From Tubiluchus corallicola (taxonomy: Eukaryota; Priapulida; Priapulimorpha; Priapulimorphida; Tubiluchidae): a stretch of DNA of 64,000 bases. The position numbers were made by a program, and so were the translations under genes. Below the pieces are notes generated by a model that saw only the letters and a list, made by a program, of their open reading frames with translations, was not told the origin of the DNA and searched no databases. Of the stretch, positions 1-64,000 are shown piece by piece; position 1 is the stretch's first letter, and each line of letters begins with the position of its first letter. The stretch spans positions 434,001 to 498,000 of the forward strand of contig JAQGDQ010000019.1 in assembly GCA_030141605.1 (NCBI GenBank), read 5' to 3'.

Positions 1-610
1 CTGGCGATTTCTGTCGAGAATCGATAATTTTGACATAATAAAACATAAAACTGAATTTGTTTTAGAAAAAAGTAACTTTATAATAACGATGGATAGTTCT
101 TGACAATTTACGAATGCATTTTTTACAATAATAATCATCATCATTATTAGCTCCATTAATATCATCATAACATTAAACTAAGTATCTAGTGCTTCAAAGA
201 GAGAAACACGTAGGGCGTATAGCTCTCTCGCCTGCTTACTTAGTGGAAAACAATTATTTGATCAAGACGTAGTGAAATGTATCACCTTCACCTATCTGTG
301 AAGCGAGGCAAAATAAAAAGTGATAGTTATACCTTAAGCAAATGTTGGAATCTCCCAAAAACCGGGCTTATTTCGCTTATTGGCTCTTCTACTAGCTCAG
401 AATAAGATTCTTTTATTTTATCAGATGTATAATAGTTAATAAATTGTTCAACGTGTATTGACATTTTCAATTATTATTATTAAATAAACAAGGAGAACGT
501 ACGTTACCAGTACGATTAACCACTCAATTCGTGTACGACTCGTCCGACTTAGGCTAGCCTATGTACGCCAATTGTCCTACTTCGCCTAGTGTCCTGTTCC
601 GCTCCCAACG
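1..610. mobile_element. Right part of a TGTTGGG-type element, cut by window edge
   Basis: This segment matches the element at 38316-40008 from about 105 bases inside that element's left end to its right end. Shared landmarks are the GAATCGATAATT block, the ATGACATAATAAAAC-like block, the CTCAGAATAA block and the final GCTCCCAAC. The left terminal repeat would lie just before the window. No protein is encoded, so it is non-autonomous. It is more diverged than the other copies, especially in the last 40 bases, which suggests an older insertion. Confidence 0.8.
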
Positions 611-2020
611 ATCATTATGCCCGTGACAAAACAAATCAGCATTCTGTGAGTTGCGATTTCACATTTTTGTTTTTACTTGTGGTACTAAATTCCATTGTTA
701 ACATGGAGTGATATTTAAATGCCAAATTTGGCTCATTGCATTAGCTAGTTCTAAGGTATTTGGAAAAATATGGAAGCTTTTTATCCTTGAATAATTATAA
801 GGTTTATTAATCCTTGTCGACCAAAAATAAGACTTTGTTATGGAAAAATTATGACTGGTGGGGGACTTTGAGAAGATAAGATATTATAAGACGCATTTAT
901 TTCACACATGTGATAGAATACAAATTAGCCACTAATGAAACTATTTTTATAGAAGAAATGTGTGAGGGCAGTGTACAACTATAGGAGTCCTAAAAACACT
1001 GCCCTTATATATTGTTCATTTACAGAATTTATTTTTGGTAGCTTGGCTCAGCGTAAAACAGTTCATCATTAGAAAAATAATATTAGTATATTTTTTATAG
1101 GCCTGTTATATATTTCAAATGCATGTTAATCGATATGAATAATTTTTGGAATAAGATGGATGATAATGATGGGCAAGTAAAATTATGTTTCGAGATCAGT
1201 AAACTCATCCACAAAGGTGTCACAAAAACTAAAGTATAAGAAAAAGCTAATCTTCAATGTGTAATTGCTCGAAATAAATGGTTCAGTTAAAAACAAGAAG
1301 TTCTGTTTAATTTTGAGTATTGATGAGAATGAAATGTAATTAATAGTCATTTGCATTATATCAAGTTTTTATCACTTTTGTAAGTTTTATCACTGAACTT
1401 ACCTCCTTGATTTTGCATTTCCACATGTAATGTTGTTTTAAATGTTGCCTTATTTATGCAACCATGCTTCAGTTTTTAGTTTGAACTCTTCAGCTGTTTC
1501 ATTGGTTTTTGTTTTACCAATTATTTTCATCCCTTGCAGCTGTTCTATTTCCTTATCAAATGTCATACTTTATCATTATTATTTTAATCTCTTCATATCA
1601 ACATTTTTCATAATTTTACTTTTTGTGCTCCATTAAAACTTTTCTTGTCATTCTCCTACCATCAGAATTTGTAAAGTAGTGTAAGAACATTAATTTCCTA
1701 TATTCAACTGTGTTTATCAGGGTTCATGTTCATGTTTTTCCCGTCGTACCCCCATATTGTGTTGTTTTCTTTTGGTCTAACCACTAAATTATTAAGCACA
1801 GCTGGAATACCATTGATTCATGTATTAATAATCTCACTTCCAGTGAGTTATAACCCATATTTCTTCCTTTCCTATAATTAAAGTGTCGATGATCACTCCT
1901 TTCATTCATGACACGTAGACTCCTGGTAAAAAAAATCACAGACTCAACAAGACATCGATGAGTTCATCTAAACTGAGTGCTTACATTAAATGCTCATTCA
2001 TTTTCACAAGTGGTTCACAA
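611..2020. other. Intergenic, no gene seen
   Basis: AT-rich sequence with short open frames only, none with recognisable protein character. I see no repeat or RNA gene here. Confidence 0.5.
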
Positions 2021-2452
2021 AATTGTTTGTAGATCTCTATTTCAATAATTATTATATTACTACTGTATAACTATTCTAGAAGAGGGCTTCTGCTGTTCTG
2101 GTGGAGGGCTTGTCATCTTTACAACAGTTACCTTATGTAGTGGTCCCAAACATAACTTTGGCAGTTTCTGTCATTGCGAAAATTAAATACAAGGATAAAT
2201 AACAATGTGCTGACAAAATGAATTTTCTGTTGACAGAATTGTTTGTAGATCTCTACTGCAATAATTATTATTATATCACTACTGTATAAATATTTTAGAG
2301 GAGGGCTTCTGCTGTTCTGGTAGAGGGCTTGTCATCTTTACAACAGTTACCTTATGTAGTGGTACCAAACATAACTTTAGCAGTTTCTGTCAATCCGCGA
2401 ATTAAATACAGGGATAAATAACTATGTGCTGACAAAATGAATTTCCTGGCAA
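2021..2452. repeat. 216-bp tandem duplication upstream of the BAR-like gene
   Basis: Two adjacent copies, about 2021-2236 and 2237-2452. Both start with AATTGTTTGTAGATCTCTA and share GGGCTTCTGCTGTTCTGGT, CATCTTTACAACAGTTACC and GTGCTGACAAAATGAATTT. They differ by scattered substitutions and a few small indels. The array ends about 210 bases before the start codon of the next gene, so it may duplicate promoter or 5'-UTR sequence. That role is an inference. Confidence 0.85.
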
Positions 2453-2664
2453 ATATAATGATGCCACAAAAACGTATCCAACAGTTGTTTTTCGTATGAA
2501 GTAATGGCAGAAATACACAGCAAACCGTCGACACTGGGCAATTGACGTCTAACATAATGTCAATCATTTTTGTTGACTGCCCAATCAGAATTGCTGTAAT
2601 AGCTTTTATTTCTTTAACAAATATTTTGTCTGTTCATTCTCTAGTATACTTGTAACAAACTGGC

Positions 2665-3666
2665 ATGGCTGGGACTGTATTACGAAGAAGCAGCATAAAG
2701 CTAAAAGCACTTAGTGCTGGAAATCCAGATTTGAGCATGATATTATCCCAAATAAAAGAAACTCGACAGGTAACAAAATCTTTTGTTAGTGCCCAAGAGT
2801 CAATGTTCAGCGATATTTTAAAGTGGTCTACAAATGAAACTAGCAAAGCAGTAAAGGACATTGCATCACAGCTGGTTGCCCTAAATTCTCTGTGGTGCGA
2901 TTCTCAGAAGCAGTTGTGTGATTCACTAAAGGAATATCAGCAGTCATTTAAAAAGATACTCGAAGCAGAGAAAGAGCTTAGTCAAGCAAAAATAAGAGTT
3001 AACACATGTGAAAAGCAAGAAATTGCAATAAAGAAACAGTTGAAGAAAATGTCCAATTCTAGAAGAACAACTGCAGAAGAACTGCACAATCTAAATGAAA
3101 AACTTGTGGAAGCAGAGAGGTTGAAACATTTGTCCAAAGCTGAACTGGCTGAAAGAGAAAATCAAACAGAAGAGACAAAACTTATCCAGTTTCGCAAAGG
3201 ACTTCTGCAGTTATCAGAAAGCTATGTAGAATTTGGAAATAAGTGTGCGATAGTTTTTACTTCTCAAGGAGATATGTCTTTGCACATTCCTGAGTGCCGC
3301 ACATGTGAGTACAATGGCTTCCATGTAACTCAATCTCTCGTACAGGAAGCAAAGTTAAAAATATCAGAATACAGAAATCCACGAGCAGCAGAACAGAGCA
3401 GAAATGTACCTTCTTCTCCACCACCTCCTTACAATCCAGAGTTTTCTCCAATTCAACGCACTATGTCATTACCGAGGCCAAGATCTCGTAGGAATCACAA
3501 CACACAAGAAATTGCAAGCCACGGACATTACCTTGAACAAGCTCAACAGTCTTATTATTGCCAGTGTCAACGGAATTCGATTCATCAGTATTCCACTAGA
3601 AATAGGAGACATCCTCGAGATAGTAGCTGGGAAAATTGTCACTATAGCCACGCTACCGGTACCTAA
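2665..3666 (+). CDS. BAR-superfamily coiled-coil protein, Pil1/LSP1-like or FAM92-like
   Basis: A single-exon open frame of 333 residues. The start ATG has a good context (GGCATGGCT). Residues about 25-225 are strongly helical, with heptad-like charge patterns and no transmembrane segment. A central run rich in K/E/L (about 95-175) is followed by a second helix with LSESYVEFGNKCAIV, which resembles in layout the 'helix plus KIALIAGYGKALLELLDD' end of the fungal eisosome proteins Pil1/LSP1. The FAM92/CIBAR family has a similar plan. Proteins of this kind bind and curve membranes as BAR dimers. The tail (about 240-333) looks disordered, with a PPPPY motif at 252-256 that could bind WW domains, an arginine-rich SLPRPRSRR segment, and a Q/Y/H-rich end. 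The lack of introns suggests an intron-poor gene or an old retrocopy. The coding call is firm; the family call rests on pattern memory only. Confidence 0.6.
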   Translation: MAGTVLRRSSIKLKALSAGNPDLSMILSQIKETRQVTKSFVSAQESMFSDILKWSTNETSKAVKDIASQLVALNSLWCDSQKQLCDSLKEYQQSFKKILEAEKELSQAKIRVNTCEKQEIAIKKQLKKMSNSRRTTAEELHNLNEKLVEAERLKHLSKAELAERENQTEETKLIQFRKGLLQLSESYVEFGNKCAIVFTSQGDMSLHIPECRTCEYNGFHVTQSLVQEAKLKISEYRNPRAAEQSRNVPSSPPPPYNPEFSPIQRTMSLPRPRSRRNHNTQEIASHGHYLEQAQQSYYCQCQRNSIHQYSTRNRRHPRDSSWENCHYSHATGT

Positions 3667-4113
3667 GCATCTTGCGATGGGTGCTGTGATGTTATTTTTG
3701 CCTGAGCTGCAAGTTACATGTTTAAGCGAGTACTTGGTAATGAGTGTAACTACAGATAATGCAACTAATGTTACATGATCTTTAAAGTGGAACCGAAATC
3801 CTAAAAGTGAAATTGACTGCTGACTCTGTGAAAACGTGGAGTATGGACTATTTGTAGTCAATTAAGTTCTAGTGGCTCGAGTGACTGTGAAGTAATAACT
3901 GTTATCTCATAAACACACCAAACTAAAAATAACTTGATTTTGTTTTATCTTGTAAAAAACTAACGAAGCTAATACTAGATGTCTATTTGCACCAAGCAAG
4001 TGGCTATATAAGGAAGACTTCAGTTGCTGCGGTATTGCCATAATGGTGCAATTACGTATTGTGATAGCTGTACAGAGTCTGTTTTTATGACATTTGTGCA
4101 TCGTGAAAATAAA
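3667..4113 (+). other. 3'-UTR of the BAR-like gene, to the AATAAA at 4108-4113
   Basis: The first canonical AATAAA after the stop codon is at 4108-4113, giving a UTR of about 450 bases. The poly(A) site is inferred from the hexamer only. Confidence 0.4.
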
Positions 4114-5469
4114 TTTATATATAGCTTTAACTTGCTTTTGCAAATTAACTGAACTGATTATAATAGATTCATACTTACAGCATTGTTTAAATATTTTTAT
4201 TTGCACAATTTTAACTTTGCAACTTCCTTATAGTTTATTCATTTCTACATATGTTTTATTGTGTTTTGTAATGAGCTGTGTTAGCATGCTTGGTACTTGA
4301 AGCAATTTCTTTTTACATATTAGTAGTATATGTATGCGCCACTGTAATAAGACGTTAAACTAGTAAGTGTATTATTATTATTAATGGCTTATTTTGCGTT
4401 TATGTAACATACGTTGAACTCATCAATTATGCAACGCAATTGTCTCGAAGAATTAAATGAATTGAAATTATTAGAAATTTTTTTAAACATTTGTAATATC
4501 TTGTCTGTTGGTATAGAAAATGTACAAAAATATCTAGGTTTTGATATTTTACGTCTAGTCAGAAATTAAACGAACCTTGTAAATTTCAATATAATGGAAT
4601 GATTTGCCTTTTTCTTTTGTCTTTATTTTAAATCGATATTATATAACTAAAAGCATATTATTTTAGCAATACTGACATAGAACCTGTACTCGGCACACAA
4701 AGTATGCCAAATGCTAAAGGAAAACCAGACACCATCTTAAACTATAACTCAAATTAAACTACCCTGTAAAATATTAAAAGAGAACATACTATTTTACAAG
4801 AATGACATACGTGAAAGAATTATCAGTACAGAATGGTAATTTTGCATTCACGTGGTTAGTTCTTCACTGTTACGTGCTTTTTGCTTTTCCCTAATTAGAT
4901 GGGCACTAGCGACTGCATCTCGGAAACAGATGCTGTACTTCCCAGTTCAGTTGTGATATAGTGTTCGCGTTCAAGAGCTCATGCATGGACAAAGTAGTAA
5001 ACTTTAAATCTGAATTTTAAATTCAGAAATTGCGCAGTTTTTGTGTATCACACCAAATGTTGTTCGGTAACACTGTATTTCGATTTTTGCTTTCACCAAC
5101 ACGTGCTGCATGCTCGTGGAATGCTTGTGTTGTTAAAAATTATGTTCTGTTGTGATGTCATCACTTGTTGGGTGTGTCTGCCTTCAAAATGGTGTAGGAT
5201 ATGAAAAATTATCCTGTTTTCTTTTAATAATCCTGAAATGCTTACGAACTTAATAAAATAATAGCAATGTTAATTCAGGTTTTTTAAAAGAGACTTTGAA
5301 CTACACTCATTAGCTGCAAGCTATCAATCATATTTGAATATAATTCATCTTGTGCATAATCTATTCAAGCCAAAATACAAATAACATAATATCCACTCGT
5401 TTAGATTTTTGCATCATTCACTCACTAAAAAGTGCCAAAATTGGCTGAACAATTAAGGCTAAACAATTT
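4114..5469. other. Intergenic, no gene seen
   Basis: AT-rich sequence without a supportable open frame, repeat or RNA gene. A short GC-richer patch near 4860-4990 has no recognisable content. Confidence 0.4.
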
Positions 5470-6511
5470 TTTATTAAATAAATACTATAAAACTGCAAAC
5501 CTAGGATAAAAGACGGAGTTTCATTTACACATTATGGTAAATAAAAAATCATTGCCTTGCCATTGGCAAGAAAATACAATAGTCAACTTGTTCTAGTGTC
5601 AAATGATAAGCACCACACACGTGTAAAAGCATAATTACTTTACAATGGTTTAATACCTAAAAATCATTAACAAAACATTTATCAAACTTTCTCACTTGAC
5701 TAAATGTACCCTGCAACAGCATAGGCTTATGCCAATCACTTAAGTTCATTTCATTTATGTCGGTCACTTTTGAACTATTTTTCGTATTTAGCTAATCACA
5801 ACCATACATGACTAGTTAGCTAATACAACAAACTGTTGTATAGCACATAATATGGCAAGTTTTCAGTCAAATTAGCAATACTAAAATAGACAAAATAATA
5901 ACAAATAAAAATTACATAACTAGAAATATCACACACTGCAATGTGATGATATTCCAAATATAACAAAACATGTCTTAAGAACTTACAATATATATTTCAC
6001 TGTCTACCTAAAGTTTTCCTGTGCAGAGCAAAAAGAAAAAAAATACCAAAGTGGAAAAACAAAATGATCATTTCTTTAAAAATTAACAAACAAATTAAAC
6101 ATGTATAATAAAAATCAAACTAATAAGCTGAGACCAAATTTCTCTACTGTCATACATTTCATTGTGAAACTAATCTAAACATTTATACATAGCTATAAAC
6201 TGCTACAAACATTGAGAAACCTTCTTCAAGCATGGTATAATCATAATTATCAAAATAGGACTATTCCAAGATCATTCTAAAATAACATTATAATAAAATA
6301 CCTCCCATCTGAAATGTGAAGGTCTAACCTAGCATCCTGTTTACAATAAACTGTTCATGCTTTAGAAAGCTTTAGAAAGAAACTACAAGGACATATATTT
6401 GAGTATAAAATATTATCCATTTTCAATTTATATCAGTTATAAAATTCCTTACAATTCTAACAAAACACACTATTGTACAGACTGACTGGTGACTAGTGAT
6501 CATGCTGTTAC
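5470..6511 (-). other. Probable 3'-UTR of the DESI-PUL gene
   Basis: Very AT-rich sequence downstream of the minus-strand stop. TTTATT at 5470-5475 reads AATAAA on the minus strand and is the nearest canonical poly(A) signal I found, giving a UTR of about 1 kb. Inference only. Confidence 0.4.
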
Positions 6512-8134
6512 CTAGAAAATAGGTAAAGTAGCCTCAATTTTCTTCACTAATACGGCACAACGATCTGACTTAGTACAGTGAGGTTTCAAGTTTACACCGA
6601 CTGATACAACAATACCAGGCATTTCCCTGCTCATGTGAAAAAAACCAACAAGAGCAGCCAAAGCATAATATGCAGTCTGCTCAGGAAGTTCAGAATTAAG
6701 TGTTTGTAGCAGAGCAAATGATAACTCAACAACAATGTCCTCATAGTATGACATCTGATATCTAGAAATATGCAAGGCTAAGTTAGCAGAAGCCTCCACC
6801 AGTGGCTCATAGTCTGCCAGAAGACTAGTGACAACAGCTTTAATGACCAGCTGACTGTTGGTAACTTGCCTAGATCCCAAATCCCAGTCAATGATTGACA
6901 TCAGCCAGTTCACTCCAGACTTACAGTTGCACATATTACACATCATTTTTATAACCTCCACTTGGATTTCTTTATCTAATTTTTCGAAATCGAACACAAA
7001 GGCCATGAAAGCTTTGTTCTTGTCACCCTTCAACATGAGCACTATATCAAGATTCATTACGGCAGGCTGCAAAAGCTTGATTAGATCAATGTGAACAGCT
7101 GGAGGAAGTTCAGAATGAAGAATTTTTCCTATAAGTTGCATGTGTTCATTTGTGACTGACCAAATGCAATCTTCAGTGGACAAAAACTCATGCAACTCAT
7201 CTAATAAATGCAACTCTTCTTCTGTAAATATCTTCATAGCACCATTCTTCACAGCACAATAATGCTGTGTCACATTTATGTCGGTATAGAATATGGCTTC
7301 ACCATACAATGGTTCGTACATGGCATCAACAGGTAATGGACCTATGGGAGAAACTCTGCCCGACGGATCTGGTACAGGCTTGGGTTGCTGTGGGGCAGTA
7401 GACCCAACGGCAGCAGATGATTGCACGACAGACGGCTGTGAAGCATTGCTTGATGAAACTTCCTCGCTTATACCACCTTCAGTAACTGGCGGTGTATCTG
7501 ATTCACTCTGAGCTGTGGCTTCAGGCTCTCTTTCTGATAAAGATGGCTGCTGCTCCTCTTCCCTAGACAGATTTCCTGTGTCCTTGACACCTTTACTCGC
7601 AGATGTTTGTCTCTGAAGATTTGGTGGTGGAGAAGGAGAATTAGATGCTCTGGTCGGAGATGATGGTTCCGCCATTTTTGACAGCGAATCGATAATGGGT
7701 CCTACCATCGCTCCAAAAGGAGTATCTAAAACTTCCCCAGGTAGATCTAGAATATAGCTAGGTACTGCTTGGCCAGTGAGAAACTGAGCAACTTCGTTAG
7801 TGAACTGATTACAATTATGACTCAATAAGTTATAATTCTTCCCATTGTAAGATTCATCAGCCAGTCCATCTAAGTATTCAGCAAATAAATCCCAAGGAAG
7901 GTCAGTAGTCCCCAAATCGTGTACCGTGTCCGGTGCTCCTAAGATTGTTGTTCCAGGAGCACAGCTTTGTATACCTGCTCCTCCGTAGAAAAACTCCTTG
8001 CCATAAACGACGATTCCCGTATGCCAAATACCATCCAACTGCTTACCCAAGAATGCCTGGGACATTGACTTCGCAAGTCCTCTGGACAAATCATAGATAT
8101 GTAGTTTCACACCTACACACGACATTTCTTGCAA
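6512..8134 (-). CDS. DESI1-type PPPDE peptidase fused to a PUL-like domain
   Basis: A single-exon frame of 540 residues. Residues about 8-150 match human DESI1 closely, including KLHIYDLSRGLA, LGKQLDGIWHTGIVVYGKEFFYGG, HNCNQFTNEVAQFLTG and the PSYILDLP segment. The catalytic pair is intact: His38 in IWHTGIVV and Cys108 in SHNCNQF, at the same numbers as in DESI1. This fold removes SUMO from some substrates, and depalmitoylase activity has also been reported. Residues 150-270 are a low-complexity S/P/E/Q linker. Residues about 275-540 are all-helical with armadillo-like repeats, and I read them as a PUL domain (PLAA/Ufd3/Lub1), the module that binds the C-terminus of the p97/Cdc48 ATPase. PPPDE-PUL proteins, often with a thioredoxin domain between, are known in fungi and plants. 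Here no thioredoxin domain is present. The start could be Met1 or Met4. Confidence 0.85.
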   Translation of the reverse strand: MQEMSCVGVKLHIYDLSRGLAKSMSQAFLGKQLDGIWHTGIVVYGKEFFYGGAGIQSCAPGTTILGAPDTVHDLGTTDLPWDLFAEYLDGLADESYNGKNYNLLSHNCNQFTNEVAQFLTGQAVPSYILDLPGEVLDTPFGAMVGPIIDSLSKMAEPSSPTRASNSPSPPPNLQRQTSASKGVKDTGNLSREEEQQPSLSEREPEATAQSESDTPPVTEGGISEEVSSSNASQPSVVQSSAAVGSTAPQQPKPVPDPSGRVSPIGPLPVDAMYEPLYGEAIFYTDINVTQHYCAVKNGAMKIFTEEELHLLDELHEFLSTEDCIWSVTNEHMQLIGKILHSELPPAVHIDLIKLLQPAVMNLDIVLMLKGDKNKAFMAFVFDFEKLDKEIQVEVIKMMCNMCNCKSGVNWLMSIIDWDLGSRQVTNSQLVIKAVVTSLLADYEPLVEASANLALHISRYQMSYYEDIVVELSFALLQTLNSELPEQTAYYALAALVGFFHMSREMPGIVVSVGVNLKPHCTKSDRCAVLVKKIEATLPIF

Positions 8135-8159
8135 CTTATTTCCAATAAACGTACACTAC

Positions 8160-8952
8160 AATATTATATAAAAACTATCAAATAAAATACTATTATACAG
8201 CAGCTTAAAAAAGTGAAATCCAATCCCACATGCCAGCTTCTGCGGCTTCGCCGAACTACATAATGTCGACTAAGTCGGTAGGGTTGCCAAGCAAGAATAA
8301 CTAGAATACCACTGGGCACTGGCATCAAATGTACCTAAGCTGAGTTTCACCGGTATCGATAATTCACGCAAAAACTACAATTATGTTACAATGTTGTGCT
8401 TCTCCGAACTCCAGTACATGCAAGCAATATTATGTAGCTTAGCCAATTTCACGCCACAAATAATTCACGGTAAATATTTCTATACTGAATTCCGATAACA
8501 CACCACAAGTTGTTTCATTCTGAAACATTTTTGCTTACTGCACCACAAACAGCACCAATGTTAACATTATGTATTACCATAAATTCCAAAAAGTAATTTA
8601 TTGAGCTGTGTCTATTTAAATTACTTTCAATTTTCTTTTAAAGGTCGTATTTTAATCTATGCATGCAGTCATAGTCTCTTTATCCTTCATTGTAAAGTTA
8701 TGTATAATAGAAATGGTTTATTGACTAACTCAGTCTAAATTAGTCCTAATTTCATTATGTCTTGTTACATTAATATATAGATAATAGTTACATAATTCTT
8801 CTACAGAGGCCCCATGAACTTATTGTACCTTCTAATATGTAAGGGGAGTGTGTAAATGGCCACTTTATCCTACACTCCTCTCACACAAACTAAATTTGCT
8901 CATTGATAATTACTTTTGTAACTGTGTTTTAGTTTTGCGTGTGAAATAAAAT
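8160..8952. other. Upstream region of the DESI-PUL gene, no other gene seen
   Basis: The segment 8220-8500 has a more mixed base composition and is the likely promoter/5'-UTR for the minus-strand gene. I see no clear TATA box. The rest is AT-rich filler. Confidence 0.35.
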
Positions 8953-9004
8953 ATGATAGTTCATAGTTCTGCTATATTAACAGTACTTTACTATGACTGG
9001 CTCA

Positions 9005-10460
9005 GGTTATTTCATCCTATCTTGTCCTGTCCTTATTTATCTGTCTTGCAATGCCCTATGCAGCCTGTCTTGCCCCATTCTCGTGGCACCTTGTTCTGTC
9101 CTATAGCTACCCTGCTGGTGTGCCCTGTCCTATTGTGTGCCGCTAGCCTGCAGGACATGCAAACAGCACTTTTTTGCCTTGTCTCATCCTTTGGTATGTA
9201 TTTTCTAAACTGTGCATTATGTTTTGTCCAGTCCAGTCCAATCATGTCATGTCCAGGATATGTCTTGCCCTGCCTCCTGTTGTGGCCTGTTGTTTTCCTG
9301 CACATCATGTGCTGTGCTCACATGCTGTTTGGTTTGTATCCTGCACTCTGTTCCATCCTGTTTGTTTTGCCCGTTTTGCTTTTGTATTGTATGTCTTAAT
9401 CTGGCACTTGCCCCATCAGTATGCAGGTTGTAAAGTACAACCTTTTCCTAGGGAGATTCAGAAACAACGAGTACAATTTATGGCACTAAAATATCAGTTC
9501 TTTGAATCTTTTATGCCCTCAAACTATAATTAGAGTGAAACAACACTAAATAGTGTGGGCATGATTGTGATTTTCAACTGGCTGAGCAGTACTTTGGTGC
9601 AACAAATGATTACTGTTTCGTGCTATTACGAGTTCCTTCTAGCAAATTAACTTTGTACTTCCGTAGGAAAAGATTGTTACACTATGCGTCCAAGCTTGTA
9701 TGTCCTATCTAACTGGTTACTGCCAGTCATAATAGTAATTATTTTCCAGTCATTTCGTTCCTGTTCCATCTCTGATCTTTTCTCTGATCTTTGCTTGTGT
9801 TTGTCTGTCTTAATGTTCTCTTCCATTATTCAGTTCAGTTCTACGTTGGCGTCTCTTAACTTTTCCTAACCTAGCTACCCTGTTCCATTCTGTATGTTTT
9901 TTCACTACTCTGATACATCAAATATATTTTGTTTGTACGCCATTGTAACTGCCACTTTATAGTATACTCTATAGTATACAGTTTTTTCTACACCAGTTTC
10001 TTTAGAGTATACCCTGTCCCAACTTGCAAAGCACATATATCTTGTCCTTGTTTGTCATATAGTGTAGTCTAGTGTTTTCCATCCTGTCTAAGCATTTTTA
10101 TAGCCGTTCTTCCTGTTCTTAAACTACCTTGCTTGACGACCATCCCAAGTTGCGTGTAACGTCTTGCATTGTTTTTTCACGCCTCAACCAAACCTCAAGG
10201 ATATTACATACCTTGTCTTACGTTATGTTCTGTACTGTTCCTTTTGATCCATTCTACTAGCAGATTATTTTGCACTGCTTCCTGGTTTACTAGTTATATA
10301 ACGCATTCTATTCAAGGCCGTATTTTATTCAGTGCAAACTGAACTAACCTAATATATGAGCCTGTCAGGTACCATTGTTTGGGACACTGATGTGTCTAGA
10401 TCTCTAATTTACGTCATGTTCTTGCAAGCTTGTGGGCCTAGTGTTGCCTTATCTTATCCC
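9005..10460. repeat. Degenerate CCTGT/TCCTG pentanucleotide-derived region
   Basis: A strand-biased, pyrimidine-rich region with many copies of TCCTGTCC, CTTGTCCTG, TTGCCC and CATCCTGT, densest at 9010-9380 and scattered to about 10450. It looks like an old expanded (TCCTG)n tract that has decayed. The cysteine-rich 148-residue open frame at 8953-9399 is a by-product of this composition and I do not call it a gene. Confidence 0.6.
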
Positions 10461-11237
10461 ATCCTGTCTTAATTCGGTATGTATTAGGTGTATACAATAT
10501 ACATTGCCGTTTCTTGGCTGCATGGGGGAGCTGTCCTGTACTAGCCGTCATCCAATACTGCGAGAATGGCATACATGGTAACCCTGCAGCGTGTGCTGCC
10601 ACTGATATCACTCCGCAAGCAAATTGAAGGCCCCGTCGCACACATCGGTGATTGGGCAAAATAATACCTAACTAGAAAATTTTAAAAAAAGCTAGCGCAC
10701 CGCAATTTTCATGTATTGCCGATAAACGTTTTGGTCGGGCTTGTTTTGTTTTTGTAATATCTGCAGTTTAACAAAACATTTTTCATTGCAGAACTATATC
10801 TTCAAAATTGGCAAGTGTGTGATTTGGTCATCATTTCCTGTGTGTAGTGGAGTGAAATTGTTTAATGTTTTTGAGTGTTACGTTGTTTTTTGTGATGTTA
10901 TTGGAACGAATATGCGATTTTTTCTCAATAGCAGTTTTTATTATTAGACCTAATGCTAAGTACTGAAGATTTTTGTATTATGTTTAACTGAGTCATTATG
11001 CGTATGGATAAACCTGGATAACACGAAGCAGTAAGCCCAACAGTAACCCTGCTGCTGTAGCATTTCAGTCAGTAACAGTACGTAATTGATTTTGAATTGA
11101 TTTACAATAGGAAATTAACAGTTTGTTTTTACATTTTATGTCCTAGTAATCCTACTAATGAATAAAAAGCAACTTATGATGTCTGCTGATATGCCTGACT
11201 AAGTAAGCAAAATCATTGTTGTATGTATATTTATGTA
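10461..11237. other. Intergenic, no gene seen
   Basis: Mixed sequence with only short open frames and no recognisable repeat or RNA gene. Confidence 0.4.
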
Positions 11238-11239
11238 AG

Positions 11240-11975
11240 AAATAACGGCGCACTTGCAGTTTAGGTGGTTCTCCTCATACCTTACTACTTTTCTATATGC
11301 CGACACTCCACCTCCTCCCACTCCAAGCTGTCCAACCCAACCTGCCATACTGCAGACTCGTCAAAACTAACTGATTGACTAACTGACTAGCTTAGCTAAT
11401 TAACTAACTAACTAATTAACAATCTTCGTACAGTCACCTTTTTTGTACGGTATGAAGCTTCAAATGAATGTATGTTCCAATATTAATTATTTTCTTGTAT
11501 AAACCGCAATCCTGCTTTTTTGGTTGTGCCGCATTTCGAAAGAGAAAGAAAAGTTACAAAACAATGTCGGTAGAGTACGCCACGTACTGGCACACACATA
11601 TGCTGCAAAATGGCACGCATTGCGAAAACTCGCCCGAAGTTCTTTTTAACTTTTCAGTAAGTTTGCACTTTGGTTCTTTTTTGTCAAACGTTGTGAAGAG
11701 ATTTCCAAAAAAATCGCTCTCTGCTAACTTCTAAATGAAAATATTTCATGAAATCGCTCAATCTTAGTCCGTTCTCGCGACGCTTTTTTCAAAATAAGTA
11801 AATAAGTTTTTCAAAATTATTTTTTATAAATGGGAGGTATGTTTCAACTTTTCTTTACATCAGTGTGCAGATAAATGATGTATCTTTCTATTGTAGCCCT
11901 GCTTTCAGCAATATTTCTGAATTAGGTGATGTGAGAGTGCCTTAAAAAACCACCTAAAGTACAATCTACCCAAAA
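11240..11975. mobile_element. Possible small transposon with TTTAGGTGGTT inverted ends
   Basis: CACTTGCAGTTTAGGTGGTT at 11251-11270 and, in inverse orientation, AACCACCTAAAGTACAATC at about 11948-11966 form an imperfect inverted pair about 0.7 kb apart. The same end sequences recur at 40331-40351 and 42363-42388. The interior has no transposase. Target-site duplications were not resolved, so the outer limits are approximate. Confidence 0.45.
11368..11424. repeat. ACTA/ACTAACT simple repeat
   Basis: A run of ACTAACTGA- and TAACTAACTAACTAATTAA-like units about 55 bases long, inside the possible transposon at 11240-11975. Confidence 0.7.
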
Positions 11976-14900
11976 TATCTTTAGATGCATATTCAAAAAA
12001 ATGAACATGAAAGTGGATTGGTTTGCACAACACATTCAAGTCTGCTGTTACTATGTTTTGCAATGCAATGAAAAGTACCTCATTTATCCATCCGCATTGT
12101 AGTAAGGAAAATTCAGAAAACCTTCTTTAGATCTGTCAGCATAAACATGTTGCATAACTTCATTTTCTTCTTCATCAGTGTGCACCGCAGCATGCTCTTG
12201 AAGTAAGTATGTAACGAAATTTGCACAAGTGTTGTTGGCCCTTACAAAATAATGTGCCATTATACTTTACGGGCTTGCTGTCTTGTTTGATCATCCTTAC
12301 TGGTTTCATTGGTCTGATTTTATCGTTTTTGTACATCCTTGGCACCACCTCTATGTCATATGATTGCTTCTTTTTGGTTCATTTATTTGGGTTGTCTTGC
12401 ACATGGATTTTGATTGAATTATTTGGATTTTCCATGTTTCAGTGTTGCAACATACATGTTTTACTGATTTGGACTAAACCACATGAAACAAGTTTCACAT
12501 AATCGCTTAAGGTGAATTGAACATTATTTATAATAACGTGTATGTTTATTTCTATTAACTGATGTTATTGTGTGATTGGGCAGTTTGAGATCATCTTAGC
12601 CATATCTTAGCCAGCTAAGAGTGAGTTTCATTAAACAGTTAAGAGGCAGTCGACCAAGGTGCTTCGTTGCAAAAATTGGACAGAAGCTTTGGCTATGCTT
12701 TTAGGGTGTTTATTATTAACGTAAGAAAAATTAGCAGTAGTTTACAGTTATTTTGACCTTTCTTATGACTGGTACCTGTAAGCTGGAAATCCTCCCTCTT
12801 ACCAATTAATCTTTTGTATGTGATAATTTCAAATTTTTGTGACGTAGCAAATACGTGAATATCATTACATATTATTTAACCCAGTTTTCAGATAAGAGTT
12901 ATAATTGAGTAGATCTGTTAAATACAGCTTAAATTACTCAGATAGATCTTTATTGTGCCAATGCACATTACATCAAATCACAACTGGTACCTTGACTGAT
13001 TTAGTTTCATAATTGACACTACACATATCAGATACTGTAAATATCAAATGCTATGTGACTAAAGTTCGATTGACAAAAAGAGTAAAACTTGTGTAGGTTG
13101 CAGGACACAGGCACAAGCTATAGGTACCAGTATATTAAATCTTTATGCTTTACAATGCTTTCAACTAAAATTTTCCTACCTTACTGTTTGCAGTAAGTGC
13201 AAGTAAGTGCAAGCAAACTTTTGAATTTTTTGCTGTCTTTGCACACAACTAATTCGCTATCCTAATGCTTCTAGTAGTATTTTTACTTTTATGTTTTTTA
13301 TGCTTCTATATATTCATCTTTCATTGCAACTTTAACCAGTGCTTTCACGATCAGCACCAGTCGGTTGTCTGAAAATCTGAAAATTGGGTGTAGGCTGACA
13401 CTGACCTGCTAAAACAGCTACTCTAATGCCTAAAATTGCTCTCTGAAATCGGACCAAATCTGCAGCATGACATTTAACGAAATTACCAAGCAAAGCCTTG
13501 CCAAATAATGTCCGGAAATGGTAATTACTACATCCAGTAAATTTCTGCTTTCTGTGGTACTCTAAAATTAATAAGTTTGGCAGCACAATTGTTCCATCAT
13601 ATATACTGTAGTCAGTCTAAACATACTCTGAGGGGTGCTTTCTGAGTTTCACACATGTCATCTATAAAGGAGATTGTTGGTACCTCTTGTGTACGCATAT
13701 TTCATTTCTCCATTATTAGACATTAAGCAGTTTTTCTTCCGGTTATTCTGCTGGAGTAACACAGCTAGTTGTAAGCTCACTAAAAATTTTGGGTTCAATT
13801 TCTATAGGCAATCGTAGTCGTATCAGAGACATTAAAAATGGTAGTCCATGTACTTCTATTTAAAAACTGGTACTAAGCAGTTATTACGAATCAGGATGAA
13901 GTCAGGATAATGGAGGAAAAATCACTGCTTGTACAGTATACACACACAAAAAGAAAGTGTGTAAAAACAGCTTTTCAAGAAAGTTGAGCTTAAAATTTCC
14001 TATTAACCATTTTTGTACAATGTGTTACATATTTTAAACTTTTTATAGTTGTTTTTTTTAGTTAGTGCTATTAGGCTTTTTATTTAAATAATAGCTGTTT
14101 TTGTTGAAATTACGTACTGGACCGTAATAAATCAGAAGAATTGAATACACCAAAGAATACTTTAAATGTATATTTAGTGTTTTACTATGCTTATTCAAGA
14201 AAATTCATTTAAGTTTGTTCATTACTCGCAGCGTGTTTTCAAATGACCACATTTAAATAACATTTATTTGAGAATTTAATATTATTACTATTATTTTTTA
14301 TTGAAAATTCGAAATGTAATTACATTTGTCAGTTGTATTATTTTAATTTACAATGTACTATAAATAATGAAATAAAGATCATGTTAGCGTGATTTATTTA
14401 AGGAAACTAGACGATCAATAAGTGCTAATTCTGTCCAAGAATTAGGACGTTAAGGAAAACGCCAACTGCTGTAGAATGCATTTGTCAAAATTTGATGCTG
14501 TTTTATGTGATATATTAAATTAGGATTATAAAGATATTATTTTATTTGATTGTTAAAAGTGTTACAGGCTCAGAATATGTTTCATGATCAAACTTTTAGT
14601 AATTTCGTTTACTTTCACCTTGTATTTGGTTCATGGAAATTTGATTTCAGGTAATTTAAAAAAGAATGAGAAAAATTTAAACTTGAGAAATTAGAAAATA
14701 TGTTATTTGTTTTAGTTAGGATTAGACTACACAGTTTTTCTTGGTATCTTGAGTTCACAACTCAGATGTTAAAAGTGTAACTGTTGTAACTACTGTTAGC
14801 TGTCTTTTCTGAGCAAATAACCTCAGTGCATGTATATGATTTATTATGCAGAAAGTTTACATTTTTGCATGAAGGCATCTAAATTTCCTCTTGTCGTCAA

Positions 14901-16490
14901 GTGGTACATAGTGATTGAGGTGTGGACAGTATTTAAAACTACATTTTACTGATTTTTAGGAATTTTAAGTGTTCGGCCGATATTCATTGAGAACAACAAT
15001 TATTCTAGAATGCGGTTTTGGTTGTTTGTCTGGCAGTTTCCGGCGGATTACGAGCACTAAGCGTGGCCGATGTTAGCCTGGGGTACATTCCCTTGCCGAA
15101 TCAGAGCTGGCATTTCATGCGTGGGCGTCCAACCAGACAGTCACGTCGAAGTTTCATACAGCGTGTATTCTTGTTAAAGGAAATAAATGGACCGAGAATA
15201 TAGTAGTACAAGAACAGCTTTTATGACCTTGAATCTGTGATTGAAAAAACAGTGTGTAGCTTGTTATCGTGCCATTTAAGCCTGACTGTATCTGAACTGT
15301 GTGTATCTTTGCTGTGCTAAAACAAGTAACAACAGCAGTGAGAAAAATCTGAATAGACTGATTAAGGTATTCGATTTCTTAATTCGTTTTATATTGGTAA
15401 GAGAAAGTAACTGTAGTTTACCACTGCCTCGCTTCACATTGTGTGAAATTTGGTGTGTGTAGTATATGGAATGTGGTTCAGCTTGATCGGTTAAGTGCGT
15501 CCGGTCTCATTGAGAATTTTGCGGATTGCGCTTAGAGGGTCGTTAATTTGACGTGGCGCAGCTTGTGTACTGTACAGTGTACACAGTGTAAAGCATGTTC
15601 TAACTTCAAGGCGGTACTTGTTAGTTCTGAATAGTCTAAACTAAAGTTTAATCGCTTTTCGCTGCTGTAAGATGTCTGTAACAGCTATTGCTGGTGCTTT
15701 CGAGTCGCGAAGTTCTCTGAGTTTATAAACTAAAAATCTGAATATGTAGTACGTATGAGCATAACGTACACCAATCTTCAGAAACAAAAATATCATCAAT
15801 TTGATTCTGCTGCAGTGACTGTAGGGCTTGTTTTTTCCGCTGTATTGTGGAAAAAACAGATACGGTACTTCGCGATTACTAGTACGCAAATTAGACTATA
15901 AAATACATAGATCGCAAAGCATCAATCAACCAGCGGGGGTCCCCTCGTGGCGACCAATTAGTTCCCCCTTTGTCTTGCCTCCTCTCTCGTCTGAGTTGCA
16001 CAACAAAAGCGGATCACAAACTCGTGCAGAAAGTGCATTGAAATATACGGCAAGAGTTAAGATCATGTGGGTATTATTATTACTTTTATTTTCTCCAGCC
16101 ATACAAGAGTTCTGCAACTAAAATTTGTCTAGCAGTAGTAGAGAGAAATTATAGTGGTGAAACATTATGCTTGGATAATAGTTATGTAGACGTATAGTGC
16201 CTGGAAAGATTCGAAACAGTCAGATTTTTCAGTTTCTCCAAGCCAAACGACTCAAACAAATCTACCGCCGAAAAAATCTCTCCCAGGCAGGTAGATAACA
16301 TGAGCTGAGCTGTCAAATTAGTAAGTTGAACATCCACTATTTGGCAGACTTCTGATTTGTTATTCATAGTTTATCTGGGGTAATTAACTTATGTTGTTTA
16401 AAGCCTAATATTGCTTGTATAAGTCTTTATAACTGACCACTCGTAATGCGTAATATGATCTTAAACGTAGGATCATTTTGTAGATTTTAT
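11976..16490. other. Intergenic, no supported gene
   Basis: About 4.5 kb of AT-rich sequence with open frames no longer than about 100 codons and no recognisable domains. GC-richer pieces at 15018-15200, 15470-15600 and 15920-16050 could hold untranslated first exons or remnants of elements, but nothing identifies them. Confidence 0.4.
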
Positions 16491-16494
16491 AAAA

Positions 16495-16808
16495 GATACT
16501 TTCCTTGTATCATATTTTTTCTGTACTATATTTTCCTAGTACCAGTTAAACTTTTTTTAGCACCAAACTTGTTCCGTACCATTTTTACCTTGTACCAAAA
16601 ATGCTTGCCAACCTTTGCCATTACTGTATTAAACCCTCCCAGTACCACATTTTCCCTGTACCCAATTTTCCTAGTGGTAAAATTTCGCTGTACTAAAAAT
16701 TCCTAGCAGTAAATTTTCCCGGTACCAAAATTTCCTCGTACCAAAATTACTAGGACCAAATTTACCTGTACGCCCCAAACCTTCTAGTGCCAAATTTTTC
16801 CATGTTTT
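16495..16808. repeat. Degenerate ~16-bp minisatellite (TTTCCTAGTACCAAA-like)
   Basis: About 18-20 diverged units of roughly 14-18 bases. Examples are TTTTCCTAGTACCA, TTTACCTTGTACCAAAA, TTTTCCCTGTACCCAA, TTTTCCCGGTACCAAAA and TTTCCTCGTACCAAAA. The GTACC core is the best conserved part. The array ends near 16808 with AAATTTTTCCATG. Confidence 0.8.
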
Positions 16809-19800
16809 CATTTATTTACATACTGTAAGCCCTTACAGCCACGGAGTTTGTGAGAATGTATGTTACGTCATCTAGTTGGGCGAGGCTAAACGCGACTTGC
16901 GACCTATCTACTGGTTGTACTGTATAAATAAGTGAAAAAGCGTCAGCATGACGGTTCCTAAGTCTTGTAAAATTAATGTCCAATTAATCAATAAATAAGC
17001 GTCATCTGGTAGCTATCTTTTATAAATAGCAGATTAAGAAAGAGGTAGGAAATAGTAAGTAACTGTGTGGGGCAGTTTACTATGTTTGATTCATAGTTAG
17101 GATAAGCAAACCTCAGTGATTTCGGAAATGAAGTGTAATGCATTTGTTTTTACTTCTTAAATGTATATGTGCTTTACTTATTCATTTAGTTTTTCTTCTG
17201 CCAGATTCATTATAATTGTGTCAGGTTGGTCTAACAAAACTTGCTGATTAGAATTAGCGAAACGGAATTGGAGAATTGTGATGAAAATGTTTTCAGTAAA
17301 ATTTTTACGCAATTGTCGAAACTTTGTCTTTAATTCTGGTAAATTTCTGCTGTAAAAATGTAAGATAGCATGTGTACAATAATTTTCCAAGCCCCCTAGA
17401 GTAGGATAGTTTATCTTGCACGCAGTCTGCGATGGCCTATTTTTGTCTGCCAGAACAAACACTGCCACTCCAAACACCGGAAGTTGAAAATAGATAAGAC
17501 TGAGTAAAATAAACACAATGCTCATCTCTTAACCACAAACTGACTAGCAGCTGCCGTACAGCTACGTTTATACCATGCGCAGAAATCGTGCGATTGGAAA
17601 ATTGTACTAAGTATTTTCGTAATTATGATTACGGTACTACAAATTTTTCAAGTGAAGAAACAACATTTGTCGATGTCTTTCTAGATAGTCAATTCAAAAC
17701 GCGTGGATAGCAGGGTCTATAATAACTAGTATGTGTGCAAAAATTATACACGTTGCTTACAAAAAAGCATAATATAGCCACCAACACCTTTTAGGTTCCC
17801 ACAAATGAATAAAAACGCGTAAAATGCTGATGGGTATGATATTGTGCCAATTTCACAGCATGAAAAGCTCGAAAAAGGTGTTTCGTAAGAAAATTTTAGG
17901 ACCATAAAACTCAAGTTTTCGCATTTCTAAATAAATATAATTTGTGGTTCGCTTAGCCATATCAAAGAACAATATTTTGAAGAACATGCCGTTATGGTAT
18001 TTCATGTAGTCGTTACTAGTAGTCGACACCATATTGTAGAATGCTTGCAAAAAGCAAAACACAACTTTGTACGCTGTCCACGTTTACACATGGCCTGAAT
18101 GTGATAATAATTGTTTTATTTGAATCTCCGGCTTTTTTATTACCGGCGCGAAACATTTCCATGCTATATCCCTTGAACATGCTGTAAACTAGTAACACTT
18201 GTTACACCTTTGGGTGAGCCAGTCAGCTATCTTATTGTGCTAGCTTCCGGTCATCGAATGCAGCTCTATTACATATGTACGCAAGGCCTTTCACTTCTAT
18301 TGTCAATATTTTTACAACGTGGGTGGATGATGTAGAGCTCTTTCAAAATAGCTTTAAACAAGTCCATTCATGGTAACACTACAAAAATGTCTTTGATAAA
18401 AATATATTTACATTTGCTTATAAGAATCGGATAGGATTTCAAAGAAGAGAGATGGAAGATTTAGGCTTTGTCAGGGTAAGTAGCCTTGTTTTTGTTCATT
18501 AAATGAATGTAATTAAGAGTATTTTGTCTAGGGCGAACCAGACAGTCATCTCCGTCTTATTTTGTGTAGACTCATTCAATTTTCAGTCATTCTTGCTCCG
18601 TGCTGCAAGAGAACATTGCCAACTTGAAAAATATTTATGCATGTATTTATTTACTCATTATTTATTCATTCATTCATTGAATATAATTACATAGCTAAGT
18701 TGTACACGCTTTGATGTTGACTTAGAGTAGTAATAAAAAATCTTTCTAATTGGGCAGTTTTTTGACGAGTATTATAACCATGACTGAAAAATAACAACAT
18801 ACCAGTAACGCAATGTACGTCCAGAAGTCACAGACATTGTCCTTTGGTTGCTCAAAACCAAAGCCGGTCGGTTTTTACTTTTCCAAAAAATGTTATAACC
18901 GAAACAATGAGTCGAGTTGTAGAGAACTTTATACCACATTATCTCTATTTTTCTGTGTTAAAATTGTGTTTACTGCTCGCAGTGGAGATACGGGGTTTTA
19001 TGTTGCGGAAATTGCGCGGTATGTCAGTCATACCTCGCGGGATCAACTTGGACTTGAGCCAAAAAAGCATTGAGAACTGTCCTCACGGTAACCTCATGTT
19101 CTGACTGGCTGATAAAGTCTCTTGAGAGACACACCTTTCTCTGTTGATGTAGTGCGCTTATGAATTGTCAGTAGCTTAATATCTAATATTCTGTCGAACA
19201 AAATGAGCTTTGAAGCTTCGAGACTAGTGGGATCAGATGTAACTGAGCGTGCTTAGACAGAACTAGTGTTCATTCATTCATTCGCTGAAAGCAATCTAAT
19301 GCATGTGTGTTCTGCTGAATGTATCGTTACATGCTGTGTTGACTCTCTACACTGGAGGTGCCAAAGTCTACAGTGTACCTACCTTGTAACTTTCACGGCA
19401 GAATTATGAATGAAAAGATTGACCAGGTACGTTGCGTGTGCAATAGTTGAACATTTTTGTGATGGTTAGAGTTCGTGGAAATCCTGTGGCTCACACAAAC
19501 GGTTTTATAATTTTGTAAGTTAACGGCCGTTTCATACTGTCGGAACCTTATGATAGATGAAGCATTAAACTATAAAATTACAGGCGGAAAGTTTTAATAT
19601 TACTATGCACAACTTTATTTTCTACGCTGCTCTTCCATTCTATTCTGGTTTGTTCTAGTCTGTTTGTTTTCTAATTTCGCTAGCTGTTAACTCTCGTGCA
19701 CATATGTAACTTTATAATAACTTTTTTTCGTAAGGGCATTTTCGCGTACAGGGCCGTTCACGTGATTCATATAATAAGTGTCTCATATGCTGCAATAGTG

Positions 19801-20600
19801 TCCCGAAAATTATGTTCACACATAACTGAAGGCAAGCTTATAACCTTGCTTGTTGTAATATGCCTTGCGTGAGTACAACGTGGATAGTCTTTTTAGGGTG
19901 ATTTTATTCGCCATTCTGGTCCTAGATGTTTTCCTCGTAGAGATGGATGTGTGCATTTCGGAACGTGGCCGAGACCTCTTCCAGTTCACTGTCTAATTAT
20001 TATAGGGTTTGCACTTGATTTCCTAGACTTCGATCACGCCATGAACACCGGGTTGAGTCGTTGAATTCTGGTTTCGTACCAGCAGTGTGCTGAAGTGTAG
20101 GTTAATTAGGACATGTACACTGATTATAAATCTTGTTACGAATGAAGCTTGAACTGTTTTTTTTATTTTGTTGGCTTCGCGATTAGTTCGGCAACGAAAC
20201 CTCTCTAAAGTTGTTGTCCACTCTCCATTAATTTTTCTAACTAGACTCGACTTTGCTTAACTGCAATTGCTAAGCACCCATCTTGACTATTTGCTTATTA
20301 CCCTCATCCAGTGTCAGATGTAAATGGCCAACACTTAACTATTTTTATGAATTGTTCGTGTGTGCTAAGAGCTATTTTTATGTATTGTTCATGTATAGTA
20401 ATGAGTGCACTGCATTGTGTCAGATTGCCGTATGTATGTGAATTGCAGCTATCACATAACTTCATTTTGTGGACGAATACCTTGTAGTAAGTGCTGTGAG
20501 TTTATCCAGAATGAGATAGAACTGATAATTTCGGCAATGTTTTTAATGTTAGGTTTTTGGTGTTTATCGTATAAGTTCATGTTAGTGGTTAACAGACAGT
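16809..20600. other. Intergenic, no supported gene
   Basis: Open frames here reach 115 codons (17178-17525, minus strand) but show no domain I recognise and no exon-like boundaries. I see no clear transposon ends or RNA gene. Confidence 0.4.
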
Positions 20601-20605
20601 TAACA

Positions 20606-20743
20606 AGTTGACTATGATAAATAGTGTAGTGGTAAATGGTGTTTATCATTGTCTCTGTCACTATCATAGTCAACTAAGTGATATAGTATTTCATTCACAG
20701 CTCTGGTATCACTATCGTAGTCAATGAAAAGTTGACTATGATA
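20606..20743. repeat. Cluster of GTTGACTATGATA inverted repeats (hairpins)
   Basis: AGTTGACTATGATA at 20606-20619 is the exact reverse complement of TATCATAGTCAACT at 20662-20675, a perfect 14-bp stem with a 42-base loop. A second near-stem follows: ATCGTAGTCAA (20714-20724) against TTGACTATGAT (about 20732-20742), with a loop of only about 7 bases. The same 11-13-mer thus appears four times in alternating orientation within 140 bases. Confidence 0.8.
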
Positions 20744-22340
20744 ATTATCGTAAATGGTGATGCAGTTGATTTTCAATGTGTACATTTTCGATGTCTCAGT
20801 CAGTTTGCTCGAGTGTGATTAATGCGGACAATGTACATATTTGTAAAGATCAGTGAAATTGATTTGAATTCGTGTGCTAGTAACGATATTGAAACTATTG
20901 CAAAAAGGGATTGGAAAAATGCTAGAAAACTCAAGATAGGTTTTTTATTGTGCTGTGTTAAACACTGTCACTGGAACATTACGTAGAAACGTGCAGATAG
21001 CTTCAAGGCTCATTTTATTGCATTTATATGTTTTATATGTATGTTTACTCCAAGTCGTCGTTAACTCGTCAACTTGTGACTTTATGAATGCGCAGACTGC
21101 TTAGTGAGTTATGATAATTAAACGATTTACTCGCTGTCGAAATTGTCGACTGCTCTCTTGGTAATTGCTACAAAGTGCTAAAAAAGGAAGTGCTTTTATT
21201 TTTATTACCGACTTTTTTAGAAAATCAAATTAGGTTTTTTAAATTGACCTGCAGCTGTACTTGATAGATTATCCACTAAGAGTCAGAAATCAACTCTGGT
21301 TACCATGCTGCTATAAGAGTGATGTAAGGTTCTTTGATTAAAATATGCCGTGCACACGTTTTTAAGACGCTTGACCATGTGTCGACTGTGCCTCTTATTT
21401 TAATAAGTTTACGCAGGTTACTAGTAGTAGAACTAAAAGTTAAATGATTTCGTACACGTCGTGTCCTTTCTCACATTTTAGGTTTTTTAGCATTTTCAAT
21501 TGAATACGTTTTTTTTACTTTTCGTGTGAGTGGTTGACTGGTTGACAACAGCATATTGATAAGAAGATGAAAGGGGAGAAATTCTAGAATGCTGCACATT
21601 TCCCAACTGACCTCATCCGAATTGCTCATCAATGAAACCAGAACGTACAGCAAGTGTGCAAGTGAGCGCTGGCTTCCTGCATCGATTCTCAATGCTTGTG
21701 TATTGATTGTAACCGCCGCAAGACGCCCACGCCCCTCAACGTACGCTCTAACCTTTGCACACAAAAAATCGTTAGCAAACAATTTTTTTCCCAACTGGTT
21801 TTCAAATCGACATTTGTTCTGGCCGTGAACCATAGAGCTCTTTGTATGTGGAATTTGGCAAGCGGTAAGTGTCGAGTTATGGCATTTTCCCCACAACTGA
21901 AATGGAATAGACTAAGAGTCATAGACTATCATCATCCGGTCTATGGAATATACCTACATTGTGCTGGGTCTATGAATAAATTTCATAGCATAGCGCACTC
22001 AAAAACTCCATGTATACTACTAGATATGTAGTCTATCATATTAAGGCTACGATACTCGGCAAAACTAATGAAGGAATGATAAAAAGATTCGGTTGAGCAA
22101 TTACTAGGATTTCAATCAGAGATAAGCGGTGCGGGGCAGTGGCTACCGTGCTCGTTGAACTGGGCTTCTGCGGAACTTAAGTGGTAATATTTGCACAGTT
22201 AACCTCAGTTTTACACGTATTCTAGTTTATTCATTTCGAAGTTGAATATTTTGTTCATTAGGTTACGCGCAAAATCCAAGCTGACATGGGTTTATCTGTA
22301 TGTTATAATATTTTTACATAGGTGCTTTCATAATCATAAA
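20744..22340. other. Intergenic, no supported gene
   Basis: Overlapping open frames of 70-140 codons on both strands at 21470-22030 sit in slightly GC-richer DNA. They share the same stretch in several frames and none has a recognisable domain, so I do not call a gene. Confidence 0.35.
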
Positions 22341-22360
22341 CTTATTTGTTCTCTGTAGTT

Positions 22361-22507
22361 TTCTCTCTATCTCTCTCTCTCTCTTTCACCCTCTCTCGCC
22401 CTCTTTCTCTGCCCCCTCCAACTTCCCCTCCCTCCCCCTCCTTACCTTGTCCTCTTCTCCCTCCCTCTCCCTTTCTTCCTCTCTTCCTTTCACTCTCTTT
22501 CTCTCTC
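22361..22507. repeat. Pyrimidine (CT-rich) tract
   Basis: Almost pure C/T on the plus strand: CTCTCT runs, then CCCCCTCC-type blocks, then TTTCTCTCTC. A polypyrimidine tract of about 145 bases with few purine breaks. Confidence 0.9.
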
Positions 22508-23227
22508 AAAAAAACTGAAAAGCATTCATTATTTGAATTTGATGACTTGTACTATGATGTCCTCAAAACTGCAACTGGTTCATCCTTTAAACCTTGCAGG
22601 GTATTGTTAGAAATTTTATGTGGTTTGCCTCTTCTAGAAATCGAAATGAAAGCTAATAATTCCTAAGTAAAATATTGCGGTGTGGCGATGATGATTTAGT
22701 TAAGAAAGAAATTTTGCATAATCGCACAACTCAAACCCTTTAATTTATCAATTTCACCTACAGATAGAGAGTTGGAATCCTTTGCTCTCATTTTTATTCA
22801 TGGACAAGGACTTTTTAAACATTTTTTATTCCGATTAGAACTCGCACCTAACAATTCTTGTTTATGTGGTTTATCTACTTTTCGACTGCCCTTTCGTAAA
22901 CTTACAAAAGCGTATGTTTTTTAAGAATAACAATAACATCACTAACATTGCTTAGTTAATTCAAAAACAAAATGACAGCAACACAATGAGATCATTTGTT
23001 GAAAAATTAAGGATGGCTTCATCAAACAGCAAATATCAGGAATATCATGATACGTGTTATTAAATTAGCGGTTATACTTTTGCAATCTTTGTAATTTTAA
23101 TTTGCAATTTATACTATGTTTAGAGCCATTTTATTTTATTATTTTATTAGAAAATTTGTAAAATGTATTCTGACTTATGCTAATGTTGTACTTGCAAATG
23201 GGGGTTTTTATTAATAAAGATTTTAAA
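22508..23227. other. Intergenic, no gene seen
   Basis: AT-rich sequence between two pyrimidine tracts, with no supportable feature. Confidence 0.4.

Positions 23228-23297
<70 letters not shown>
23228..23297. repeat. (CT)n microsatellite
   Basis: About 35 CT dinucleotides with a single G interruption near the start. Confidence 0.97.
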
Positions 23298-23298
<1 letters not shown>

Positions 23299-23814
23299 AG
23301 CAAAAAAGTGGAAAAAGCAGAATACCTTTGAGCTGTTTATGAAACTGTGGTTTTATTTTGAATATTAGCTTGTTCTTAGTTACTGAATTAACATTGCATT
23401 TTTTTTATCCTGAATACTGAAATTCTGGAATTGGTTAATTTTTTGGTGCAAGAAATAATAAACCCAAAAGAGCAAATAGCAAACTATTTTATTACTAAGC
23501 TAGACTTCTTTTCTCCTAACTGAGATGCAATTTTATACATTACACCTGTTTTCAAAATTGTACATAAAAATTTAGTTTAATTTACTAACATTAACTTTAT
23601 TTCCAACCATCTTCTAGTATCTATCGTTTTGAACGCAAAAAGTGAATACAGGCGTAAGCTAAGGTTCGCAGTCTTTCTTTATACTAGTGGCACATGGCAA
23701 CAACTAATATCCGATTGACACCATCCGATAAAATCAAATTTCGGATGAAGTTGGACAAAGTCGGATGAATCGTTTACACGACCAAAATCGGATGAACTGT
23801 ATGAAGGCCGGCTG
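23298..23814. other. Intergenic, no gene seen
   Basis: AT-rich sequence with no supportable feature. Confidence 0.4.
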
Positions 23815-24035
23815 GGGAGAGATGCGAAGGGGGAAAGACAGGAAAGAGGGTGAGGAACAGAGAATGAGTGAAAGGAAGGTGTGAGAGGAGAGGGGCGGGC
23901 ATTTAACAAATAATGAAGTGGAAAAGGGGACAGAGAGGAAAGAGAGAGAAAGAGTGTGAGAGGGGAGAGATGTAAACGGAGAGAGAAAGAGGGAGAGACA
24001 GACTGGAAAGAGGGGAAGGACAGAGGTGTGAGGGG
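23815..24035. repeat. Purine (GA-rich) tract
   Basis: Degenerate GAGAGA/GGGGAAAG sequence on the plus strand, the opposite strand bias of the CT tracts at 22.4 and 23.2 kb. A block ending GGGGCGGGCATTTAACAAATAATGA at about 23892-23916 recurs as GGGGCGAACATTTAACAAGTAATAA at 24032-24056, so part of the tract is a diverged ~140-bp tandem duplication. Confidence 0.85.
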
Positions 24036-24056
24036 CGAACATTTAACAAGTAATAA

Positions 24057-26047
24057 CCTAAAGATTTAATACCCAAGAGTCAATGTTTGCAAAGATAAAT
24101 ACTTGTAAACTGGCTATCAAATGAATAAATTCAATGAAAAGGTATGCGATTTCACTTTTACTGTAAGAGCATTAATTTAAACCTTACTTTACAAAATGCT
24201 TCTATTCCCCTTTAGAACGCAACAGAACTGGCTGAATACTATCAAGTGAATGACACATTACAAAAATTTTTGGTACCTTACTCTTCTGCGATTTAAATCA
24301 ATTTAAAATTAATTATTTAACCATCTCTAACTAATTAATAGTTAACGAGTTGCTGCAAATATTTTTTTGTTTTAAACCAAGAGGTTCCTAGCTAATCTTT
24401 TTCTCAAATTTCAACATGATGGTAGCATGTGATTTTTTATCAAATTAAAATGAATTAATTAGACAGCTATAATTAATTAATTAAATAACAAGTTGCTTCA
24501 CATTTATTATCTTGATCTAAGGACATTCTATCAAATCATAACACCAAATTTCAACTCAATTGGGTAAATACTTTTAGAGTTATTTCGATTCACTCGGAGT
24601 TGAAAAGTTGTGTAAAAAAGTGTAATGGACAGAGTGAATGAATGAATCTGTGACTGAATAACTAACTAGATTTTTTTCTAATGCGCTAGCTAACGCTTGG
24701 GAATTAACTCAACAATTAGATTATTGTATCATTTGGAAATCTTTGCAAACCAAATATAATAAACGCAACATTCAAGCAGTACTAATTTATAAGACGTTAA
24801 AATTCCTGTGCAAATTGAAGCTATTGGGTGGACTTTCCCGACCTTGTCGACAAAGTTTGATACAAGTCTGATCGTATAAACGTAATATCCAACGTTCCTC
24901 CATCCCCGACCGGACCGTATCCAGTAACATGCATTGAAAATGGAATCGCCTAACGCCGATTTCCAAGGGCTTAAGGTCACCCATCCTATTCTGTCCACCA
25001 CACACTAACAAACCACACCTGGAGTCATCATGAGAAACCTGTCCAGTAGTCGAATTTCGATCGCTTTCCTCACTTTTCAAGAACTGAAACGTGCACGCTG
25101 TACACATCAATTTTTGTATGAATCAACTTCTGAAGGTCCTGCAAACATTAGGTGATAGAGTGACTGCTTTTTATTGTTCTGATATGATTTTGTACGATGC
25201 ACATAGTTGAATGGGCTGAGCAGGTTGAGCTTCTGTGCCACAGAAATTCAAGCAGGTTTAATAAAAAAATCTGTGTGCGGCAAAGTTGGAAAAGCAGCGT
25301 TTATAGGGCGCGATACGAAAAAAATCTGTTTCGTGAATATGAGTTATTGCATACAGATTTTTCCTTGTGCGCGATGGGTATTAAATGTACTTGCTTAGGA
25401 GAGCTTCTTTGAGACTATCCAAAAATGGAGTACTACTACTGAGGCCTTAAAGATAAAATGTATGCATTCTGTAATTTGACTGCCAATAGGTAGACTTTTA
25501 TACAGGTGAATATACCTGACATGAGTACAGCTTACATTTAGATGTATCACACCGTTTTACTTAATGTGTCTAGGTTTGTGTAATCATGATAATTGTGCAT
25601 GGACGTGGATGTGTGGTCTTGTTTTCTTGTGTAGATGTGAACAACGTTTGTAGTTTTAGGTTACAGTGAGCCTTACACATATTCTTCGGCATGTAATTCT
25701 GAGTTTGCTTCAACGTATATGCTGCATCCGGATTGTGCTTATATTATGCTTAAATGTTGCACTCCATGAAACATTCAGTATTACTAAATGAGGTAGCTTT
25801 AGTTTTAATTTGTCACTTGTTTTGAAAAGGTGTGTCATTTCACAGCTTCTGTATAACATTTTAGTATGTTTCATTGTTGGATGTTTATTGCTTGAAGTAC
25901 TGCATGTGGATTTTTATTTCAGGTTACATGTCGTCTTGTGCTTGACATTGAGAAGCTGGTGGCGCGTGGATAGAAGTCACAGAAGAAAGGATCATTTTAT
26001 GATGCACACACTTATAAACACAGTAATGTGAAGTTGACAAATAAGGA
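24057..26047. other. Upstream region of SPRED
   Basis: Mostly AT-rich. A more balanced, CpG-containing patch at about 24800-25110 is a possible promoter. AG at 25921-25922 follows a pyrimidine-rich run and could be the 3' splice site of a 5'-UTR/first coding exon that ends at 26055. No protein signature is visible. Confidence 0.35.
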
Positions 26048-29000
26048 ATGAACAAGTAAGTGTAAAATCACTGGCTTGTAATTCTCGTTATTTTCTTATA
26101 TGTGTTTGTGACATTTAGAAATGGGTTGTTTGTTAAGCAGGAAACTTAATGGAATGTCATCGAATGAATTGGTTCGCAGCTTTTTGGTTCATTTTGAATT
26201 TGCGGTTGACCGCTGCTATTTAGAATAACTTGATTTTCAGTCAAACATCTCTGTTACTACAATATTAATCATAGCCTATTCTTCTTATTCTACAGTGATA
26301 ATTTCGTCGTTCGTGTGAAGGCGCAGGTGATGACAAGAGATGATTCGACGGGAGGATGGGTTCCTATGGGAGGTGGTGGACTCAGCATTGTTGGCCTCCG
26401 CAAGATGACCACTGCGGTCAACGGCAACAAAGAAACACGGATCCAGTATCATATCTTTGGAAAAAAAATAGTAGACGAATCGGTAAGTATTAGTCTAGAG
26501 ATTCTGGTTTTTGTTGTTGTAGTTTTATGTAATTAATAACAGTGATTATATATTTGTCAAATGATACATGTTCGTATTAGTAGTAAAAATACAAAATTAT
26601 ACAAATTTCAATTAAAATTTTCTGTAATTTTTTTGCGTGTTCATTTCCCAAAAATGTCAGACTTCATTTAAAACTGAGATTACTCAATACCTATTGGAAG
26701 TAAAATTTCCCTTTCTGCTGTGATTGCATTATCTATGTTTGTTGAAAATAGGGTATAGAGGTTGTTTCAATGGATGCATTTATTCCAAATATGGCCTCTT
26801 CAAGTCAGATGCCATTACTAGTAAATTTGGTAAAATAGGTATGTTCTGTAAGTGGCCTCAGAATACCAAAAGGCCATTTTATTAGCCAAAAAGTTGTGAG
26901 CTAAGTTGAAATCGTTGTTAGTAACCAGTTACTTTTGGTGGTGTGGTAAAAGGACTTGTTTACTTAAATCATTTTTATATCTTCATCATGTGGAATTGTG
27001 TATGGTTGTATTACTTTGAGTATTATATTATCAAATAACATTGTGACACAAAATAATTGATAATTAGCTGATGGTAATAATTTCACTTGAATGCTCTGTT
27101 ATGCAGGTTGTTTTGGACTGCGTGCTTAAGAAAGATGTTGAGTATAACAATACGCCAACGTTCCATCATTGGAAAACTGAAAATAAACGATTTGGGCTTA
27201 CGTTCCAGAGTGCTGCTGATGCACGGGCTTTTCTGCGTGGCGTCAAACAAGCATTGGAAGACCTCACTAAAGGTAAAGTACATGTGTATTTTTGGGTCTG
27301 AGAACACTTGTGATATGGTATATGATGTCTTACTTATGTACCTGGCTATATAATCTATAAATCAGTGTAATCAGATTAGCTGGCTTTACAATACATGGCA
27401 TTAAATAAATTTTGTGTATAGTGCTAGTTATGGTTACATTGCTCTAGTGTACTTTACACACCAACACATTAAAATTAACACCATTATATAAATTAAAGAA
27501 AAAAGCAAATTACTTTAATTTAGATTAAAAATTGCTTAAAAAGATGTGTTTTCAAACGTAGTTACTAAATTCGTAGTTTGTAGTTACTAAATATGTGAGT
27601 GCGACACTAAATATGTAAGTGCGACTATTTCGAGAATGCCGATCAAGATTATAATTATTTGTTCTAACTATAAAAACTGACCAGCTAAAGTTCTGTATTT
27701 GCTATTCAGATCGACTTACATGACATGTTGCAGCCTTGCATTTCAATCTATAAGATTATAATTGCATTCAAGCAGTGGTTTAGGGATCGACTTGCTGTTT
27801 GCGGGCAGCTTGCAGCAACGTTCAGTAATTCTAGCCGAGCGAGGGACATGTGCAGTTCATATGTTGCACAGCTACAGCTAGCATAGTGACTCATTACATC
27901 GCTGTGGTTTATAATTATTTTTATCAGCACCACGTTTTGGCCCGTCATTGTACAGCATGCGGTATACCTCAGCTGTCAAACGTGGTTCTTGCCATCTCTT
28001 GCGCCCACACATTTCATACTACTGTTTACAAAAATATGTGATCAGGTGAAACCATATTTGTCAAACACGCTGTAAATCCTAAGAGTTTGTAACATTTTCT
28101 TTTCAATTAACGCTTTAAACTTTATTTCCTGGGAAGACAAAAATGTAGACTAAGTTACCATATTCAAGGGGCTGTAGCTGCATTTAACCATCTGACTTAA
28201 CCATCCGGGGGTGGGTATACTAATTTTAACTGTAAATGAGATTTGATTTTGTTTTCGGAAAAGGAAGCTATCATGAGAATATATCTGAACAGAACCTAAA
28301 CTGTTTTCATTAGTAATGGTTTTTGGTATATTTTACCTTCATAACTTTGATGTAAGAGTCGAGGAAGACTGCCTGCGTTCGCAACAGAAAGTTCTGGCTC
28401 GTTTCTGACTGAACATTCATACACTTCAATTAAGTTTATTGCAGTTTGTGCTGGTGCTTTAGTAGCTGTAACAGCTTATGTTTAAAGTTATTTTTTGCCA
28501 TGCTACAAAGGAAACAGAAATAACCCCAGACACTTTTGGTAGGTTTATATTATTATGAGTGAAAATGTAATTCAGACTATGCGAAAACACTGGCCTAGCT
28601 TGTGGGCTAAAAGGAAAATATGTGGAAAGTTTTTAAACGTTTTTTTTGAAAAATAAGAAAGTTAATAATAATAATAAAATAATAAAAAAGTTAATTTCGA
28701 TGTGGATGAACTGCTGTAGCCAGGTCATTTCTAGGAAACCGAATCATTCATCTCTAATGGTTGCTGCAGTTCGTATTAAGGTCCTAACTGCTTTTGATTG
28801 TTGTTGGTAACTGACACAATTATTTATTAGGAATCAATCAATCAATCAGCTAGCGCTTTAACACGAGCAATTTTCTCCGACGCCACAGTGAAAGATTATT
28901 ACCTTAATGGTGCTAGCTGCATTTTTCATGGCGGCCGCCGCGCCGCCTGTAATATTTGTTATGAATGACTTATGCGGGGGCGGTAGGCGTAGCTAGTTGG

Positions 29001-29279
29001 GATCATCGATCAGTCAATTTTGGACTGGTGCTGCCATCTTTCATAGTAAACTTAGTACATGATATGGATTGCTATTGTGCAAACTGAATATTAGCATACA
29101 TATATTTAAACATTAGAATGCAATTGAAATTTAAATTTTAACGCTCTAACAATTCATATCTTAACGTTATTAATAATCAGAAACTATTGCTGTCTGAGTG
29201 TGTCTTTGAAAAGTCTTTCAACGGCTTTAAGGCATGTGCATTCCTTACATTGAACTGAGTTGTTCTCACTTTTCAGGAG

Positions 29280-29324
<45 letters not shown>

Positions 29325-32300
29325 ATGTGTGTGGTATGCAGAATTTGTATCGTCGACTTTTATACAATTTGCTAATGTGTGGCAATTTGTTGATATCAAA
29401 CAACCCTAACAGATCTAACCATCATTAATTATCACTTTTAAACAACGTATTACATAAATAAAAGCCTGGGAGATTTATTTTCGCATTGTTAACCCCACAG
29501 TCCCCTGCACAGTTTTCTAATGAAATGCCGTTTCATTGCTAATTGATTTTGCTGCTTACATTTTGTTTTAGCCACTACAGAACCAACGTTGAACTTAATC
29601 TAGCCTTAAAAAAGAAATTTGTAACACTTGTTATTCTTGCTGCTGTTCTTATGTTTTTTTGTCAAAGCTGCTTTTCAATTCTTATTTCTTGGAATTACTA
29701 TTATATTTGCTCTTGTATATTTTATTACATATGATTTTATTTTGACGTTTCAGCATCTTACTGTGATCTCGACCAAGGTGATGACAACCATGATGTTTTT
29801 ATGGTAAGTTTGCCAAAAGAGTCATACTATTTGATAAAATTGTGATTTATGTTGATGCAGCATTAATCATTCTGCCTGTACAGAATATATTTATTAAACT
29901 ATGCAGTAAGTACATTAATGTAATTACCAATGTGCACTGACATACCTATTAATGTAATTAGACCTTGAAATTTAATGTAAAATGAACTTATGAAAGTACA
30001 GTAATGCAAATATATATGTTATCACAACAATAATACAGGACTGGTTTAGCCAGCAAACATCATGATCAGTGACGTTGTTGTAGTCATCATCCTAGCCATC
30101 GTTATCACCATTATTTTTGCATGATTATCTTTTGCTTAATAAAGGTTAAATTGGAATTCTGCTTTTGATGTCGTGGCCTTGGTATGTCAGTTAAATTTTC
30201 AAAGAATCCAGTGGATGGCTTCATGAAAATGCCAAAAAAGCTGTAGACCTTCTAGAAAATCTATCTTTGCGTTCTATACTCACCATTGAACAGACTATCA
30301 AGCTCTTACAGGGTTGACTCCAGACACATGCCATTCTCACAAAATAAGTTAAATGTCAGTTTTGTGGAAAATAGATGGAAAGAATTTTTTCCACCCAGTG
30401 ATCCTGATTTGAAAAAAAAATATCTCCTAAATAAACCATAGGCCAAAATACTCCCTTTGGTGTATTAATTATTAAAAATAGTAAATCCACTGGTGAAAAA
30501 TCGAAAATATCAACATTGTGATGTAATAATAAAAAACGATCACCAAACTGTCCACAATTCCCTAAAACTTTGGGCGTGACTGTTTGAAGTCTGGTAATTT
30601 TCTTTTGCATGCTCACTTTCTTGTAGTTCTGTTTGCATTTTATTGCATTGTTCTAAACAATTTCTTGTGGTTGTCTCACTTGTCTATAGTCTTTTAATTT
30701 GCATTTGCAATGCCATTTTCTATTAAGCCATTGCTGTGAAGAGTTTTCTTGTTTTTTATTCTGATCCGCCAGACATAAAAAAGTGCACCAATTGCTCCAA
30801 ACTGGAACTTGCACCTAATGGGTTTTCCAGTAATGTAATCTACTGTGCAACTATGTTCATTGAATCTCTGAATTTGAAATTAGCAGACTGCAACAAAAAA
30901 AAACACTAGAAGCATAACCTTTTCATAAATTGACTTATTTATAAGTGTCAAGTTATTTTTCGAAATCCAAAAATTTTTAACAAGCCAACAGTTTATTTAA
31001 TGCTCATAAACTTGTAGTAATAGACTTTGCATTTTTTGTACAAAGATGCTGATTTACGGACTGCTGCTCACAGCACAAGAATGTTTCCTATGGTGTCATT
31101 AGAGCATTATGGATTATGGGCAAAGTAGGAACCACTATATAAGTACAAAAGTGGCCAGGGTCTAATGTTAGACAGTCAGATGAGCATATCCAATTCATAT
31201 TTATACGTGTAATTACAGCAAAAAATTTCTTTGCATGAGTATTCATGCCCAAGTGTTGATATGAAGGCTAATTCTGCTGGGTCACTTGCCAAGCCATCAG
31301 ATGGTGTAATAACAAGCCAGCCACTTTCATTGCCAACAAAAGGTAAAAAGCAAAAACAGAACAAAGCAAAGCACTGCCATCATCTCATTGTAGGCCACTG
31401 CAGTGCTGTCGGCATTGCAGTTGTACAATCCAGAAGAGAATACTCATTGCACTTGTTTGTAAGTGCCCGACTGTTGTGACTGTGGTGTTAATGCTGGGTC
31501 ATGCATTTTTTAAGGTTTGCAAATTACCCACAAAGATGTATTCAACATCAAATGTGTGATCAACAAAGTTCCAAATTTCTTGTGTTCTGTAGTTTTATTG
31601 TCATTTCCGTTTTAGTTTACACGCACAATCTCACAAGCAAGAGACCTTCTCATTGTCACCAAATGATTTTGTCCTCATTTACACCTTCTTAAACTATGCT
31701 AATTAATTAGTACATTTCACCGTTATACATGTACAAGTAATAATATTAAAGTTCCTTGCATTTCTTATTCATGTTTTTCTAATGCTTTCAGGCTATAACT
31801 CTGCCCCTGGAGAGGGAACTATCAAGCTCTGGTTCCAGTCATTCTGGAGGTACCTTAGGTGTTGTGCCACCTTCAAGACCTCATTCTTCCAGCCCCAGCC
31901 ACACTGGTGATTGCTGTGGTGATTTTATAAGCATAGGCCACAATGGACATCAGCATTTTTCGTACAAAAATGCTCGTTTACGGACTGCTGATCACAGCAC
32001 AAGAGTGCTTCCCAAGGTGCCATCAGAACAAGAAATCTGGGTAAAACAGGAAGCACTAGATAAGTACAAAAGTGATCAGGGTCTAACGTTAGACAGTCAG
32101 ATGAACATATCCGATTCATACTCATACGTGCAATTACAGCAAAAAGCTTCTTTGCATGAATATTCATACCCAAGTATTGATATGAAGGCTAATTCTGCTG
32201 GGTCACTCGTCAAACCATCAGATGATGTAATAACAACCCAGCCACCTTTATTGCCAACAAAAGGTAAAAAGCAGAAGCAGGACAAAGGAAAGCTGCCATC

Positions 32301-32661
32301 ATCTCGCCGCAGGCCACCGCAGCGATGCCGGCATTGTAATCAGATGTACAATCCTGAAGAGAATACTCATGGCGCTTGTTCGGAAGCACCTGACTGTTGT
32401 GACGATTGCGTTAATGCTGTGTCGTGCATGGTGTGTGGTCGATGTATGGTGTATCACTGCATATCTGAACAAGACGATGACCCCATAGAACCGTGTTCAT
32501 GTGGTACAGTTGACTCACAGTGCTGCAAGAGATGGGCAGCACTGACTGTGCTTTCTCTCATTGTTCCTTGCTTATGGTGCTATTTGCCATTGTCGGCATG
32601 TCGGAAATGCGTTATGCATTGTGGTTTCTGTGGAGGTCAACACAAAGCTGTATATACATAG
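26048..32661 (+). CDS. SPRED: SPRED (Sprouty-related, EVH1 domain) protein, five coding exons
   Basis: Exons: 26048-26055, 26296-26482, 27107-27272, 29754-29803, 31792-32661; 426 residues, and all phases close. Exon 1 gives ATG AAC AA and joins exon 2 to read [19 protein letters not shown], the usual SPRED start. Residues about 4-120 are an EVH1 domain ([40 protein letters not shown]). A Ser/Pro/Lys-rich middle follows; I cannot place a clear c-Kit-binding region. Residues 316-422 are the cysteine-rich Sprouty domain ([53 protein letters not shown]). SPRED proteins sit at the plasma membrane through the Sprouty domain. In vertebrates they bind neurofibromin through EVH1 and damp Ras-Raf-ERK signalling. 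Length is close to human SPRED1 (444). Invertebrates usually have one gene, so I give no number. Confidence 0.95.
27273..29753. other. SPRED intron 3
   Basis: Intron with GTAAAG donor and TTTCAG acceptor. It contains a small GC-rich patch at 28930-29000 with a NotI-type GCGGCCGC, and the AT/GT microsatellite at 29279-29333. No other gene is seen. Confidence 0.8.
29279..29333. repeat. (AT)n(GT)n compound microsatellite
   Basis: About 12 AT units followed by about 14 GT units with one TATG break, in SPRED intron 3. Confidence 0.97.
29804..31791. other. SPRED intron 4
   Basis: Intron with GTAAGT donor and CTTTCAG acceptor. Besides AT-rich filler it carries a decayed copy of part of exon 5 at 31030-31506. 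Confidence 0.85.
31030..31506 (+). pseudogene. Relic of SPRED exon 5 (partial tandem duplicate in intron 4)
   Basis: This segment aligns end to end with 31953-32430 of the true last exon, at nearly equal length. Shared landmarks are TTTACGGACTGCTG, GTTAGACAGTCAGATGA, ATGAAGGCTAATTCTGCTGG and TTGCCAACAAAAGGTAAAAA. It covers the linker region and only the first few residues of the Sprouty domain. It is broken: an in-frame CAG became TAG (31136-31138), CAA became TAA (31210-31212), and there are small indels. It has neither the splice context nor the 3' part of the real exon. It looks like a local tandem duplication that decayed. Use as a poison or alternative exon is possible but not shown. Confidence 0.9.
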
Positions 32662-35600
32662 TAGTCAGCTTACAAGTTTATGTGGTGCTTTTCAGTCATT
32701 ACATGCATAAAGAAAGTGTTTACACTAGCAATTTTTATATTTCCTACAATGGTGTGGTTAGAAATACTAGTCTGACTCAATTAGCAACCATTTGAATTAT
32801 GCAGTAGTTGGCTGTACTGCTATGCATGTACTGCTTCCATATAGGATTAGTCTGTATTTGTAAACACATTGGGAAGAACTTGTCTCTGTGCACAATACTG
32901 TTATGTATGAATTCGCTTCTAAACAATGATATAAAGTTTCCCGGTGAATGAGCTTCCGTAAATGGTTGCTGCAACGTTGTTAAATTATGGCAGAGGTCTG
33001 TTGAGTAAACTGTTTTTGGTTCTTCCTGAGTCCACTTTGTTTTGCAAGAGGTTATTATTACTTTATTAGGAATCTCACTTAAATCTGTAATTGAACATTG
33101 AAACTAGTTGGCACACAATACAAAGTTTAATGGTGAAATGGGTATTGCTAGCTAATTGACTGATTCTGTAATTTTTCGAGTAGAAATATTTAAGCTTAAA
33201 GACACAAAATACTGAGTTGAATGGTGAAATAGGTATTGCTCAGCTAATTGACTGATTCTCTAATTTTTTGAGTAGAAATATGTAAGCTTAACAACACAAA
33301 CATAAGTTTTTAAGGCCATACGACTTCGAGTTATTTTATTCTAGAAAGAATGGTTAGGGCAGATGATAAATTTGTTAGACTTTCACAGCTGTCAACAACA
33401 AAGGTTTCCTTCTTATTCCCTTACTGAGAAATACAGGATCCTGTGGTAGTGTGGCTTTATTCTTATTGTATTTTTCTACCATTTTGAAGCAGAGTTGTTA
33501 TTTTAAAGATTGTGAATTTGTAGGTTGTGTGCAGGTTATTATATTGAGACATTTGTCTGCATACTTTTGCAGGCATTGTGTTTCACATATTCTTTTGCAA
33601 ATTTGCCAGTATAATGTGAACTTTTGGATAGCTCCTCTTACTCTGATTTGTAGTGTGATTTTGTAATTATAATAATGCCTACTTTTAAAACAACCATTCT
33701 AAAGCTTAGATACAACCATTCTATAGATACCTTGTAGTCTGTGGGTTGTATAGTTTTTTGTGTACTCATTGCTAGTTAAGGGCATTTGCGCTGTTTCTAA
33801 AGGCATGGTAGTAATTTTGTCATGTCAATTGACTGCTTCTTTTGCCATTAGGGCTGTAGAAGACTAGTAGAAAATCTCATTTCTATGTACAGCTTAAAAT
33901 GGTGAATATTTTTTGTTTAAACAAAAGTTGCTTGGTGGCAGTAATTAGCCATTTCTGAGGTAATGCTTTTAATATTCATCAGTGTAAATGTATTGGAATG
34001 TGTGAACAACTTAAGATTTGCCAAAATCTCAAGGATGATTATACTTGTTCAACTTTAAAAGATCGTTATATTCATTTTTTGTCGTTGAAGCACCATACAT
34101 TGAGACATTTATACAAAAAAATGAGGATCGGGCTGTTGCAATTCTTTTGAAAAGAGAAGTAAAAAACGAAGCTCTGTTGTAATCTTTTTTAGTTCTCTAT
34201 AACCTAGTTCCTGACATACTTTGACAACTTCTGCAAGACAGTCACTGTTTATTTGGGTGCGATTTAATTTATTGCATACGTAGTCTTTTAGTCAAGAGTA
34301 TTTTTATGAAAGGTGTTTGCGTGCACAGTTTCAGTAGTTGCTTTTTCGGTCTTGAGACTGCAGCAGCATTCTGTAGGTGTGCTTAGTACTCTCAGCTTTA
34401 ATCCCCTCAGACTTGAAAATTGTGGTTTACCTGTTTTGTTTGCTGCAAATCTTGTTCAGTAGATGGTATTGACATAAGTGCAAATGCTGTGGAGCAAGGT
34501 ATAGATGTAGTGCTCATTATTCAATAATAATTTGTGTACTAATAACCCAAGTTTAACAAATCTAATGGTTTTTCTTGATATACAAATTTTTATGGCTCAT
34601 CAGTGTTACTAGAATTGAATTGACTAGAGGAGAATCTTTACTAGTACATGTATAGCAACATTTGCATCTTAAGACTGGAACTGAACATGTGTTATTACCT
34701 TTTACTTGACATTTTAAGTAGCGCATACATACATTACAATAGACGTGAAATACATGTTTATTATGTTTCATGCCTCACAAAGCTGTTCTGTGTATTATTG
34801 TACATAATATGTACTAACAGGATGACACAAAATTAACTAGTACATCTGCCACATTCATTCATCTTCCCATGGTGTTATTATGTAGTAGTATCACGCTATG
34901 TTATGTAAGAATTGTGTATTTTATTAATAGAGTATTATAATGTATAGTAATTGCATAAACTTTTATTGTTTATGCATGTTGCACATATGCAGCTTCTTGC
35001 TGTATAGCAATTATTCTTGTTTTTCATTGAAGTGCTCATTATTGCTTTAAAGTTATATTTCTTACATAGGCTATTTTTGTAGTGACTAAATAATTAGCAC
35101 AATCTTTTTAAATACATTTATAAGTGTTGGTGCTTCGTAGATGCTGCAACCTTATTTTCCACATTATGTGTGGTATAATTTCATGTGTGTAAACGAGCAT
35201 CGTAGTATTAACTCTAGCCATTATTATTTATCATAAAGACCGGGTAAATCAGATGAGTATTACCACCCAAAATTAGCAGTCGTTTTCAATATAATGTAAA
35301 ACAAGTGTAGTAGAAGTTGTCTGTACGGATGTAAATACTAAGTAGCTTCTAATTAACATAATATTTGTTCATGTGATTCTGCAGATTTCTTGGATTGTCT
35401 GCTAAAATTACTTTCTTTTGCTAAGAATTGAATGAGACATTTGTCTATAATCTTATTAAATTTGTTTTAAACTCTGGGGTTTTCAACATATTATTTTTCA
35501 GGCCCAAACAGGTTCTGCGCCAAATAAGTTATTCCGTAATTTTCTGTTATTAATCAGTTTGAAAAATGCAAGGGAAATAACAAACCATGATTGCTTATAC

Positions 35601-36062
35601 AGTTTTTAACATCATGATTACTTCCCGGAATCCCGACCAATCCAGACTTTTACTACTTAGTCTGACCTGAGCCAGCAAAATAATAGTTTTCTGCTGTGGT
35701 CATAACTTGTCATTGGTAGACAAATAGTCATTATGTGCATTAAAACTGATGTTGTGCAAAATTAATACACATACCTGTGAGTACAAAGTACAACATATAT
35801 CCCTTCACTTAAATTAATTATGTGCAAAAGCACCAAAGAATATTTTTGTAACTTCGGTTGTAATTGTACAGTATGTGTTTGCAGTGTAGATAATTATAGT
35901 CTGAAGCACTGAACATGTACATCGTAGTATCAGTAGTTTGAGCATGTGAAAGTCAGTGAAAGTTTTGCTTTAGTATTTTTATTACTATTTCTCATGATTA
36001 TTGTATTGGTGATTTATAGATCACATTAAATTTTTATGTTGCAATCATTCTTTACCAATAAA
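32662..36062 (+). other. Probable long 3'-UTR of SPRED
   Basis: T-rich sequence with no gene. The first canonical AATAAA I found after the stop is at 36057-36062, so the UTR may be up to 3.4 kb. An earlier non-canonical site is equally possible. Confidence 0.4.
33124..33301. repeat. ~90-bp tandem duplication in the SPRED 3' region
   Basis: Two adjacent copies (about 33124-33213 and 33214-33301) share GGTGAAAT-GGTATTGCT, AGCTAATTGACTGATTCT, TTGAGTAGAAATAT-type sequence and TAAGCTTAA. They differ at roughly one base in ten. Confidence 0.85.
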
Positions 36063-37632
36063 TTTATAAGTTTATCAGAATTAACATTCATGTCATCCAT
36101 TGTTTGCGTGCGTATGTGCGTGTGTGCATAGATTTTTATAGTGTGTGCTTTTTACAAACTTGTTTCATTTGACATGATTATGGGAAACCATATCTTCTTC
36201 TTATGTGTGAAATTTGTGAGCAATGAAATGAAAATATGTAACCAGTACTAAGCTTTGTGCAAGACACCGAAAAAAATGATTTCAAAAAGTTAATCTAATG
36301 TTCGCGCATGACTGTAATTTTTAAATAAACTTATGTTAATAATCTTTTTCATAGAGCAAAGGTAGGTTTGATTCGTGATGCACAGTAATACGGTAATTAA
36401 AGTAACACTACTTTTTATTAAATTAAATTTTGTTACCTGCATCTGGCTTTGCTTTGTTCAAACTTACTCTCACTTCTTCTTTTTAGACTACACATTTTAA
36501 ATTCCCAATTTTTCAGAAACCTCCGTTTGGTTACTTTAATTGAGCAATCTTGTTTTTTTTATTTCCTTCTGCAAGTATATTCCTATTTTAAACGTAATAT
36601 CTCTCTTCCACGATGATTTTGTCATCGTTGTCACTTTTTTATTTCAAGTTCTAGTTTATGCTTATTTGCAATCTTTGTCACTTCCTGATGCCAACTTTAC
36701 TTGAATGGATATTGTATTTGTTCATTTATTATTTCTTTTACTAATCTTGTTTTAGATTGTGGAATCATTATGCACCTATATAGTGTAGTACAATCATTTT
36801 TGATAATCTACTTTTCGTTACAATGGCCACAATTTTAACTAACGTGCCCCATTAAGAAATAGAGTTACTAAGATTTAACACAAATTCCTTAATGAGTAGG
36901 GTCTAGTGCCTAATATCTGACCATACTTTCTTTAGAATTATAATATAATAATACGTATAATAGCAACACAACATTTATAGTGCTTTCGATCATGCCCACT
37001 TTAAATCTGTCCAGTAAAAATTTTAATTTTTATGCTTTTCCCTTATACGGTGTTATACTTGTTATTACATTCATTCAGTCAAGTATTTGCCTATGCTTCC
37101 ACTTTTCACCTTCTCTTCAATTATTTTGGAAGGAAGTATTTTCTTTTTAGTTGTTTTAGTGTTGGTATATTCTGTCTAGATCACATTCAAATTTAAATTC
37201 TTATTTACTTCCAGATCTCATCTTCAACCATCATTTCAATTATTTCAATACATCACACAATAGAAGCTACTCTAAAATATAACTACAGATTTCATTTCTT
37301 TTTTTTCCCATTATTACATTACAGGTGCAGTCCCCATGAACAATGTTTGTACAGTTTACAATACATAGAAGTAAAAAATATAAAACAATTAATATAAAAA
37401 ATTAAGAACATCCTAATTAATATTACAAAAAAGCATGGTTGTAAAACTTGTTTGCAGTTCAAAGAAAATAAAATACATGGATCGTAACTAACGACTATTT
37501 ATAAGTAATTCCCTGAGTTTCTTTTTAAATAATTAATTCAAACTGTAATTTTATTTAATTCGGTTTTGATTGCATATTGATTGTAATATTTGCTTGCCCT
37601 GACTATGAACCGTCTTGTGCTAGAAAATGGGT
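36063..37632. other. Intergenic, no gene seen
   Basis: AT-rich sequence, with no supportable frame, repeat or RNA gene. Confidence 0.4.
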
Positions 37633-38162
37633 TGTCATTTTGTGAAATGCCAGATTCATACTTATAATATCCAATGATCGAAAATTATGTTGTGACGGTG
37701 ATGAGGCAATTATGATTTATAGGCATTTTTGAGAGCACCTTAAATTGGAGTGTCTTTTCTGAAAGCCTTGCTCCCATTACAAACAGGTAGTCATTTGTGG
37801 AATACCAAACTCATACTTAAGATATGCTCTATTATGCAGTGGCCGAAAATTATGTTCCCAATGACAAGCTTATAATGCGCCTTAACTTTTGGGTGTCTAT
37901 TTTAGACCCCCTGGAAGTCCCACTCCCATTACAAGCAGGTTGGTCATTTGGGAAATGTCAAACTCAAACATACTGTATACAGCGGTCGAAAACCATGTTC
38001 TTAATGACTAGGTTATAATGCATTTTTGGAAGGTATACGTATTTTGGGGTGGTTGGCTTCCATTACCAACGAACAATCAGTTATTGTGGTATTCCAGACC
38101 TGGACCTACGAAGTGAAGTTATCGGAAGTCGTGTTCCTGGTGATGAAGTTACTTCATCACGG
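37633..38162. repeat. ~150-bp degenerate tandem repeat, about 3.5 units
   Basis: Units begin with GTCATTTTGTGAAATGCCA-like sequence at about 37633, 37789, 37942 and 38079 (spacings 156, 153, 137). Shared internal blocks are GAAAATTATGTT-C-AATGA, TTATAATGC and CTCCCATTACAAGCAGG. Divergence is high. The last unit is partial. A mobile element is inserted about 150 bases further on. Confidence 0.8.
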
Positions 38163-38809
38163 GTTCTGTTTTGACTATAATACTCAAATGATAGTAAAAT
38201 TATATTATAGTAATAATCAAAAAGAATATAAAAATAAGCGCTTGTAAAAAAAGCGACATGAGTTAACTGCATTGTATTTTCGAAAAGGTTTCTGTTGTCG
38301 AGAAGTAGAAAGTTATGTAGGGCGCCGAGTAATCCACTAGCCGAAGTAGGACACTTCCGGTAAAACGCATGTTCTAAATTTGCGGAAAAGCAGTGCGTAC
38401 ATGGACAGCCCAAGTGAGGCACTAGCGATTTTTGTCAAGAATCGATAATTATGACATAATAAAACGTAAAATTAAATTTGTTTTAGAAAAAAGTAACTTT
38501 ATAAAATGATGGATGGTCCTTGACAATTTACTTTTTACAACAATATCATCATTATTATTAGCTCCATTAATAATTATCATCATAACATTAAACTAAGTAT
38601 CTAATGCTTTAAAGAGAGAAACTACGTAGGGCACATAACTCGCTAACCCGTTTACTTAGTAGAAAATAATTATTGGTCCAAGAGGGAGTGAAAAGAATCA
38701 CCTGTCTGTGAAGCAAGACAAAATAAAAAATAATATACCTTAAGCAGATGTTGAAATCACCTAAACAGTGAGCTTATTTCACTTCAAAGAACACTAACAT
38801 TGGCAAATT

Positions 38810-39733
38810 ATACTTGTTGGGAGCCGTTTGGACCACTGCGCCAAGTAGACCACTTGATGCGCTAAAAGTAGTGGCCTACATGGGCAGCCCAAGTAGGACA
38901 CTAGCGATTTTTGTCGAGAAACTTGCTCTGGCAAAACTTGTTTCCAGTTTATATTACCATTGTTTATAAGTATTGTTATGACATAATAAAGCATAAAACA
39001 AAATTTCTTTTAGAAATGGATATTCCTTGGCAATTTACAAATGCATTTCTTACAATAATTTCATCATTATGATTAACTCCATTAATATATCATAACATTA
39101 AACCTAGTATCTAATGCTTTAAAGAGAGAAATTCTGCACACAGTTATTACAGAAATAATTGCAAATTTAAAAATGAGACAGATGCTGCTAAGCCTTCACA
39201 ACACCGAAAAGTAATTTTTAACATTTAAGAAAAGCAAGGATAATTAGTTTTAATATTATCAGTAGTATTGTAACATGTAGGGCACTGTCCTACATGGCTC
39301 GCTAGCCCATGTAGAACACATAGATTGCTAGAACGTTTACTTACAAGAAAACAATTATTTGCCCAAGAGGTAGTGAAACGGATCACCTGTTTGTGAAGTG
39401 AGACAAAATCAAAAATGATATACCTTAAACAAATGTTGAATTCGCAAAAAAGTGGGGTTTTTTCACTTCAACAACATTAATATCGAAACCAAATTTAATA
39501 TTGTCCGTTCTACCAGCTCAGAATAAAATTCTTTTATTTTATTAGATGTATAATAAATTATTCAACGTGTGTTAACGTTTTTAATTATTATTATTACATA
39601 AACAAGCACAACGGACGGTGTCAGTACACTTAACGACTGAATTCACGACCTGTCTCTAGTGTCCTACTTGGGCAGCCCAGGTAGACCAATTGGTCTACTT
39701 GGCGCAGTGGTCCAAACGGCTCCCAACAATACT
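38810..39733. mobile_element. Inner nested TGTTGGG-type element (38815-39728) with 5-bp TSD
   Basis: Identical 38-bp inverted repeats at 38815-38852 and 39691-39728, starting TGTTGGGAGCCG. They are flanked by the direct repeat ATACT (38810-38814 and 39729-39733). Length is 914 bp. Its interior is homologous to the element it sits in (ATGACATAATAAA, ATTAACTCCATTAATAT, AAAGAGAGAAA and CTCAGAATAAAATTC blocks), so it is a family member inserted into a relative. No open frame of note. The perfect ends suggest it is younger than its host. Confidence 0.88.
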
Positions 39734-39880
39734 AACTCAGAATAAAATTCGTTTATTTTATCAGATGTATAATAAATTATTCAACGTGTATTGACATGTT
39801 TAATTATTCTTATTACATAAACAAGGACAACGGACGGTGCCAGTACGCTTAACGATTCAATTCGCGACCTCTCTCTAGTG

Positions 39881-39970
39881 TCCTATTTGGGCTAGCGCGT
39901 GTACGACGCGACCTACTTGGGCTAGCGCGTGTACGACGCGACCTACTTGGGCTAGCCCGTGTACGTCAAT
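39881..39970. repeat. Three 30-bp subterminal direct repeats in the outer element
   Basis: Units at 39881, 39911 and 39941 share the core CCTACTTGGGCTAGC followed by GTGTACG. The copy at the left end of the window has only one such unit, so this array expanded in this copy. Confidence 0.9.
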
Positions 39971-40013
39971 TGTCCTACTTTGGCTAGTGGATTACTCGGC
40001 GCCCAACAAGTTA

Positions 40014-40997
40014 GTTAACAAATCTATGAAGTGAAATGTGATTTTATTCTGCAACCGGTTCTACACTAAGTTACAGGATTTCCATTATTATGTCTCGCCC
40101 AACGAAACGACACGATGAAAAGTTTAAGGCCCTTAGTTATTAGCTTCCAAAATGACGATAATTCACAGTTTTAAGTTATTTTAAAAATTACGTTTCCTTC
40201 TGCCGACTTGAGTTATATGTTTCAGCAAACATGTCACATGACTTGACACAGTACGTCCAGGAGCTAGAGCAGGTTGTGATTCCGAACTTATTTTCCTTTT
40301 TTGTTGTAACGTGTTGGGGCCCTGGGGGCTAGATTGCAATTTAGGTGGTTCTTTTTTAATGCATTCCCAGATTGCCCAAATCAAAAATATAGCCGAAAAC
40401 AGTAGTCCGGCAGACAGATGCATCCTTTATCTGCACACTGATGTAAAGAAAATAACGATCTACCTCATACATGAAAATAAATTTTTAAAAAGTTGGCACC
40501 AGTGTTGTGACGATGAACTAAGATCAGGCGTTTACCAAATACTTTTATTTTCGAGTATGCAGAAAGTGATTATTTTTATATACCACTGTGTGCCACAGCA
40601 TAAAAAACATACTACTAGTATAAGAAAAAAAATAAAAAGGGAACTTACCGGAAAAGACAATTGACAACTCCTTTGAACCTCTGCCATTTTGCAGATTCTG
40701 TGTTTTCTATTAGAGGGCTTATTGTTTAGTCTTTCCTGGTATCCGCTAGCAATTCAGTGTGTAGAGAATGCCCTGAATCAATGTCGGACTCAGTACTAGG
40801 GGCATGCATGATGTCCTGTCCTGAAATCCACCAGAAGAGGCAATTATTCATATTTGTAGTCATATGAAAATTCCGACATAACTAAATCAATTTAAGATGA
40901 AATTTGCAAATTTCTAGCAATTTCCATGGCAAAGGAATCTATTGCTACTAGGAAATGAGAGCACTAGTCACAGAAAATGCAGGTTAAATGTGGCTAA
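40014..40997. other. Upstream region of EXOC5
   Basis: Holds a TTTAGGTGGTT transposon-end-like sequence at 40331-40351, and the likely promoter and 5'-UTR of EXOC5. No TATA box stands out. Confidence 0.4.
40331..40351. mobile_element. Solo TTTAGGTGGTT end (left-type)
   Basis: AGATTGCAATTTAGGTGGTT matches, allowing small changes, the reverse complement of 11948-11968. The inverted partner at 42363-42388 lies on the other side of EXOC5 exon 1, so the pair may be two separate fragments rather than one element. Confidence 0.4.
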
Positions 40998-43900
40998 ATG
41001 TCTACTGTCATATACGACCTGAGCCAAGTATGTCTGCTTTTCACACATGGACGGAATTACTATGGAAAGTAAAAAAGTGTGTTGATAAGGCTATTTTTTC
41101 TAACAGTGCCCCTCTATATAATGTCATTCATGATATTATCTCAGCTCGTGCGTTTTCATGAAATTTAGAATACAGATTTGTCACTTATAATCCAGCATAT
41201 AGATAGAAAAAATATTGAAAAACTACAAAAAAAGCGAATTTTGCTGATTTTTGTAAAATTTTAAAGTGCCAGTACTAAATACTCAAACAGGCTCCAGCGA
41301 ATTTTCTTTTTTATATTATTAGTGAGGATGACAGTCAACACATACATGAAAACCGGAAGTTCTGTAGCCCCGCAGTGGGCAAGTTATGAGCCTTACAACT
41401 TAACCTCTCCCGGGACTCTTAACAAAGAGCCGAATTTGAAAAATCCCGTTCTCTGATACTATTAATAGTATGTCAGAAAAAGTTAGGATATCAGAAGACA
41501 ATGTCTGGGTCTATGTACCAGCCAACTTACATCGACCCATCTATAATAGTTTATACAGGAGAAAAAGTTAAAATAACCCCCAAAATAGCGATTTTTTGCC
41601 TCTTTCGGGGTCAATTTCTTGATGTGGTCATTTCTCTGCCAATAGTAGCTCGATCGATTTGATATCTTGGTTACATGGTTTTGGGGGGTCGCCCTTCATG
41701 TTGGAAAAAAATGATATAAATTCGTCACCCCTCATGTGCCACCCCCTGCATGGTGCTCTCGCGGACTCGTTCTTAATCACTTGTTTAGCGGTTTGCTTGT
41801 GAAGCTCTGGCAGTCTTTACCAGAAAGTTTAATCAGTTAGATGTTGCTGTTATGCCAGGGACACAGGTACAGTACAGTAAGTACGTCGCAATTATAGCAA
41901 GCAGGAGCTTAGGCAAAGCTACAGACGAAACTGCGGGGAGAGGAAGCTGCGGGCACCACCAGCAGTTTAAGCACGCCAAGCACAAAGCATTTTACGAGAA
42001 TTTGTGCATCATGCAACAACAGATTTTTAATGTTTTTATCATTTTGAGAACTTTGTGGGTCAACTTCTTCGTGATAAAATGAAGCAGCCAACTTTGAAGG
42101 AATTTTTGTAATTTTTGCAAATAAATAGACTTGTTTGATTTAAAAAACTATACTTTTTAATTTATTGCTAATTCACTTATATAAATTAATATTTTAAAAT
42201 ATTTTTTTGTAATTTTTAACTGTACAAAGGAACTTAGGCTGTACTTCATTTCTAAAATTCATTAAAAACCTTTGCAGTCCATAGTAAGCTGGTGAGTTTA
42301 TTAAGCGGCACCTACTGTATATATTTTTGATTTGATTATATATATATCCTGCAATAAACAGTGAACCACCTAAACTGCAAGTGCACCCATCTGGAGTTAT
42401 TTCTTATTGATAAATTGAATTTTTTTGTCTTATATAACAGTAAGACTGATCTTACAGTCTTAGTGTTGTAGAAATTTCATTCAGTGTTCACTTATTGTTA
42501 AGTGTTTGTGTCTAGTGGCAGTAATGCTACCATCACCACGTTAAATTACCTTCTTTAACTTAATTATAATGGAGAGTCTGATGTAGTTCGTGTGTTAATC
42601 TGCAAAAACCACTTAAAGAGCAATTCTACGCAGGTTATTATTGTTATTATTATTGTTGTTGTTGTTGTTATTGTTATTATTATTATTAATTAATTGGTAC
42701 TAATAATACAGTGTATGTATAGTAAACATATAGTAGCTGTACATGATGCACATACAAGTTATTATAATTTTACTAATCAGTACAGGTATTATCCAGAAGT
42801 AATTGACTTGATAGATTGAGATGAGATGATGAGATGAGAAGAGAAGATTATCATTCTGTTAGTACTATTCCTCCAGGGTTGCCAGTAGTAATATTTGAGC
42901 TGTAAGAAATCACTTTACCTTGTTTTTTACAGGATGAATATGATCCTAAAGAATTTGTTGAAAGGACTGCCTGGAGAACACTGAGGGGAACATCTGGTGA
43001 CAACTTTGATCCTGAGGCTTTGCATACCACTTTTCAGGTGTGATGGATGTTCTTCTTAAAACAGAGCAATGCTGAGTTTTAAAACCATAATTAATGTCAC
43101 TAATAATCTCTGAAGATTGGAATATAACATGGGGCTTTTATGAAATTGTTTATATAATATCAGGTTTTTTAATATAAAGTAACCAACAACACTTTGTTTC
43201 TAAACCATTGGATTACTTTCATTCATATTTCAATTTAAATAAGTCATGGCTCAGTAATAGGGAGTAATGGTTTTGAACAGTTTGCAAGATGCAAACTAAC
43301 CAGTAAACCCACAGTATTTTTGATATCCATAATTCAACCTAACTTCAAAAAAGTCATCAAAATTTATAACGTATCATAAGAGAATATCAATGAATGGCAA
43401 GAAATTTCATCCTATGCTGAAATACTAAAAATACCGAATGTACAACCTAGAAAAACGTAGCCCTAACTCAGTAAATAATAGAAAGAAGACCAAGAAACAA
43501 GTTTGGTTTGATGAATGTGCATTAGAATGTGTGTAAACCTACATTCACTGTTCTGACCTCATTACCTGCAAATAAAACAGTCTACAGTGTAGCGACCCCA
43601 AAAAAATTTATAAGCCTTTAACAAAGAAAATACAGATGTTTTAAAAGCAAATTTACAGAAAAACTTATAAACTATATGGACACTAACAGCATTCTTTTCT
43701 GAAACAAGCAAGCCGTGTCAGATGTCGGTCCTACCACAATGTTTAACCAGTACATACAATTACTAGCATCTGGCTAATCTGAATATAACCAGCAAAAAAC
43801 CCAAACAACCACTTTCAATGAAATGAAATTCACAATAAATGAAAAGAAAAGGCACACTATGCATTTGTTACACACGAGGGGTCCGTAAGAGGTAAAACTC

Positions 43901-46900
43901 TAATGATCATTTATTAACGTATATACAGCATAGCTATGTACTTAGTAAAAGTGCCAAATGGTTGTACAGATAATCTTCTGAGTATTTCTAGGGTAAATGC
44001 AAGAAAATTAAAGTAGTCATCAACACAAATACTGTGGAATAAGGTTTTACAACTACGGACCCTTTAAACAATCAATATTAGAATGAAAAGACGAAGGCTT
44101 AAAATCTTTAAATATACTAAGAGCTGAACTAACAAGTTATAACTTACCACCTAAAATAACTATAATTTTATTTAGTTCCATGCTAAAACATGTATCACTT
44201 TATGGCAGTGGAATTTGGGGACCATATAGTGCAAATTTGAACATGCATTATAATCTACCCTCTTTAAACGTATTATGACAAAATAAGTACTGAAAACGTA
44301 TTTGTAAATTGTGTAAATACATACATTAAAATCAGTAAATAACATAGTACCAGCTAAACTTGGACAGTACCCTTTAGGAATAGACATAAAAAAACATGAC
44401 GTGATAAGTTACTGGCTACAGATAATTAACAATCCTAACACGTCACTAATCAAAGATCTATTCATAGTCTTTGTATCAATCAGACAGTAATATATTCAAC
44501 TGAGCAAAATTTGTAAAAGGCATTTTAGGCTTAACAATTTTCAAACATGTATGAGAACACCAAGAAACTGTAAACAACAAATGCTTACTATATTGTGCCA
44601 AACAGAAATTCCAAAGTATCTATCTCGAAAATTTGAGAAAAAAATTAACAGAATGCACAGCACTGACAATAATAACGGAAACAAATCAAGAACTTATTGC
44701 AAAGTCAAGGAAAACTTCCAATCAGAAAATTATTTGCAAATTAATAATAATTCACAAAGTTGCGTATAAGCTCGCACTCGCAATAGAAACAGATAGGTAT
44801 CATAAACCTAATAAAATCCCAACCATCAAAAGATATTGTACACAACGTACTCACACAAACAAGAAATAGAAGGCCTAATTCACAACCTCCTACGCTGCAC
44901 TAGATATGAACTGCTCGGAAACACCCTTTATACCGAAATTAGTACTGTATAACCCAAGTTTGTTTATTTATCACGTGATAGCAAACTATTATTATCAAGC
45001 ATAACAAAATATTATTAGGCTCAAATAAGTGCAAGCTAGTAAAGAGTAATGAATTAAATAAAAAGTCAGTAATAATAATAAAAAAAGAAATCTACTGTAA
45101 ACCAGAATCTTAATAAAAAAATGCAAACGGGTATTTTGTCTAATATTGGTAAACAAGTTTGACAGGCACTGTTGGTCAAGGGACTTATGGAAATGCTGAC
45201 CAATTGTGAATTGGTTGAACTTGGGAATTTTTTGTGATGTTATCGTTGCTATCCTGATTTTAAAATAGCGAAACGGAAATCCAATTTTAGCAATGTATGC
45301 AGAATTCATCCTAGTATATTCCTATAAAGCTTCATAGTGATCCTTTACGAATCGGCGGAGCCTTTGTCCTCTTTGGAACATGATGTTATTGCTGCCATCT
45401 TGAAATCAAAATCGCACGTTGAAAATCTTATTCTATCAGTCAATAGAGAATTCATTCTAGTTTATTACTAAGAGGCTTTATGACAATAGATTTAAAATGA
45501 TGTTATTGCCACCGTCTTGAATTCAGTATGGTGAATTGGAAATCTAATTCTATTAATTGGTGCAGAATTCAGCCTAGTATATTTTTAGAAAACTTTATAA
45601 TAACGATCCATTGCGAATTGGTGGAACTTTACGCTGTTTTTGAAAATGATGTTCTCGTCAAAATTTTGAATTCAAGATGTTAGTTCAAAATTCCCACTCT
45701 GTCAATCGATGTTCTAATATATTCCTCTAAAGTTTCCTGACAATCCTTTTCCAATTAACGGTGTCTTGGGCTTTTTTGGAAAATAATGTTATTGCCGCTG
45801 TCAGGAACTAAAAAAGGCAGACTGAAAATCCAACTCTTGTCAATCGATGCAGATGTTGTTCTAGTATATTGTTATAAAACTTCATTACAATCCATTGTGG
45901 ATTTGCCTCTTGAGCCAGAGCCATATTTGTTGTGTAGCTAGGTGCATAACTGAATATTGGATATTTGCTTGTGGGAAGATTTTTCACTAGAGGACAAAAA
46001 CCAAAAGTGTTAAGCTCTCTTCTAATATGATGTTGTTGCCACTATCTTGAATTCAAAATCGAAAATCCGACTCAGTCAGTCGATGCAGAATAGTTTCCAG
46101 AATATTCATATTTACTTTCATGACGATACGTTACAAAGTCACTGAGTCTCTTAGGCTTTTTACAAAGTCAGTCTCTTGACAACAACAATATCCAAATGCG
46201 CAAGCGATTTGGGTCGATGAATCTTCCAAGCTTTCTTGATCAAAAATTAAAAAAGTTCCTCATGGGTTAGCATTTCTCACTTTTCGCCATGTTTCTGCTT
46301 CTCCCCTTGACTGTCTTGAGTAATTTCATCATTTTGACCAAAGTTAGAAATGATTGGCATTGTTTTGTAAAAACCTTGCTATGTAGTTTTTGTAGCTTTA
46401 TTTTCCTGAAGAGTCATTTATCTTATAGGCTATTCATTTCAAAACTTAACTCCTTCAGGACAGTAAAAGTTTGCTGTATTTTGACTGGATTCATGAAAAA
46501 CTGCCCTCACTAAGCAATGATAACATTATATCTGATAATTTTTGCAGGTTCTACTCCTCACGCAATGGGCTTTCATGCAAATTATACTTCAAATGTAGTT
46601 GCTTATCATAGACAAATTAAGCATCGACTTTTGACATAAAAATTGGAAAAAATTTTCAGTAACTACAATGTTTGTACTTTAAGAATGTACAGAATCACCT
46701 GTGTGAAATTATGCAAGAAATTTCAGTTATCCAGACACAACACTCTCATACACTTTGGCCTCAGGTCTATAAGTCGACTGTATTTTTAAGGAGAACTTCC
46801 TGTTAAAAGAAAAGACGACTTTAATTTGTCCTTGGCTGATGGTTGGTTTTTCCTGAAATTCTGTACGGCATACAGTTCTCTTGGGCTTTAGCAAGCGGGT

Positions 46901-49900
46901 GATCAATAAAGTAGTGTGCATGATTTCACAAATGTACACCAGACTAAGCTACTCGATAGGCTAAGTTGGAGCGGCTGAAAAGGGCATGTTTTTTTTTAAT
47001 TTTACCCAATTAAATAACTTACAGATGCTCAAACAAATTGCATGATTTGATAGCCAAGTTTCTCCTGATCAGAACAGTTCCTAATTTGAAATCATTTAGT
47101 TATGCCTGTAGCAGAAAAGTTATAGGTCTTATATGACCTATTTTGAGTGATGCAGACCTAAAGGAGTTAATGGTTTTTCTATACTGTCTACCATTTGCAT
47201 AATATTATGCTATTTTAATGTATTTCTGTCTTTCTTAATCGTTGTCTTAATCTGTACAAAGCCCTAAAGAGTGGAGACTTTCAAAAAAGCATTCAACCTT
47301 TTGAAGTTTTGCAGAATTTCTGTTTTCTGTTTACTGTACACACAAGGAGTGTAATTTCATATATGCTTTAAAACACTTTTTTTGAGTAGGAAGTCATTTA
47401 TGAACTTCAAGCCATGTATGAAAACTACGAGTTGAAAGTGAAAAGAGCTCAAAGTCAGTGCACTGAAGAAGAAGCTGAGCACAAGGCTAGATTAGTTGAG
47501 CATCTTCGGACACATCGGGTTAGTCTGCTTGTTAGTTATATTGACAAGTTGGTAACTCGTTAGTTTTTTTATCAAATTAGATAATACAGAATTACTCATT
47601 TAAGGGGTTTGAAGTGCAAATCTATGACCTAAAGGTAAAACAATTAATTCTGAGCAAGTTAAATTTCAGCAGTTAGATTTCATCATTACCAAGGCATTTT
47701 GTTTAATGGTATTTTAAATTAGACTAGGCCCAAACTTAAACCAAACTAATATTGACCTATTATTATTAATTAAAAATAAGTAATGTATGTTTATTTGAGG
47801 AAGTTTTTTTAAATATTTTTCCAGGCTGCTGTTGGACACTTCAGTGAACTGGACAGCCACATTAACTTTGTTGCCACTAAAATCTTACATCTTGGTGATC
47901 AACTGGAAAGCGTGAACATACCACGAGCCCGTGGAGTCGAAGCTCAAAAACTCATGAATTATTTTGCAGAATTTCTGCAAGAGGGAGCGTTGACATCTGC
48001 CGTGTTCACTGATCCATTCCGACTTGACGAAGCTGCTGATGTGATACAAAAATTGAATTTAATTGCACAGGAATTACCATCTGAAAAGTAATGATTTTCA
48101 AAAATAGTGACATATTTATTAGGCCTGTAATAATACATCGATGCATCGTGATATCTTTTATTACGATATGCATATCGCCAAAATGCAAATTTATCGTGAT
48201 AATCTGAGTCAATGATATTTAGCAAATTAGCATGCGCTTCACCCTATGCTGATAAAAACGATGTGAAGTAATTCAAGCTACAGCTAAAGAGTGCACTGTA
48301 AATACATAAAAGTCAGTGCATTGAACAGTAGTTGACTTAACAAAGTCACTGCTAGCAGCCAAAGTGGTTGAAAATGCAAGGTGTTTAATCTGTAGTAGGC
48401 TAATTACGTCGGTTGCATATAAACTTGTAAAATGGCAAAAGTGAATCAGAAAATGCACAAACATTTGTTAAACTTAAAGTATTGATAAGTTTTATTTTTC
48501 TAGGGGTTACAATGCAAATAATAGCTTACACGTTGCACAAATAAAAATCAAATCAGTTTGTCGAGTTATTTTAGTATTTAGCAATCCTAAAACTGTTGAT
48601 TGATAAAATATGTTTAGCATTTATTATCAATGGCTTCATCTAGTTTTTTCATAAACCTGCAAACGTTAACCCATGTGTATTGTGATACATATCGTATCTT
48701 GAGGTTTGTATCGTGATATGTATCATATCGTGACCCAGGTGCATTGTTACAACCCTAATGTTTATTGTTTAACAGTTTTACTTCTGTTGTACTTACATCT
48801 TGCTTGTAGATTCTTTTTTAAAAATTCTTGTAAAAAAGCAGGAATAAATGCTTTTTTAAATTTTTGGTACAACAGAATAATCACTTATATGTATGAACTG
48901 ATCAGTATTTAATTATTTTATAATTATTTATTATAATGTTCTTATGATAACTTTTGTATGCCATGTTTTCGTTCTGTGAAGATTTTCGTATTATAGATTT
49001 CAAGCTGTTAGAAAAAGAATCTCTGAAAAGTATGATGACATTGAAAAGTCTTTAATCGAAGAGTTTGTTGTTGCTCATAAAAGTCGTGATAAAATACGGA
49101 TGAAGGAACTGGCAACCATTTTATCACATTTTAAGGTGTAGTATTTACTCTCATTTAGTACTACTAATGTAGCACTTGCTAGTGATTCCTTTTGAAGTAT
49201 GCTAACTCTTGCAGCCATATTCCATGATGTGTAAGCTAGGACCCACAAAGAATTTCCTTGTTGCAGCTTAGATATGTGCAATTTCTAATGTGCAATAGTT
49301 ACTGTCGACTATTGAACTGCACCAGCTAAGTGAATAGTTAATTAATTAGTTTCACAATACACCTTCCTTTTTCATTTTAGGGCTATTCTCAGTGCATTGA
49401 TGCATTTATTGATGAAAGTCAAAAAGCTATTTCAAAACGTGGTAAAGGAGACGTGTTCATTATTATTAAACCTTTGTGTGAGGAGACGAATAACTTAGTG
49501 CAAGAAATATTCACCACACCTGAAAGTGTGATAGCCAAATTTGTACTGAATATATTTCATGGCAAGCTGCAAGAGTATATTCAAGCTACGCTAGAAGATA
49601 AGAGAAATCCTGAGCGTTACTTGCGAAACCTGTACGACTTTTATTCCAAGTTGGTATACTTTTAAATTGACATGTTTTTTAGTAGTAGAGAGTTTGACTT
49701 TTAAATTTGTTATTACTGTAATTACTAAATGTGGGGATGATGATGGTGGTACTGGTGATGACCGTCATCATCATCATCATCATTTACCAATGGTAGAATT
49801 TATTGTAGTATTAACTAGAATTGCGAAAATGTGACTAAAATTTCCCTTTTTCAATCTCGTCATCAATTGTTTTGTATCTGTTGGACCTCGATAGATTCCA

Positions 49901-52900
49901 CCATCTAGTTTTTCTACCATAATGGACTGACTGTTCAGTGAACTCGCACTTCTGCAGTATAGGTTTTTATAGTATCCAATAATTCAGTTATTTTGTATAG
50001 TTACTTTTGTTTATTGTATTGTTTCTCCACCTATCGATATACCCGTTGCATGTATTGTTTTTTTAAGTGGTGCTAAATGTAATCACCTATTGTATTATCT
50101 AATTAGAAAGTAGACTGTCTGAATTGATCTAGAGATGTTTTGCAAGTCTTTGTCTGGCAATTTCCTAGGAATATGATGACATGTGTATTACAGCATCATT
50201 ATAATAAAAAATATGTCAAAAACAATTATTTGCATTAAATATGAAATGAACCGCAATTTTTAAATCTTCACAATCAATTAGACAGCAAAAAGAAAATAAA
50301 AAGTTTAGGCAGAGCCTGGATTTAGACTACCGACCTTTGGATTACATGAGAGTTCGATATTTGAGTCCATTAGATCATGCTGGATCACATTGGACATGAT
50401 CAAACATTAGCATCTAAGCTAACATTTCCAAGTTGTCACTTTTCTCTGATTAACTAATAACTAATTTGGTGATTTTTGTAATTAAAATTATGGTCAAAAT
50501 AGTTAGTGGACAATTAATTAGTCATTTATTATTTTAATTTCAAAATTTGTTTTTTGTGATGAACAAGAAAATGTAAAAACGTGCACTGAGTTCATGGATT
50601 ATGATTAGATGAGCTGCAATATTGGTGTTTAATAGACTTGTCTAAATTATAAGCAGTTCAGATCAAAACTGAATACCGACTTCTTCATATTTTTTTCTGT
50701 CAAGTTTCGTTTTTGTAATTTATTAATTGCAGGTTTATTCTGTCATTAATTATTTTTTTATTTGCAATAATTGTAAAATATGAAATTTAAATGTTTACTT
50801 TTTGGCAGAACAGTGAAGCTGTCTAGTGAGTTATCTAACATTAAAATGGGTAACGATTCCACGTTCCTTCCAAAACTTACTAAACATATCTTCAGCCGAC
50901 ATCTTGAAAATTATATTAGGTTAGTGTGCTTTCTATTGTTCTTATTCTTGTAAACGGCATGTTTGAGGATTCAGTATTTAATATTTAATGTAGGTAGAAC
51001 CACATGTTTCACCAGGAGGAAAAAGAATTAATTCTGAGATATTTTTCTTTAGTTCAGATAAAAAAAGCAATGTTAGAGGTCAGTGTACATGTTTAGCTTT
51101 CCTTAACTGAAAATTTGTTAAATTTGCTTACCTCTCTTAGTTCAGTAAATGCATGTTAGAAGTTTTAGTCTTAGTACCATATTTCGGAACTAATCTTTTC
51201 TCATTGAACACAGGAAAGTAGTTTTTTGCTTTTTCTATATGTTGTAAAGCATTTTTCTCTAATTGTGAAGTACCAATGGCTACGTTTGCTGTTTGAATTT
51301 AATGAGGAGTCCTATTACCATTTACTTGTTGTGCTATTTATTGTTTTCTTTTTTGTAGTGTCGAGACATACTTCTTGAAGGAAAAATGTGCATTAATCTT
51401 ACAGCGGTATTATGAGTCTCGAAATCATCAGAAAAAGACCATTCAGTCAGGCGGGTGAGCAATTACCTTGAGGCATCTTATTGTCTAATAAATTATATTG
51501 ATGATTTCTTTTCTTGAATTCAAAAGGGCAAATAAAAATCCCACTCTGTCAGTTGATGCGGAACTTGTGATACATTTCTATTAAGTTTTATATTGATCCA
51601 TTTCGAATTAGGGGAGCCTTGGGCATTTTTAAAAACAGTCATCCCCAACAACAGCATCCTGACGGGTAGCGGTTTGAGTCCAGTCCCTTGACCAAATCCC
51701 ACAATAAAAAAGACATGACTAACATAGTATATAGTGTTGGGTGGAAATATTGTGTCGTGTTTATTGCGTGCTTTTTTTGTTAAATATTGAAGTACAATGC
51801 AAGCAAATTAGAGCATTAATTTCTGTATATTGTCAAATATAGTTTCAGTACTGATTTTTTTGTTATTGAGATGGAAACTGATGTCACCCTAGGTAGTTTA
51901 TTTTACTTGCCATTTACTTTTCATCAGGTATGTTTGTTTATTTGTGTATTGTCTTATTTTGTTGCGCAGGAACTTCTTAACTGCCATTTGAATTAATTTC
52001 CCATTGCTGCTTCTCCTTTGCCATGATAACACCTTAGTTTGTTATGAGGATAATAATTTGCCTTGCATACTGGTACAGCAAGCAATATGTTGAGTTCACT
52101 CTGGCTTCCGCTTGTTTATTTATCATTACTTCTTCACATTGTCTACATTTTCCTCACACACTTTGAGAATCAAAAATCTGATGCCTTTCTTAGTTTTTAG
52201 CTCTCAAAATTTGCAAAACTTTTTTATGTAGGCAGAGGGAATGGTCGATAGTCGCAAAAGTGTCATTTGTGAATAAGCTATTTTGCAAACGTTGATGCTC
52301 TGCTGTAAAATAAGTTAGCAACATTTTGCCTGAATCTATAAAAAGTTGACAATGAAAGTTATAAAAAAGAAAGATGGAATTCTGGACTTCAGTCTTGTCC
52401 TTACAAGGGTCATTTTGCTAAATTTCTCTCGTCTGGTTTTATAAGAAATATAGAAATTCTCATGTTCAGACAATTCCTATTTTTAGCATTGCTCAGATAA
52501 TTCTCTATGCAATTAGAAATTGTCGAAATGATATCAAGTATCAAATGAAAATACTAGATGAGCTTAATCAATAAGTGAAATTATAGAGGCTGTAGGATAA
52601 TGGTTCTAAAGCTCAACGTAATAAAGACCAAGTTAATGTAATCAAGTTACCTCATTTTGACATCAAAAGCTACCAGTTGGCTTATGCAGCTGAAAGTTCT
52701 CCGGAAAGTGTAAACTAGCACAACAGCCATATTGGCTAGCAAAATAACAAATTAAATGAACGATTATAATTTTATTAGCAGCATTAACAAAATCTATGTA
52801 GTGAATGATGTTTGCTGCTGTTTTGCAATTACATGGCAAAAACAACGAAATGTTAGTTACTTTACTGCAATCATGTTGAGAATGCTGAAAAGTCATCTGT

Positions 52901-55900
52901 GATGTGTGAACAGCGTGGTGCTACTGTGTGCTGCTGCAGCCCCATAGCTGTCCCATAGCTGATGAAGCAAAATAACCAACATTTTTGTTAAATGTGTTGA
53001 AAGTATGCACTCAGTAATAAACAAAGTTCGTGATTTACAGCTGTTATAATATTACCAATGTTTATTATTGTCTAGTTCTCAAATAATAAATCATATTTTG
53101 GTTGTACTTGCAGATTTTCTGACCTAAGACGAGATCTGCAGCGCCACATAGGGGGCCTCGACAATTATGGTGGCGAAACTTTTCTTTCCGAAGAAGTATC
53201 AATAAATTTACTGCAAGAGTGTAAAGTGGCTTTCAGACGATGCCAGACAGTAAGTAATTTAACATACGATTTTTTTGGTTAGGAAGAAAATTGATAACAC
53301 TAAAGTTACAAAACCACGATTACTTTGAATTTTTTTTTCATTTACCAAAATAGCTTTGCAGCAGTAACATAATCACGCAACACTTAAAGAGATTAGATAC
53401 ATCGATGTTGCTCTATGGAATTTAGACATACAAGATGATAACACATCCTGTTTATTAGTTTTCACTCTTGTTGTTCCTCTTGTATTGCAGCTTTCCAGTC
53501 AATCTGATTTACCCCGTAATGCCGTGAAGATCCTAGAAATTTTAGAAAACCACTTATGTTGGGAACACATGGACTACGCAATAGAATTAGCTTTGCAAAG
53601 TAAGGAGAATGTCTTTAGTGTTTAATATTTTTGTGTAAAATCTTGTTGCAACTTTTCTAGTTGCTGTTCTTATCCAAGTTATTAGTAATATGTCATCTTT
53701 TAGGTTATTGTTGTTTGTTGAGATATTTTTGCATTCTATGCTGTTTCTTACAGATTTACCACCTTCAGAACCTAAACAAGAGCCGGATGTTTGCTTCTTT
53801 GATGTTGTACGGCAGTGTAATGCTATTTTTCATTTATTTGAGAAACTGTTCAGTGATAGTTTAGTACCGCTGGTGAACTCAACACCGTGGCACAGTGAAT
53901 GCTTACAGAGGAAGAAAAATGCCATGGAACAGATTGAAATAAAACTAGATTCTGGTTTGGACAGGTATCTAGCAATAGATGATATTTGCTTTTCAAATTG
54001 TTGCAATGCACGCAAATGTATGTAAAGCAAAAGGTGTCCAATAATTATATAGCAGTTCAAACGATAGTTGTGGTTTAATTTTGTACGTCACAAACATAAA
54101 TTATTCCACTAAACATATGTTACATTGTAGTGGTTGTGAAATAAGTTTGTAGCAAAAATAGCCCTGTTTCACTTCAGTATTCATTGTTAGTGAAGTATAA
54201 GAGCAGGTATGGATATGTAATGAAGTGTTTATGCAGTTATAATTGTCAGCATCCATTCACAGTCACACTGTGGTTACATTTTAGTTTTGTATTAATATGA
54301 ACATCTTAGAACATCATTTCATATTAAAAATAAACCAAAATAACCTTTTTCGCAAACATTCTCAGGAGCAAGATCAGGCATTTCTTAAAATAAAGTAAGA
54401 TTTGCTAATATTTACATTTTGTGAAAATGTATAGCATGGAATATTATGTCAAAAACTTATGTCAAAAACTTATGTGTCATTACTATAATTGTGCTACCAC
54501 TGTGCTAAGTTTAAAACATCAACAAGAGGATCGAGATTTTTTAACATCAGTGATACGCATCTGTGCCTAGGGCTAGCTTCGTGTGATTGCTTTATACTTG
54601 TTGACAATCTGAATTCAGGCGCAGCCAGTTCGTGAACTCAGTGGAAATACTTGCGCTATAATGCTGATACAGTTATATGAATTGTGTAAAATCGGGAAAC
54701 ACCAGAGAAATGTTTAACTAAGTAAATTTTCCAACTGCCGATTGTCAGTGATTCTTTAGGTTTTTAATGAAAATGATTATCACATATTGTTCCAGACAGG
54801 ATAGACCATAGTAGTTAGTATAGTACGTGATTATGTTTAACCACTAGTACTGTATTTTACTTTTATTTCATCACCAAACCTTTTAAATCTTGTACTCAAA
54901 ATCTGTGTTTTCTTTTAGTTCTTAGCGTCAAATATATGTAAAATATAGCAAGTTGGTATGTCAACAATAATTGCCTGTGCAGTGTACACAGCTGCCATAC
55001 TGATCTGACTTTTACAAGAAATGCACTATTTGGCACCCAGCATCGGCATAATGGGAGTATTACCTCTGATCAACTATCCCAGACGCCATTAATCTCTGAT
55101 TATAATGGTTTTTGAAGAATAATAAGGAAATACTACTATCCTGATGCATCCATTACGCTCCAACACCCATGTGGACCTAGCCATTAACAGAATGTGGTGA
55201 AAGGCATCTACTGTTTGTGTGTAATGCGTATTCTATTCCAGAATGAAATAAGCATGCATTTGTAATGATTAGAGTTGTGACCTTTTTGCAGTCTCACATT
55301 TATGCATCACCATATAATGAGCAGTGTAGTATGCATGTTTAGTTTTCCTCTAGTTTAGCATACTATGGGAGGGCCTACTTAATGTAGATATGGTGGGACC
55401 TAAAGAATTATCGAGGTCAATTAGCTGAAATAAGTTAATGAACTGGCGGAGATACTGTAGCCACATATAGGTGCATATACAAAATACATCTTCCTCAATG
55501 AGAAAAATTGCAGATATAGCTTGACATGTGAAGCCACCAGAACTAGTTTGTTCCACAGTTGCCCATTTATTCGTAACTAGACTCAGCAATGACAGCTTAA
55601 CAATTTTCTATGCTGACTTAAGTTAACTATTCGATAACTTTTCAGATCCATTATGGCTGTGGTTGGATGGGTGCGCTATCTGTTGTCCACAGAACAGAGA
55701 AAAACTGACTTTAAACCAGAGTATGAAACAACTCAGCTCGCAAACTGTACACCTGTAAGTTCAGATAATAGTGTTTCATATTATCATAATAGTGTTACAA
55801 AAAAACTAAATTTGCTGCTGATGGCCTTTCTGTAATTAAAAACACTAAACAAAATTTCTAATTCCAAACATTCCCCATTTTGCAGTAGAGATTCTGTCTT

Positions 55901-58900
55901 ATTATAGTAAGTGCATCTGGACATCATCAATTAAATGCATAGAACTGAAAAATAACTGAACATTACTCCTGCTATTATTATTATCAGGCATGTAGCAAAG
56001 TTATTAAATTCATGGATCGTCAGATTGAAAACATCAAAGACAGTTTAGATGGCAAAAATGTTGAGGCTGTTTTGATGGAACTAGGAATACGATTCCATCG
56101 TGTAGTATACGATCATTTGCAGCAGTATCAGTATAATACTGTTGGTAAGTAAATGGTTAGCATGTTGTGGTGAGTAAATGGTTATATAAATTGCATTTTC
56201 CTGTATTTAGATGTTTCACGTTTCTTCCAGTGCCTTATGCGATATTAATTGTTTTAAGATTACGTATCACAATTGCAAACAATCTTAGATGCAAATCAAT
56301 TTTTTTTGTGTGTATGAAAAAAGATATGCACATTCAGGCTCTTGTTTATGCACAGAATAACAAATAAATTTTTGGTTTCTAAATGAAGATTATTGTCAAT
56401 ATCTGTTGGGAAACCATTTCAAGTAGAGCCTACATACCTTAAATTGTTATGTTATAGGATTTCTTGTGGATATTGTGACTGATTTCATAGTTTTATTTTT
56501 TGTTACCTTTTTGTAAGACTAAAGCTATGACTCCATGTGCACATAATGCATGATGCGCAATCCGTAATGCATGATCCGTATTAATTGCTTTACTTTTTGT
56601 ATGTAAATAATATCCATGCTTTTTTGTTGTTGTCAGTGTTTTAATATTTGTTTTACTTTTGCTACTAGTCTACTAATTTCTTTTAATTGAACCAACTTGA
56701 CTGCACGTGTTGAAAATACATCGTGTTAATAAGAATTCTCTCGAACAGGATCGGTATCGTCGGAATACATCATGCAGATGGGAAACTGCTGTTACCCAAG
56801 TTATTTAGCACGTTTGCAAGTTTCCGTAACAATTTTTGTTGGTTGGAAATTCTGGTTAGGGGACTTTTGGTAACTTCACGACCTATACACAAATTTATTT
56901 AATTTTCTTCTATATGCATTTTTGAGAGCTGGAAGAAGTGAATAATTGTATGATATGCATCTAATTGCAGCTTTTTCACTAAATGATGATGTGTGCTGTA
57001 TAGTTCCCTTCCCTGCAAAATTTTCTGTACCCAGATCTGTGCTACCTTTGCCTTTGTCTAATAGTACAATAATATTAGACATTATTGTCTAATAGTACAA
57101 TAATAAGCTGATGCCACTGCCGTAAATTTTGACAGCGGAATGGCTTTCAAAAATTATTACTTCCAATTTTCACTAACAGGCAACCAAAAATAGCGGAAAG
57201 AGCAACCGTCGGCTTTGTTAATACGAATAGCATTCACGGGCACATGGAAACAGTCAATGTGCATCACGCATTGCGGATTACAGATCACACATTACGCATT
57301 ACGCGCATGTGAAGCCCTATATTAAGTGTTTTATACCAACAAGAGTTGTGTAAGGTTCTGTTTTATATGTACTTATTCAATTGATTAAATAAAAAGGAAA
57401 AAGTCTCAAATAATGTTTAGTGCATTTTAATGTGTAATTAAAAATATTGAAATTACCAATTAGCACAAAAATGGTTGCTAAAAAAATCCTAGCTACAAGT
57501 GTTTCTCTGGTTCACTGTACAGCAAAATGCCCTTAGCTGCTTAAGTACTTCACATAATTATGTTACATATTTGTGCTTAATTTAGCACAATAAGATAAGC
57601 TTGCAATTTTACAAATGTGGTATGTACTGGAGCGGTTACTTTAGTTTTTACTGTTGAATTTAAATAATCAGTGTATATTAACTTTGCCTAAGTTCATTAA
57701 AGTTTTTAGTGTGACTGTCAGTAACTGTTTTTTGTTAGACAGCGAAATTTATCATAAAGCAGTAAATGTTATTTTTTATTGCTTTAAAACAATAAACAGA
57801 GGCATAAGAGGAGAGAAAACTATGAACAAAAATTTATATATTGATAATGTAAATATCAGTAGAATTAATAATGGTAAAATGATGTGTTAAAACATTTTTT
57901 CAGGGGCGATGATAGCAATTTGTGATATAAACGAGTATCGGAAGTGTGTGAAACAGCTAAAGCTTCAGCAAGTGAGCTTGTTGTTTGAAACACTGCATGC
58001 CTTGTGCAATCTTCTTCTTGTAGTTCCAGCAAATATAAAACAAGTTTGCTCCGGTGAACAACTGGTAAGTTCAAGCAAATGTTTGTTACACGATTATTAC
58101 ATTTCAGGTCATAGATATGCTTAGTGATCAAACTCTTTGTTGTTCCATCCTGCTAACTTTCACTGTTAGGATATATGCACGTTATTCGCTCAGCGTATGT
58201 GGCACCTTCATCTGTACTGTTATAATTATGTACCTTATAAGCAAATGTTTTTTGTGTTTACCTCGATATCCAATCTTTTTTGGTAGGCTGTACTGGCATA
58301 GACTTGGACCTACTGGTCCAGAAGGAAAGGCTTGTTTTATTTTTTCTGTCAGATATCTGGTCTTCTGTCTCATCCAAGTGTAGCTGTCAGATTGGTGGGT
58401 CTTTTCGGCTTTTATGTAAAAAGGTTATACTGCCCAGGATATTTTGGGCATTAGCCAAAGGTGCATTGTAACTCGGCATTGATTTTTCATTTGTGACAGT
58501 TTATTAGGCATATTTGCAGGCAGCCAGGTATTTGTAACAACTTAAGCAATTAAAGTGTCGTTATCAGATCTATTTGCTTTACCAATCTTTTTTTAAGCTT
58601 GAAGTGTCTAACTGTGAGTTGGTCTCAAGGTTAGAGAAACGTCTCTTACCTTGCAAATGTAATGTGGAAGCGACTGTTCATTTCCTTATGGTGGACTCAT
58701 ATGAGGCTATAACCTACTGCAACTTTGCATTGATTTTCTGAATTTGAAACGCTTCACATTAAATAAATCTTTCCGATTTGGAAAGCTCCTGACCTGATTT
58801 TCTAGACAATCATTCATTTCGGTTTTCCTGAAAAATCATGTTTCTTTCCCACAGTGCCTTCTAATACATATCACTAAATTCTTGTCAGTTTCTGTTGATA

Positions 58901-59295
58901 TATTTCATTCAGTAAGTAGATTTTCTTTTACATATATATTGCTTTCCTGACATCACATGCCAGGAAGTGTGTGCACTCACAAATTTCTGCCTTTTTTGTT
59001 TTCTCATATTTTGAAGAATGTAACATCTGATGTTACTCATTTAGGTAAATCTTGCAAGCAAAATGGGTAAATCTTGCAATCTTGGAAGCGCCAAAGAGAA
59101 TGCCGTGCTATCTGACAGTTACTGACTATGTGTGTGTGTGTGTGTGCCTCTATTCAAAATTTATTAGTGTTTAAAGAATTAGTGATGGCCTATGTTCTTT
59201 TGTTTCAGGCAATTCTGGATCGCAATGTATTGTCGTCATTTCTACAACTTAGATCGGATTATAAATCATCAAAGATAGCAAATCAGTTCAAATAA
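40998..59295 (+). CDS. EXOC5: Exocyst complex component 5 (Sec10), fifteen coding exons
   Basis: Exons: 40998-41027 (less certain), 42933-43037, 47390-47518, 47825-48087, 48997-49135, 49381-49649, 50809-50919, 51359-51454, 53114-53249, 53491-53599, 53754-53964, 55646-55754, 55988-56144, 57904-58064, 59209-59295. Phases close throughout, giving 703 residues against 708 in human. Matches to animal Sec10 run the whole length: DPKEFVERTAWRT, FVATKILHLGDQLE, HFKGYSQCIDAFI, NLYDFYSK, LQRYYESRNHQKK, GGETFLSEEV, LPRNAVKILE, EQRKTDFKPE, DGKNVEAVLMELGIRFHR and LHALCNLLLVVPANIKQVCSGEQL. Sec10 is a rod-like CATCHR-family subunit that pairs with Sec15 in the exocyst and helps tether secretory vesicles to the plasma membrane. 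Exon 1 (MSTVIYDLSQ, then GTATGT donor) was chosen because it joins in phase and gives the expected LSQDEYDPKEFVERTAWRT start. Confidence 0.96.
41852..42320 (+). mobile_element. Possible pogo/Tigger-type transposon 3' remnant
   Basis: The inverse of 42280-42320 reads CAGTAGGTGCCGCTTAATAAACTCACC in style (it starts after a TA), typical of Tigger/pogo inverted ends. About 210 bases inside it, a short frame ends KMKQPTLKEFL-stop, which resembles the KQTTLDxFF-type C-termini of such transposases. No left terminal repeat was found, and the frame is open for only a few dozen codons. Weak call. Confidence 0.3.
42363..42388. mobile_element. Solo TTTAGGTGGTT end (right-type, inverted)
   Basis: GAACCACCTAAACTGCAAGTG is the near-exact inverse of the end at 11251-11270. 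Similarity also includes the flanking AAGAAATAAC block (here inverted as GTTATTTCTT at about 42396-42405). Confidence 0.45.
42637..42692. repeat. TTATTG/TTG simple repeat
   Basis: Mixed TTA and TTG trinucleotide run of about 55 bases in EXOC5 intron 1. Confidence 0.9.
43330..44480 (+). mobile_element. Decayed non-LTR retrotransposon (LINE) fragment
   Basis: Short broken translations on the plus strand follow the order expected in the second half of a LINE reverse-transcriptase protein. First comes a WFDEC-type linker motif (about 43510). Then comes a basic segment like the YRK..KKxEY linker (about 43600-43700). Near 44200 is LYGSGIWGPY, matching the LLYGSEIWG hallmark. At 44330-44460, TKLGQYPLGIDIKKHDVISYWL matches the ELGRYPLxIDI...YWxxI hallmark. 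Many stops and frameshifts separate the pieces. CR1/RTE-like clades share these marks, so I do not assign a clade. Confidence 0.7.
45100..46200. repeat. ~146-bp degenerate tandem repeat array in EXOC5 intron 2
   Basis: The block TGATGTTATTGCxxCCxTCTTGAATTCAAAAT recurs at about 45235, 45381, 45498, 45647, 45784 and 46028. Between repeats come GAAAATCCAATTCT-TCAATCGATGCAGAATT, CTAGTATATTCCTATAAA and CATTACGAATTGGTGGAGCC-like segments in constant order. Spacing is 146-149 where complete. One unit is shortened and one interval holds extra sequence. A single related unit sits at 51512-51660. Confidence 0.88.
48120..48757. mobile_element. hAT-type MITE with near-perfect 8-bp TSD
   Basis: The left end TAGGCCTGTAATAATACATC and the inverted right end TAGGGTTGTAACAATGCACC (48738-48757) are the familiar hAT-superfamily ends. 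Flanks are ATATTTAT (48112-48119) and ATGTTTAT (48758-48765), an 8-bp duplication with one change. The 638-bp interior encodes nothing. CGTGATATGxATATCG-type motifs recur at both ends, as expected for subterminal transposase sites. It lies in EXOC5 intron 4. Confidence 0.85.
49735..49790. repeat. GATGATG...CATCATCAT inverted simple repeat
   Basis: GATGATGATGGTGG followed within about 20 bases by CGTCATCATCATCATCATCAT can fold into a hairpin. It lies in EXOC5 intron 6. Confidence 0.7.
50308..50385 (-). other. tRNA-like degenerate sequence
   Basis: The minus strand reads an A-box-like TGATCTAATGGACTC, a CTCATGTAATCC anticodon-loop-like part, AAGGTCGG, and a decayed B-box (GTCTAAATCC in place of GGTTCGAATCC). 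The layout resembles a methionine-type tRNA or a tRNA-derived SINE head. Stems do not pair well, so this is not a functional tRNA. It lies in EXOC5 intron 6. Confidence 0.35.
51455..53113. other. EXOC5 intron 8
   Basis: Holds the single repeat unit at 51512-51665. The remainder is AT-rich with no gene seen. Confidence 0.8.
51512..51665. repeat. Single unit of the ~146-bp repeat
   Basis: TCTTGAATTCAAAA, AAAATCCCACTCTGTCAGTTGATGC, then ATTTCTATTAAG and CATTTCGAATTAGGGGAGCC-GGGC follow the same order as the units at 45.2-46.2 kb. It lies in EXOC5 intron 8, 5 kb from the array. Confidence 0.8.
53965..55645. other. EXOC5 intron 11
   Basis: No gene, repeat or RNA feature seen in this AT-rich intron (GTATCT donor, TTTTCAG acceptor). 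Confidence 0.8.
56520..57325. mobile_element. Harbinger-like MITE candidate (56523-57322)
   Basis: The left end has ACTCCATGTGCACATAATGC. The inverted right end has GCTTCACATGCGCGTAATGC. Both are followed by several GCATTACG/GCAATCCG-type motifs in the subterminal zones. The trinucleotide TAA flanks both sides (56520-56522, 57323-57325), as for PIF/Harbinger elements. Length is 800 bp with no transposase seen. TIR identity is moderate (about 12 of 20 in the outermost bases, higher inside). It lies in EXOC5 intron 13. Confidence 0.6.
58065..59208. other. EXOC5 intron 14
   Basis: No gene seen. A (TG)n tract of about 9 units lies at 59129-59147. Confidence 0.8.
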
Positions 59296-59553
59296 TAAAA
59301 AAGTTAACAACAGTTGGGTAATGTAATGATGACACAAGAGAGGTGAAGTTAGGCTGCATGTAATTAAGTTTATAATACTGGATAGTGCTATGACTGCTGT
59401 TTGCAAAATCATTAATGGAAGCTAGTGTTAACTTCAGACTATTTTAGTTGCATAATGATTAAACTTTCTTTTTAGCAATAACAGTATGTAACTGTAGTAT
59501 TCCCGATTTAATATATGTATTGAAAATAATTGAATTATTTATGGGTAAATAAA
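59296..59553 (+). other. EXOC5 3'-UTR to the AATAAA at 59548-59553
   Basis: A canonical hexamer 250 bases after the stop, followed by a T-rich stretch. Poly(A) site inferred. Confidence 0.6.
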
Positions 59554-62500
59554 ACTGGAATTATTTAATGGACTTGATACCACACAATCATTTTTCCATT
59601 GTCTGCTCTTGCACAGAATGCCGAATATAAATGTGATGATGTGTGGGACCTGCAGGTTTTGATGCATTAGTTTTATGTTGCCAGTTCAGCCAATCAAAAG
59701 TTCAAAATTAGCATGTATTTTCCACCACAACGTTGACGGTTTAACTCCATGATTAGCTATACTTGTCCAAGTAAATTAGTGTTACTTTTCCACACTGATT
59801 GGCTTGAGTAACTGCAATGAGTTCTCACAAACTTTGTTGTAAGCATTGAAGTTCAGAAATTACCACACAATTTATAGCCTTTAAGCCCATCTCACTGGTG
59901 AAAGACAAAAGAGAAACACTCAACAAAATATTTTCTTAAAAATTGGGATACTTTTTATGTTTGTAAAGATAAGTAAAAAATCTATTGTCACACATACACA
60001 GATATAAAGACTACGTTAAATGATTACGAGTCTTGAGATTATATTGGGACAAGAAAATAAATTATCGGGAATGCATTAAAAGATTTTAGTGTAATTGGAT
60101 GTTTGCCAGTTTATTAGTTATGTTTTCTAATAAGTTCCAAAAAAATCACAATTACGCCTGCACAACAATTACAAATTTTACATTACAGTTAAGATGATTT
60201 CTTTAAATTGTTATTGATATGACTATATTTTATCAGCAGTCGGCAAACAATTTCCAAAATTAAAGATAGGCCCTTTAAGAAACACGTGAAAAGTAGTTCA
60301 TGAAAACGAGCCCCAAACGAATGCTTTGCTTTGCTTTGCTTTCAGCATTACTGACTGACAGAAATGATTTTTCTGATACACATTTCAGGAATAACTTTTC
60401 AATGACGTTATTAATGTACTTTTGTTAATATTCATAAATTTTAAAACAAGTAATCTTGTCTTATAAAGTGATAAATTTATAGCCACACCACTAGATGGCT
60501 AGCAAAATGAATATTAAATTTTTGACACAGACAGGAAATTTCCTAATAACACTACAAAATTTAAAAGCTACATACACAATCAATGAAATGAACAAATAAT
60601 TACAATAGTAAAGATGATATTGTGCTTATCTAAAATTATGTATGCAGTATAGTAATCATGCACACAGACACCCTAAAACAAAGGCAGACCAGTAGAGGGT
60701 TAATTATGACATAACGTAATGTGATATGCATTGTCAGATCAGTTAGCACCCCTGAGAAAAGTGGTAAGACAAGAACACAACATTTTGATTAACATTATAG
60801 TAAAATGTTAGTGGTGCTACTTAGGTGTGCCACAAATGTTGAGGTCACCAATTCAAACTACATGAACGGGCACAGTTTTTGGGCATTTTGGGAGAAACTG
60901 AATATTTATCAAGTCGCATAGCTGCAGAAAAACTAGTTGCAACCCCTATTATTCAGCACAATTGACTTGAAGCACCCATCCTCATAGAAAAGTTGAACCT
61001 ATTTTAAATAAGCATACAAAAATCAGTGTACATCCACATCTCTGTTTTCTACCAAAAAATGGAGAGGTTCAATCATCAACAAAACTACTCTAGCAAATAG
61101 AACACTGCTGGTACACAGTTGCAAATCGTTTACCCATTGCACCAACAGTAATGTAATATTTAAGCAGATATTGCGTGCTGTGCAGTCAGAACACTGACTG
61201 TTATGGCAATGTTACCACAGTCAAAATTCAATTTTAGTATATTGCTGAGGACAAGGATGCACCGTGTCCAGAATGTGTTTGCACAATAAAAAATGTTAAG
61301 CTGCACTACAAGAAAAGACAGCTATAGTGCAATAACTTTTTTACAAGAACACACAAAAAACATTTAACCCCAAAACAAAACATTAGATATTCTGCTAAAG
61401 AACTACCTGTACAATAAATACCCTTGTCGTAAGGGTTAACGTATACAGTAGCACACAAGTGCTTACAATAATTGTCCCATTGGAATAACTTGATTTCTCA
61501 TACTTTACAACAACAATTGATAGCAAGACAATGATGAGATCTATAATTATGGAACGTGCATTGCCAACAAAAAGATTTTTATAATTCAATTAATTTAGAA
61601 ACAGTAATTAATATTTATGATATTATAAATGCCAAACAATTGGCTGCTTCCAGAAATACCACATTTGTTAGTTATGGTGTGAAACTGTGAACGCTGTAAA
61701 TTTGCAGCAAGTTGAGATATCATGTGTCATAAATCACTAAAACACTTTTGCCAAATTCTATAGGTAAAATTATAATATGCACAATGATCATGCACAACTG
61801 TCAGTAAACTGCAATTAACTAGTTACATTTCTAAATTTGTTTGGTAGTCTGTTTTACGAAATCTTGCATACTTGCACATCCAAATAAAGGAAAACACAGA
61901 AAGGGTCTGTGTCACAAGCCTTATGCCGTGCAGTAACATAAAAAGCTTGAGAAACTTTGTGATGCACACAAAGTTTGTAATAGAAAGTGAAATTACAATT
62001 AATTTTAGTAATGATCCCTAATGTTACCTCGCCACTCACACACTGTAACAATTTTAACTTTTACCAAACTGATACACAGTTCTAAGGCTTCAGCAAAAGG
62101 GTCAACTGCAGTAATGCTACGCAAACCTGCCAACTATTTTATGCTACCATTCTGTTGATAAGATATGCTGATAATAAAAAAAGTAATGGATCAGAATTCA
62201 AAATGCCTGTTCATGTATGTGTGCTTCACTGACAATGCAATTTCAGCAAACCACAAACCATTTGCATTAATATCAAGCAAACCAATTTAATTACACTAAT
62301 AAATAAACTTCTAGCAACACTGACAAAACAGAATGAAAGAATTAACAAATCACAAGTTTGGTGAAAACACTTAAGCAATAAATATCTCCATGAGATGTGC
62401 CTCACTTTTAAGACAAAACATTCAACCATGATTTTAAATAATATTAAATTTCACGACAATTTTGATGCCCTTTGAAAAGATAATTAATAATTATTAAATA

Positions 62501-63297
62501 CAACAACTCTATGTACAGTGTGCTTGTGCACCTCAAATTGATTCTATATAAATGTTTCATTCAAGATGACCCTATTCTGCCTAGAAAAAGCTTCAGCAAT
62601 TATAAAACACGTACATGATTTATCCTACAAAACAGCTGTTTTGGTATTTCAATACACAGACAATAAATTAAGATTAAATAATGTTTGACAATTTCAGATT
62701 CTGAAAATGGCAAAAGTTCTAATTACCTGAGAAACACAGGAATGTGCGACTGACATGCGTCATGTCACAGAAAAGGAAATGTAAAACTTGCACACAATTG
62801 AATCCAGATTTAGATGTTCATCCTTTATATTTCTGAACGTTGTCAAATTAGTGCAACAAGGCTACGTTTGATGTTAAAAAATCTAGCAATTGAAACTGGG
62901 CGATGGAGTCAACTACCTAGAGACTAACACTTGGGCCTGTGCGCAGAAATACAAACTGAAAATCATGTGATATGCGAAGGTCCTCAAACTGCTCATATTC
63001 GTCAAAACAAACCAGAAATAGACTTTACCAGTGCATTCTTTTTTTAAAGCTAATTATAAATCAGTGTGTTACGTGACGCAAGGGTGTAATTTTTGTTACA
63101 TGTTGGTTGTGTTTATATTTATGTGTCTCTTTATAACATTTGGTATTTAAGCCAAGATGATTTTTTGGATTGATTTTGCAATTTCAGGTTTCATTAATAT
63201 TTAGCAGGTTAAACAACAACTCAGATTAATTATTGAAGGAATGTACATAAGAGTAACTTAAATCAGATGAAAATGACCAAAGGGGTACTGAATGTTG
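59554..63297. other. Convergent intergenic/3'-UTR zone between EXOC5 and the Dispatched-like gene
   Basis: AT-rich, A-biased sequence, consistent with a long minus-strand 3'-UTR. TTTATT near 60112 (AATAAA on the minus strand) is a possible end. A short (TGCTT)n run is at 60330-60352. No gene seen. Confidence 0.4.
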
Positions 63298-64000
63298 TCA
63301 TACTAAAGGATCAGCTTGCAACACATTAAGAACATCGGATGATCTCCTTAACCAAACATCCTCAACTTCTTCTTCTTTGCTGTAAGGTGACGTGGATAAT
63401 TCACGTTCTTCATCAGCAAACAATAGTGTTGAGCTCGTGGGCACAGATGAACTTGCTGATGTTTCTTTATGGTGCAAAACCACCCCGGAATAACGAGGTT
63501 TGTAGCGATGGTGGTAGTGGTGATGGTGATGATGGTGGTGGTGGTGATGGTAGTGGTAGTGTGGTGATAAGCTCCTTTTTGACACATTCAGGGGTTCTAA
63601 TTCATGACTCTCGCTGCTCAGCGTTGTCACATGACTAGGGTTACCACCTAAAGCACAACTTGATGAACTTAAAGTTGATTCAGAAAAAGCTGCAGCATGA
63701 TAAACGGTTTTGTCAATGTGCCGAGGTGGAGTAGAACAGCACTCTAACTTAGGCCAATAAAATTGCAAAAAATCATTTTCTGGTCCTGCTAAAACCAAAA
63801 TTGATTGGAAAAGAAATGTTGCAAAAAGCCAACTAGCTGCCATAATAATGATGAGAAACAGTCCTAGCTGTTTGTAACCAAGAACGTTAGCTGGCAATAA
63901 AAATATTCCTGCCACAAAGGTGGTGAATGCAGCCAAGGCAACAGGGCTACCAATGCGACTAAGCGAAAATTTAACACAAGCTCTGCGATCATCTTTATCT
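63298..64000 (-). CDS. DISP: Dispatched-like RND transporter, C-terminal part
   Basis: The frame enters from beyond the right edge and runs 233 residues to a TGA at 63300-63298. The first ~70 visible residues match the end of the Dispatched family: SRIGSPVALAAFTTFVAG, LPANVLGYKQLGLF and SWLFATFLFQSILVLAGP. These form the last two transmembrane helices of the second RND-type bundle. Dispatched uses sodium flux to release cholesterol-modified Hedgehog from producing cells. The cytoplasmic tail is about 170 residues, much shorter than in human DISP1. It is Ser-rich and holds an unusual His/Tyr run of about 20 residues (63507-63566). Whether this exon begins before the window edge or at it cannot be seen. 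A Patched-family member is the alternative, but the AAFTTF and YxQLGxF motifs fit Dispatched better. Confidence 0.85.
   Translation of the reverse strand, partial: DKDDRRACVKFSLSRIGSPVALAAFTTFVAGIFLLPANVLGYKQLGLFLIIIMAASWLFATFLFQSILVLAGPENDFLQFYWPKLECCSTPPRHIDKTVYHAAAFSESTLSSSSCALGGNPSHVTTLSSESHELEPLNVSKRSLSPHYHYHHHHHHHHHHHYHHRYKPRYSGVVLHHKETSASSSVPTSSTLLFADEERELSTSPYSKEEEVEDVWLRRSSDVLNVLQADPLV

Follow-up and report, generated by a model that had tools for sequence, protein, structure and literature searches.

The two elements nested at positions 38311–40013 of the window (the whole 64,000-nucleotide stretch of Tubiluchus corallicola DNA that was analysed, which belongs to contig C1477 of the 343.5-Mb assembly) are, in the reading that we hold to be fairly probable, members of one lineage: two subfamilies of non-autonomous, MITE-like DNA transposons, moved in trans by a transposase that is encoded elsewhere and that we infer to be Ginger/TDD-like. 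They are short, non-coding, bounded by terminal inverted repeats (TIRs), multicopy and flanked by target site duplications (TSDs). The same window also contains animal-type genes, for example Sprouty and an exocyst Sec10 exon. The features of the nested pair are:

38311..38315, left TSD of the outer element (AGTTA)
38316..40008, outer element (774 bp once the inner element and one ATACT are subtracted)
38316..38353, + strand, left TIR of the outer element (36/38 against the right arm)
38810..38814, left TSD of the inner element (ATACT; a single copy at the empty sister site)
38815..39728, inner element (914 bp, without a long open reading frame)
38815..38852, + strand, left TIR of the inner element (38/38 against the right arm)
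38872..38907, + strand, subterminal inverted repeat arm (36 nt, 89% complementary to 39653–39688)
39653..39688, − strand, subterminal inverted repeat arm, partner of 38872–38907
39691..39728, − strand, right TIR of the inner element
39729..39733, right TSD of the inner element (ATACT)
39882..39971, + strand, three tandem 30-nt units near the outer element's right end
39971..40008, − strand, right TIR of the outer element
40009..40013, right TSD of the outer element (AGTTA)

Re-reading the sequence showed that an earlier note on this DNA had given the coordinates and letters of both nested elements correctly, and it reproduced the arm identities claimed there (inner 38/38, outer 36/38) as well as the exact 5-bp flanks, AGTTA outside and ATACT inside. 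The outer and inner arms are identical at 26 of 38 positions, and long stretches of the inner element's interior are ~81–95% identical to the outer element, so the two form one lineage, in which the inner copy landed in an older member. The longest stop-to-stop frame in the inner copy in the window is 80 aa. The subterminal inverted repeat of the inner element is a possible, putative second binding site.

Direct evidence for clean insertion comes from the comparison of filled and empty sites. A sister copy of the outer element in contig C1022 (L039:7785-8565) can be aligned over its whole length and reads, uninterrupted, AAAATATACTAACTC with one ATACT, whereas the same place in the window reads AAATTATACT, the inner element, ATACTAACTC. 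The single ATACT at the empty site is direct evidence that the insertion of the inner element was precise and created a 5-bp duplication. The locus that holds the sister copy (L039, C1022:203000-212000) contains three related elements, nested, and a ~2.3 kb part of it is tandemly duplicated.

The TSDs of 57 copies with both flanks were surveyed (48 of the inner and nine of the outer type). An exact 5-bp TSD is present in 39/57 and an exact 4-bp TSD in 7/57, and another 7/57 carry a 5-bp TSD with one mismatch; the remaining copies comprise one 7-bp match in a CA-rich context and three with no duplication. In the control of mispaired ends, a 5-bp match turned up in 1.5% of cases and a 4-bp match in 0.75%; a 5-bp TSD is thus the norm, and the less frequent 4-bp TSD is real as well. 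The duplications described in the earlier note are genuine, and typical of the family. The 39 exact 5-bp sites display a weak palindromic target preference, R-W-H-N5-D-W-Y, with an information content of 2.31 bits over the 13 central positions (null maximum 0.88 in 2000 simulations): the third base outside the TSD is a purine in 65/78 half-sites and never C, the second is A/T in 65/78, and the base adjoining the TSD is G in only 7/78. Retroviral integrases are known for comparable weak palindromic target preferences, a likeness that we regard as suggestive only.

Genome searches with the element ends found them in many copies on both strands. The inner 28-base end gave 141+141 matches with up to three mismatches and the outer-type end 205+219, against none for the reversed-sequence controls, so the ends are not a product of chance. 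The first 23 bases of the inner end were matched exactly at 175 places, of which 172 were listed in a pairing census; the listed ends form +/− pairs, mostly 0.85–1.0 kb apart. Eight partnerless exact ends were read and all belong to the same element, most with the other end truncated or mutated; a pattern for altered ends returned three mutated single ends. A search for a third TIR type found none, a search of the viral contigs with the element end gave no match, and a literature search found no paper with these ends. The same loci occur in up to six contigs (redundant haplotigs: C1752, C1831, C1974, C2072, C2074 and C2107), which inflates the counts, so independent insertions are fewer than matched places; we put the family at roughly a hundred copies.

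The inner family is young and has been mobile recently. Among 24 aligned inner copies, 23 lie within 0.1–1.2% of the consensus, and the outlier, L016, differs from it by 12%; this copy (L016:1501-2490) has kept both ends and had its middle third swapped for ~300 bp of unrelated non-coding DNA. Divergence is 0.33 and 0.44% in the two TIRs versus 1.17% in the core, a figure inflated by L016. Inner copies fall into length classes of 914, 944 and 974, corresponding to 0, 1 or 2 units of ~29–30 bp near the right end, exemplified by the palindrome AGCCCAAGTAGACCGCGGTCTACTTGGGC. Shortened derivatives that retain both ends measure 471 bp (inner type) and ~93 bp (outer type); the latter, at C1522:185992-186084, is barely more than two inverted ends and lies directly upstream of an exon-like ATG frame. 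At C2146:5741-11382 two inner copies stand ~4.8 kb apart, a possible inverted duplication or assembly palindrome to judge from the flanking bases only. The family is without coding capacity and cannot have moved itself. The earlier view of the pair as non-autonomous DNA elements thus holds across the family, which is non-coding and consists of inverted-end pairs ~0.9 kb apart.

No transposase-bearing copy with these ends was found among the ends read, outside which lie 107 inner-type ends with 1–3 mismatches, three exact ends and most outer-type ends; the source of the transposase may well be among that remainder. Neither the exact-end census split by flanking base (172/175 ends) nor the reading of ends in which the TIR is followed by an unusual base revealed a driver. 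Forty outer-type ends were sampled 380–579 bp inside, and most proved to be the known element, about a dozen being unrelated DNA. One of the sampled ends, C1522:185992, seemed to have a coding exon behind the TIR but was rejected as a driver, as the exon is not part of the element, which measures only ~93 bp. Searches for the rve and H2C2 families (the best 150 of 443 and of 631 candidates) yielded mostly LTR retroelements and bacterial contigs, and the integrase matches that were read, in part, are LTR retroelements, one Polinton-type integrase and bacterial transposases. Short-ORF integrase loci, several of them read in part, were set aside because they resembled LTR retroelements or a Polinton-type integrase.

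Judged by eye from the translations, L084 (C1534:34000-39000), L088, L089 and L090 contain open frames that run from a protease-like region directly into an H2C2/integrase region with no reverse transcriptase (RT) between, and the frame of L084 also includes a gag-like region; they may be Gmr1-like retroelements, in which integrase precedes RT, or may have arisen by deletion. L099 (C1626:62100-63300) appears, again by eye, to hold a Polinton-type integrase frame. Contigs or stretches C31, C1700, C1763, C1719 and C197 (L046-L058, L061-L063, L067-L068) look bacterial, with IS3-like and other transposases and membrane-type proteins, and we take them for contaminants of the assembly or for symbiont DNA.

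The mobilization that we propose would begin with a transposase, supplied in trans, that binds the TIRs and perhaps the subterminal repeats too. The enzyme would be of DDE type and retroviral-integrase-like (Ginger/TDD-like); the 3′-CA ends would attack phosphates of the target DNA at a spacing of 5 bp, and host gap repair would then make the TSD. The carrier is probably an integrase-type (Ginger-like) enzyme, for which the TGTTG ends, together with the reported TSD lengths, make a Ginger/TDD-like enzyme the best guess. All of the integrase/IS3 group has TG...CA ends with 4–6-bp TSDs, so this likeness is not enough to name the family. As neither the RTATAY target with 4 bp nor CCGG is seen here, and no enzyme was found, Ginger membership is not established: our best guess at the superfamily is that the family works like a Ginger/TDD element, not that it is one.

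The earlier note had suggested a non-autonomous line of an undescribed superfamily, which would show the same insertion behavior under a transposase unrelated to Ginger. This we consider unlikely. By ends and TSD the elements indeed match none of Tc1, hAT, piggyBac, PIF, Mutator and Transib, but the note's comparison omitted Ginger/TDD, whose hallmarks (TG...CA ends of TGTNR type, TIRs of tens of bp and 4–5-bp TSDs) cover what is seen here, so that an undescribed superfamily is not required (PMC2836005, PMC10045372). What remains of the suggestion is that no transposase was found with these ends among those read and that neither Ginger1 nor Ginger2, the published animal groups, is matched by the target preference and the 5-bp TSD; against it, the ends and TSD lengths fall within the range described for integrase-type transposons, and the absence of a driver is weak evidence because the 107 mismatched inner-type and most diverged outer-type ends lie outside the reading. 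A broader reading, less likely than not, takes the family either for a non-autonomous line, active in recent times, of an undescribed superfamily or for a new animal branch of Ginger that makes 5-bp TSDs and has a symmetric target preference of its own.

The elements could instead be mobilized in trans by an integrase from an LTR retrotransposon or Polinton resident in the genome, with no dedicated DNA transposon involved, but this appears improbable. Gypsy-like integrases are abundant in this genome and LTR elements make 3–6-bp TSDs (PMC10045372), but no LTR element or Polinton was seen with these 38-bp ends, and Polinton TSDs are reported as 6 bp (PMC10045372). The proposal that the copies are solo LTRs draws on the TG...CA ends, the 5-bp TSD and the many gypsy-like elements in the genome, and we reject it as very improbable: the 38-bp inverted ends are perfect and enclose nested subterminal inverted repeats, the 471-bp and ~93-bp derivatives keep both ends, and among the 172 listed exact inner ends no direct pair flanks a gag-pol or other body, the sole close pairs being the C1022 tandem duplication and the C2146 pair with its inverted-duplication-like flanks. 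The earlier note's leaning away from solo LTRs is thereby upheld. Transib, or another known DNA transposon class with 5-bp TSDs, has next to no likelihood, since Transib termini start CAC and every copy read here starts TGTTGGG.

A young, well-bounded family of this kind gives a clean view, in an animal, of the footprint that an integrase-like DNA transposase leaves. If the enzyme is of Ginger type, 5-bp TSDs would be extended from the Dictyostelium TDD elements to animals, helping to test how TSD length evolves in the lineage connecting DNA transposons with LTR retrotransposons; otherwise the family would point to an enzyme not yet known.

Among known systems, IS481EU shares TNT/TGT...ACA ends, short TIRs and integrase-related enzymes but has TSDs of ~4, 15 or 25 bp and is reported only from parabasalids, whereas IS3EU/GingerRoot, also with integrase-related enzymes, has 6-bp TSDs and mostly TA...TA ends (PMC10045372). 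Solo LTRs and TRIMs are likewise short and non-coding, with TG...CA ends and a 5-bp TSD, in contrast to the inverted ends, unpaired copies and end-retaining derivatives found here. TGTNR ends are common to Ginger1, Ginger2 and Gypsy LTR elements, and the TSD lengths given in the literature are 4 bp (Ginger1), 4 or 5 bp (Ginger2/TDD), 6 bp (Polinton) and 3–6 bp (LTR elements) (PMC2836005, PMC10045372). Ginger1, with TIRs of ~40–270 bp, resembles the present family in its termini but duplicates 4-bp CCGG/CCGT (PMC2836005), unlike the 5-bp TSDs here, which lack that sequence. Animal Ginger2 makes 4-bp TSDs in RTATAY and TDD-4/5 make 5 bp (PMC2836005); here the TSD is mostly 5 bp, within R-W-H-N5-D-W-Y. 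Published Ginger2/TDD TIRs span 45–297 bp (PMC2836005), against strict arms of 38 bp plus subterminal inverted repeats, and the H2C2 and DDE integrase-type transposase of that group was not found with the present ends among the ends read and the best 150 of 443 and of 631 integrase candidates. The likenesses to Ginger2/TDD are the termini (TGTNR...YNACA there, TGTTG...CAACA here), TIRs of tens of bp, TSDs of 4 or 5 bp (39 exact 5 bp and seven of 4 bp here, n = 57) and multicopy non-autonomous derivatives, for which Ginger2-1N1_NV, a non-autonomous Ginger2 with >50 copies in an animal, is the precedent (PMC2836005).
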